From Clostridiales bacterium (lineage in GTDB: Bacteria; Bacillota; Clostridia; Christensenellales; DUVY01), in NCBI GenBank assembly GCA_012840805.1, contig DUVY01000027.1:1-42892 (forward strand): DNA of 42,892 nucleotides, read 5' to 3'. Shown piece after piece: positions 1 to 42,892 of this stretch. Both the position numbers and the translations under genes were made by a program. Numbering within the stretch: the stretch's first letter is position 1; the number at the start of each line of letters is the position of its first letter. The notes beneath the pieces are model-generated. The model made no database searches, had not been told where the DNA came from, and saw nothing but the letters and a program-made list of their open reading frames with translations.

Positions 1-48
1 ATATCCTTAATAGGCGGCGGCGAATCTATGATTGGAAGACGAATCTAA
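1..48 (+). CDS. C-terminal tail of an upstream gene (partial, unidentified)
   Basis: Frame 1 is open from the first base to a TAA stop at 46-48. It gives 15 residues ending in GESMIGRRI. It lies 33 bases before the arabinofuranosidase start on the same strand and could be the end of the preceding gene of an arabinose-related operon. Fifteen codons are too few to name a family, and the open frame could be chance. Confidence 0.3.
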   Translation: MSLIGGGESMIGRRI

Positions 49-81
49 AAGATAAATCACAAAAAAGCAGGAGGCTAAATT

Positions 82-1569
82 ATGAAAAAAGCAAAAATTT
101 TTGCCGATAAAAACATGCAAATCGGCAAGGTAGAATCAAAAATGTTTGGCTCTTTTATTGAGCATTTGGGAAGAGCGGTCTATGAGGGCATTTACGAGCC
201 AGGTCATCCCGCCGCCGATGAAAACGGATTTAGAAAAGATGTAATCTCTCTTATAAACGAGTTAGGCGTGCCTATTGTAAGGTATCCCGGTGGCAATTTT
301 GTCAGCGGTTATAATTGGCTTGACGGTATCGGCAAAAAAGAAAACAGACCTACGCGTCTTGATTACGCGTGGAGAACAATTGAAACCAACCAATTTGGCA
401 CGGACGAGTTTATGAAATGGTGCGAAGAAGCTAACGTAGAGCCTATGATGGCGGTTAATATGGGCACCGGCGCGCCTCAAGACGCGGGTTATTTGGTAGA
501 ATATTGCAACCATCCTTCAGGCACTTATTACAGCGAGCTTAGAAAAGCCAATGGTAGCGAAAAACCTTACAAGGTCAAATATTGGTGTCTAGGAAACGAA
601 ATGGACGGACCATGGCAGATATGCCATTTGGAGGCGATAGACTATTCAAAAAAGGCTTTAGAAACGGCAAAAATAATAAGATGGGTTGATAACCGCGTAA
701 AACTAATCGCGTGCGGTAGCTCGAGCGCGGAGCTTCCGAGTTATCCCGATTGGGACAGAATTATTTTGGAAAACCTTTATGACTATGTTGATTATCTGTC
801 TATACATCAATATTATTGGAACGAAGGCTGCGACGAGGATTTTTACGCGAGCTATAAGCGTATGGACGAGTTTATAAAAACGGCTATCGCCACTTGCGAC
901 TTTGTCAAAGCAAAAAAGCGCTCCAATAAGACCATTTATCTTAGCTTTGACGAATGGAATGTATGGTATCTAAAGGATGTTAAGCTTGAAGATTGGACTC
1001 AAGCGCCTCATATCTTAGAAGACAAATACACGCTCCAAGACGCCATAGTCTTTGGCGGGTTGATGAACACATTGCTTAACAACTGCCATCGGATAAAAAT
1101 CGCGTGTTTGGCGCAATTAGTCAATGTTATCGCGCCTATATTTACCCAAAAAGGCGGGGCGGCAATCAGGCAGACTACTTTTTATCCTTTCAAATATGTA
1201 AGTCAATACGGCAGAGGTCAAGCCTTGATGACGATAAGCGAATGCGACGAGTTTGATTCTAAATTTGGCAAAGTCAAAGAACTAAGTCAATCCGTAATAT
1301 TTGACGAAGATGCCAATTCTTTGGCGGTATTTGTGTGCAATTATAGCCAAGACGCTATAGAAGCCGAAATAGAATTAAGGTCGTTTGGCGATCTGGAAAT
1401 TATTGAGCATGTGGTTTTAGACGGCGCGGACCTAAAAGCGATTAATGATTTTGAAAACCCCTCAAGAGTAACGCCCAAAAATGTAGATTTAGGCGCAATT
1501 AAAGACTCAAAAGCTTTTATAAACCTTTCTCCTTTGTCTTGGAATATGATAAGGGTAAAAATAAAATAA
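82..1569 (+). CDS. abfA: Alpha-L-arabinofuranosidase, glycoside hydrolase family 51
   Basis: This 495-residue protein would release terminal L-arabinofuranose from arabinan or arabinoxylan oligosaccharides in the cytoplasm. The GH51 pattern is clear: an N-terminal (beta/alpha)8 barrel with the early motif GSFIEHLGRAVYEGIYEPGH, the likely acid/base Glu173 in CLGNEMDGPW, the likely nucleophile Glu291 in LSFDEWNVWY, and a C-terminal beta domain ending in LSPLSWNMIRV. The length is normal for intracellular GH51 enzymes. There is no signal peptide, so it probably acts on imported oligosaccharides. The start is fixed by an AGGAGG ribosome-binding site at 69-74. A strong hairpin terminator follows, so the gene ends its transcription unit. 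No arabinose catabolic genes are visible nearby, as the window begins here. Confidence 0.95.
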   Translation: MKKAKIFADKNMQIGKVESKMFGSFIEHLGRAVYEGIYEPGHPAADENGFRKDVISLINELGVPIVRYPGGNFVSGYNWLDGIGKKENRPTRLDYAWRTIETNQFGTDEFMKWCEEANVEPMMAVNMGTGAPQDAGYLVEYCNHPSGTYYSELRKANGSEKPYKVKYWCLGNEMDGPWQICHLEAIDYSKKALETAKIIRWVDNRVKLIACGSSSAELPSYPDWDRIILENLYDYVDYLSIHQYYWNEGCDEDFYASYKRMDEFIKTAIATCDFVKAKKRSNKTIYLSFDEWNVWYLKDVKLEDWTQAPHILEDKYTLQDAIVFGGLMNTLLNNCHRIKIACLAQLVNVIAPIFTQKGGAAIRQTTFYPFKYVSQYGRGQALMTISECDEFDSKFGKVKELSQSVIFDEDANSLAVFVCNYSQDAIEAEIELRSFGDLEIIEHVVLDGADLKAINDFENPSRVTPKNVDLGAIKDSKAFINLSPLSWNMIRVKIK

Positions 1570-1584
1570 TCCAAGACAGCAAAG

Positions 1585-1625
1585 CTAGGCGCTGACTATC
1601 CAAAAATCAGCGCCTAGTTTGTTAT
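1585..1625 (+). terminator. Intrinsic terminator after abfA
   Basis: A perfect 11-bp inverted repeat (CTAGGCGCTGA at 1585-1595, TCAGCGCCTAG at 1607-1617) with an 11-base loop is followed by TTTGTTAT and further T-rich sequence. It lies 15 bases after the abfA stop. Confidence 0.85.
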
Positions 1626-1736
1626 ATATTTTTATATTATTAATACCGCAAAAATACTGATTTTCCGATTTAAGATTACAAAAAGTTACCACGCTAATTA
1701 CGCCCAAATCAGCCTCAAAAAAGTTTATTTTGAACG

Positions 1737-1762
1737 CCTCTTGCATAAACTATTGCAAGAGG
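1737..1762 (+). promoter_or_regulatory. Hairpin covering the ribosome-binding site of the YtxC-like gene
   Basis: CCTCTTGCA (1737-1745) and TGCAAGAGG (1754-1762) form a perfect 9-bp stem with an 8-base loop. The 3' arm contains the AAGAGG that serves as Shine-Dalgarno for the ATG at 1768, and a run of five T follows directly. The same structure could therefore act as a terminator or attenuator, or as a translational lock. The sequence does not decide between these. Confidence 0.6.
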
Positions 1763-1767
1763 TTTTT

Positions 1768-2520
1768 ATGTGGGAATTAAGTATAAGCATTGATTCAAAA
1801 AAAGCGGCTTGCATAGACAGTCTTATGCAAGACATAAGCCCCTATGTAAAAAAAGCGGGCGGCGTAATGGCGCGCGGCAAGGCGCTGTCTAGGGATTATT
1901 TGGCTTTGGCATGCGAAGATAACAAAAGCAAAATAATAACTGACGCTTTGCACGAGATTATTTCCAACATAATAATAACGGATTTCAAGCTGGAATACTT
2001 GCAAGAAAACTCCCGATTGCCCATAAACAATCAAATGAACTACAACGCGTTTATCAAGGCGTTGGTAGAGTTTGATAGGGAATTTGACCGCGAAGTAGTG
2101 ATAAGAAAACTCTTTTTCAACAAAGAACTTATGCTGGACGGTTTTTATAATTTCAGATTGAAAGAATTGAGAAGCCGCTGGCAAGAAATATGCGATTTGG
2201 CTAACAATAACTCCGCCTATCTTTCATACCATGAGACTTTTTTGGAGTTATTAAAATTTTTGGTCAATACCATTAACAGCAAACTTGACGAGGTACATAT
2301 CTTTGACGAAAATGGTAAATATGTTTTTTACGACAAACATATGAACAGAATCAAAAACCAAAAATATCATTTGGATGAAGAAATAAATACCGACACGCTG
2401 ATTCCGTCATTAATCAACCTATCGCCTAATAAAATAGTCTTTTACCATATAGACAAAATGCCGGTTGTTATAGTCAATATGATAAGCAGTATTTTTGAAA
2501 ACCGAATAGAAGTAAGATAA
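1768..2520 (+). CDS. ytxC: YtxC-like sporulation protein
   Basis: A 250-residue protein resembling the YtxC family, which is found in endospore formers and often encoded just upstream of thrS, as here. The recognisable part is the C-terminal half, with the segment LMLDGFYNFRLKELRSRW (about residues 115-132) and the closing region with KIVFYHIDKMPVVIVNMI. The molecular function of YtxC is unknown; the family is inferred to act in sporulation. I chose the ATG at 1768, which has AAGAGG five bases upstream. An upstream in-frame TTG at 1741 lies inside the hairpin and has no ribosome-binding site. There is no signal peptide or membrane segment. The gene has its own terminator and is separated from thrS by a promoter. 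Confidence 0.7.
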   Translation: MWELSISIDSKKAACIDSLMQDISPYVKKAGGVMARGKALSRDYLALACEDNKSKIITDALHEIISNIIITDFKLEYLQENSRLPINNQMNYNAFIKALVEFDREFDREVVIRKLFFNKELMLDGFYNFRLKELRSRWQEICDLANNNSAYLSYHETFLELLKFLVNTINSKLDEVHIFDENGKYVFYDKHMNRIKNQKYHLDEEINTDTLIPSLINLSPNKIVFYHIDKMPVVIVNMISSIFENRIEVR

Positions 2521-2541
2521 AAGATACATAACGACAAAATA

Positions 2542-2580
2542 AAAGCCTTTGACCAAAAAATCAAGGGCTTTTTTTGTTTT
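2542..2580 (+). terminator. Intrinsic terminator after ytxC
   Basis: AAAGCCTTTGA (2542-2552) pairs with TCAAGGGCTTT (2561-2571), an 11-bp stem with one G-T pair, followed by a T-rich tail to 2580. Confidence 0.8.
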
Positions 2581-2598
2581 TAAAAAAATGCCATAATG

Positions 2599-2627
2599 TT
2601 GACGATTGATTATTTTGGGTATATAAT
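2599..2627 (+). promoter_or_regulatory. Sigma-A promoter of thrS
   Basis: TTGACG at 2599-2604 and a consensus TATAAT at 2622-2627, separated by 17 bases. The leader to the thrS ATG is about 68 bases, too short for a T-box, so this thrS is not under the tRNA-sensing control common for synthetase genes in Firmicutes. Confidence 0.8.
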
Positions 2628-2701
2628 CAAATAATACATTTAAATTTGCCAAAAAATTTTTTAAATATAACCAAAAAATTTTAGCTTGGAGATAAAAACT
2701 T

Positions 2702-4444
2702 ATGGAATTAGAGATTTTAAGGCATAGCGCGTCGCACCTTCTGGCGCACGCGGTCAAGCGTCTTTATCCCGATGTAAAGTTAGCGATAGGACCCGCGACC
2801 AATACGGGTTTTTATTATGACTTTGATTTTTCCGCGCCTATTACGATGGCGGATTTAGAAAAAATAGAACAGGAAATGACCAAAATTTCCAAAGAAAACC
2901 TAAAGATAGAAAGATTTGAGCTGCCCAAAGAAGAAGCCATAGACTTAATGCAAGAACAGGGCCAAATCTATAAGCTTGAACTTATCAACGAATTGCCCGA
3001 AGGCGAGGCAATTTCTTTTTATAGGCAAGGGGATTTTGTTGACCTTTGCCGCGGTCCTCATGTCAATTACACTGCTAAAATCAAGCATTTTAAGCTTCTA
3101 TCTGTAACGGGCGCTTATTGGCGCGGCAGCGAAAAAAACAAGATGCTGACTCGGATATATGGAACGGCTTTCGCGACTAAGGATGAGTTATTGGCGCATC
3201 TAGAAGCGCTAGAAGAAGCTAAAAAACGCGACCATAACAAGCTAGGCAGAGAGCTTGGCATATTTATGACTGAAGAAAATATAGGGCAAGGCTTGCCGCT
3301 GTTGATGCCTAAGGGCGCTAAGATTATGCAAAAACTCATAAGATGGGTAGAAGACGAAGAAGAAAAAAGAGGCTATATGTTTACCCGCACGCCCTTTATG
3401 GCCAAGAGCAATCTTTACAAAATAAGCGGGCATTGGGACCATTACCGCGACGGGATGTTTATTATGGGCGAAGAAGGCGTTGACGACGGACTAAAGGCGT
3501 TAAGACCGATGACTTGCCCGTTCCAGTTTATGATTTACAAAAACGGCATAAAAAGTTATAGGGATTTGCCCCTAAGATACGCCGAAACCTCCACGCTATT
3601 TAGAAACGAAAGCAGCGGCGAAATGCACGGGCTTATAAGGGTGCGCCAGTTTACCTTGAGCGACGGTCATATCATTTGCGCGCCCGAGCAGATAAAAGAC
3701 GAGTTCAAAAACGCGCTGGAGCTGTCTTATTATTTGATGGACACTTTGGGTCTTAGAGAAGATATAACATTTAGATTTTCCAAATGGGATCCCAATAACA
3801 GCGAAAAATATATCAACGACCCTCAAAAATGGGAATCCACCCAAAAGCTGATGAAAGAAATACTAGACGATTTGGGCATTGACTATGTAGAAGCCGAAGG
3901 CGAGGCGGCTTTTTATGGACCTAAGCTAGACTTCCAGATAAAAAATGTCTATGGAAAAGAAGACACAATTATAACCATTCAGATAGACTTTTCTTTGGCA
4001 GAAAGGTTTGGAATGGAATACACCGACGCCGATGGACAAAAAAAGCATCCTATAATTTTGCACAGAAGCTCAATAGGCTGTTACGAAAGAACGCTGGCGC
4101 TGTTGATAGAAAAATACGCTGGCGCGTTTCCGACCTGGCTTGCGCCTGTTCAAGTAGTGGTAATGTCGCTTACAGATCGCACTATTGACGAGGTTGAAAA
4201 AGTATATAACGAACTCAAAAATCACGGTATCTTAGCCCAAAAAGACACAAGAGCTGAAAAAATCGGCTACAAAATCAGGGAAGCCCAAATCAACAAAATT
4301 CCTTATATGTTGATTATAGGCGACAGGGACAAAGAAGCGGGCGTTGTCAGCGTCCGAAGCCGAAAAGACGGCGATTTAGGCGCGTTTAAGCTAGACGACT
4401 TTATCAAAAAAATTAAACACGAAATAGACGCCAAATCAAGATAA
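2702..4444 (+). CDS. thrS: Threonyl-tRNA synthetase, TGS-less form
   Basis: Charges tRNA-Thr with threonine in the cytoplasm. At 580 residues it is about 60 shorter than the usual bacterial enzyme. It begins with RHSASHLLAHAV, the start of the editing (N2) domain, so the N-terminal TGS domain is absent. The editing site looks intact: His8 and His12 in HSASH, Cys116 and His120 in CRGPH. The class II core is complete, with motif 2 around FRNESSGEMHGLIRVRQF, the zinc ligands expected in PMTCPFQF, LSDGHII and ILHRSSIG, and motif 3 near CYERTLALLIE. The C-terminal anticodon-binding domain runs from about residue 480. The ATG at 2702 follows TTGGAGA. No coding sequence upstream continues the frame, because the promoter and the ytxC terminator lie there, so the shortening is native. 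Confidence 0.95.
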   Translation: MELEILRHSASHLLAHAVKRLYPDVKLAIGPATNTGFYYDFDFSAPITMADLEKIEQEMTKISKENLKIERFELPKEEAIDLMQEQGQIYKLELINELPEGEAISFYRQGDFVDLCRGPHVNYTAKIKHFKLLSVTGAYWRGSEKNKMLTRIYGTAFATKDELLAHLEALEEAKKRDHNKLGRELGIFMTEENIGQGLPLLMPKGAKIMQKLIRWVEDEEEKRGYMFTRTPFMAKSNLYKISGHWDHYRDGMFIMGEEGVDDGLKALRPMTCPFQFMIYKNGIKSYRDLPLRYAETSTLFRNESSGEMHGLIRVRQFTLSDGHIICAPEQIKDEFKNALELSYYLMDTLGLREDITFRFSKWDPNNSEKYINDPQKWESTQKLMKEILDDLGIDYVEAEGEAAFYGPKLDFQIKNVYGKEDTIITIQIDFSLAERFGMEYTDADGQKKHPIILHRSSIGCYERTLALLIEKYAGAFPTWLAPVQVVVMSLTDRTIDEVEKVYNELKNHGILAQKDTRAEKIGYKIREAQINKIPYMLIIGDRDKEAGVVSVRSRKDGDLGAFKLDDFIKKIKHEIDAKSR

Positions 4445-4468
4445 AAACTCCCCTAGGGGAGTTTTTTT
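4443..4468. terminator. Bidirectional terminator between thrS and tmcAL
   Basis: A nearly perfect palindrome, with AAACTCCC and GGGAGTTT around a CTAG loop, has A-runs on the left and T-runs on the right. It can stop transcripts from both directions. It begins at the thrS stop codon and lies about 70 bases beyond the end of the convergent tmcAL. Confidence 0.85.
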
Positions 4469-4535
4469 AATTGATTATAATCTTAATGACCGCAACTTAG
4501 TAAAATTCCAATTAAAGATATCTTTTAAAGCCTTA

Positions 4536-5726
4536 TTAATAGACTATCATCCCATGCCCAAAAAACATACCTTTATTTCTTTGGCTAATTTGGCAGTATA
4601 AGTCATCAGCCAAGATATTGACATTTAGCATATTAAGAGTGTCTTGATTGTCAATCTTTCGGACATCTTTTTTGCGCGTTATATAATTTTGGGTCAAAAG
4701 GTTAAGCAAACCTTTCTTTTCTTTTTTAATGCCCAAAACATTAATATAAGGCGGGCATTTTTTGCTAGTATTCATTAACTCTTTGGTTATTTTCAACGTG
4801 GGATAAAGAAGCATTCTTTTGAGCCTAGCCAGCGTGTATCTTTTGGTCTTGACGGCGGTAGCGACATCGTCAAATGTGTGATTGGTTTGAACTTTGCTTT
4901 TTATTCGGTTTTCTATACCTTCTTTAAAGTCATAAAAAATTTTCAATTCTTTAGGGGAACTATTTATTATATTAAACAAGCATATATCGGACAAAGATTG
5001 CGTCAGCTTGTCAAAGTCATAATAATTATCTTCATACAGCTTAATTAAGTCTTTGGGCGCGGAAGTTATTTTATTCCAAGAAGAGTTTTCGACCGCAAGC
5101 CTGATAGCCGAAGCCGAATCAAACTTGCCCGTTAGCTCGGTTTCGTTATAATTGCTTCCAATGCGCTTGAGCGTGATAGGCGCGATAGCGCATTTGTGCC
5201 TGATTAAAGCCTTTATATATTCTATGGCTAAGATATTATTAGGCGAGCTTGCGAGCTTTCCAATCTCTTGCCCGTATTTTTTTTGGACAGCCATAGAGAG
5301 CGCTTTGGGATAACTTAGCCCCATATTCAAACAGTCTTTTATAGTTTTTTTTAGCTCGGGGCTTTCAGTTTTCAAGATTTGGGCGGCGTGCATAAGCTCG
5401 TCAATTTTTCCGCTTTCGCTTCCAAAACTTAACCAATTAACATTTTTTATTTGGTTAATTACTCTTACGGCGCCGTCGGCGAAGATATCCGCGCCCGCTA
5501 TCGCGAAAACGGTAGGCAGTTCCACAACCATATCCGCGCCGTATCTCAAAGCCGCCCTTGTCCGCGTATATTTATCCAAGATTGACGGCTCGCCCCTTTG
5601 CACAAAGTTGCCGCTCATAACGCATACAAGCCCGTCGCACTTAGTGACTTGTTTTGTGTAACGGATATGTTCTATATGCCCGTTGTGCATAGGGTTATAT
5701 TCGCAGATAATCGCCGCTAATTTCAT
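4536..5726 (-). CDS. tmcAL: tRNA(Met) cytidine acetate ligase TmcAL (YlbM)
   Basis: A 396-residue nucleotidyltransferase-family protein matching TmcAL (B. subtilis YlbM), which uses acetate and ATP to make N4-acetylcytidine at the wobble position of elongator tRNA-Met. The N-terminus MKLAAIICEYNPMHNGH holds the HIGH-like nucleotide-binding motif HNGH (residues 14-17). It is followed by VMSGNFVQRGEPSILDK and the conserved VVELPTVFAIAGADIFADGAV. The C-terminal tRNA-binding part contains LARLKRMLLYPTL. The length matches the family. Start at the ATG with a weak AGGG upstream. The gene is divergent from pta and convergent with thrS. Use of acetate as substrate next to the acetate-forming pta-ackA pair may be coincidental. 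Confidence 0.9.
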   Translation of the reverse strand: MKLAAIICEYNPMHNGHIEHIRYTKQVTKCDGLVCVMSGNFVQRGEPSILDKYTRTRAALRYGADMVVELPTVFAIAGADIFADGAVRVINQIKNVNWLSFGSESGKIDELMHAAQILKTESPELKKTIKDCLNMGLSYPKALSMAVQKKYGQEIGKLASSPNNILAIEYIKALIRHKCAIAPITLKRIGSNYNETELTGKFDSASAIRLAVENSSWNKITSAPKDLIKLYEDNYYDFDKLTQSLSDICLFNIINSSPKELKIFYDFKEGIENRIKSKVQTNHTFDDVATAVKTKRYTLARLKRMLLYPTLKITKELMNTSKKCPPYINVLGIKKEKKGLLNLLTQNYITRKKDVRKIDNQDTLNMLNVNILADDLYCQISQRNKGMFFGHGMIVY

Positions 5727-5770
5727 TGTTTAAAGCCCTGGAAAATTTTTAAAAACGCTTGCTTTCGCAA

Positions 5771-5798
5771 ATGATAAACACATGCCCCAAAATTACAA
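5771..5798 (-). promoter_or_regulatory. Possible promoter of tmcAL
   Basis: On the minus strand TTGTAA (5793-5798) and TATCAT (5771-5776) are 16 bases apart, about 45 bases upstream of the tmcAL start. The boxes are imperfect. Confidence 0.3.
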
Positions 5799-5834
5799 AC
5801 TCCCTTTTATACGCCCTCAAACAAGATTTTTTGG

Positions 5835-5863
5835 TTTACAGAAAAGGGTGGGAGGGGTATAAT
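5835..5863 (+). promoter_or_regulatory. Sigma-A promoter of pta-ackA
   Basis: TTTACA at 5835-5840 and TATAAT at 5858-5863 with a G-rich 17-base spacer. The leader to the pta ATG is about 32 bases. Confidence 0.75.
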
Positions 5864-5901
5864 ATATACGGCAAAAAATATTATATCATTGGAGCGTGTA
5901 A

Positions 5902-6888
5902 ATGTCTATACTGTTAGAAGAAATTCGCGACAAAGCTAGGGCCGCGGACAAAAAAATTATGTTAGCCGAAGGCGAAGAGCCGCGAATAATAGAAGCGGCC
6001 AAAACAATAGTCAAGGAAAAAGTCGCCCGAATCGCTTTAGTAGGCAATCCCCAAACTATCCAACAAATCGGCGGTAACCTAGAAGGAATAGAAATAATCA
6101 ATCCTGTTACCGATAAAAATCGTGAACGATATATAGATTTATTGTATCAAGCCCGAAAATCCAAAGGACTTACTTATGAGCAAGCGCAAGAGTTAGCCCT
6201 AGACCCGCTTTATTATTCGGTATTAGCGGTAAAGGCGGACGACGCTGACGGAATGGTCGCGGGCGCGGTTCATCCCACAGGCGATACATTAAGACCCGCG
6301 CTACAAATTATAAAAGCAGCCCCCGGAATTAAGACAGTTTCAAGCTTTTTTCTAATGATAATTGAAGGCAGCAAATACGGCTATAACGGGGCTTTTTTAT
6401 TTGCCGATTGCGGCCTTAACCCAAACCCCAACGCCGATCAATTAGCGGAAATAGCCGTAACGAGCGCCAAAAGCGCGCATATTCTTACGGGAATGGATCC
6501 GCATGTGGCTATGCTTTCTTTTTCAACCAAGGGCAGCGCCCAGCACGAGCTTGTTGATAAAGTGATATCGGCGACCCAAAAAGCCAAAGAACTAGATCCT
6601 AACTTAAAAGTAGACGGCGAATTGCAAGGAGACGCCGCGCTTGTGGAAAGCGTTGCCAAACTAAAATGCCCCGACAGCGAAGTGGCGGGCAAAGCCAATG
6701 TGCTTATTTTTCCTGATCTTAACGCGGGCAATATCGCTTATAAACTTGTCCAAAGGCTTGCGGGCGCTGAGGCGATAGGACCGATTTGTCAAGGATTTAA
6801 TAAGCCCATTAACGATTTATCCCGCGGTTGCACGGCGGAAGACATAGTAAACGCTGTTGCGATAACCGCCGTTCAAGCGACTATATGA
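5902..6888 (+). CDS. pta: Phosphate acetyltransferase
   Basis: Converts acetyl-CoA and phosphate to acetyl phosphate, the first step of ATP-yielding acetate formation. At 328 residues it is the short, single-domain Pta of Firmicutes. Conserved stretches include KIMLAEGEEPRIIEAA near the N-terminus, GAVHPTGDTLRPALQII, the FFLMI and FADCGLNPNPNADQLAEIA region, MLSFSTKGSA, VDGELQGDAAL and the C-terminal FPDLNAGNIAYKLVQRLAGA. Start at the ATG preceded by TTGGAG at 5889-5894. The gene forms an operon with ackA, with a 36-base gap that contains no terminator. Confidence 0.96.
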   Translation: MSILLEEIRDKARAADKKIMLAEGEEPRIIEAAKTIVKEKVARIALVGNPQTIQQIGGNLEGIEIINPVTDKNRERYIDLLYQARKSKGLTYEQAQELALDPLYYSVLAVKADDADGMVAGAVHPTGDTLRPALQIIKAAPGIKTVSSFFLMIIEGSKYGYNGAFLFADCGLNPNPNADQLAEIAVTSAKSAHILTGMDPHVAMLSFSTKGSAQHELVDKVISATQKAKELDPNLKVDGELQGDAALVESVAKLKCPDSEVAGKANVLIFPDLNAGNIAYKLVQRLAGAEAIGPICQGFNKPINDLSRGCTAEDIVNAVAITAVQATI

Positions 6889-6924
6889 TAAATATTTAGC
6901 TAAAAAAAGAGTGGAGAATCAAGA

Positions 6925-8130
6925 ATGAATATTTTGGTAGTAAACGCTGGCAGTAGTTCGTTAAAATATCAGCTGATTGAAATGAACACAGAAGAAGTGT
7001 TGGCAAAAGGAACATGCGAAAGAATAGGGCAATTAATTTCTCAATTAAAAGCGACAGGAAAAGACGGAAAAAGCTTTGTGGTAGAGAAACCTATACCCGA
7101 CCATAATGTCGCTGTCCAATTAATGTTGGAAGCCTTAGTTCACAAAGAATACGGCGTAGTAAAAGATATAAACCAAATTCAAGCGGTAGGACATAGAGTA
7201 GTTCACAGCGCCGAGGATTTTGACTCGTCGGTCTTGATTGACGACGAAGTTATGGAAATTTGCCGCAAAAACAGCGATTTGGCGCCTTTGCATGTGCCCG
7301 CTAACATCATAGGGATAATGGCGTGCAAAGAAGCTATGCCCAATACGCCTATGGCGGCGGTGTTTGATACGGCGTTCCATTCCACTATACCGCCCTACGC
7401 TTATACTTACGCTTTGCCATATCAAGCCTATGAAGAATGGAGAATAAGAAAATACGGCTTTCACGGCACCTCGCACAAATATGTATCCCAAGAAGCCGCC
7501 AAATATCTCAAAAAAGATGTCAAGGATTTGAAAATAATAACTTGTCATTTGGGCAACGGCTCGTCAATTACAGCCGTTCAAAACGGCAAATCAGTGGATA
7601 CTTCTATGGGCTTTACTCCCTTAGAAGGCTTAGTAATGGGCACAAGATGCGGCGATATTGACCCCGCGGTAATAGAATTTATAATGGAAAAGACCAATTG
7701 GACAATATCGCAGACAATGGACTATCTCAACAAAAAAAGCGGCGTGCTGGGCATTTCGGGCGTTAGCAGCGACTTTAGGGATTTGATAAAAGCGCTCTAC
7801 GAGGGCAACAAAAGAGCCGAGCTTGCCTTAGATGTGTTCTGTTACAGAATCAAAAAGTACATAGGCGCTTATGTGGCGGTAATGAACGGCGTTGATGTCA
7901 TAGTGTTTACAGCCGGCATAGGCGAGCATAACCCCGAGGTAAGAGAAAGAGTTCTAAAAGGGCTAGATTATTTGGGCTTAGAGTTTAACAACGAGCTTAA
8001 TTATAATGTAGTAAGAGGCAAACTAACCGATCTTAGCGGTCCTAATTCTAAGGTCAAGATTTTATTGATCCCCACCAATGAAGAATTGGTTATTGCCCGC
8101 GAAACCCAAGCGCTAATAAAAAATAATTGA
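6925..8130 (+). CDS. ackA: Acetate kinase
   Basis: Transfers phosphate from acetyl phosphate to ADP, giving acetate and ATP. The 401-residue ASKHA-fold protein has all signature elements: NAGSSSLKYQL at the N-terminus, FDTAFH, YGFHGTSHKYVS with the catalytic His, CHLGNGSSITAV, DTSMGFTPLEGLVMGTRCGD, and FTAGIGEHNPEVRERV near the C-terminus. TGGAGA lies eight bases before the ATG. It is second in the pta-ackA operon. Its TGA stop is embedded in the -35 box of the next promoter. Confidence 0.97.
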   Translation: MNILVVNAGSSSLKYQLIEMNTEEVLAKGTCERIGQLISQLKATGKDGKSFVVEKPIPDHNVAVQLMLEALVHKEYGVVKDINQIQAVGHRVVHSAEDFDSSVLIDDEVMEICRKNSDLAPLHVPANIIGIMACKEAMPNTPMAAVFDTAFHSTIPPYAYTYALPYQAYEEWRIRKYGFHGTSHKYVSQEAAKYLKKDVKDLKIITCHLGNGSSITAVQNGKSVDTSMGFTPLEGLVMGTRCGDIDPAVIEFIMEKTNWTISQTMDYLNKKSGVLGISGVSSDFRDLIKALYEGNKRAELALDVFCYRIKKYIGAYVAVMNGVDVIVFTAGIGEHNPEVRERVLKGLDYLGLEFNNELNYNVVRGKLTDLSGPNSKVKILLIPTNEELVIARETQALIKNN

Positions 8131-8155
8131 CTTTTTGGGTATCATTTAATATAAT
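8127..8155 (+). promoter_or_regulatory. Sigma-A promoter of yceD-rpmF
   Basis: TTGACT at 8127-8132 contains the ackA stop codon (TGA 8128-8130). TATAAT follows at 8150-8155 after 17 bases. It would make yceD-rpmF independent of pta-ackA transcription. Confidence 0.75.
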
Positions 8156-8157
8156 AT

Positions 8158-8178
8158 GCTAGCGTCGCTTGCGCTAGC
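8158..8178 (+). promoter_or_regulatory. Hairpin in the yceD leader
   Basis: GCTAGCG (8158-8164) and CGCTAGC (8172-8178) form a 7-bp GC-rich stem with a 7-base loop, just downstream of the -10 box and just upstream of the ribosome-binding site GAGGT. No T-run follows, so it is not a terminator. It may be a leader structure or an operator. Confidence 0.45.
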
Positions 8179-8192
8179 GCGCGAGGTAAACA

Positions 8193-8675
8193 ATGAAATT
8201 TAATATTCCTGCCAAGCCTGTCGAGGCAATTGACTTTGAGTTTGAGACAGAGGCTGAACAATTCTTGCCCGACTATGTAAAGCCGTTGCGTCCCGCGAGC
8301 GTAAAAGGCAAGTTAACACCAAAAAACGACGGCTACAGGGCAGAAGGGACAATAATTTACAGTTTTGAGTATAATTGCGACTTATGCGCTAAGACATCCA
8401 AGTTTTCCAAAACTGTTAATTTTGACGAAGATTTTACAAAACAAAAAAACCAGCAAGACGCGTATGGTTTTGAAGGCGATATAATAGATATCACGCAATT
8501 AGTAATAGACACGATAGTGCTAAGCCTGCCTTCTAGATTGATATGCGAATCCGACTGCAAAGGACTGTGCCCTGTTTGCGGAACGGATAAAAACAATAAA
8601 GAATGCGGTTGCAAAATTGAGCAAACGGCAAGCAATCCGTTTGAAATTTTGAAGGGCATTGGAGGTGAAAAATAA
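8193..8675 (+). CDS. yceD: YceD family protein (DUF177)
   Basis: A 160-residue DUF177/YceD protein. YceD is linked to 23S rRNA accumulation and is almost always encoded immediately upstream of rpmF, as here. Visible features are an N-terminal beta-rich half and a Cys-containing half: CDLC around residue 66 and the C-terminal LCPVCGTDKNNKECGC, which looks like a zinc site. The ATG at 8193 follows GAGGT. The stop TAA shares its last A with the rpmF ATG, so the two genes are translationally coupled. Confidence 0.85.
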   Translation: MKFNIPAKPVEAIDFEFETEAEQFLPDYVKPLRPASVKGKLTPKNDGYRAEGTIIYSFEYNCDLCAKTSKFSKTVNFDEDFTKQKNQQDAYGFEGDIIDITQLVIDTIVLSLPSRLICESDCKGLCPVCGTDKNNKECGCKIEQTASNPFEILKGIGGEK

Positions 8676-8866
8676 TGGCAGTTCCCAAGAGAAAAGTATC
8701 CAAACAAAGATCAAACAAAAGATACGCCAATTGGAAAGCAGAAGCGCCCAATTTAGGCGAATGTCCTCAATGTCACGAGCCCAAACTCGCCCATCGCGTA
8801 TGCAAGGCTTGCGGGTATTATGACGGACAAAAAGTCGTAGATGTGAAACAAGACAAAGATAAATAA
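8675..8866 (+). CDS. rpmF: 50S ribosomal protein L32
   Basis: A 63-residue L32 with the typical start MAVPKRKVSKQR and a four-Cys zinc-binding motif (CPQC, then CKAC, about residues 29-46). A strong GGAGGTG lies ten bases before the ATG, inside the end of yceD. The start overlaps the yceD stop by one base. A terminator follows. Confidence 0.96.
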   Translation: MAVPKRKVSKQRSNKRYANWKAEAPNLGECPQCHEPKLAHRVCKACGYYDGQKVVDVKQDKDK

Positions 8867-8900
8867 TCTTTGGCTTAGTTGTTTTGTTTTAGAACTTAAG

Positions 8901-8940
8901 AACTCTAAAGTTTTTTTCTATAGCTTTAGGGTTTTTTATT
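8901..8940 (+). terminator. Intrinsic terminator after rpmF
   Basis: AACTCTAAAG (8901-8910) pairs with CTTTAGGGTT (8924-8933), with one G-T pair, and is followed by T-rich sequence. Confidence 0.7.
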
Positions 8941-8997
8941 ATTTGAAAATTTTATAATAATTTGCATAAATAACCGCCCAAAATACTTCTTTAGCGC

Positions 8998-9028
8998 TAC
9001 GCCATTTTAATAAGGCGGTATTTTTTTA
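8998..9028 (+). terminator. Second terminator-like hairpin before plsX
   Basis: TACGCC (8998-9003) pairs with GGCGGTA (9014-9020) with one bulged G, followed by seven T. With the hairpin at 8901 it would form a tandem terminator. The 250-base gap from 8867 to 9116 holds only these hairpins and the plsX promoter; I see no small gene in it. Confidence 0.45.
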
Positions 9029-9054
9029 TGCCTAAAAACACCAAGACCTTATAC

Positions 9055-9083
9055 TTGTGTTAATGATATATTTTGTTTATAAT
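9055..9083 (+). promoter_or_regulatory. Sigma-A promoter of plsX
   Basis: TTGTGT at 9055-9060 and TATAAT at 9078-9083, with a 17-base spacer, 33 bases before the plsX ATG. Confidence 0.65.
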
Positions 9084-9116
9084 AATTTTAATCAAATTAA
9101 TTTGGAGTTATTTTTT

Positions 9117-10118
9117 ATGAAGATTTTAGTTGACGCTTTTGGCGGGGATCACGCGCCGTCAGAGATTATAAAAGGCGCGATCGACGCTTTAAAAAACAAT
9201 CCCGATATTAAAATAATTTTATCAGGCAAGCAAGATGTAATTTTGAAAGAGTTAGAAAATTATACATTTGATTCCAATCGCTTAGAAATTTTGGAAGCCC
9301 AAGAGATAATCTCTAATGACGAACATCCTACATCGGCAATCCGCGACAAAAAAGAATCGTCATTGGTAAAAGGGCTGTATCGCTTAAAAGAAGATCCCCA
9401 AATAGCCGCTATGATTTCCGCGGGAAGCACAGGCGCGTTTTTGACAGGCGCGATGCTGATTGTGGGAAGATTGGACGGCATTGACAGACCGGCTCTGGCG
9501 CCCGTTTTGCCCACGATTACTCGCGGGCATACTATGCTGATCGATTGCGGCGCTAATATGGACAGCAAGCCCGACTATTTTGTGCAATTTGCCATTATGG
9601 GCTCGGCTTATATGCAATCGGTGTTTAATATAGAGTCCCCGCGCGTAGGGCTTTTGTCCGTGGGCATCGAAGACGAAAAAGGCAACGCCCAGACCAAAGC
9701 CGCGCTCGAGCTTTTGAAAAAAGCGCCTATCAATTTTAAGGGCAATATGGAAGCGCGGGACGCGCTTTCGGGCGATTACGATGTAGTGGTGTCTGACGGA
9801 TTTGCGGGCAATGTTATGCTAAAGTCCATTGAAGGCGCGGTCAATCTGATTTTGACGGCGCTCAAGCAAGCCGTTATGGAAAGAACATTATCCAAAATCG
9901 GCGCGGCGCTTATGAAGCCGGCGTTTAAACAACTAAAAGAAAGGCTTGACTATAACCAAGTGGGCGGAGCGCCATTTTTGGGCTGCAAAAAGATTGTCAT
10001 CAAAACCCACGGCTCGTCCAAAGCCAGCTCAATCACTGCCGCTATATTGCAGGCTCATACTATGGCGAAAATGGACTTAATCGGAAAAATCAAAAGCGGA
10101 ATTGAAAAGTTAATTTGA
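9117..10118 (+). CDS. plsX: Phosphate acyltransferase PlsX
   Basis: Makes acyl phosphate from acyl-ACP, the first step of PlsX/PlsY phospholipid synthesis, as a peripheral membrane enzyme. The 333-residue protein begins MKILVDAFGGDHAP, the family start, and carries SAGSTGAFLTGAM, LIDCGANMDSKPDY, LLSVGIEDEKGN and VVSDGFAGNVMLKSIEG. I use the ATG at 9117, preceded by TTGGAG at 9102-9107; the in-frame TTG at 9057 would put the start inside the promoter. The TGA stop overlaps the ATG of rnc, so the two are coupled. The fabD, fabG and acpP genes that often sit between plsX and rnc in Firmicutes are absent here. Confidence 0.95.
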   Translation: MKILVDAFGGDHAPSEIIKGAIDALKNNPDIKIILSGKQDVILKELENYTFDSNRLEILEAQEIISNDEHPTSAIRDKKESSLVKGLYRLKEDPQIAAMISAGSTGAFLTGAMLIVGRLDGIDRPALAPVLPTITRGHTMLIDCGANMDSKPDYFVQFAIMGSAYMQSVFNIESPRVGLLSVGIEDEKGNAQTKAALELLKKAPINFKGNMEARDALSGDYDVVVSDGFAGNVMLKSIEGAVNLILTALKQAVMERTLSKIGAALMKPAFKQLKERLDYNQVGGAPFLGCKKIVIKTHGSSKASSITAAILQAHTMAKMDLIGKIKSGIEKLI

Positions 10119-10786
10119 TGGACATAGCAAAAATCCAAAACCTTATCGGATATGAATTTAACAACAAAGAATTATTAATCACCGCATTCACGCACTCGTC
10201 GTATTCCAACGAAAACCAAGTCCAAAGCAATGAAATGCTTGAGTTTTTGGGCGATAGCGTTTTGAGTCTTGCAGTCAGCGAGTATTTGTATCAAAACGCC
10301 AATTTCAACTGGAAAGAAAAAGATTTGTCCGAAAAACGCGCGCTTATAGTCAACAAAACGCCATTAGCGAAAGCGCTGGATAAAACATCTCTTATTGATT
10401 TTTTAAGATGCGGAGTGGGCGAAACCCGTTCCAACCCGACCAAATCCGAAGCGACAAAGTGCGATTTGTATGAAGCTATTGTGGGCGCTATATTTTTGGA
10501 CGGGGGTATGCGCGCGGCTAAGGCTTTTATCCATAAAACCCTAGGCGCTAATATGGCGCAAGCCTTAAAAGCCAAGACAGGCAATTATGTGGGATTGCTT
10601 TTAGAGCATACCTTAACGCAGAAAAAGGATATATTTAGATACACCCAAACCCAGCAAGACCAGCCGATGTTTTTGGTTGAGGTCGTGCTAGACCAAAAAA
10701 TATTATCCAAAGCCCAAGCCAAGAGCAAAGCCCAAGCCGAAAAACTCGCCGCTAAAGCCGCTTGCGTCAAGCTGGGACTAATTTAG
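10118..10786 (+). CDS. rnc: Ribonuclease III
   Basis: Double-strand-specific endoribonuclease for rRNA processing and mRNA decay. The 222-residue protein has the catalytic signature NEMLEFLGDSVLSLAVSEYL (about residues 36-55) and the second acidic site in LYEAIVGAIFLDGG. A C-terminal double-stranded RNA-binding domain ends in SKAQAEKLAAKAACVKLGL. The ATG at 10118 overlaps the plsX stop (TGATG). An in-frame TTG one codon upstream is an alternative. The plsX-rnc-smc-ftsY order is typical of Firmicutes. Confidence 0.94.
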   Translation: MDIAKIQNLIGYEFNNKELLITAFTHSSYSNENQVQSNEMLEFLGDSVLSLAVSEYLYQNANFNWKEKDLSEKRALIVNKTPLAKALDKTSLIDFLRCGVGETRSNPTKSEATKCDLYEAIVGAIFLDGGMRAAKAFIHKTLGANMAQALKAKTGNYVGLLLEHTLTQKKDIFRYTQTQQDQPMFLVEVVLDQKILSKAQAKSKAQAEKLAAKAACVKLGLI

Positions 10787-10806
10787 TTTATAACTATTTT
10801 TATCGA

Positions 10807-10832
10807 CAAAGTAGCGTTTTTTTACTACTTTG
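10807..10832 (+). promoter_or_regulatory. Inverted repeat upstream of smc
   Basis: CAAAGTAG (10807-10814) and CTACTTTG (10825-10832) form an 8-bp inverted repeat. No T-run follows the 3' arm. Its right edge overlaps the smc -35 box. It could be an operator or a weak terminator for rnc. Confidence 0.4.
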
Positions 10833-10857
10833 CAAACATAGATATTTATGCTAAAAT
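10830..10857 (+). promoter_or_regulatory. Promoter of smc-ftsY
   Basis: TTGCAA (10830-10835), a 16-base spacer, and TAAAAT (10852-10857) preceded by TGC, which makes an extended -10 element. It lies 33 bases before the smc start codon. Confidence 0.5.
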
Positions 10858-10889
10858 AACTAAAGTTTAAACAATAAGGAAACAAAGCG

Positions 10890-13800
10890 TTGTATTTTAA
10901 AAAACTTGAGATATATGGATTCAAATCCTTCGCGGACAAGCTCACCGTTGAATTTGGCGGCGGCATTACGGCTATTGTGGGTCCCAATGGCTGCGGCAAA
11001 AGCAATGTCGCCGATTGCATAAGGTGGGCGTTAGGCGAGCAATCCCCAAAAACTTTGCGCGGGTCTAGTATGCAAGATGTAATATTTAATGGAACATCTA
11101 GCCGAAAATCCCTTTCTTATTGCGAAGTTTTGTTATATTTTGACAACGCAGAACGTATTTTTGACACTAATTTTGAAGAAGTCGTGATTTCCCGAAAACT
11201 ATATAGAAACGGCGAAAGCGAATACGCCATCAACAAAACGCCTTGCCGCCTAAAAGATGTTACGGCGATTTTGCATAACTCTGGCTTAGGCAAGGGCAGT
11301 TATTCTATTATAGGACAGGGCAGAATAGACGAGATTTTGAGCGCCAAGCCCGAAAATAGACGCAGTATTTTTGAGGACGCTGCGGGAATAACCAAATACA
11401 AACAAATCAAGCTAGAAAACGAGCGCAAGCTTTTAAGGGCGGAGGACAAGCTGACCACTCATATAGCCATTATGAACGAGCTTGAAAAAAACCTTGAGCC
11501 TTTGCAAAATCAATGCGAAAAAGCCCAAAAGTATTTGGATTTGAAAAAGCGCCAGCGTATTTTAGACATTAACAACTATATAGTTTTATACGAAACGGCC
11601 GAAGGAAAGAAAAAACAAGCCCAAAAGGCTTTGGACGCCGTAAATCAAGAAATATCCCAAAAACAAAAAGAATACGACCTAGCCTATGACGAATACATAA
11701 AGGCTATGGACTATTCCTCCCAGCTTGATATCGATATCAAGTCTTTAAACGATGAAAGACTGACATTGTCTTTGAAGTTAGAGCGCGTCGAAAGCGAGCA
11801 AAAACTAATAAGAGAAAAGATAAACTATCTAAAAGAACAAAACGAGAGATTATCTACTCAATTGCTAAAAGACCAATCCGAATTAGAAGACAGCTTGAGA
11901 GCGTTGAACGAAAATATAGAAATGTCTAACAAACTCGGCGACGATATAAACAATTTGCGCGCCCAAATAGAAGAATACAACAACAGCTATATAGAAATCT
12001 CAAGCATAATAAGCGAGATAGAAAGCCAGGCGCAAAAAGCGCACAAGCAAGAGCTCGAGGCTTTGAACAAAATCACGGATATAAAATCCCAATTATCAAC
12101 CCTAAAAGAGAAAAAGGCTAACTTAGAAGAAAAAATCAACGACTGCGCCAAAAAAACCCAAAACTTAACCAGTCGTCTTACCGAAGACGAAATAAGGGCG
12201 ATTAAGTTAAACAAAAACATTGAAAGGCTTGAGATAGAGCGTTCCAAGCTAAAAACTGATTTGGACTTATACGCCAATCAATATAACAGCCATCTAAAAC
12301 AAAGCAAAGATTTGGCAAACCAAGTGGAATTATTAAGCGCGCAATACCATAAGCAAAAAACACAAGCTAAGCTTCTTAATGATATAGCGCAAGATATGCG
12401 CAATTACAATTATAGCGTAAAGTCTTTATTTAACGCGGCAAAGACGGACTCAACATTGGCGCAAAATATAGAAAATGTAGTCGCCAAAGTTATTAAAGTC
12501 AAACCCCATCTAGAAATGGCGATAGAAATGGCTTTGGGCGCGACCGCACAAAACATTATCACGCCCGACGAGCAAAGCGCTAAATACGCGGTCAATTATC
12601 TAAAACAGCACAATCTCGGCAGAGCGACATTTTTGCCCGTTTCAGCTGTCAAGCCCAGATATTTGGACCAAAACTTAATGCAAAAAATAAAAGGCTTTGA
12701 GGGCTGTTATGGCGTCGCCGCCGACCTTATAGAATACAACCCCAGATACGACGGCATAATCCGAATGCTTTTGGGCAGAACGGTAATAGCCAAAGATTTG
12801 GATACGGCGATTAAGATAGCCAAAAGCTGCGATTATTCGTTTAAGATTGTGACGCTGGACGGCGACATAATAGCCTATGGCGGCGCGATTACAGGCGGCA
12901 GCAAAAAACGCGAAGTATCCAATCTTTTAAGCTATGAAAACGAGCTTGCCAAAATCACTAAGCTTTTGAAAGAAACCGAACACAATCTAACAGACGCTTT
13001 GAAGCAAAAATCTCAAGCGGAACAAACTTTGGAAGAACTAGACCAAGAACTCAAAAAGTGCCAGAGAGATTTGCATGTTCGCGATGTAGAATGGGCGTCC
13101 GAAAAAGAACAATACAAAAAGATATTAACCCAAATAGAAAATTACAAAAGAGAGATACTATTTTATAACCAAGAGAGCCAAAAAGCGCAAGATAATATAA
13201 TAGAAATCAATAATAATCTAGAAGCGCTGTTTTCCCAAGAGCAAACCATCGCGACCAGCAAACAAACAGAAGACAGCCAAAACACCCAAAAACAGCAGTA
13301 TTATGAAGAGTTAAAAAACCAAAGGGAAGATTTGCTTGCCAAGATAACCAACGCCAAAGTGGACCTTGCGGCGTATAACAGTCAAAAAAGCGCTCACGAC
13401 AGCGAGATAAAAAGATTGTCCGCAAGAATCAAATATTTGGAAGAAAGCATCTTAGAGAGCAAAAAGAGCATCAAGGACAACAACGATATCATAGAAACCG
13501 CCGACCTACCCTTAATAAGCAATATCGCGGCGGATCCTAAAGATCATGAAAGATTAAAAGAGATAGAAGAAAAATTAACCGACCTTGACAATTACAAAAT
13601 TGGCTTTCAAAAAAAGCTTATTGAGTTGGACGGCAACCGCCTAAGAATCCAAGAAGAACTCAACGGGCTAAAAGAAAAAAGATTTGAGCACGAAAAAAGA
13701 CTCAATGATATAGACATAACCCTTCAGATTGACAGCGAAAAAATCGCCGAAGAATATAATCTTGATTATCAGAGTTGTTTGGAATTTAGATTGCCCGATT

Positions 13801-14483
13801 ACGACTATCAAGAAGGCGTGGCGGAAGCCAACAGGATTAAGCGGGAAATCTTGCGTTTGGGCTATGTCAATCCCGAGGCGATTGAAGAATACCGCATCCT
13901 AAAAGAACGCCTAGAAGAACAGACAAAACAAAAAGAAGACCTGGAAAAATCAATAGCCGATATCCGAAAAGTAATCAAAGAAATGGTTAACGAAATGCTA
14001 ACTAGATTTGACCGTTCGTTTGAGCGAATTCAAGCCAACTTTAGCCAAGTTTTCAGGCAGCTTTTCGGAGGCGGCAACGCCAAGCTTATATTGGAAGAAG
14101 CCGAAGACCCGCTAGAAGCCGGCATAGAAATTATCGCCGAGCCCCCGGGCAAAAAACTTCAGAGCATATCTTTGCTTTCAGGCGGCGAGAGGGCGATGAC
14201 GGCTATCGCGATATTGTTCGCGATCTTGAAATTAAGACCTATGCCGTTTTGCGTACTGGACGAAATTGAAGCCGCGCTTGACGACGCCAACGCCGAAAGA
14301 TTCGCCAAGTTTTTGCAAGCGTTTAGCAAAAAGACGCAGTTTATAGTCATAACGCACAGAAAACCCACTATGGAAATAGCCGACACAATGTATGGCGTCA
14401 CAATGGAAGAGCAAGGCGTGTCCAAGGTCGTAAGCGTCAAGCTAGAAGACGCCGTAAAAGTCGCCCAAGAGGAAGGAGCGTAA
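10890..14483 (+). CDS. smc: Chromosome segregation protein SMC
   Basis: The 1197-residue condensin ATPase that compacts and resolves chromosomes with ScpA and ScpB. It starts YFKKLEIYGFKSFADK. The Walker A motif GPNGCGKS is at residues 31-38. Two long coiled-coil arms flank a hinge at about 515-680 ending in YGGAITGGSKK. The C-terminal head carries the ABC signature LSGGERAMTAIAILFA and Walker B FCVLDEIEAALDDANAERF. The start codon is TTG, supported by AAGGA at 10876-10880 nine bases upstream and by the exact match to the usual SMC N-terminus. The next gene, ftsY, begins nine bases after the stop. Confidence 0.97.
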   Translation: MYFKKLEIYGFKSFADKLTVEFGGGITAIVGPNGCGKSNVADCIRWALGEQSPKTLRGSSMQDVIFNGTSSRKSLSYCEVLLYFDNAERIFDTNFEEVVISRKLYRNGESEYAINKTPCRLKDVTAILHNSGLGKGSYSIIGQGRIDEILSAKPENRRSIFEDAAGITKYKQIKLENERKLLRAEDKLTTHIAIMNELEKNLEPLQNQCEKAQKYLDLKKRQRILDINNYIVLYETAEGKKKQAQKALDAVNQEISQKQKEYDLAYDEYIKAMDYSSQLDIDIKSLNDERLTLSLKLERVESEQKLIREKINYLKEQNERLSTQLLKDQSELEDSLRALNENIEMSNKLGDDINNLRAQIEEYNNSYIEISSIISEIESQAQKAHKQELEALNKITDIKSQLSTLKEKKANLEEKINDCAKKTQNLTSRLTEDEIRAIKLNKNIERLEIERSKLKTDLDLYANQYNSHLKQSKDLANQVELLSAQYHKQKTQAKLLNDIAQDMRNYNYSVKSLFNAAKTDSTLAQNIENVVAKVIKVKPHLEMAIEMALGATAQNIITPDEQSAKYAVNYLKQHNLGRATFLPVSAVKPRYLDQNLMQKIKGFEGCYGVAADLIEYNPRYDGIIRMLLGRTVIAKDLDTAIKIAKSCDYSFKIVTLDGDIIAYGGAITGGSKKREVSNLLSYENELAKITKLLKETEHNLTDALKQKSQAEQTLEELDQELKKCQRDLHVRDVEWASEKEQYKKILTQIENYKREILFYNQESQKAQDNIIEINNNLEALFSQEQTIATSKQTEDSQNTQKQQYYEELKNQREDLLAKITNAKVDLAAYNSQKSAHDSEIKRLSARIKYLEESILESKKSIKDNNDIIETADLPLISNIAADPKDHERLKEIEEKLTDLDNYKIGFQKKLIELDGNRLRIQEELNGLKEKRFEHEKRLNDIDITLQIDSEKIAEEYNLDYQSCLEFRLPDYDYQEGVAEANRIKREILRLGYVNPEAIEEYRILKERLEEQTKQKEDLEKSIADIRKVIKEMVNEMLTRFDRSFERIQANFSQVFRQLFGGGNAKLILEEAEDPLEAGIEIIAEPPGKKLQSISLLSGGERAMTAIAILFAILKLRPMPFCVLDEIEAALDDANAERFAKFLQAFSKKTQFIVITHRKPTMEIADTMYGVTMEEQGVSKVVSVKLEDAVKVAQEEGA

Positions 14484-14491
14484 AAACACCT

Positions 14492-15388
14492 ATGAGCTTT
14501 TTCAAAAAAATTTGGGAAGCCTTAAAAAAGACAAGGGAATCTATCGGTTATAAGCTTAGTCAATTATTTGGCGGCAAGGTTTTGGACGATGATTTTTATG
14601 ACGAGCTAGAAGCCATATTGCTAAGCTCGGATATGGGCGCGGAAGCGACTTTGGACATTTTGGATAGACTAAAAGATGAGACGGATTCGCGGAAAATTAA
14701 AGACCGCGACGGCGTCTTGCGGGCGTTAAAAGCCATTATGATAGAAATCTTAGAAGAAACGCCCATTCCTCAAATTACGACCCCCGCGGTAATTACCGTG
14801 GTAGGCGTCAACGGCGTGGGCAAAACCACGGCTGTGGGCAAATTAGCCAAATATTTTTCCGCCCAAAAACTCAATGTATTAATCGCGGCGGCTGACACTT
14901 TTAGGGCGGCGGCTTCCGAGCAGTTGTCCGTATGGGCGCAAAGAGCCAAAGTCAAAATCGTGCGCCAAGACCAAGGCGCTGACGCGGCCTCGGTAGTTTA
15001 TGACGCGATCCAATCAGCCAAAGCGAAAGATATGGATATTTTATTGATAGACACGGCAGGCAGACTCCATAACAAAAAGAACCTTATGGAAGAGCTAAAA
15101 AAGATTGTCCGAATTTCCGAGCGCGAATTTGACCAAGCCAACCATCTTAGGTTTTTGGTTTTGGACGCCACCACCGGTCAAAACGCTATTTCCCAAGCCG
15201 ATATATTCAACGAAGCCGTATCTTTGGACGGCATTATTTTGACCAAGCTAGACGGCACGGCAAAAGGCGGAGTAGCGCTTGCCATAGCCAAAAGACTTGC
15301 CCTTCCCGTAATGTTCGTAGGCGTCGGCGAAGGCATAGACGACCTAATAGAATTTGACGCCAAAGAATTTGTGGAATCAATGTTTTAG
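14492..15388 (+). CDS. ftsY: Signal recognition particle receptor FtsY
   Basis: Membrane-associated SRP GTPase that receives ribosome-SRP complexes. At 298 residues it is the short form without an acidic A domain. It has an N-domain four-helix bundle and a G domain with G1 VGVNGVGKTTAVGKLA, DTFRAAASEQL, G3 DTAGRLHNKKNLMEEL and G4 TKLDGTAKGG. The C-terminus is DDLIEFDAKEFVESMF. The amphipathic N-terminus MSFFKKIWEALKKTRE probably binds the membrane. GGAAGGAG lies at the end of smc, 13 bases upstream. It is downstream of smc in the same unit. Confidence 0.96.
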   Translation: MSFFKKIWEALKKTRESIGYKLSQLFGGKVLDDDFYDELEAILLSSDMGAEATLDILDRLKDETDSRKIKDRDGVLRALKAIMIEILEETPIPQITTPAVITVVGVNGVGKTTAVGKLAKYFSAQKLNVLIAAADTFRAAASEQLSVWAQRAKVKIVRQDQGADAASVVYDAIQSAKAKDMDILLIDTAGRLHNKKNLMEELKKIVRISEREFDQANHLRFLVLDATTGQNAISQADIFNEAVSLDGIILTKLDGTAKGGVALAIAKRLALPVMFVGVGEGIDDLIEFDAKEFVESMF

Positions 15389-15453
15389 ACCCAAAAAGCA
15401 TAAAAATCTTGACCGCCAAAGAAAACCCATTTCACGATAAACGCAACAAAAAA

Positions 15454-16470
15454 ATGAAAGATTTGTTAATAGACATAGGAAGCACCAATATAAAATGGGC
15501 GATAAACGACGCCAACGACTTAAAAGTATCAAAAACCAAATTCCCATCCCAAAAACCATTACCCCCGCCTTATTTTGAAGTCGAACTCAAAAAGATTATC
15601 GATATAATTATCAATATAATAAAAAGCCAAAAAGATATCAAAAATATCTTTATCTCAACGCAAATGCACGGCTATGTTTTGGCTGACCAAGACAAAAACC
15701 CTGTCACAGATTATATATCATGGCAAGACGAGAGGGGAAGCTTGATAAACTATCCTTACGAAGTCCCCAAAGAATATGGCGTGGACTTGAAACCTAACTT
15801 GCCCAGAGTTAGTGTTTTCGCGCTCAAAAATCAAAAACCCGATATTTACCAAAAAGCGCATGAGTTTTTTACCCTAGGTTCATACATAGCCTATTATTTT
15901 ACCCAAAACAACGCTACGCACATAACGGATGGCGCGCCGTCCGGTTTTTTTAATATTGTTACGCGCCAAGCGCATAAAACAAAACTTTCTTTGCCCAAAA
16001 TATCATATGATGTGGAGATTATAGGTCAATATAAAGGTATCAATGTTTATTCTCCGGTAGGCGATCAGCAAGCGGCTATTTTGGGATGTCTTGCGCCCGA
16101 TGACGCTTATATACTTAATCTCGGCACCGCGGGTCAATTATGCGCGATAAACGATGTTTTTATTAAAGGCGATTTTGAGCCTAGACCGTATTTTTACAAC
16201 AAGATACTTTGCACGGTTACTAGACTTATGGGCGGCAAAGCCATACAAAATTATCAGGGCGATAATTTGGCGCTTCAGCTTACAAATAATTATTTGACCG
16301 CTATCAAAAAGCTTCCGCCAAGGTCAAAAATCATAGCGACCGGCGGAGTAATAAATTACCAAAAAGATTTGATAACGCAAGTTTTAGACAATATAGGTCT
16401 TCCTTATATATTAAACCAAAACACTGACGCCCTTAATGGACTTAAAATATTAGCTTCAGGAGAACACTAA
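15454..16470 (+). CDS. Compact FGGY-type carbohydrate kinase
   Basis: A 338-residue ASKHA-fold protein resembling FGGY sugar kinases, which phosphorylate sugars or polyols with ATP. Visible are the N-terminal phosphate-1 loop DIGSTNIKW, the substrate-region motif FISTQMHGYVL with WQDERG, GDQQAAILG in the middle, the phosphate-2-like LNLGTAGQLC and the adenosine-type IIATGGVINY near the C-terminus. Typical FGGY kinases have 450-550 residues, so about a quarter is missing, mostly in the second domain. The substrate cannot be read from the sequence; xylulokinase- or sedoheptulokinase-like enzymes are the closest in pattern. The ATG at 15454 gives the expected N-terminus but has no clear ribosome-binding site; an in-frame TTG at 15409 is the alternative. 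The gene is coupled to the following aldolase gene. Confidence 0.75.
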   Translation: MKDLLIDIGSTNIKWAINDANDLKVSKTKFPSQKPLPPPYFEVELKKIIDIIINIIKSQKDIKNIFISTQMHGYVLADQDKNPVTDYISWQDERGSLINYPYEVPKEYGVDLKPNLPRVSVFALKNQKPDIYQKAHEFFTLGSYIAYYFTQNNATHITDGAPSGFFNIVTRQAHKTKLSLPKISYDVEIIGQYKGINVYSPVGDQQAAILGCLAPDDAYILNLGTAGQLCAINDVFIKGDFEPRPYFYNKILCTVTRLMGGKAIQNYQGDNLALQLTNNYLTAIKKLPPRSKIIATGGVINYQKDLITQVLDNIGLPYILNQNTDALNGLKILASGEH

Positions 16471-17201
16471 TGAAAAGATTATCAGGGATGATGTTATCCG
16501 AAATACCTTTTTCCAATATGCCCGTTATATTAAAAAAATGCGGATTTGATTTTTTTATAATCGATAACGAGCATGGCGGCTTTAATTATGGCGATATTTC
16601 CAAAATATTAATGACAGCCAAGCTTTGTAAGATTGAAGCATTTGTTAGGCTTGCCGATAATTCAAGGCGAGATATCATCAAATTTATGGACATGGGCGCA
16701 TGCGGGCTTTTGCTGCCTATGACCAATAACGCGGACGATATTCAACAAGTAACAAAATTTGCCAAATACGCGCCTATAGGAAAACGCGGCATTTCAACTA
16801 TGAGAGCGCACACATTATATGACCCGCCTTTTTTATTGGATTATATGAAACAAGCCAACCAAAATACCAAAGTATTTGCCCAAATTGAGACCAAACAAGG
16901 CGTTGACAACATTTTAGAGATTTTACAAATAGACGGAGTGGACGGTTTTTTCTTAGGGCCTAATGACTTGTCTTGCGACTTGGGCTGTCTTGGCAACAGC
17001 AACGCTCAAGAGATTATTGACACGATAGAAAAAACGGCTATGATAGCTAACAAACTAAACAAACTCTCGGGCATTATAACATCTAATGAAAATTATTTAA
17101 ATAAAGCTAAACAAGCTAATATGAAAATGTTTTGCGTAGGCAGCGAATTATCTATGTTAAAAAATGCGGGGACGAAAACAGTAAGATTAATACAAGAGTA
17201 A
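16470..17201 (+). CDS. HpcH/HpaI family class II aldolase
   Basis: A 243-residue (beta/alpha)8 protein of the HpcH/HpaI aldolase family. These metal-dependent enzymes cleave 2-keto-3-deoxy acids into pyruvate or oxaloacetate and an aldehyde. Visible active-site elements are the base in FIIDNEHGGFNYGDI, Arg in FVRLADNS, Gly-rich MGACGLLLPMTNNADD, KRGISTMRAH, the metal ligand Glu in FAQIETKQGVDNI and the second ligand Asp in GFFLGPNDLSCDLG. The length is close to the usual 250. The ATG shares one base with the kinase stop (TAATG), with AGGAGA at 16458-16463, so the two are translationally coupled. The natural substrate is unknown; a keto-deoxy sugar acid is likely from the family. Confidence 0.85.
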   Translation: MKRLSGMMLSEIPFSNMPVILKKCGFDFFIIDNEHGGFNYGDISKILMTAKLCKIEAFVRLADNSRRDIIKFMDMGACGLLLPMTNNADDIQQVTKFAKYAPIGKRGISTMRAHTLYDPPFLLDYMKQANQNTKVFAQIETKQGVDNILEILQIDGVDGFFLGPNDLSCDLGCLGNSNAQEIIDTIEKTAMIANKLNKLSGIITSNENYLNKAKQANMKMFCVGSELSMLKNAGTKTVRLIQE

Positions 17202-17208
17202 AAAATTT

Positions 17209-17257
17209 TTGCTAGCTTATGGCGGCATAAAACTTTTTCTAGCAAGATATTTTTTTT
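17209..17257 (+). terminator. Terminator-like structure after the aldolase gene
   Basis: TTGCTAG (17209-17215) pairs with CTAGCAA (17239-17245). A small inner hairpin (TTATG, loop GCGG, CATAA) sits in the loop, and the outer stem is followed by GATAT and eight T. It closes the smc-ftsY-kinase-aldolase unit. Confidence 0.55.
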
Positions 17258-17276
17258 AAAAAAGCGATATTTATTG

Positions 17277-17305
17277 TTGACAAAATTTTTGCTACCGTGT
17301 AATAT
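17277..17305 (+). promoter_or_regulatory. Sigma-A promoter of the ylxM-ffh operon
   Basis: A consensus TTGACA at 17277-17282 and TAATAT at 17300-17305, spacer 17. Confidence 0.75.
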
Positions 17306-17311
17306 TATTGG

Positions 17312-17333
17312 TGTAAAGCGATAATGCTTTACA
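17312..17333 (+). promoter_or_regulatory. Hairpin at the predicted 5' end of the ylxM transcript
   Basis: TGTAAAGC (17312-17319) and GCTTTACA (17326-17333) form a perfect 8-bp stem with a 6-base loop. It starts seven bases after the -10 box, so it would be the first structure of the mRNA. That position fits a 5'-stabilising hairpin, or an operator. Confidence 0.5.
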
Positions 17334-17344
17334 GGTAAAAAACA

Positions 17345-17674
17345 ATGAAAGAGTTGGAAATTGGTATTTTGGCGGACTTTTATGGCGGGCTTTTAAACGA
17401 AAAAACCAAAGATATTATAGACTTGTTTTATAATCGGGATATGTCTTTGGGCGAAATAGCCAAAGAATTGGGCATTACCCGCCAAGGCGTTCGGGATTAT
17501 ATCACAAGAGCCAAAAAAGCGCTGCTAAAATATGAAAGCAAACTCAATCTAGCGTCCAAATTTTATGATTTGAAAGATGAGATAAGCGAATATAAGCAAA
17601 AAGTTAGTTCATCGGATTCAATAGAAAAAAAAGAGTTACTGGCTTTTTTGGACGGCATCTTAGACAAAATCTGA
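17345..17674 (+). CDS. ylxM: YlxM family putative SRP-associated DNA-binding protein
   Basis: A 109-residue UPF0122/YlxM protein. It has a sigma-70 region 4-like helix-turn-helix at about residues 30-60 (MSLGEIAKELGITRQGVRDY). YlxM proteins are encoded next to ffh throughout Firmicutes and have been reported to associate with the SRP; their exact role is uncertain. First gene of a transcription unit with its own promoter. Start at the ATG with only a weak AGG upstream. The gap to ffh is 19 bases. Confidence 0.9.
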   Translation: MKELEIGILADFYGGLLNEKTKDIIDLFYNRDMSLGEIAKELGITRQGVRDYITRAKKALLKYESKLNLASKFYDLKDEISEYKQKVSSSDSIEKKELLAFLDGILDKI

Positions 17675-17693
17675 GATTTTTTTAAGGATTAAT

Positions 17694-19010
17694 ATGGCGT
17701 TTTTTAAAGGATTAAGCGAGAAACTAAATCATATATTCTCTAAGATAGTCCACAAAGGCAGACTTAGCGAACTGGAAATCAACACGGCTTTGAGAGAAAT
17801 CCGTATCGCGCTTTTGGAAGCCGATGTTAATTTTGCCGTAGTCAAAGATTTTATCAATAAAGTCAAACAAAAAGCCACAGGTCAAGAGATTTTGGAAAGC
17901 CTTTCGGCTTCCCAACAAGTAATCAAAATTGTCAACGAAGAATTAATAAGCCTTATGGGCGGGACTGTGGCAAAGTTGGAGCTGTCGGGCAATCCTGCTG
18001 TCATTATGATGTGCGGGCTGCAAGGCGCGGGCAAGACGACTATGTGCGGCAAGCTGGCGCATCTTCTGAAAAAGCAAGGGCGCAATGTTATGCTTGCGGC
18101 GTGCGATGTCTATCGTCCCGCGGCTATTAAGCAATTGCAGATAGTCGCCCAAAGCGCCAATGCCCAATCTTTTGAGCAAGGCGTGTCCAATCCCGTCAAG
18201 ATCGCCAAAAACGCAATCAAAGAAGCGACCAAAAAATCGTGCGATGTCTTAATATTGGATACGGCAGGCAGGCTTCATATCAACGACGAGTTAATGCAAG
18301 AGTTAGAAGATATCATAAAGGCGACTAAGCCTTGCGAGATATTATTGACGGTGGACGCGATGACGGGTCAAGACGCCGTAACTGTTGCATCTTCGTTTAA
18401 CCAAAGATTAGATATTACGGGCGTGATTTTGACTAAGCTAGACGGCGACACAAGAGGCGGCGCAGCTTTGTCCGTGCGCGCCGTTACTGGCAAGCCCATT
18501 AAGTTTTGCGGCATAGGCGAAAGGATTGGCGATATAGAGCCTTTTTATCCCGACAGGATGGCGTCGAGAATATTGGGCATGGGCGATGTGCTGACCTTGA
18601 TAGAAAAAGCCCAAGCCGCCGTCAGCGAAGAAGACCTCAAAAAGATGGAGCGCCGCTTAGCCGAAAACACTTTTACATTGGATGACTTTTTGACTCAATT
18701 TGACAGCATAAGCAAAATGGGCGGCTTGTCTCAAATTTTGGGAATGATGCCCGGCGCGGGCAGGTTTAACATAAAAGAGAGCGAATTGGACGAAAGCCGT
18801 ATTAAAGTTTTTAAGGCGATAATCCAATCTATGACGCCACAAGAACGTGCTAACCCCGCTATTATTAAGGCTTCTAGAAGAAAACGCATAGCTAGCGGTA
18901 GCGGCACAAGCATACAGCAGGTAAACCAATTGCTAAAACAATACGAACAGACCAAAGAACTAATGCGCAAATTCAAAGGCAAAGGCGGAAAAATACGCTT
19001 GCCTTTTTAG
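17694..19010 (+). CDS. ffh: Signal recognition particle protein Ffh
   Basis: The SRP54 GTPase that binds signal peptides and 4.5S/6S RNA. Its 438 residues comprise the N domain, a G domain with G1 GLQGAGKTTMCGKLA, DVYRPAAIKQL, G3 DTAGRLHINDELM and G4 TKLDGDTRGGAALS, and a methionine-bearing M domain from about residue 315. The M domain holds the RNA-binding SRRKRIASGSG and ends in GKGGKIRLPF. AAGGA at 17684-17688 supports the ATG. It lies within the ylxM-ffh-rpsP-khpA operon. No SRP RNA gene is visible in the window. Confidence 0.97.
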   Translation: MAFFKGLSEKLNHIFSKIVHKGRLSELEINTALREIRIALLEADVNFAVVKDFINKVKQKATGQEILESLSASQQVIKIVNEELISLMGGTVAKLELSGNPAVIMMCGLQGAGKTTMCGKLAHLLKKQGRNVMLAACDVYRPAAIKQLQIVAQSANAQSFEQGVSNPVKIAKNAIKEATKKSCDVLILDTAGRLHINDELMQELEDIIKATKPCEILLTVDAMTGQDAVTVASSFNQRLDITGVILTKLDGDTRGGAALSVRAVTGKPIKFCGIGERIGDIEPFYPDRMASRILGMGDVLTLIEKAQAAVSEEDLKKMERRLAENTFTLDDFLTQFDSISKMGGLSQILGMMPGAGRFNIKESELDESRIKVFKAIIQSMTPQERANPAIIKASRRKRIASGSGTSIQQVNQLLKQYEQTKELMRKFKGKGGKIRLPF

Positions 19011-19042
19011 AATTATAAAAATACATAAGGAGAGCAAATCAT

Positions 19043-19345
19043 ATGGCAGTTAAGATTAGATTAACTAGAATGGGCGCGAAAAAAATGCCTTTTTATAGGA
19101 TTGTGGTAGCCGATTCTCGTTCGCCGCGCGATGGCAAGGTTATCGAAACCATAGGTTATTACAATCCTGTTACCGAACCCGCGCAAATCAAAGTAGAAGC
19201 GGAAAAAGCGAAAGAATGGCTTGAAAAAGGCGCTCAACCCACCGAAACGGTAAGATCGTTATTGATCAAGAGCGGAGTTTTGGAAAAGCCGTCCAAGCCC
19301 GCGCCCGCCAAAACCAAGGCAGTAAAAAAATCAAAAGGAGAATAA
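19043..19345 (+). CDS. rpsP: 30S ribosomal protein S16
   Basis: A 100-residue S16 with the family start [42 protein letters not shown] and a Lys/Ala/Pro-rich C-terminal extension of about 20 residues. AAGGAGA is ten bases upstream of the ATG. It lies 32 bases after ffh and seven bases before khpA, so it is in one operon with both. Confidence 0.96.
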
Positions 19346-19352
19346 TTTTTAA

Positions 19353-19607
19353 ATGGTAGAACTAGTAGAATATATGGTCAAAGGACTTGCCGACAATCAC
19401 GATGAGATAAAAGTAACTCAGGACGGCACAGCAATCAAGGTAGAACTTAGCAAAGACGACATGGGCAAAGTAATCGGCAAACAAGGCAAAATAGTCAAAG
19501 CTATTAGGACTATTGTCAGAGCCGTAGGAATGAAAGAAGGCTTAAAATATACGGTAGAAATACTTGACAAGGTTGAAGAACCTGACCAAGACCCCGTAGA
19601 ACAATAG
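19353..19607 (+). CDS. khpA: KH-domain RNA-binding protein KhpA (YlqC)
   Basis: An 84-residue single KH-domain protein with the RNA-binding loop GKVIGKQGKIVKAIRTI (GxxG at about residues 44-47). KhpA forms a complex with KhpB/Jag in Firmicutes and affects cell elongation and division. AAAGGAG lies at the end of rpsP, 12 bases upstream. The rpsP-khpA-rimM-trmD order is the standard one. Confidence 0.93.
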   Translation: MVELVEYMVKGLADNHDEIKVTQDGTAIKVELSKDDMGKVIGKQGKIVKAIRTIVRAVGMKEGLKYTVEILDKVEEPDQDPVEQ

Positions 19608-19622
19608 GCAAAAAAATAAAAG

Positions 19623-19648
19623 GCGGCAGGTTTTTGCCGCTTGTTTTT
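19623..19648 (+). terminator. Attenuator-like hairpin between khpA and rimM
   Basis: GCGGCA (19623-19628) pairs with TGCCGC (19635-19640), extended by G-T and A-T pairs, and is followed by TTGTTTTTT. It looks like an intrinsic terminator but lies inside the operon, directly before rimM. No separate rimM promoter is visible, so partial read-through is likely. Confidence 0.5.
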
Positions 19649-19652
19649 TAAA

Positions 19653-20162
19653 ATGAAAAAAATGGAAAAGATATTAATCGGCGTAGTAGTAAAACCGCGC
19701 GGCATAAAAGGCGAGATAAAGGTCAAACCTTATACCCAAAATATTGACAACCTTTTGAAAGTAAAGTCAATCTATATTGACGATATAGAATATAAGGTAA
19801 TGTCCGCAAAAGAGCAAGGCGGAATGCTTTATTTGTATTTGAGCCGAATATATACAATGGACGACGCCCAAGCCTTGAGCGACAAGGACATATATATAGA
19901 TAAAGAATACGCCGCGCCTTTAGGCGACGACGAGTATTATATTATTGATGTTTTGGGCTGCGATGTATTTGTGGAAGGCGTATTTGTAGGAAAAGTCGTA
20001 AAGATTGACAACTTTGGCGCCGCTGATGTCTATACGGTCAAGGGCGACAAGACAGTCAGGTTTCCATTTTTAAAAAAGCTTGTAAAAAAAATAGACATCA
20101 AGAACAAAAAAATAATCTTAAATAAAGATGTTTTTGGCGAGGTAAGCGTTTATGAAGATTAG
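19653..20162 (+). CDS. rimM: Ribosome maturation factor RimM
   Basis: Assists assembly of the 30S head by binding S19. The roughly 169-residue protein has the N-terminal RimM barrel (ILIGVVVKPRGIKGEIKVKP) and a PRC-barrel C-terminal half (YYIIDVLGCDVFVEGVFVGKV, FPFLKKLVKKIDI). Starts at 19653, 19662 or the TTG at 19641 are all in frame and none has a clear ribosome-binding site; 19662 gives the most typical N-terminus. The end overlaps trmD by 11 bases. Confidence 0.92.
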   Translation: MKKMEKILIGVVVKPRGIKGEIKVKPYTQNIDNLLKVKSIYIDDIEYKVMSAKEQGGMLYLYLSRIYTMDDAQALSDKDIYIDKEYAAPLGDDEYYIIDVLGCDVFVEGVFVGKVVKIDNFGAADVYTVKGDKTVRFPFLKKLVKKIDIKNKKIILNKDVFGEVSVYED

Positions 20163-20823
20163 CGTATTGACGCTTTTTCCCGAAATGTTTGATTCCCTAA
20201 AGCACAGTATTTTAAAAAGAGCCATTGAGAACAAAGCTTTGCAGATAGAGTTTTATAATATCAGGGACTATTCCAAAGACCCCCACAAAAAATGCGACGA
20301 CTATTCTTTTGGCGGCGGCGAAGGAATGGTAATGATGCCCCAGCCCGTGTATGATGCGTTGGAGGCGGCCGACCCGGGACACAAAGCCCGCAGGGTCTAT
20401 TTATCGCCCAAAGGTCATAGACTCAATCAAAGCCTAGCCAAAGATTTGTCCAGACTGTCGCATTTGGTATTGCTTTGCGGGCATTATGAGGGACTTGACC
20501 AAAGGATTATAGATCATTATATAGACCAAGAAATATCAATAGGCGATTATGTCCTAACAGGCGGCGAGCTTGCCGCCCAAGTGGTTATAGACTGTATCGC
20601 CCGACTGTTGCCGGGCGTTTTGGGCAATGAAGAATCCGCTATGTTTGAAAGTTTTGAAAATAATATGTTAGAATATCCGCATTACACCCGCCCCAGAGAG
20701 TTTATGGGGCATAGCGTGCCTGAAGTATTGTTAAGCGGCAACCACCAAAAAATAAAAAAATGGCGCGAGGCTCAAAGCAGGCTGTTAACCAAAAAATTGC
20801 GCCCTGATTTGCTTAAGGAATAG
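20152..20823 (+). CDS. trmD: tRNA (guanine-37-N1)-methyltransferase TrmD
   Basis: Makes m1G37 in tRNAs using S-adenosylmethionine. The 223-residue SPOUT protein starts MKISVLTLFPEMF. It has the conserved DYSFGGGEGMVMMPQPV, the trefoil-knot segments LLCGHYEGLDQR and EISIGDYVLTGGELAA, then LLPGVLGNEESA and LEYPHYTRP. GAGG within rimM supports the ATG. It overlaps rimM by 11 bases. The L19 gene rplS usually follows trmD, but here rbgA begins five bases after the stop. Confidence 0.96.
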   Translation: MKISVLTLFPEMFDSLKHSILKRAIENKALQIEFYNIRDYSKDPHKKCDDYSFGGGEGMVMMPQPVYDALEAADPGHKARRVYLSPKGHRLNQSLAKDLSRLSHLVLLCGHYEGLDQRIIDHYIDQEISIGDYVLTGGELAAQVVIDCIARLLPGVLGNEESAMFESFENNMLEYPHYTRPREFMGHSVPEVLLSGNHQKIKKWREAQSRLLTKKLRPDLLKE

Positions 20824-20828
20824 GCTTT

Positions 20829-21683
20829 ATGAACATTCAATGGTTTCCCGGTCATATGACCAAGGCGATACGAGAAGCCGAAAAAAATCTAAAACTCATT
20901 GACGCGCTTATTTATGTTTTGGACGCGCGAGCGCCCAAGGCTTGTCTTAACAACCACTTTTTGAATAAGACGCCCAATAAGCCTGTTTTATATGTTTTGA
21001 ATAAGGCCGATTTGGCGGACAGCGAGATTACAAAACAATGGATAGAATATTTGTCTTCGGAAACAGCTTCAGCCGTCAGCATCATCGCCACAAAAAGCGG
21101 GGGAGCCAGGGTAATTTTGCCCGAATTAAGAAAACTGACTTACCCAAAAGTTCAAAGATGGAAACAAAAGGGCGTTAATTACACGCCCAAAGCAATGGTA
21201 GCTGGCATTCCCAACACAGGCAAGTCGTCTATTATTAACTCGCTTTGCGGCGCTTACAGGGCAAAGACAGGTAACAAGCCCGGCGTAACTCGCGAAAAAC
21301 AATGGATCAGATTAAACGATATTGAATTATTGGACACGGCGGGAATATTAGCGCCCAAGCTAGACGACAAGGACGACGCCAAACATCTTGCCTATATAGG
21401 CAGTATCAAAGACGATATTTTGGATATAGTTGAGTTGGCAAGAGCCTTTTTGGACGAGATGATTCAAAGATTTAGCCAAAACATCGCCGACAGATACGGT
21501 CCAATCTCGGATTCGTCCGACCCACTTAGTAATATAGCCCAATCCCGCGGCTATTTGCTAAAAGGCGGCGAGATAGATTTGGAAAGAACAGCCAAAGCCG
21601 TATTGGACGATTTCCGCGCGGGTAGATTGGGCAAGATTACGCTAGAAAATCCGACCATAGAGGAAGACAATTTTGAGCGTTAA
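20829..21683 (+). CDS. rbgA: Ribosome biogenesis GTPase RbgA (YlqF)
   Basis: A circularly permuted GTPase needed for a late step of 50S assembly. The 284-residue protein opens with the family signature MNIQWFPGHMTKA. The G motifs come in permuted order: G4 NKADL at about 57-61, G1 GIPNTGKSS at about 125, then G3 DTAGI at about 163. The C-terminal domain ends AVLDDFRAGRLGKITLE. AAGGA lies nine bases before the ATG, in the end of trmD. It overlaps rnhB by 11 bases. Confidence 0.95.
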   Translation: MNIQWFPGHMTKAIREAEKNLKLIDALIYVLDARAPKACLNNHFLNKTPNKPVLYVLNKADLADSEITKQWIEYLSSETASAVSIIATKSGGARVILPELRKLTYPKVQRWKQKGVNYTPKAMVAGIPNTGKSSIINSLCGAYRAKTGNKPGVTREKQWIRLNDIELLDTAGILAPKLDDKDDAKHLAYIGSIKDDILDIVELARAFLDEMIQRFSQNIADRYGPISDSSDPLSNIAQSRGYLLKGGEIDLERTAKAVLDDFRAGRLGKITLENPTIEEDNFER

Positions 21684-22290
21684 CAAAATTTTGGATTACG
21701 AAAAAAAATACTCGGATTTACGATATATATGCGGTATAGACGAAGCGGGACGCGGACCGCTAGCGGGGCCTGTGTGTTGCGCCGCGGTCATTATGCCCAA
21801 AGGTCATTATATAGAAGGCGTGGACGACAGCAAAAAACTTACCGAAACCAAAAGAGAACAGCTATACGAGATTATCATAAAAACCGCAGTAGCTTACAAT
21901 ATAGTAATGATTGACCACGCCACGATTGACAAGATTAATATACTCAACGCCACTAGATTGGGAATGGAAAAAGCGGCAAAAGGGCTAAAAATCTTGCCCG
22001 ATATAATCTTAGTTGACGCCGTAGGCGGACTTGACTTGCCTTGCCCAAGCGAGTCCATAATTAAGGGCGACGAGCTATCATATAACATCGCGGCGGCGAG
22101 CATTTTGGCAAAGGTGGCAAGAGATCGTTATATGCGCCAAATGGACAAGATTTATCCATATTACGATTTCAAAAATTGCAAAGGCTACGCGACCCCAAAC
22201 CATCTAACGGCCCTAAAAAAATGGGGAAGCTGCCCAATCCATAGACTTAGTTTTTTGACTCATTTGGAAGTAGCCGATAATAAAACATAG
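21673..22290 (+). CDS. rnhB: Ribonuclease HII
   Basis: Cleaves RNA in RNA-DNA hybrids and single ribonucleotides in DNA. The 205-residue protein has CGIDEAGRGPLAGPV, with the first catalytic Asp-Glu pair, then DDSKKLTETKRE, ILVDAVGGLDLP and AAASILAKVARDRYM. The start codon is TTG at 21673. AGAGGAAG at 21659-21666 ends six bases upstream, and the position fits the family N-terminus. It overlaps the end of rbgA by 11 bases. Confidence 0.95.
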   Translation: MSVNKILDYEKKYSDLRYICGIDEAGRGPLAGPVCCAAVIMPKGHYIEGVDDSKKLTETKREQLYEIIIKTAVAYNIVMIDHATIDKINILNATRLGMEKAAKGLKILPDIILVDAVGGLDLPCPSESIIKGDELSYNIAAASILAKVARDRYMRQMDKIYPYYDFKNCKGYATPNHLTALKKWGSCPIHRLSFLTHLEVADNKT

Positions 22291-22298
22291 AGAACAAA

Positions 22299-22661
22299 AT
22301 GAAAAAACAAAATCTTCAAAAAGGCAAAATAGGCGAAGCAAAGGCGGTATATCATCTAAAAAAGACGGGTTATACCATTATCCAGACCAATTTTAGATGC
22401 TCAATAGGCGAGATTGATATTATTGCGCAAGATAACGGCGTATTGGCGTTTGTAGAAGTCAAAAGCCGAAAAGATACGGCTTATGGCTATCCTTCAGAAG
22501 CAATAGGATACAAAAAGCGCCAAAACATCGCCAAGGTCGCTATTACCTATATTAAGCAAAACAACCTATTTGATATGCCTGTGCGCTTTGATGTCGTAGA
22601 AATAATTGGAGATGAAATCAACTTAATAAAAGACGCCTTTTCGTCTAACATACGATATTAA
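22299..22661 (+). CDS. yraN: YraN family protein (UPF0102, endonuclease-like fold)
   Basis: A 120-residue UPF0102 protein. The nuclease-like core is visible: GKIGEAKAVYHLKKTGY, then NFRCSIGEIDIIAQDN and FVEVKSRKD, which match the E-D-ExK pattern of the restriction-endonuclease-like fold. Function in the cell is not established. It commonly follows rnhB, as here, eight bases after its stop. There is no clear ribosome-binding site. Last gene of the rpsP-to-yraN run. Confidence 0.9.
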   Translation: MKKQNLQKGKIGEAKAVYHLKKTGYTIIQTNFRCSIGEIDIIAQDNGVLAFVEVKSRKDTAYGYPSEAIGYKKRQNIAKVAITYIKQNNLFDMPVRFDVVEIIGDEINLIKDAFSSNIRY

Positions 22662-22667
22662 AAATGT

Positions 22668-22696
22668 TTGACTTTGCCCAAAATATGATTTAAATA
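22668..22696 (+). promoter_or_regulatory. Probable promoter of htpG
   Basis: TTGACT (22668-22673), 17 bases, TAAATA (22691-22696). No CIRCE inverted repeat is present, so HrcA control is unlikely. Confidence 0.45.
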
Positions 22697-22732
22697 TTTT
22701 ATTAAAAACAAGAGCTTTTAGGAGGTTATAGG

Positions 22733-24607
22733 ATGCAAAAAAAGCAGTTTCAAGCCGAATCCAAAAGATTGCTTGAGCTTATGATTAACTCAATCTACAC
22801 ACATAAAGAAATATTTTTAAGAGAGCTTATCTCAAACGCGAGCGACGCTTTGGACAAGATGTATTACAAAGCGCTGATAGACAGCTCAATTAAGTTCAAC
22901 AAAGACGACTATTATATAAGAATAAGCATTGATAAGGACGCGCGGACTTTAACTATCAGCGATACCGGCATTGGTATGACTAAAGAAGAGCTTGAATCCA
23001 ACCTAGGCACAATCGCTAAAAGCGGCTCGTGGGACTTCAAACAATCCAACGAGCAAAAAGAAGATATCAATATTATAGGTCAATTTGGCGTAGGTTTTTA
23101 TTCGGCGTTTATGGTCGCGCGTCATGTTCAAGTTATCTCAAAAGCGTTCGGAGCGGAGCAAGCTTTTGTTTGGGAATCGGACGGGGTTGAAGGATATACT
23201 ATCGCCCCCGCGCAAAAAGACACAGCGGGCACGGATATTATCCTGACAATCAAACCTAGCTCCGATGAAGAAAACTATGACGAGTTTTTGGAAGAGTATA
23301 AGATAAGGTCGCTTGTAAAAAAATATTCGGACTTTATCAGATACCCTATTAAAATGCTTGTAACCAAAAGCCGCCAAAAAGAAGGAACAAAAGACGAGTA
23401 TGAAGATTATAAAGAAGACGAAATCCTAAACAGCATGGTGCCTATTTGGCGCAAAAATAAATCCGAGCTAAAACCCGAAGACTATGAAAAATTTTATGAA
23501 GAAAAGCATTACGGCTTTAGCAAGCCGTTAAGTTATATACATCTAAACCTTGAGGGCATTACAAGCTTTAGAGCGATATTGTATATACCCGAAAATGTTC
23601 CTTTTGATTATTACTCAAAAGAATATCAAAAAGGTCTTGAGCTTTACTCAAACGGCGTATTGGTTATGTCCAAGTGCGCTGATTTGCTGCCTGATTATTT
23701 CGCTTTTGTCCAAGGTCTAGTTGACAGCGAGAGCTTGTCTTTGAATATATCGAGAGAGCTTTTGCAGCAAGACCGCCAACTAAAATTTATCGCCCAAAAA
23801 ATCAAAGAGAAAATCAAATCCGAGCTACTTAATATGCTAGAAAAAGAGCGCGACAAATATCTAAAGTTTTTCAAAAACTTTGGCAAGACGCTTAAATACG
23901 GCGTTTACGCTAATTTTGGGGCGGACAAGGAAGACTTGCAAGATTTATTAGTGTTTTACTCATCCAAAGAAAAAAAAGAAGTTACTTTGAGCGAATATGT
24001 TTTGCGCATGCCTCAAGACCAGAAGTATATCTATTACGCCACGGGCGAAAGCATAGATCGCATCGCTAAGCTACCCCAGACCGAAGCGGTCGCGGACAAG
24101 GGATATGAGATACTATTCTTTACAGACGATATTGACGAGTTCGCCATAAAGATGATGGGCAAATACAAAGAAAAAGAATTCAAATCATTATCCGAAAGCG
24201 GCGATTTGGGGCTAGACAACGACCAAAAAGACGAAAAAAAGGACGAAAAATACAAAGACTTATTCCAAAAAGCCAAAGAAATTTTAAAAGACAAGGTAAA
24301 GGATGTGCGCGCTTCCCAGAAGCTAAAAACGCACCCGGTATGCATATCCAGCGAAGGCGCTTTGTCTTTGGAAATGGAAAAAGTCTTGCAAGGCTTGCCC
24401 GACAATCCGGGCGTCAAGGCGGAAAAAATATTAGAAATCAATACTTCGCACGATGTTTTCCGAGCGCTTGAAAAAGCCTACCAAGACGACGAGCCAAAGT
24501 TTGAGCTGTATATCAATTTATTATACGACCAAGCGCTTATTATAGAAGGGCTGGCGGTGGCAGACCCTATGGAGTTTTCCAACAACATCTGCAAACTTAT
24601 GGTATAA
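22733..24607 (+). CDS. htpG: Molecular chaperone HtpG (Hsp90)
   Basis: ATP-dependent Hsp90 chaperone of 624 residues, the standard bacterial length. The N-terminal GHKL ATPase domain has [26 protein letters not shown] and [13 protein letters not shown]. The middle domain has [14 protein letters not shown] with the catalytic-loop Arg. A Lys/Asp-rich linker (about 495-510, [12 protein letters not shown]) leads to the C-terminal dimerisation domain. AGGAGG, six bases before the ATG, is a strong ribosome-binding site. It stands alone between its own promoter and a terminator shared with rex. Confidence 0.97.
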
Positions 24608-24655
24608 AAAAGAGAGTTACGGGGCATAACACTCTTAAAAAAATATGCATATAAC

Positions 24656-24689
24656 AAAAAAACGCTGAATATTTTTTCAGCGTTTTTTT
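24656..24689. terminator. Bidirectional terminator between htpG and rex
   Basis: AACGCTGAA (24661-24669) and TTCAGCGTT (24676-24684), with A-runs before and T-runs after, serve both convergent genes. Confidence 0.85.
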
Positions 24690-24698
24690 AATCTATTC

Positions 24699-25334
24699 TT
24701 ATTTCTTTTTTTTCTTAATAAGGTTGTCATACTTATAAGCCAGCACCATCAGGTTATCTCTTAGATGAACATTTTCCACGATAACATCGTCAGGCACATC
24801 CAAATCAACATAACAAAAATTAAGCAACGCTTTTATCCCAAGCGAGATTAATTCTTTAGCCACTATTGAAGCTTCTTGCGAGGGCACAGACAATATAGCG
24901 ATATCGGGCTTATATTCTTGAACAAATTCGGGCAATTTGCTTATCGGATATACTCGATGTCCCGATATTTCCGCCATCTCGGCGATATCAAATACGCCGA
25001 TTAGTTTAAAACCTCGGTTTCTAAACATCCTGTGGGATATGAGTGCCTTGCCGATATTGCCCGCGCCCACTATTATTACCTTTTTTTCATCATTAAGCCC
25101 CAAAACCCTTTTTATCTCTTCATAGAGTTCTTTGACATTATAGCCATAGCCTTGCTGTCCCGAAACCGTAAAATGCCCCAAATCGTGCCTGATTTGCGAG
25201 GCGGTAACATTCATTTTATGGGACAACTCGCCCGATGAAACCTTTTTTATTCCAACATTCATATAATCATCAAGATATCTAAAATATCTAGGTAGTCGCG
25301 CGATTAATTCTTTTGAAAGAGTTTTATCCCCCAT
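24699..25334 (-). CDS. rex: Redox-sensing transcriptional repressor Rex
   Basis: Represses fermentation and NADH-consuming genes when NADH/NAD+ is low. The 211-residue protein has an N-terminal winged helix (KVSSGELSHKMNVTASQIR, then GYGYNV) and a Rossmann domain with VGAGNIGKAL at about residues 90-99. SVPSQEA and the C-terminal domain-swap helix follow, ending in a Lys run. Start at the ATG with CCTCCT (AGGAGG on this strand) at 25340-25345. It is divergent from yqfC and convergent with htpG. Likely targets outside its own promoter cannot be confirmed here. Confidence 0.95.
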   Translation of the reverse strand: MGDKTLSKELIARLPRYFRYLDDYMNVGIKKVSSGELSHKMNVTASQIRHDLGHFTVSGQQGYGYNVKELYEEIKRVLGLNDEKKVIIVGAGNIGKALISHRMFRNRGFKLIGVFDIAEMAEISGHRVYPISKLPEFVQEYKPDIAILSVPSQEASIVAKELISLGIKALLNFCYVDLDVPDDVIVENVHLRDNLMVLAYKYDNLIKKKKK

Positions 25335-25361
25335 AACAACCTCCTGAATTTTGCTATGATA

Positions 25362-25390
25362 ATTATAACATAGTAGTAACTGTTTGACAA
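25362..25390 (-). promoter_or_regulatory. Sigma-A promoter of rex
   Basis: On the minus strand TTGTCA (25385-25390) and an extended -10 TGTTATAAT (core 25362-25367) are 17 bases apart. An imperfect Rex-like site, TTGTCAA-ACAG-TTACTAC (25390 down to 25373), overlaps the -35 box. It matches the clostridial pattern TTGTTAA-N4-TTAACAA at 10 of 14 positions, which would fit autoregulation. Confidence 0.65.
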
Positions 25391-25412
25391 GGTATGAAAA
25401 TCATTATCTAAT
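25384..25412 (+). promoter_or_regulatory. Rightward promoter toward yqfC
   Basis: TTGACA (25384-25389), 17 bases, TCTAAT (25407-25412). The -35 box overlaps that of the divergent rex promoter. The leader to yqfC would be about 140 bases. A sigma-E type match (TTCTATT 25492-25498 with CATAAAAT 25514-25521, spacing 15) is closer to the gene but weak. Confidence 0.45.
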
Positions 25413-25428
25413 ATCGTGAGCACAATAT
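25411..25428. promoter_or_regulatory. Palindromic operator candidate between rex and yqfC
   Basis: ATATCGTG-AG-CACAATAT is an 18-bp palindrome with one mismatched pair. It lies over the end of the rightward -10 box and the expected start of transcription. It does not match the Rex consensus spacing. Confidence 0.45.
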
Positions 25429-25555
25429 CAAAAATCTTGCCCCAATAAATAAATAAAAAATTTTGTAAAAAAATAGCATAAAACAAAAGACTTCTATTAT
25501 ATTATTAATCAATCATAAAATAGATAAGTATTAACTAAAAGGCGTCAAAAAATTT

Positions 25556-25816
25556 ATGGATTTTATGTCCGAATTATCCAAGTTAATAGATTTACCCGCC
25601 GATATAATAATGCGTTACAGATACACCGTTTTGGGCGGCAAAGCGGTTTATGTGGCGGGGCACAAAGGTCTCAAAATTTATAACAGCGAAAAGATTGAGC
25701 TAAAGATAGACAAAGAGATTTTGACCGTAACAGGACAGGATTTGATTATCAAACATCTTAGTAATAACGATTGTATAATTACAGGCAATATTAACTCGGT
25801 TGTAGTAGGCAAATAA
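25556..25816 (+). CDS. yqfC: Sporulation protein YqfC (YabP/YqfC family)
   Basis: An 86-residue YabP/YqfC-family protein. The family is made of small beta-rich proteins of endospore formers, expressed in the mother cell under sigma-E in B. subtilis; the molecular role is unclear. Visible are LPADIIMRYRYTVLGGKAVYV, GLKIYNSEKIELKI and a C-terminal IITGNINSVVV. The start may be the ATG at 25556 or the one at 25565; neither has an optimally spaced ribosome-binding site. It pairs with yqfD 15 bases downstream, the usual arrangement upstream of phoH. Confidence 0.88.
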   Translation: MDFMSELSKLIDLPADIIMRYRYTVLGGKAVYVAGHKGLKIYNSEKIELKIDKEILTVTGQDLIIKHLSNNDCIITGNINSVVVGK

Positions 25817-25831
25817 AAACAAGGACAAATT

Positions 25832-27010
25832 ATGTTTCAAAAAGTCGCGGATTTTGTTTTTGGCAAAAACAAAATAGAAATAACAGGGCTTAATTTAGAT
25901 AGATTATTAAATGCTTTGGCGGCTTCGGGCGTTATTATGCGCAATATTTGCCGCGTAACCCATAGGATAGTAACCTTTGACGTGACTGATAAAATGCTAA
26001 AAAAGGCGTTTGGCAGCATAGATCCATCGCAGTATAATGTCCGCTTATTATCAAGACGTAGCTTGAAAAACAGCTTTATCAACTTTTGCAAAATTAGACC
26101 CGGATTATTGATTGGTTTAGTATTGACAATAATTATTATCGCCGTTTTTAATATGTTTGTCTGGGATGTTAAAGTTTATGGCAACGAACAAATTGGCGAT
26201 AAAACGGTATTTGAGGCGCTTGAGAGTCTAGGTATAAAAAAAGGCAAATTAATCAATGATATAGACAGAAAAAAACTAGCACAAGAGCTAAACTCGCGGC
26301 TAGATCAAGCAAGTCTTGTGAGCGTGGAAATCAAAGGGATAACTTTGATAATCAATATCAAAGAGCGCATCCTAAGACCGCAAGAGGAAGACGAAAAGAC
26401 GGCGGATGAAATAATCAGCGGATATGATTGTCAGATTGTTAAGATCGCGCTTTTAAACGGCACGGCGTTGGTTAAGGTAGGGGATATAGTAAAAAAGGGC
26501 GAAGTATTGGCGGCGGCTTACGAGGAATATTACGAGGGCAGTCAAAAAGTCAAAGAGCCGATAAGAGCCGAGGGGGAATTTTGGGGCAAGGTTTGGTTTT
26601 CTCATACTAGATATTACGCAACAGACGGCGTCAAATACATAAGAACGGGCGCGAAAAAAACCAAATTTTTTTGGGAGATTTTTGGTTTTAAAAACTCAAA
26701 AAATTATCAGCCCGTGTATAATTTTTTTGAGACCGAAAGCAGTCAAACCAAAATCAACTTCTTAATTCCTCTAATAATACATAAGACCGTATATTATGAG
26801 CAAAAGCCGCAATTAATTGCGCTTACGCTAGAGCAAGCGCGGGAGCTTTACGGACGCGAAGTTTTGGAAGTGGCAAGACAAAAAACCCCAAAAGACGCCG
26901 TTGTTTTAAACAGTTTTATAAAAGCAAATGAAGAAAACGGCCTCATAAGGATAGACGCGGTCTTTGAAACCGAATTAAAAGTGGGCGCGAGGCAAAAATT
27001 TACATCGTAG
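25832..27010 (+). CDS. yqfD: Sporulation protein YqfD
   Basis: A 392-residue YqfD-family protein with one membrane segment at about residues 91-110 (GLLIGLVLTIIIIAVFNMFV). After it comes a POTRA-like region beginning WDVKVYGNEQIGDKTVFEAL. YqfD is a mother-cell sporulation protein with proposed similarity to the stage IV protein; its exact function is not known. AAGGA lies six bases before the ATG. A Glu/Lys-rich region and VKVGDIVKKGEVLAAAYEEY (biotinyl-like hairpin) are visible in the C-terminal half. Confidence 0.92.
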   Translation: MFQKVADFVFGKNKIEITGLNLDRLLNALAASGVIMRNICRVTHRIVTFDVTDKMLKKAFGSIDPSQYNVRLLSRRSLKNSFINFCKIRPGLLIGLVLTIIIIAVFNMFVWDVKVYGNEQIGDKTVFEALESLGIKKGKLINDIDRKKLAQELNSRLDQASLVSVEIKGITLIINIKERILRPQEEDEKTADEIISGYDCQIVKIALLNGTALVKVGDIVKKGEVLAAAYEEYYEGSQKVKEPIRAEGEFWGKVWFSHTRYYATDGVKYIRTGAKKTKFFWEIFGFKNSKNYQPVYNFFETESSQTKINFLIPLIIHKTVYYEQKPQLIALTLEQARELYGREVLEVARQKTPKDAVVLNSFIKANEENGLIRIDAVFETELKVGARQKFTS

Positions 27011-27028
27011 TAATTTTTTATTAAGATA

Positions 27029-27037
27029 TGATATAAT
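27029..27037 (+). promoter_or_regulatory. Extended -10 promoter of phoH
   Basis: TGATATAAT at 27029-27037 is a consensus extended -10 element; no good -35 box is seen 17 bases upstream. The leader to the TTG start is about 30 bases. Confidence 0.5.
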
Positions 27038-27072
27038 AAGACAAATAAAGATAAAACAAATAGGAGAAATAT

Positions 27073-28062
27073 TTGACAGAATACATTAATATTAATTCGG
27101 ATAAGATGCTCGGGCTTTTTGGAGCATACGACGAAAACATCAAGTTAATCAGCGAAAGCTATGGAGTGACAATCAGACAAAAAGACAATTTTATAGAAAT
27201 TTCAGGCGCGGACGAGGCGGTCGAGCAAGCCAAACTGCTAATGGACAAGTTGTGCGAACTTTTGGACAAAGGCTATGAGATAAGCAAAGAAAAAGTTATG
27301 GCGGGCATAGACTTAGCTAGGCTTAATAGGCTAGACGAAATAGTCTCGATTAGTTCGGAAACAATAGCTGTAACGTCCAAAGCTAGACCCATAAAATGCA
27401 AAACTTTGGGTCAAAAAGAGTATGTGGACGCAATCAAAAATAATACCATAGTCTTTGGGATAGGACCGGCTGGAACGGGCAAGACCTACCTTGCCGTAGC
27501 CTTAGCGGCCGCCGCTTACAAAAAGCGCGAAGTGGAAAAAATTATCCTAACCCGCCCCGCCATAGAAGCGGGCGAGAAGCTTGGTTTTTTGCCGGGCGAC
27601 CTTCAGACTAAGGTTGACCCGTATTTGAGACCTTTGTATGACGCTTTGCAAGAGATGTTTGGAATGGACAATTACCTAAGGCTGCTAGAGCGGGGCATTA
27701 TTGAAGTCGCGCCTTTGGCGTATATGCGCGGTCGGACATTGTCAAATGCCTTTATTATCCTTGACGAAGCCCAAAATACTACAATTTTGCAGATGAAAAT
27801 GTTCTTGACAAGACTTGGAAATGATAGTAAGGTTGTTGTTAACGGCGACACCACCCAAACAGACTTGCCGCCGGGCGTGACAAGCGGGCTGTTTCACGCG
27901 ACCAAAATATTGACAGGTATCAAAGGAATAGCGACCGTAACGCTTAGTTCTAAGGATATAGTCCGCAATCCTTTGGTCCGAAGCATTATCTCGGCTTATG
28001 ACAATGATACCAAAAACATCCGAGGTAAAACCGATGAGCGAGACAAAACCAATAGAAAATAA
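27073..28062 (+). CDS. phoH: PhoH-like ATPase
   Basis: A 329-residue PhoH-family P-loop ATPase. It has an N-terminal KH-like part (FGAYDENIKLISESYGV) and the core Walker A GPAGTGKTYLAVALA at about residue 135. Next come LTRPAIEAGEKLGFLPGDL, the Walker B FIILDEAQNTT and VVNGDTTQTDLP. PhoH proteins of this genomic context are thought to act in rRNA maturation with YbeY. The start codon is TTG at 27073, with AGGAGA at 27062-27067 six bases upstream. The 3' end overlaps the following gene by 29 bases. Confidence 0.95.
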   Translation: MTEYININSDKMLGLFGAYDENIKLISESYGVTIRQKDNFIEISGADEAVEQAKLLMDKLCELLDKGYEISKEKVMAGIDLARLNRLDEIVSISSETIAVTSKARPIKCKTLGQKEYVDAIKNNTIVFGIGPAGTGKTYLAVALAAAAYKKREVEKIILTRPAIEAGEKLGFLPGDLQTKVDPYLRPLYDALQEMFGMDNYLRLLERGIIEVAPLAYMRGRTLSNAFIILDEAQNTTILQMKMFLTRLGNDSKVVVNGDTTQTDLPPGVTSGLFHATKILTGIKGIATVTLSSKDIVRNPLVRSIISAYDNDTKNIRGKTDERDKTNRK

Positions 28063-29491
28063 TAAAAAAATAATAGATAACAATAATAACAAAAAAATAA
28101 TCTTTGCCAATTCCATAATAATATTTGCTTGCGTTATTTTTTTGTTGACGGTAGCTATTATAAGATTTAATATAATGGACGGCAGGCCGTTAGACAAGAC
28201 TATTATTCCATATGTCAGTCTTTTGGTTATTTTTGCCCTTTGTTTTTGCGTAATTTTATTCGCGCTAAAATATCTAGACCTCCCAAATTATAATACCAAA
28301 ATGTTCGGCGTGATTTGCTTTATAATAGCGGTTAATTACGCCGTTTGTATTTTGATAGAAAAACTCAGCATCTTCGCAATGCCTGTTACATTGACGGTCC
28401 TGCTTCTGAGCGTCTTTACCAATGCAAAAACAGCTTTTTTAGGCAATGTCTTTAGCGCGCTTATGCTTTTTATTACGCTTACAGCGATGGCGGTTTCTGG
28501 CGGACAGCCCATACCCCAGATGTTATTGCCTATAATAATTTTTACAATAACAGCGGGCACTATCTTATCAATAGTTATTAATACCGATATCAGACGGTTT
28601 ACATATGTCATAAGAGGCAGCGCCGTTAATTTGATCAGCTTGCCAATTATAATTTTATATCAGCTTATAATAGCGCCCCAATCTTTTATGGGATTATTAA
28701 GCGAGCTTCCCTTTGCCGCTTTTATGGTTTTGGGCACTGTTTTATTAGCGCTGCTGCTTCAGCCCATTATAGAAGTGATATTTAATATTAATTCTAACTT
28801 TAGGTTTATGGAACTTTGCGACCATCACAGACCGTTGTTGTTAAGGCTAGCTAAATCAGCGCCGGGAACATTCAATCACTCGTTGACGGTAGCCAATTTG
28901 GCGGAAACATGCGCTAGGGCAATTAACGAAAATACATATTTTGCCCGAGCCGCCGCGTATTATCACGATGTGGGCAAACTAAACAACACAAGATTTTTTA
29001 AAGAAAATCAATTTAACGACACCAACCCGCACGATGGGCTTACACCCGAGGTTTCTTGCGATATCATAAGAAAACACGCATCCCAAGGCAAACAGGTTTG
29101 CGCCGAATACCGCATCCCCCAAGAGATAGCCGATATAACCGCCGAGCACCACGGCACTATGCCCATATTTTATTTTTATAACAAGGCAAAAGAAATGACG
29201 GACAGAGAAATCAATATCAAAGAATATTGCTATCAAGGCCCTATACCGTCGTCTAAGGTCGCGGCGATAATAATGATTTGCGACGCCGCAGAGGCGACCG
29301 TGCGCGCTATGAAAGAACCCACATACGAAAAAGTCGAAAAAACAGTAAAAGACATAATTGACCAGCGCCTAAGATACGGTCAATTTGACAATTGCGATAT
29401 CACATTGAAAGAACTCGCTATCATAAAAAATACTATTGTCCACGCTTTCGGCGGACTTTATCACGAGAGAATTCAATATCCGGAAGTTTAA
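28034..29491 (+). CDS. pgpH: PgpH-like HD-domain phosphodiesterase lacking the extracellular domain
   Basis: A 485-residue membrane protein matching the 7TM and HD parts of PgpH, which hydrolyses cyclic di-AMP to pApA. One membrane helix near the N-terminus (about 24-46, IFANSIIIFACVIFLLTVAI) is followed within about 20 residues by six more hydrophobic segments up to about residue 245. The HD domain then follows with FNHSLTVANLAE, YYHDVGKLNNTRFFKENQ, NPHDGLTPEVS and AEHHGTMPIFYFYNKA. Metal-binding His and Asp residues all look present. The usual protein has about 700 residues with a roughly 300-residue outside domain after the first helix; this one has none. I chose the ATG at 28034 because GAGGT is seven bases upstream; an ATG at 27998 is less likely. 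The phoH-pgpH-ybeY order is normal. Confidence 0.88.
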   Translation: MSETKPIENNKKIIDNNNNKKIIFANSIIIFACVIFLLTVAIIRFNIMDGRPLDKTIIPYVSLLVIFALCFCVILFALKYLDLPNYNTKMFGVICFIIAVNYAVCILIEKLSIFAMPVTLTVLLLSVFTNAKTAFLGNVFSALMLFITLTAMAVSGGQPIPQMLLPIIIFTITAGTILSIVINTDIRRFTYVIRGSAVNLISLPIIILYQLIIAPQSFMGLLSELPFAAFMVLGTVLLALLLQPIIEVIFNINSNFRFMELCDHHRPLLLRLAKSAPGTFNHSLTVANLAETCARAINENTYFARAAAYYHDVGKLNNTRFFKENQFNDTNPHDGLTPEVSCDIIRKHASQGKQVCAEYRIPQEIADITAEHHGTMPIFYFYNKAKEMTDREINIKEYCYQGPIPSSKVAAIIMICDAAEATVRAMKEPTYEKVEKTVKDIIDQRLRYGQFDNCDITLKELAIIKNTIVHAFGGLYHERIQYPEV

Positions 29492-29497
29492 TAAAAA

Positions 29498-29965
29498 ATG
29501 AAAATTATATCCGAAAACACAGTAAAGCCGTTTTATAAAAAAATATTCAAGACAGCAATTAAGATGTTGGGTCAGCCCAAATATTTGTCTTTGGGGCTTA
29601 ATTTTATGACCAAGGACGAGATAAAAGAGCTTAACAAAGTAACCCGTTCTATTGAAGAGCCTACCGATGTATTAAGCTATCCCAATCTCAAACTATTAGC
29701 GGGCGAAAAAGCCGAAAAAGATGTCTTCACATCCGAGTATGACCGCACAACGCGCGCCTTATTTTTGGGCGAGATTGTTATCTGCGAAGAAATAGCTAAA
29801 GAGCAAGCGCTTGAATACGGTCATTCCCTAAAGCGCGAATTGGGATTTTTGTTTGTTCACGGCTTGCTGCATTTGCTCGGCTATGACCATATTCATCCCG
29901 AAGACGAAAAGATTATGCGATACTGGCAAGACAAAATTTTATCCGAATTAAAATTAGATAGATAA
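29498..29965 (+). CDS. ybeY: Endoribonuclease/rRNA maturation factor YbeY
   Basis: A 155-residue metal-dependent RNase family protein involved in 16S rRNA 3'-end maturation and ribosome quality control. The zinc site HGLLHLLGYDH (H-x3-H-x5-H) is at about residues 130-140. Upstream are LGLNFMTKDEIKELNK, EEPTDVLSYPN and FLGEIVICEEIA. There is no obvious ribosome-binding site, and it starts six bases after the pgpH stop. It ends 13 bases before the convergent Sel1-repeat gene, with no clear terminator between. Confidence 0.94.
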   Translation: MKIISENTVKPFYKKIFKTAIKMLGQPKYLSLGLNFMTKDEIKELNKVTRSIEEPTDVLSYPNLKLLAGEKAEKDVFTSEYDRTTRALFLGEIVICEEIAKEQALEYGHSLKRELGFLFVHGLLHLLGYDHIHPEDEKIMRYWQDKILSELKLDR

Positions 29966-29978
29966 TAGATATATCGTT

Positions 29979-31190
29979 TCAAACGCGTTTATTTTTCTTT
30001 TTTTCCAATTGAAGTTGCCTTAATAAATTAAGCGCCTCCAAATGTTTTCTAACCGCCGCGGCTGTTATCCATTTTTTAGCGGCTTTTATATCTTTGGCGA
30101 CCCCTTCGCCTTTTAAAAATCTCAATCCTAATTGATATTGAGCTTCAACATTGCCGTTTTCGGCGGATTTTTGAATAAAAAAGACAGCTTTGCTAATGTT
30201 TTTGGTAACGCCCAGCCCGTTTTCATACAAATACGAAAGTTTTAGTTGCGCCAAAGCGTCTTTCTTTTTGGCCGCCTCATAATACCACCTTGCCGCCTCG
30301 GCATAATTTTTTTCAACGCCTATGCCGTGCTGAAAACAATAAGCCGCGTTGCATTGGGCGGGTATATGGCCTTTTTGCGCCGCCTTGATAAACAAGCTAG
30401 CGGCGTTCTCATAATCTTTTTCAACTCCTTTTCCGTAAAAATAACAAACCGCAAGCGCGAACTCGCCATCGGCGTAACTGTTGCGCGCCGCTTGCGCATA
30501 CCAATAAACCGCGCCCTTATAATCTTGATTTACGCCCTGTCCTAATTCATAGCATTCGCCCAAAGCTAACTGCGCTTTTGGGTAATTATTTTGAGCGGCT
30601 TTGCAATACCAATAGACCGCTTTTTTATAATCCTTTTCCACGCCGTATCCTGCTTTGAAAAAGTCGCCTAGATAAGTTTGGGCTTCGGGATAGCCTTTTT
30701 CGGCAAGCTGCGCATACCAATAAGCCGACATAACCGCGTCTTGCGGAATATCTTTGGATTGATTATATAATGTCGCGAGCTTAAATTGCGCGTCGGCATA
30801 ATCCTGACGCGCGGAGGGCTTATACCATTTTATAGCCTCGTTTATGTTTTTTTCTGCGCCCAGCCCCAACTCGTATAAAATGCCCAAATGAAATTGCGCC
30901 AAAGCGTCGCCCGAGATCGCGGCTTGTTTGAGCCAGTCATGCGCCTTTTGATAGTTTTGTTTAATACCTTGTCCGTTTTTATAGCAAATACCCAAACGGA
31001 ATTGGGCCTCTTTGTTGTCTTGCTTAGCGGCCAAAGAATACCAATAAACAGCTTTTTTATAATCCTGCTTTACGCCCTCGCCGTTATAATAACAATTTCC
31101 GATCTTAACTTGCGAGGGCGCGTCGCCCAAAAAAGCCTTATCAAAGGTTTTTTTTAATTTTATGGATATTTCTTCGCCGCGATATAACAA
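29979..31190 (-). CDS. Sel1-repeat protein
   Basis: A 403-residue solenoid built of about ten 36-residue Sel1-like (TPR-type) repeats from about residue 20 to 385. The recurring pattern is AQ-x2-LG-x2-Y-x2-G-x-GV-x2-DY-x-KA-x2-WY-x2-AA. The fourth repeat is degenerate (YNQSKDIPQDAVMSAYWYA), and the last one fades into a Lys-rich tail. There is no signal peptide or membrane helix, so it is probably cytoplasmic. Sel1 proteins mediate protein-protein contacts; the partner is unknown. The likely start is TTG at 31190-31188, with a weakly placed AAGG upstream. It lies opposite to all neighbours, where dgkA and cdd often sit between ybeY and era. Confidence 0.85.
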   Translation of the reverse strand: MLYRGEEISIKLKKTFDKAFLGDAPSQVKIGNCYYNGEGVKQDYKKAVYWYSLAAKQDNKEAQFRLGICYKNGQGIKQNYQKAHDWLKQAAISGDALAQFHLGILYELGLGAEKNINEAIKWYKPSARQDYADAQFKLATLYNQSKDIPQDAVMSAYWYAQLAEKGYPEAQTYLGDFFKAGYGVEKDYKKAVYWYCKAAQNNYPKAQLALGECYELGQGVNQDYKGAVYWYAQAARNSYADGEFALAVCYFYGKGVEKDYENAASLFIKAAQKGHIPAQCNAAYCFQHGIGVEKNYAEAARWYYEAAKKKDALAQLKLSYLYENGLGVTKNISKAVFFIQKSAENGNVEAQYQLGLRFLKGEGVAKDIKAAKKWITAAAVRKHLEALNLLRQLQLEKKKNKRV

Positions 31191-31362
31191 ATTTTTATTA
31201 CCTTAATGGAATATCTATATTATATTATTATATTAAAATTTGTAATCATAATCAATATTAATTTTAACAACATTAGCGTTAAATTGGCAGAAATTGCTTT
31301 GAAGTCCGCTAAGCCAAATCATAGACATAAAAAAACTAATCTGTTACAATATCAAACAAATT

Positions 31363-31368
31363 TATAAT
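31363..31368 (+). promoter_or_regulatory. Possible -10 box of era
   Basis: TATAAT lies 22 bases before the era ATG. The -35 region (CTGTTA at 31341-31346) is poor. The 199-base divergent gap from 31191 to 31389 is very AT-rich and holds no other feature I can support. Confidence 0.35.
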
Positions 31369-31389
31369 ATTTTAGGTGAAAAAATATCA

Positions 31390-32262
31390 ATGAAATCAGG
31401 ATTTATTGCCATTTTGGGCAGACCCAATGTAGGAAAGTCCAGTTTGCTTAACGCCATCATAGGAACAAAAATAGCCATAGTGACGCCCAAGCCTCAGACT
31501 ACTAGACGCAGAATAACGGGAATATTGACTCAGGACGACACTCAATTGGTATTTACGGACACGCCCGGCGTTTTTAAGTCCAAAAATGTTTTGGGCGATT
31601 ATATGATGAAAGAAGTAAAAACCGCGTCCGAGGAAACCGATATAATATTGCTTGTGTTTGACGCCACAGACGGACTTACCAACGCGGACAAAGAATTAAT
31701 AGAAAAATATCAAGACGCCGCTACCGTTATAGCGGCAATCAACAAAACAGACATAGCCAAGCCCGACCAAGTATTGCCTATGATTGACGAGCTAAGACAT
31801 TACGAGCATATTAGCGAAATAGTGCCGATTAGCGCGCTAAAAGGGAAAAATATAGATGTTTTGATAGATGTTTTAAAAAAATATATAAAAGACGATGTGT
31901 TCTTTTATCCCAAGGATCAAGTAACCGACCAAAGTTTGCGCGAGCGCGTATCCGAACTCATAAGAGAAAAAGCGATGTTTTATCTACAACAAGAAATACC
32001 GCACGGCGTGGCGGTAGATATAGAAAGATACGAGGACGGGGACATTATTGAGATAGACGCGCTAATAATTTGCGAAAAAGACAACCATAAAGGCATAATA
32101 ATAGGCTCAAAAGGCTCAACGCTCAAAAAGATAGGCTCTAAAGCGAGAGAGGAATTAGAGTTTGTTTTGGGCAAAAAAGTGTTTTTGACATTGTATGTCA
32201 AAGTCATAAAAGATTGGCGCAAACGAAAAAATATCCTATACGATTTGGGTTATTACGGTTAA
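31390..32262 (+). CDS. era: GTPase Era
   Basis: Ribosome-assembly GTPase binding the 16S rRNA 3' end. The 290-residue protein has G1 GRPNVGKSSLLNAIIG, the switch segment KPQTTRRRITGI, G3 DTPGVFKSKNVLG and G4 NKTDIAKP. The C-terminal KH domain contains IIIGSKGSTLKKIGSKAREELE and ends VKVIKDWRKRKNILYDLGY. The ATG has AGGTGA ten bases upstream. Confidence 0.97.
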   Translation: MKSGFIAILGRPNVGKSSLLNAIIGTKIAIVTPKPQTTRRRITGILTQDDTQLVFTDTPGVFKSKNVLGDYMMKEVKTASEETDIILLVFDATDGLTNADKELIEKYQDAATVIAAINKTDIAKPDQVLPMIDELRHYEHISEIVPISALKGKNIDVLIDVLKKYIKDDVFFYPKDQVTDQSLRERVSELIREKAMFYLQQEIPHGVAVDIERYEDGDIIEIDALIICEKDNHKGIIIGSKGSTLKKIGSKAREELEFVLGKKVFLTLYVKVIKDWRKRKNILYDLGYYG

Positions 32263-32371
32263 AAGTTTTTTGGCTTTTTTATAAAAATATTAAAAAATAT
32301 CCATTATAGGTCATTTTTTTATATAATTATCGGCTTTTTTTATTTTATAATGCAAAACGGGGTAACAAAAT

Positions 32372-33127
32372 TTGCGAAAAAAGCTGATAATTTTATTTTC
32401 TATTTTGACCTTTTTGGCTGTTATGATAACGCTCAACAGCACGGTCTTTAGCGTAAAAAATATCTCTGCGATAATCTCAAACGCCGATGACGCCCCGCTA
32501 TGCCAAAAAGTCAAAGACAGCGCCCAAATAGAGCCCCAAAGCATATTTTTTCTTGACGAGTCCAAGATAATACAAAAAATCACAGAGAGCGTCCCCGAGG
32601 TTAAGGTAATAAAACTAGAAAGAAAATTCCCCGACAAACTCATAATTCACGCCAAAAAACGCGCCAGAGTTTGTTACATAAAATATGAAAATGTGTTTTA
32701 TATCATCAGCGAAGAGCTTACCGTAATAGACATAATCAATACCCGCCCTGTTAATCTAGCCGAATTATTTGCCCAAGACGATATTGATATGAGTAGCGCC
32801 CAAAAAGGTCATGCGCTCGCGGCGCACAAAACCGCTCAAACAGATATTACTAATCTTTTTGGCTGTATCAAAAACATAGGGCAAGAGTATTTTGATTTGA
32901 TTCAAAAAATTTATTATTTCAGAAAAAGCAACGACATATACCTAAAAACAACCTCGGGCGTTTTTATACATCTAAGTTATACAGACAAGCTTCAAGAAAA
33001 AGTCCAAATAGCGTTTTCGCTGTATAATCACACGCCGCTATACCGAGCAAACGGGGTAATTTGCGCGTATATCGACACCGAAGGCAATCTAAAAGCCTCT
33101 TACCGACCCGAAGAAATCGAGTTTTAA
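32372..33127 (+). CDS. ftsQ: FtsQ/DivIB-like cell division protein
   Basis: A 251-residue protein with one N-terminal membrane helix (about residues 4-24, KLIILFSILTFLAVMITLNS) and an extracytoplasmic POTRA-like domain. The FtsQ pattern is visible: QSIFFLDESKIIQKI, VPEVKVIKLERKFPDKLII, KKRARVCYI and FYIISEELTVID. A second beta-rich region follows. FtsQ/DivIB recruits and regulates the septal peptidoglycan machinery. The start codon is TTG at 32372, with GGGG at 32359-32362 nine bases upstream. It precedes the ftsA-like and ftsZ genes. The assignment rests on the fold pattern and neighbours. Confidence 0.75.
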   Translation: MRKKLIILFSILTFLAVMITLNSTVFSVKNISAIISNADDAPLCQKVKDSAQIEPQSIFFLDESKIIQKITESVPEVKVIKLERKFPDKLIIHAKKRARVCYIKYENVFYIISEELTVIDIINTRPVNLAELFAQDDIDMSSAQKGHALAAHKTAQTDITNLFGCIKNIGQEYFDLIQKIYYFRKSNDIYLKTTSGVFIHLSYTDKLQEKVQIAFSLYNHTPLYRANGVICAYIDTEGNLKASYRPEEIEF

Positions 33128-33161
33128 AATTTATATATAAATCTACTGTTAACATTTAATC

Positions 33162-33191
33162 TTGACTTAAAACCTCGTTTCAATATATAAT
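33162..33191 (+). promoter_or_regulatory. Promoter of the ftsA-like gene and ftsZ
   Basis: TTGACT (33162-33167), 18 bases, TATAAT (33186-33191); 29 bases to the ATG at 33221. Confidence 0.65.
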
Positions 33192-33220
33192 TAAGATAAT
33201 CAAAATATATAAGGAAACTA

Positions 33221-34327
33221 ATGAGCAAACACAAAGCGGCGATATTGTCGATTGACTCTTCTAACATTACGGTATTGATTGGAAGCAGAAGCGTCAACAA
33301 CACTTTTAGCATAAGCGGCGTGGGAGAAGCGGCTTATGACGGCTACACTAACGGCGAGTTCGTGGAGCCTAGAAAACTAGCCGACAGCGTTTTGGAAGCA
33401 TTTGACGCCGTAAAAAACCAAAGCAACCCTATTGATAAAATATTCGTGGGCGTTCCCGCGGATTTTTTAGAATGCTTGGTAAAAGATGTTAATTTGTCGT
33501 TTCCGCGCCCCAAGTCGATAAAACCGTCCGATATAGACAGGCTTTTTGACGAAGGCGCGACCGTATTAAGCCGCGAATACAAACTTATTAACCGTTCGCC
33601 TATATATTTTGAAAACGACGGACTAAAAACCCTAAAATATCCCAAAAGCAAGACATCCAGAATAAGCGCCAAAGTCAGTTATATTTACGCCAAAAAAGTT
33701 TTTATAGAAATAATAAACGCTATTTTGGAGATTGCGGGCATTGCCGACGCGATATATTTGGGGTCGCCGCTATGCCAGTATTTATATCTAATAGAGGACA
33801 AGGCGGCTGAAAAAATATCGATTATATTGGACATTGGGCACATCGCGTCCAGCGTTGTTTGCGCCCAAGGCGAAGGCATAACATCGTTGCAAAACTTTGC
33901 CTCAGGCAGCGGATTTTTGACAGTGATTTTGATGGAAGGGCTTGAGATTACATACAGCCAAGCCGAAACATTAAAACAACAGCTAGTATTGACTTTGGAC
34001 CCGAGCGACAACGAGCGATATATCATTGACGAGTATTCGGCGGCGGTATCGGCAAAAAAGGCCAACGAGCTAGTCATAGAAGGCTTGTATAATATGGCCG
34101 AGACTATCGCCGAAAACATTGAAAAAGCGGCGATTCATTTTGACGAATATACTTCGGTATATCTAACGGGCGGCGAAATATGCAATATGCGAGGAGCAAA
34201 AGATATTTTTGAAAAAGTATTGGGAACAAGCATAGAGATTTTGAAACCATCGGCGCCCATGCTTGACAAACCGCAATTTTCCCAAATCGCAGGATTATTG
34301 GATCTTGCGCTGACTCATACCAAATAG
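33221..34327 (+). CDS. ftsA: FtsA-like protein with degenerate nucleotide-binding loops
   Basis: A 368-residue actin-fold protein with an FtsA-like layout, including the extra 1C (SHS2) subdomain at about residues 70-180. FtsA normally tethers FtsZ filaments to the membrane. Here the phosphate-1 loop reads LSIDSSNITVLIG where FtsA has a DIGTSK-type loop, and phosphate-2 reads LDIGHIASSVV where FtsA has a DIGGGTTD-type loop. The adenosine-side TGGE motif (VYLTGGEICNMRGAK) is kept. The C-terminus stops at LLDLALTHTK without the usual amphipathic membrane helix, and the length is 40-60 residues short. AAGGA lies six bases before the ATG. It sits directly upstream of ftsZ, 27 bases away. Naming it FtsA is inference from position and fold; a PilM-like relative is less likely here. 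Confidence 0.7.
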   Translation: MSKHKAAILSIDSSNITVLIGSRSVNNTFSISGVGEAAYDGYTNGEFVEPRKLADSVLEAFDAVKNQSNPIDKIFVGVPADFLECLVKDVNLSFPRPKSIKPSDIDRLFDEGATVLSREYKLINRSPIYFENDGLKTLKYPKSKTSRISAKVSYIYAKKVFIEIINAILEIAGIADAIYLGSPLCQYLYLIEDKAAEKISIILDIGHIASSVVCAQGEGITSLQNFASGSGFLTVILMEGLEITYSQAETLKQQLVLTLDPSDNERYIIDEYSAAVSAKKANELVIEGLYNMAETIAENIEKAAIHFDEYTSVYLTGGEICNMRGAKDIFEKVLGTSIEILKPSAPMLDKPQFSQIAGLLDLALTHTK

Positions 34328-34354
34328 GTCTTTTTACGGAGGATAAAAAAATTT

Positions 34355-35494
34355 ATGACCAATTTTGACGATTTGACCGCTCCTGTATGTAAAATCAAAG
34401 TGCTAGGAATAGGCGGAGGCGGCGGCAACGCGATAAACAGAATGAAAGCGGTAGATATCAAGTCAGCTGAGTTTATATCTATCAACACCGACTTGCAGGC
34501 GCTTAGGATGTCTAAGGCGGATATCGTGCTCCAGATTGGCGCCAAGCTTACCAAAGGTTTGGGCGCGGGCTCCGATCCTGAAATCGGCAGAAGAGCCGCC
34601 GAAGAGAGCAGGGACGCCATAGAAGAACTAATAGCGGACGCCAACTTAGTGTTTATCACGGCGGGCATGGGCGGCGGCACAGGCACGGGCGCGGCTCCCG
34701 TTATCGCCGAAATAGCCAAGAAAAAGGGTATCTTGACGATAGGCGTTGTTACCAAGCCTTTTAGCTTTGAGGGAAATGTGCGCATGTCTAACGCCGAAAA
34801 GGGCATACAAGAGCTAAAAAAAGTAGTAGATACTTTGTTAATAGTTCCCAACAACAAACTCTTGCAAGTGTTCCCCAAAGGCACGCCTATGGTAGAAGCG
34901 TTCAAATACGCCGACGATGTGTTAAGGCAGGGCATTCAAGGCGTAACCGACCTTATCGTAGTGCCTTCCCTTATCAACTTAGACTTTGCAGATGTCTTGA
35001 CAATAATGAAAGACAAAGGAATGGCGCATATGGGCATAGGCGAGGGCAGCGGCGAAAACCGCACAATTGACGCTGTCAAAAAAGCTGTTTACAGCCCCTT
35101 GCTTGACACCACCATAGACTATTCCACAGGCGTGTTAATTAACATATTCGGCGGAATGGATATAACGCTTGACGAAGTAAACGAGGCAGTCGAGCTTGTG
35201 AAAGAAGTCGCCGACAAAAACGCCAATATTATCTTTGGCGCGGGTCTGGACGCTTCCTTAAACGGCAAGATAGTGGTAACCATAATCGCCACTGGTTTTG
35301 ATAAATCGGTTTCTTCTTATGCGCCCTCGGGCAAAACGGGGTTTTACAGCGCGCAACCCGACAAAAAGATTTCTATAGAGCCTTTCAAAAAGGCTGAAAA
35401 CTCGGCGGCGGCAGAAACCTTTATATCCAAAATCAATCCAGACCCCGACAACGAAGACATTCCGCTTTGGATAAAAAAACATTTTAAAAAATAA
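34355..35494 (+). CDS. ftsZ: Cell division protein FtsZ
   Basis: The tubulin-like GTPase that forms the Z-ring. Its 379 residues include [13 protein letters not shown] at the N-terminus, NTDLQAL, the tubulin signature [10 protein letters not shown] at residues 107-116, [22 protein letters not shown], a short linker of about 45 residues, and the C-terminal partner-binding peptide [17 protein letters not shown] lies 12 bases before the ATG. It forms a unit with the ftsA-like gene and is closed by a terminator. Confidence 0.97.
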
Positions 35495-35516
35495 TTAATA
35501 AATTATAGCTTTATTT

Positions 35517-35550
35517 AGACCAAGCGTAGTCTTGGTCTTTTTTGTTTTTT
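35517..35550 (+). terminator. Intrinsic terminator after ftsZ
   Basis: AGACCAAG (35517-35524) pairs with CTTGGTCT (35531-35538) around a 6-base loop, followed by a long T-rich tail. Confidence 0.85.
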
Positions 35551-35592
35551 TGACAAAGAGCGAAATATTTTTTAGTTTTGGGCATATATAAT
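35549..35592 (+). promoter_or_regulatory. Possible spoIIGA promoter with Spo0A-like boxes
   Basis: TATAAT at 35587-35592 lies seven bases before the spoIIGA ATG. Upstream are TTTGACA (35549-35555; reverse complement TGTCAAA, one change from the 0A box TGTCGAA) and GAGCGAA (35558-35564, matching only its CGAA part). In B. subtilis spoIIG is a Spo0A-activated sigma-A promoter with unusual spacing. The match here is weak. Confidence 0.3.
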
Positions 35593-35598
35593 CGGACT

Positions 35599-36444
35599 AT
35601 GGAAATTTACATAGAGTATGTAATCTTAGACAATTTTTTTATCACGCTCGCGATTTTGATTATTACTTCTAAATGTCTGAATATAGACATAATTTGGCAT
35701 CGTATTATTTTGGCGTCTAGTTTTGGAACAAGTTGCGCGGTTTTATTTCCATTAATTAATATCCATAATATTTTATTAATTGCCCTAAAAGCCGTAAGCG
35801 GCGCGCTTATTTGTATGATAATTTTAAAAAAACTAAGCATAAAAATGTTTTTTCTTGTCTTTGCGACTTTTTTGGGCGTTACGTTTTTTTTGGGCGGAAT
35901 GAGCGTAGCCGTATTATATATGTTAGGGCAAAATATCCACAGCGCGTTCAAAATCAATTTTTATAACGATTATCCCATTGGCGTCATTATAGCGAGTTTG
36001 GTTTTGGCTGTTTTTTTCGCTGTTAGGTTTTTTATTACGACTTACCGCGCCAAACAGCTGCGTCCCTTTGTAAGAAAGATACAAATTTTTTACCAAGACA
36101 AATCTATCAGCCTTAACGGTCTGATAGACAGCGGCAATAATCTTTATGACCCCGACAGCAATCTGCCCGTAGTAGTGGTCAATCAAAAAACGCTTTACTC
36201 TCTTTTAAACGACGAAAGTATTGTTAGTCTTGCCAAGGGTCAAAAACTCAACCTAAAAAGCGCTAAATTTATCAAATATGGGACAGCCTCGGACACAAGC
36301 CAAATGTTAATTATAAAACCCGACAAAATTTTGATATATTCGGGCGGCAAAGTGAATACCATATATGATGTAATGCTTGGATTTGCCCAAAACATTATCG
36401 GGGGACAAACTTATGAAGCGCTTATTCATCCGGCATTAATCTAA
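35599..36444 (+). CDS. spoIIGA: Sigma-E processing peptidase SpoIIGA
   Basis: The membrane aspartic protease that removes the pro-sequence of sigma-E after asymmetric septation. The 281-residue protein starts MEIYIEYVILDNFFI, typical for the family. It has about five hydrophobic segments to residue 155 and a C-terminal protease half with the catalytic GLIDSGNNLYDP at about 175-186. VVVVNQ and a late IGGQTYEALIHPAL follow. I use the ATG at 35599; no ribosome-binding site precedes it and a -10-like box is only seven bases upstream. It lies 31 bases before sigE, its substrate gene. Confidence 0.92.
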   Translation: MEIYIEYVILDNFFITLAILIITSKCLNIDIIWHRIILASSFGTSCAVLFPLINIHNILLIALKAVSGALICMIILKKLSIKMFFLVFATFLGVTFFLGGMSVAVLYMLGQNIHSAFKINFYNDYPIGVIIASLVLAVFFAVRFFITTYRAKQLRPFVRKIQIFYQDKSISLNGLIDSGNNLYDPDSNLPVVVVNQKTLYSLLNDESIVSLAKGQKLNLKSAKFIKYGTASDTSQMLIIKPDKILIYSGGKVNTIYDVMLGFAQNIIGGQTYEALIHPALI

Positions 36445-36475
36445 TTTTTTGTAAAATACATTGGAGGTCATCGTT

Positions 36476-37189
36476 ATGTTCTTATTTAATTTGGTAGCAA
36501 AAATTTTGGAAGAGTTATTTGGCGAAAAATGCGATAACTACTTAAATTACATATACGGCAGCGAATCTTTGCCATTGCCTATGGACATAGAAGAAGAGCG
36601 CGCCGCGTTAGAAAGATTGGAAGCGGGCGACCAAGAAATCAAATCCAAGCTAATAGAGCGAAACCTAAGACTTGTCGTCTATATTGCCCGAAAATTTGAC
36701 AACACAGGCGTGGAAGTGGAAGACTTAATAAGCGTGGGCACGATAGGGCTTATAAAAGCCGTCAATTCTTTTGATGTAAGCAAAAAAATAAAATTGGCTA
36801 CTTACGCTTCCCGTTGCATAGAAAACGAAATCCTGATGTATCTTAGGCGCATTGTCCGCCTAAAAAGCGAAATATCGCTAGACGAGCCCTTGAATGTGGA
36901 TTGGGAAGGCAACGAGCTTTTATTGTCCGATATATTGGGAACGGAATCCGACCTTGTCTATAAAAATATAGAAACATCGGTAGAAAACGACCTTTTGTGG
37001 CAAGCCATAAAAAAACTTAACGACCGCGAGCAGATAATTATGCAGTTAAGATTTGGGCTAGGCGGCAAGACGGAAAAAACTCAAAAAGAAGTAGCCGATA
37101 TGCTGGGTATCTCTCAATCTTATATCTCAAGGCTTGAAAAGAAAATTATCTTCAGACTTAGAAAAGAAATGTCCAAACAAGCCCTTTAA
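36476..37189 (+). CDS. sigE: Sporulation sigma factor sigma-E (pro-form)
   Basis: The mother-cell sigma factor of early sporulation, 237 residues with a pro-sequence of about 27 ([18 protein letters not shown]...). The processing region [10 protein letters not shown] resembles the B. subtilis site YYIGGSEALP. Region 2 has [33 protein letters not shown] and [19 protein letters not shown]. Region 4 has the helix-turn-helix [21 protein letters not shown]. The start is the ATG at 36476 after TTGGAGG (36461-36467); the in-frame TTG at 36461 is part of that ribosome-binding site. The spoIIGA-sigE order is standard. The sigG gene that often follows is absent. Confidence 0.96.
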
Positions 37190-37235
37190 AAAATAGTTTT
37201 AATTTTTAAAAAAATAAAATTTCTTAATATTATTC

Positions 37236-37259
37236 CTAATGTTATATTAAAAACATTAG
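37236..37259 (+). terminator. Hairpin after sigE
   Basis: CTAATGTT (37236-37243) and AACATTAG (37252-37259), loop of 8, followed at 37270 by a T-rich stretch. Possible weak terminator. A second inverted repeat, ACTAAATA/TATTTAGT (37289-37296 and 37309-37316), lies over a weak TTGATA-17-TTTATA promoter (37282-37310) for the next gene. Confidence 0.4.
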
Positions 37260-37341
37260 ATATTGCATGTTTTTATTTATTTTGATACACTAAATAAAAC
37301 TATTTTTATATTTAGTTGTATATTTTTTGGATAAAAGTCTA

Positions 37342-38544
37342 ATGGACCAAGGTTTAAATGATTTTGCAAAAAACAAACTAAAAGCTAAAGAAAAGCAGCG
37401 CAATAATTTATACTCAATTTGCGCTGTTAAAGACTCGGACGCCATAAGAAGAAAGCCTAGTAGCAGTCAAAGCATATATCGCGCGCCATTTATAGTCGAT
37501 ACGGACAGAATCATCCATAATCTTTTTTATAACCGTTATGTTGACAAAACCCAAGTTTTTTCCCTTTTCAAAAACGACGATATAACAAGACGCGGTCAGC
37601 ACATCCAATATGTTTCGCGTATCGCCCGCACAATAGGGCAGGCGTTGTCTTTGAATTTGGACTTAATAGAAGCCATAGCCCTAGGGCACGATATAGGGCA
37701 TACGCCGTTTGGGCATAAGGGCGAAGAATTTTTAAACCAAAATTACCGCAAGCATACAGGCAGGTATTTTAACCATAATGTCCACAGCGTAAGGGTTTTG
37801 GACAAAGTCACCAAATCTAATTTGTGCTTGCAAACATTAGACGGGATTTTGTGCCATAACGGCGAAAAGCCCAAAGATATTTATAAGCCCTCGCGGCCTT
37901 ATGATTTTGAAAAATTTGACGAGATAGTTGAGCGCTGTTACACAGACCCCGACTATTCCTCAACTTTGGTTCCTTGCACATTGGAGGGGTGCTTGGTAAG
38001 AGTGAGCGATATTATAGCTTATTTGGGCAAGGACAGGCAAGATGTCTTTAAGGTTTTGGGCAAAGATTATGGCGCCAAACTATACACCCAAACCAATAGG
38101 GAAATCATAAAGAAAATTACCGACAGCATTATAAACAATAGCCTAGATAAAGACTATATAACAATGGATCAAGAAGTCTATCAAAAAATGCAAGATATTA
38201 TGGATGAAAACTATGAGCTGATTTATAAAAACCCGCAAGTTACCGAAGTCTATTATCAAACCATCAAGCCAATGTTTGATTTGCTGTATGATAGATTTTT
38301 GAATGATCTAAAAACAAAAAATTATTCGTCGTATATTTTTAAGCATCATATTAACTACGCCTATATAGCCCAAAATTACGTCGAAGGCGGCATAGATTTT
38401 GATAATGATTTTCATCGCAACGATTTGGTGGTGGATTATATAGCGAGCATGACAGACGATTATTTTGTGGAAGTTTTTCAAAGACTTTTCCCCGACTCGC
38501 CCCTAAAAATCCGATACAAATCCTATTTTGAGGAAACGCTATGA
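37342..38544 (+). CDS. dgt: dGTPase-family HD phosphohydrolase
   Basis: A 400-residue HD-domain protein resembling deoxyguanosinetriphosphate triphosphohydrolases, which cleave dNTPs to nucleosides and triphosphate. Key elements are RRGQHIQYVSRIARTIG with the first metal His, IALGHDIGHTPFGHKGEEFL with the HD pair, NHNVHSVRVLD and VRVSDIIAYLGKDRQD with the final Asp. Substrate specificity is not readable. The ATG at 37342 has only a weak TGGA about ten bases upstream; the in-frame TTG at 37327 is possible. Its end overlaps the next gene by four bases (ATGA). Confidence 0.85.
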   Translation: MDQGLNDFAKNKLKAKEKQRNNLYSICAVKDSDAIRRKPSSSQSIYRAPFIVDTDRIIHNLFYNRYVDKTQVFSLFKNDDITRRGQHIQYVSRIARTIGQALSLNLDLIEAIALGHDIGHTPFGHKGEEFLNQNYRKHTGRYFNHNVHSVRVLDKVTKSNLCLQTLDGILCHNGEKPKDIYKPSRPYDFEKFDEIVERCYTDPDYSSTLVPCTLEGCLVRVSDIIAYLGKDRQDVFKVLGKDYGAKLYTQTNREIIKKITDSIINNSLDKDYITMDQEVYQKMQDIMDENYELIYKNPQVTEVYYQTIKPMFDLLYDRFLNDLKTKNYSSYIFKHHINYAYIAQNYVEGGIDFDNDFHRNDLVVDYIASMTDDYFVEVFQRLFPDSPLKIRYKSYFEETL

Positions 38545-39521
38545 AACCAAGGTGGGCGGTATGCGGCACGGGCAGAATGGCCGCGACATTTTTGAATGTC
38601 TTAAAACAAGCCAAAAAACATGTTACGACTGTTATCTCATCGGATTTAAAAAGAGCCCAAAGTTTTGCTTTAAAACACGCCGTCCCTAATTATTATTCTT
38701 ATGAAGATATTGATTTTGCGCAATTTGATATTGTCTATGTCGCTACGGTCAATAAGCGCCATATGCCCGACAGCATTATGTGTTTGCGAAAAGGCAAGTC
38801 GGTTTTATGCGAAAAGCCAATAGCCTTAAATACGGACCAACTTCAAGCTATGACCGCCGCCGCAAAAGAAAACAACGCTTTATTGGCGGAGGCTTTGTGG
38901 ACGGCTTATTTGCCCGCCATCCATAAGACCAAAGAGCTTATCAACAACGGGGCGATTGGCAAGGTTATTTCTTTGGATTGCCGCTTTTGTATATATATTC
39001 CTAGGTCAGTATCTAGGCTATATGACCAAAACGGCGGCGGCGCGCTATTGGATATAGGCATTTATAATTTATTTTTCGCCAGATTAATTTTGGGCGAATT
39101 TGTCGAGATGAAAGCCACTATCAAACGCGACCGCCAAGGCATAGATTTGATAGATAAAATAACACTACAAAACGCCCAAGGCGCAAAGGCAAACTTAATT
39201 AGCAGTATCAAAAAAAAGATTCCGATTATAAAGGCCGTTATTTTAGGCGAAAAGGGCAAGATAATCGTTCCGTATTTTATAGGCGCGCACAAGGTCATTT
39301 TACGCGCGAAAGACGCAGTCAAAACATTTTCTTTCACGCACAAAATCAATGGCTATGAGTATGAGATAGAGCATTTTGAGCAATTACACCAAAGCAACCA
39401 AAAACAAAGCCCGATTTTTAGCTTAAAAGATTCTCAAGAATTGCTAAAGATAATGGAAAGTATTTTAAAAAACCCGAACCTAAGTTTTAAAAAACATAAA
39501 ATAATATCAAAATTACAATAG
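38541..39521 (+). CDS. Gfo/Idh/MocA family NAD(P)-dependent oxidoreductase
   Basis: A 326-residue protein with an N-terminal Rossmann fold (WAVCGTGRMAATF), the family motif LCEKPIALN at about residues 91-99, and the C-terminal substrate domain with QNGGGALLDIGIYNL. Members reduce or oxidise sugars, trans-dihydrodiols or biliverdin-like compounds; the substrate here is unknown. Start at the ATG overlapping the dgt stop by four bases, suggesting translational coupling. Followed 33 bases later by the MGMT-family gene. Confidence 0.85.
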   Translation: MKPRWAVCGTGRMAATFLNVLKQAKKHVTTVISSDLKRAQSFALKHAVPNYYSYEDIDFAQFDIVYVATVNKRHMPDSIMCLRKGKSVLCEKPIALNTDQLQAMTAAAKENNALLAEALWTAYLPAIHKTKELINNGAIGKVISLDCRFCIYIPRSVSRLYDQNGGGALLDIGIYNLFFARLILGEFVEMKATIKRDRQGIDLIDKITLQNAQGAKANLISSIKKKIPIIKAVILGEKGKIIVPYFIGAHKVILRAKDAVKTFSFTHKINGYEYEIEHFEQLHQSNQKQSPIFSLKDSQELLKIMESILKNPNLSFKKHKIISKLQ

Positions 39522-39554
39522 ATAATAAAGCGTAAAAACCAAGGTAAAAAGTCT

Positions 39555-39863
39555 ATGGCGAATTTTTTCCAAAGAGTATATGAAGCGGTCAAAAAAATCC
39601 CAAAAGGCAAGGTCTGCACATACGGCGTTATCGCGTTTATGGCGGGTAGCCCGCGCGCAAGCAGGGTAGTAGGATACGCTTTGCACCATAACCCCGACCC
39701 AGAAAATATCCCGTGTCACCGCGTGGTCAACAGGCACGGCAAACTCGCGCCTTGCTTTGCTTTTGGCGGAGAGCAAATGCAAAAAAAGCTTTTAGAAAAC
39801 GAGGGCGTCAAGGTAAGCGATGACGGGTGTGTAGACTTAAAGATTTATATGGATTGGCTGTAA
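39555..39863 (+). CDS. MGMT-family O6-alkylguanine DNA alkyltransferase-like protein
   Basis: A 102-residue protein equal to the C-terminal DNA-binding/active-site domain of Ogt/MGMT, without the N-terminal domain. The active-site motif is PCHRVV, with the alkyl-accepting Cys at about residue 55. The DNA-binding helix region is KGKVCTYGVIAFMAGSPRASRVVG. Small proteins of this type may be true repair enzymes or alkyltransferase-like proteins; the retained Cys favours activity. AAGG lies ten bases before the ATG. Confidence 0.85.
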   Translation: MANFFQRVYEAVKKIPKGKVCTYGVIAFMAGSPRASRVVGYALHHNPDPENIPCHRVVNRHGKLAPCFAFGGEQMQKKLLENEGVKVSDDGCVDLKIYMDWL

Positions 39864-39905
39864 AAAGAAATTGTCTTTTAATCTTTTACATCCTTTTTAG
39901 TTTTA

Positions 39906-39934
39906 TTGTCATTAGCGCCGTTTGGTGCTATACT
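39906..39934 (+). promoter_or_regulatory. Promoter of the SDR gene
   Basis: TTGTCA (39906-39911), 17 bases, TATACT (39929-39934), 37 bases before the ATG. Confidence 0.6.
39913..39930. promoter_or_regulatory. Inverted repeat filling the promoter spacer
   Basis: TAGCGCC (39913-39919) and GGTGCTA (39924-39930), a 7-bp repeat with one G-T pair, lie between the -35 and -10 boxes. This is a typical place for a repressor operator. Confidence 0.5.
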
Positions 39935-39971
39935 TTATTAGGTTTTTATTATATATTTTTTTGAGGTTGAT

Positions 39972-40961
39972 ATGATATTAGTCACAGGCGCTAGAGGGCA
40001 TATTGGCAACACTTTGATATATGAATTGTCCAAAATTTTTCCAAAAGAACGACTAAAAATCTTAGTCCGCAGCCCAAAAGGCAACGACCATATAAAAGAC
40101 CTTGTTTCCCAAATAGTAATAGGCGATGTCAAAAATTATCAAGATGTCGAACAAGCGGTTGAGGATTGTCAGTATGTTTTTCATACAGCGGGCATTATAA
40201 GTTTAGGCAAAAAACTCACGCAAGAGTTATATCAAACCAATGTATTGGGCGCGCGCAATGTTATTGACGCTTGCCTAAAACACGGCGTAAAAAGGCTTAT
40301 TTTTACCAATAGCGTAGAAGCGCTCAAAACCCCAAAAACAGGCAAAATCACGGAAGAGCTTGAAACCGATATAAATAATGTCAAAGGCGCTTACGCCAAA
40401 ACCAAGATTTTGGCAAGCCAAGAGATAGAAAAAGGCAGACAGCGCGGGCTTGATATTATAAGCGTTTTTCCCTCGGCGGTAATCGGTCCTAGGGATTATA
40501 GAGGCTCGTATTCCCGCAAGATTATTTCTTATTATAGGTCCAAATTTTTTTTGAAATTTTATTTCAAGGGCTCGTATAACTTTGTGGATGTAAGGGATGT
40601 AGCGGCGGCGATGATAAGCGCTATGAGCAGCCAATACGGCAATCAAGACTACATCATAGCCAATCAAAAAAAAGACATAAAATACATAGCCAAACTTATA
40701 GGCGAGTTTTCAAACGCAAAAAGTATTTATATAAGATTGCCTTTGTTTTTGATGTATGCTTTTGGTTTTTTGATTAACGGCATATTCAAAATATTCGGTA
40801 AAAATTGCGTTTTTAATCCTTACAGTATTTCTATATTGCAGCGCAATTGTAATTTTGACACCCAAAAAGCAATCAACCAATTAGGCTTTCAGCCAAAAGA
40901 CTTAAACCAAACCATACAAGACACGGTGAATTGGGCTCAAGACAACAAGGGCAGGCTCTAG
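39972..40961 (+). CDS. NAD(P)-dependent epimerase/dehydratase family (extended SDR)
   Basis: A 329-residue extended short-chain dehydrogenase. It has the glycine motif TGARGHIGNTL, FHTAGIIS, the Ser region FTNSVEAL, and the catalytic Tyr-x3-Lys YAKTK at about residue 140. FPSAVIGPRDY and NFVDVRDVAAAM follow. The C-terminal part has a hydrophobic stretch (LFLMYAFGFLINGIFKIFG, about 257-275) that could touch the membrane, as in 3-beta-HSD or dihydroflavonol reductase relatives. Substrate unknown. GAGGT lies about six bases before the ATG. Confidence 0.85.
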   Translation: MILVTGARGHIGNTLIYELSKIFPKERLKILVRSPKGNDHIKDLVSQIVIGDVKNYQDVEQAVEDCQYVFHTAGIISLGKKLTQELYQTNVLGARNVIDACLKHGVKRLIFTNSVEALKTPKTGKITEELETDINNVKGAYAKTKILASQEIEKGRQRGLDIISVFPSAVIGPRDYRGSYSRKIISYYRSKFFLKFYFKGSYNFVDVRDVAAAMISAMSSQYGNQDYIIANQKKDIKYIAKLIGEFSNAKSIYIRLPLFLMYAFGFLINGIFKIFGKNCVFNPYSISILQRNCNFDTQKAINQLGFQPKDLNQTIQDTVNWAQDNKGRL

Positions 40962-40973
40962 GTAAAAAAACAC

Positions 40974-41001
40974 TTGCAAACACCCTAAGATGTGATAGAA
41001 T
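40974..41001 (+). promoter_or_regulatory. Promoter of nth
   Basis: TTGCAA (40974-40979), 16 bases, TAGAAT (40996-41001) preceded by TGA, giving an extended -10. The predicted leader is only about nine bases. Confidence 0.5.
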
Positions 41002-41016
41002 TAAAAGAATAAAAAA

Positions 41017-41664
41017 ATGGACAAAAGAACCGCGCGGATTATAAAAAAACTAAAAGAATATTACGGCGCGCCCGATACCGCATTGCGTTACAATAACGAG
41101 TTTGAGCTGCTTGTCGCGGTAATACTAAGCGCCCAATGCACCGACGAGCGCGTCAACAAAATAACGCCCGCCGTTTTCAAAGAATACGGATCGCCCGAGA
41201 AAATGGCGCGCGCTGACGAGGAAAACCTAAAAAAACTCATATATTCTTGCGGTTTTTATAACGCCAAAGCCAAAAATCTAATCAACGCTTCCAAAGATAT
41301 AGTCAATAAATTTGACGGCAAGGTGCCCAAGACCCAAGAAGAACTGATGAGCTTGGCGGGCGTGGGCAGAAAGACCGCCAATGTTATGCGCGCGGTCGCT
41401 TTTGGCGAGCAGGCAATGCCTGTGGATACCCATGTTTTTAGAGTCTCGCACAGGCTGGGTCTTAGTAACGCCCCGACGCCTGAAAAGACTGAGATAGATT
41501 TGGTAAGGCTTATAGACAATCAACAATTGACCATATCGCATCACTTGTTTATCGTCCACGGCAGACAGACTTGTCACGCTAGAAGACCTAAGTGCGAAGA
41601 TTGCTGCGTAAAGGAGTTTTGTGCTTTTTATGAACAAAATATTATCAAAAGGAAAACTAGCTGA
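41017..41664 (+). CDS. nth: Endonuclease III
   Basis: A 215-residue DNA glycosylase/AP lyase for oxidised pyrimidines. The helix-hairpin-helix LMSLAGVGRKTANVM holds the catalytic Lys, and MPVDTHVFRVSHRLGL holds the catalytic Asp. The C-terminal [4Fe-4S] motif C-x6-C-x2-C-x5-C is complete (CHARRPKC, CEDC, CVKEFC). There is no clear ribosome-binding site at the ATG. Its end overlaps the next gene by 35 bases. Confidence 0.96.
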   Translation: MDKRTARIIKKLKEYYGAPDTALRYNNEFELLVAVILSAQCTDERVNKITPAVFKEYGSPEKMARADEENLKKLIYSCGFYNAKAKNLINASKDIVNKFDGKVPKTQEELMSLAGVGRKTANVMRAVAFGEQAMPVDTHVFRVSHRLGLSNAPTPEKTEIDLVRLIDNQQLTISHHLFIVHGRQTCHARRPKCEDCCVKEFCAFYEQNIIKRKTS

Positions 41665-42463
41665 GAATATATTTGAGTTTATTTTTGACGCGCCCAAAGT
41701 CGTAAAGCACGCCAATGCGGGACAGTTTGTGATTTTGCGCGCGGACGAAAAAGGCGAGAGAGTCCCTTTTTCTATATGCGATTTTGACCGAGAAAAAGGA
41801 ACATTGACCTTGCTTATTCAAGTAGTGGGCGGCACGACCTATAAGCTATCCCAGCTTAACGCGGGCGACAGCGTATGCGATATAGTAGGGCCTTTGGGAG
41901 AGCCTTCGCGTTTGGATATATACTCAAATCCCGTCTTAGTGGGCGGCGGAATAGGCTGCGCGGATATTTATCCGCAAGCGAAGATGTTCAAATCTATCTC
42001 TAAGCCTTGCGATGTGATAATCGGCGCGCGCAATAAAGATTTGATTATGTATGAGAACGAATTCAAAGGCGTCGCCAAAAACCTATATATAACCACAGAT
42101 GACGGCAGCTACGCAAGAAAAGGTTTTGTGACCGATGTGTTAAAAGACCTTATAGAACAGGGCAAAAATTACGATTTGGTATTCGCGGTAGGGCCGATCC
42201 CAATGATGAAAGCCGTTTGCGACCTTACCAAAGCGCGTCACATTAAGACCATAGTCAGTATGAATACATTGATGGTTGACGGCACAGGCATGTGCGGGTG
42301 TTGTCGCGTTACGGTAGGCGGTCAGATAAAATACGCGTGCGTGGACGGGCCTGAGTTTGACGGGCATTTGGTTGATTGGGACGAGGCTATCAACCGTTCC
42401 AAAACATATCAAGATTACGAGCGGGAACACCTATGCCGTCTTACAGGGCAAAAAAGGCAATAA
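41630..42463 (+). CDS. nfnA: NfnA-like ferredoxin-NADP+ reductase subunit alpha (FAD/NAD-binding)
   Basis: A 277-residue PyrK/ferredoxin-reductase-type flavoprotein. It has the FAD motif VPFSICDFD, an NAD-binding region beginning PVLVGGGIGCADIYPQ, and the C-terminal [2Fe-2S]-type segment GTGMCGCCRVTVGG with YACVDGPEFDGHLVDW. This pattern fits the small subunit of NADH-dependent ferredoxin:NADP+ oxidoreductase (also annotated SudB). The pairing with the next gene supports this over PyrK. AAGGAG at 41611-41616 serves either the GTG at 41621 or the ATG at 41630; the ATG gives the typical N-terminus. Confidence 0.85.
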   Translation: MNKILSKGKLAENIFEFIFDAPKVVKHANAGQFVILRADEKGERVPFSICDFDREKGTLTLLIQVVGGTTYKLSQLNAGDSVCDIVGPLGEPSRLDIYSNPVLVGGGIGCADIYPQAKMFKSISKPCDVIIGARNKDLIMYENEFKGVAKNLYITTDDGSYARKGFVTDVLKDLIEQGKNYDLVFAVGPIPMMKAVCDLTKARHIKTIVSMNTLMVDGTGMCGCCRVTVGGQIKYACVDGPEFDGHLVDWDEAINRSKTYQDYEREHLCRLTGQKRQ

Positions 42464-42476
42464 CAGGAGAGCATTT

Positions 42477-42892
42477 ATGGTAAAGCGTGAGCGACAAAAA
42501 CAAAGAGAAAAAGACCCGTTGGAAAGAATCAAAACTTTTGACGAAGTCAGTTGCCCTTTTGACGACCAAACGGCGATACTTGAGGCGGAAAGATGCTTGC
42601 AATGCAAAAACGCGCCCTGTATCAAAGGCTGTCCTGTTAACATCAATATACCCGCCTTTATCAGGCAATTGACCTTAAAAGATCAAAAAGGCGCTATAGA
42701 TATAATAAAGCAAACCAACAACTTGCCCGGCGTGTGCGGCAGAGTATGTCCCCAAGAAGAGCAATGCGAAAAAAATTGCATAAGAAAAAGAGTGGACGGT
42801 CAAGCTGTGGCGATAGGCGCGCTTGAGCGCTATACGGCAGATTACGCGTTGGAGCATTTTGACGATACGCCGACCGCGCCAAAAGAAAAGAT
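42477..42892 (+). CDS. NfnB/GltD-like NADPH-dependent subunit, partial (3' end outside the window)
   Basis: The first 138 codons of a protein whose N-terminal iron-sulfur domain matches NfnB, SudA and the glutamate synthase small subunit: ERCLQCKNAPCIKGCPVNI, then LPGVCGRVCPQEEQCEKNCI, IGALERY. AGGAGA ends six bases before the ATG at 42477, and the gap to nfnA is 13 bases. With NfnA it would form the electron-bifurcating transhydrogenase (NADH, ferredoxin, NADPH), though a stand-alone GltD-like role cannot be excluded because the FAD and NADPH domains are not in view. Confidence 0.85.
   Translation, partial: MVKRERQKQREKDPLERIKTFDEVSCPFDDQTAILEAERCLQCKNAPCIKGCPVNINIPAFIRQLTLKDQKGAIDIIKQTNNLPGVCGRVCPQEEQCEKNCIRKRVDGQAVAIGALERYTADYALEHFDDTPTAPKEK

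Follow-up and report, generated by a model that had tools for sequence, protein, structure and literature searches.

An FtsA ortholog with altered nucleotide motifs and no membrane helix in a Clostridiales genus, with SepF as a candidate tether of the division ring

Results

The ftsA locus

The window analysed here, a stretch of 42,892 nucleotides from a Clostridiales genome, carries the gene order era, ftsQ-like, ftsA, ftsZ, spoIIGA and a sporulation-type sigma factor, where the names era and sigE come from position and from reading of the sequence. Such neighbours around ftsA and ftsZ are the usual Firmicutes arrangement. The features of the locus were as follows.

32372..33127, + strand: FtsQ-like protein with a POTRA domain; about 4 residues are cytoplasmic
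33162..33191, + strand: sigma-70-like promoter TTGACT-18-TATAAT between ftsQ and ftsA, a consensus match only (11/12 positions)
33221..34327, + strand: ftsA, encoding an FtsA ortholog of 368 aa that lacks the membrane helix and has changed nucleotide motifs
33242..33271, + strand: phosphate-1 region ILSIDSSNIT, residues 8-17, with S for acid 10, D for Gly 12 and N for Lys 15
33827..33862, + strand: phosphate-2 region LDIGHIASSVVC, residues 203-214; a normal variant for the order
34082..34084, + strand: residue 288, Gly in place of a conserved Arg; E. coli R300 by alignment
34163..34180, + strand: adenosine motif LTGGEI, residues 315-320; GGG to GGE
34313..34327, + strand: C-terminus THTK-stop, where relatives carry KKGFFxKLFxK
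34355..35494, + strand: ftsZ; its C-terminal peptide of 11 residues does not differ among the three species of the genus
35578..37189, + strand: spoIIGA and a sporulation-type sigma factor, by domains (sigE by position)

The ftsA start codon is ATG, preceded by the ribosome site AAGGAA, and ftsZ follows 27 nt downstream. Since the putative promoter sits between ftsQ and ftsA, ftsA and ftsZ are probably carried on one transcript. A Sel1-type repeat protein is encoded at 29979-31190 on the opposite strand (-), between the ybeY-like and era-like genes.

Identity of the gene as ftsA

In its usual form FtsA is an ATP-using cell-division protein that links the division ring to the membrane. The sequence-only reading had assigned the gene to the ftsA position, and its place directly upstream of ftsZ together with an end-to-end FtsA alignment bears this out. 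TIGR01174 matches the protein from residue 9 to 360 (profile positions 5-369 of 371) with 59.9 bits and E 2e-16, a score below the curated cut-off of 175.85 bits, and it matches 47/47 relatives. The best structural matches of the window protein alone were FtsA structures. A profile of 47 orthologs matched the FtsA structures of Vibrio, Xenorhabdus and E. coli over the full length (E 6e-51 to 1e-50), S. aureus FtsA at E 2e-42 and Thermotoga FtsA at E 2e-27; some species names of the matched structures were taken from PMC7613929. The same profile matched PilM at E 4e-16 over a partial length and MreB at E 4e-10 in the C-terminal half only, so that FtsA was the strongest and the sole full-length match. 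The predicted layout with a 1C (SHS2-type) subdomain in place of actin 1B was also recovered, being covered by the full-length alignment, though Pfam SHS2_FTSA gave no match to the window protein itself and matched 31/47 relatives.

Orthologs of ftsA were found in 59/61 genomes of the near set, its own included, by protein search and in 377/396 genomes of the order by profile search, and ftsZ adjoins ftsA at every examined locus across the order that holds both genes. The weak PilM and EutJ matches might be taken to mean that another actin-fold family (PilM, EutJ or MreB type) took over the ftsA position. PilM, like FtsA, is actin-like in fold and has a domain where 1C sits, but its match is partial and weaker and its operon is a different one. 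The family profile hits FtsA structures far better (6e-51, full length) than PilM or MreB, and the adjacency to ftsZ holds across the order; these comparisons already refute such a takeover, which we regard as hardly credible.

A second, canonical ftsA, which would have changed the reading of this gene, was absent from the window genome (93.9% complete), where the other TIGR01174 matches were four MreB genes and DnaK. Judged by alignment and gene order, the window gene is by descent the single FtsA of its genus. Second profile matches in genomes of the families f15, f19 and f28 were considered as extra FtsA copies and rejected; they cover domain II only and are MreB-like. Three of the mreB paralogs of the window genome (1.7 Mb) lie in tandem near a Spo0A-like response regulator (G000:C29:7500-10700), and the fourth adjoins a maf-like gene on contig C135.

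The nucleotide pocket

Residue 10 is D/E in 100/105 other orthologs and residue 12 is G in 93/105, and the window protein has S and D at these positions. The two other species of the genus read SIDSSR and SINSSR in phosphate 1; the change is therefore not a sequencing error. The earlier claim that phosphate loop 1 deviates was thus right: LSIDSSN is really altered, the alteration is common to the three species, and no profile alignment restores the canonical form. The companion claim that phosphate loop 2 is degraded did not hold. Across the order, residue 207 is Y in 69, H in 18 and F in 11 of 108 proteins, D/N at 204 and G206 are invariant, and DVGYxST-type loops are the normal form, with DIGH within their range. 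The corresponding loop of Thermotoga FtsA, which was crystallised with ATP-gamma-S (PMC7613929), is NLGYNFTG, and that of S. aureus FtsA is also non-canonical (DIGEDVTQ).

Two further changes had been overlooked in the sequence-only reading, one in the adenosine GGG and one at R288. At position 319 almost every relative has G; the three species of the genus have E/A/E (GGE, GGA or GEE). The sister genus of the same family has phosphate 1 LDFGSGK, adenosine TGGG and SLLVKLLNKIKKK. Six family-conserved pocket positions were changed in all three species, while phosphate 2 (D204, G206), G317 and most structural positions were intact in the window protein. By a crude count, changed residues were not enriched in the pocket (6/20 pocket against 16/61 other conserved positions), so the case for an eroded pocket rests on which residues changed. 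By these residues, the window protein shows erosion of its pocket in phosphate 1 and in the adenosine motif. The absence of ATP binding had been stated earlier as a fact; what the protein displays is motif loss, from which we infer that ATP binding may be gone. An AlphaFold model made from two sequences was uninformative (pLDDT 33.5).

Phosphate-1 erosion recurs in the order, partly separately from helix loss, and f28 retains phosphate 1. All but one of the f15 genomes examined have Arg at the phosphate-1 glycine, keep FtsA and mostly keep its helix. Most f15 genomes (loci L237-L256) carry DIRSSE/DVRSSE as phosphate 1 and mostly GEG for the adenosine GGG, with the membrane helix usually intact, which makes f15 a candidate for a family-wide pseudo-ATPase FtsA.

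The C-terminus

In most relatives the protein closes with a basic amphipathic stretch, KKGFFARLFGK for example. FtsA of the three species in the genus stops 3-4 residues past the last core helix, with stop positions that agree, as expected from the earlier statement that a C-terminal amphipathic helix is missing. The last 18 residues of the window protein have a hydrophobic moment of 0.28, and a scan for another strongly amphipathic terminal segment in this protein found none, the best windows lying inside core helices. Readthrough of the stop would add VFLRRIKKF up to the ftsZ ATG, which looks amphipathic, but the two other species have nothing similar, and this stretch is explained as a by-product of the ribosome site.

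About 130 FtsA proteins of the order were read. Helix loss is recurrent, the trait changing at least nine times on the FtsA tree; the cut-offs for amphipathicity were fixed after inspection, and the frequencies of helix loss are not unbiased because helix-less genomes were sampled deliberately. Helix-less FtsA was also found in g41 and part of g17 (family f15) and in many of the f28 genomes read. In f15/g17 the FtsA of G019, G144, G157, G192, G245 and G322 (L036, L147, L149, L249, L251, L252) has no membrane helix, and the tail is eroding within this genus, where G276 retains SSSFFGSLFK. The genomes are metagenome-assembled, and the window genus has three members in the collection; the same losses are present in all three, and the sister genus is intact.

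Selection and the contact with FtsZ

For the two closest species of the genus dN/dS was 0.131/1.14 = 0.115, an unsaturated pair, the pairs with the window species being saturated in dS; the intact sister genus gave 0.114/0.89 = 0.128. The ftsA frames are full length in all three species. The dN/dS of about 0.12 matches the sister genus with its intact FtsA, so ftsA is not decaying, and the window ftsA lineage is under purifying selection.

In known FtsA, subdomain 2B holds the site for the FtsZ tail. Position 288 was aligned by profile with the Arg of the E. coli IEPR motif (R300 by counting), which we take to be an FtsZ-binding residue, and it is G/G/S in the genus; with this Arg lost, FtsZ binding could be weaker. 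Within the genus 2B is the most conserved subdomain (58/77 invariant, 75%, against 182/286, 64%, elsewhere; p 0.06, with subdomain borders transferred by eye), and it is the least conserved one in the sister genus. The FtsZ C-terminal peptide (last 11 residues) is identical in all three species. The conserved 2B and FtsZ peptide fit, if indirectly, a contact between FtsA and FtsZ that is retained and re-tuned.

SepF and other tethers

Some Firmicutes have both FtsA and SepF. The search of the rest of the genome for sepF, which had been proposed as a check, found it outside the window (G000:C114, PF04472, 75.9 bits), and each of the three species in the genus encodes SepF. The SepF N-terminus MG[QR]YNDFLFKG is kept in the genus while the linker drifts. 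In the window species it reads MGRYNDFLFKG and is conserved and weakly amphipathic (combined score 0.84); the scores in the genus (0.84-0.86) are the weakest among helix-less genomes and below the 0.95 cut-off. With SepF start codons chosen by rule and score thresholds fixed after the data had been inspected, an N-terminal amphipathic score of at least 0.8 was reached in 20/20 helix-less FtsA genomes with readable SepF and in 25/40 helix-bearing ones (raw Fisher p 0.001), a difference that was not significant after ancestry correction. There are 3-5 independent contrasts for this link, too few for it to reach significance, and all informative ones go in one direction. Several FtsA-helix-bearing families (L083, L088, L090, L162, L163, L167, L171, L189) have a SepF that has seemingly lost the amphipathic helix at its N-terminus, which mirrors the situation in the window genus.

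A SepF profile search of three near-complete f15/g17 genomes with helix-less FtsA (G019, G157, G192) detected no SepF. Genomes with neither anchor mean that SepF is not a universal replacement, and some other Z-ring tether should exist in f15/g17. A search for EzrA as an alternative tether gave sub-threshold matches only. The FtsQ-like protein, named earlier as a partner anchor by its position, turned out to be a poor candidate; it starts with MRKK and enters the transmembrane helix at once, with about 4 cytoplasmic residues before it. SepF is the better candidate. Once FtsA has been removed, B. subtilis can still form an active Z-ring and divide by means of FtsZ and SepF (PMC11790237), and FtsA depletion is rescued by SepF overexpression (PMC8178401).

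Discussion

The comparison with other FtsA proteins shows what is particular to the window genus. The FtsA of the sister genus and of the rest of the order has in common with it the full-length homology, the adjacency to ftsZ and the DVGY-type phosphate 2, but they keep D/E-x-G in phosphate 1 and, mostly, the C-terminal amphipathic helix, and the window FtsA has neither. S. aureus FtsA (3wqt/3wqu/3wt0) and T. maritima FtsA (1e4f/1e4g/4a2a/4a2b) have the same domain order and likewise a non-GGG phosphate 2. Unlike the window protein, S. aureus FtsA has a canonical phosphate 1 (DIGSSSV), and the Thermotoga protein has nucleotide bound at least in 4A2B. Judged by these motifs, it is in the window genus that the membrane helix and the phosphate-1 and adenosine motifs have both gone. 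Without the helix and with an eroded pocket, this protein probably does not act as an FtsA that is membrane-bound and switched by ATP.

An FtsA without a membrane anchor requires that another protein holds the ring to the membrane, and this protein is most likely SepF. We consider it about evenly balanced that the window FtsA is a soluble, probably nucleotide-uncoupled protein that acts on FtsZ, with SepF as the tether. Once SepF was able to carry the tether, the FtsA helix may have been lost and the pocket may have eroded. For pneumococcal FtsA it has been proposed that ATP binding releases the C-terminal helix and promotes polymerisation (PMC5832921), and the window FtsA would no longer undergo this switch. 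It would still bind the FtsZ tail through a re-tuned 2B interface, SepF would tie FtsZ to the membrane, and FtsA would reach the ring through FtsZ. Held on FtsZ tails in the cytosol, its 1C and 2B subdomains may organise FtsZ or recruit later division proteins, as a scaffold. The FtsZ-SepF minimal divisome (the B. subtilis deletion strain and archaea) resembles this proposal, as the Z-ring is tethered there without membrane binding by FtsA; FtsA is removed or absent in those systems, whereas the window genus retains an altered FtsA under selection.

Other explanations have to be weighed against the soluble FtsA with SepF as tether. The protein could be an ordinary FtsA with drifted motifs, which still binds nucleotide and reaches the membrane through a partner or a non-helical patch. 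Its core fold aligns throughout, phosphate 2 and G317 are intact, the S. aureus and Thermotoga loops are non-canonical too, and most f15 genomes have Arg for the phosphate-1 glycine yet keep FtsA. Against this, the phosphate-1 acid and glycine are lost together, with Asp/Asn at the glycine, the adenosine GGG is changed as well, six family-conserved pocket positions differ in all three species, and the protein offers no other strongly amphipathic terminal segment outside its core helices. We therefore judge an ordinary FtsA unlikely, though it keeps more weight than a mere remnant, decaying or dispensable and held solely by its operon position. The loss of both hallmark features would suit a remnant, and FtsA can be dispensable where SepF occurs (PMC11790237); full-length frames in three species and a dN/dS like that of the intact sister genus make it very improbable.

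It is also conceivable that FtsZ itself is the anchor, with its C-terminal peptide forming a basic amphipathic membrane helix that makes the FtsA helix unneeded. The basic-hydrophobic FtsZ ends of the window genome (35459-35491) and of G046, G286, G340 and G349 look like the membrane helix at the FtsA end of relatives. Within the genus the peptide does not vary, the helix-less g41 genomes independently have LPLFMKKLFKK, LPAFMKKLFKR and LPAFMRKLFRK, and Odinarchaeota are reported to have an FtsZ that carries a membrane helix itself; the Odinarchaeota paper also cites Mycoplasma and chloroplast cases. However, helix-bearing f15 relatives have nearly as hydrophobic FtsZ ends (LPPFVRRLLGKKK), the pattern was noticed after the fact, and the same peptide must bind partners as well. 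An FtsZ anchor appears to us quite improbable.

For the order as a whole, we tentatively suggest, at somewhat less than even confidence, that FtsA has repeatedly ceased to be an ATP-switched membrane tether and become a soluble, nucleotide-independent cofactor of FtsZ, the anchor role passing to SepF or, where both anchors are lacking, to another tether. FtsA function is usually regarded as bound up with ATP binding and the C-terminal membrane helix. Anchoring is separated from the other roles of FtsA in a lineage that has dispensed with both features and still holds FtsA under normal purifying selection. Such a lineage would be a natural test of what 1C and 2B contribute, and of the way in which the FtsA and SepF anchors take over from one another.
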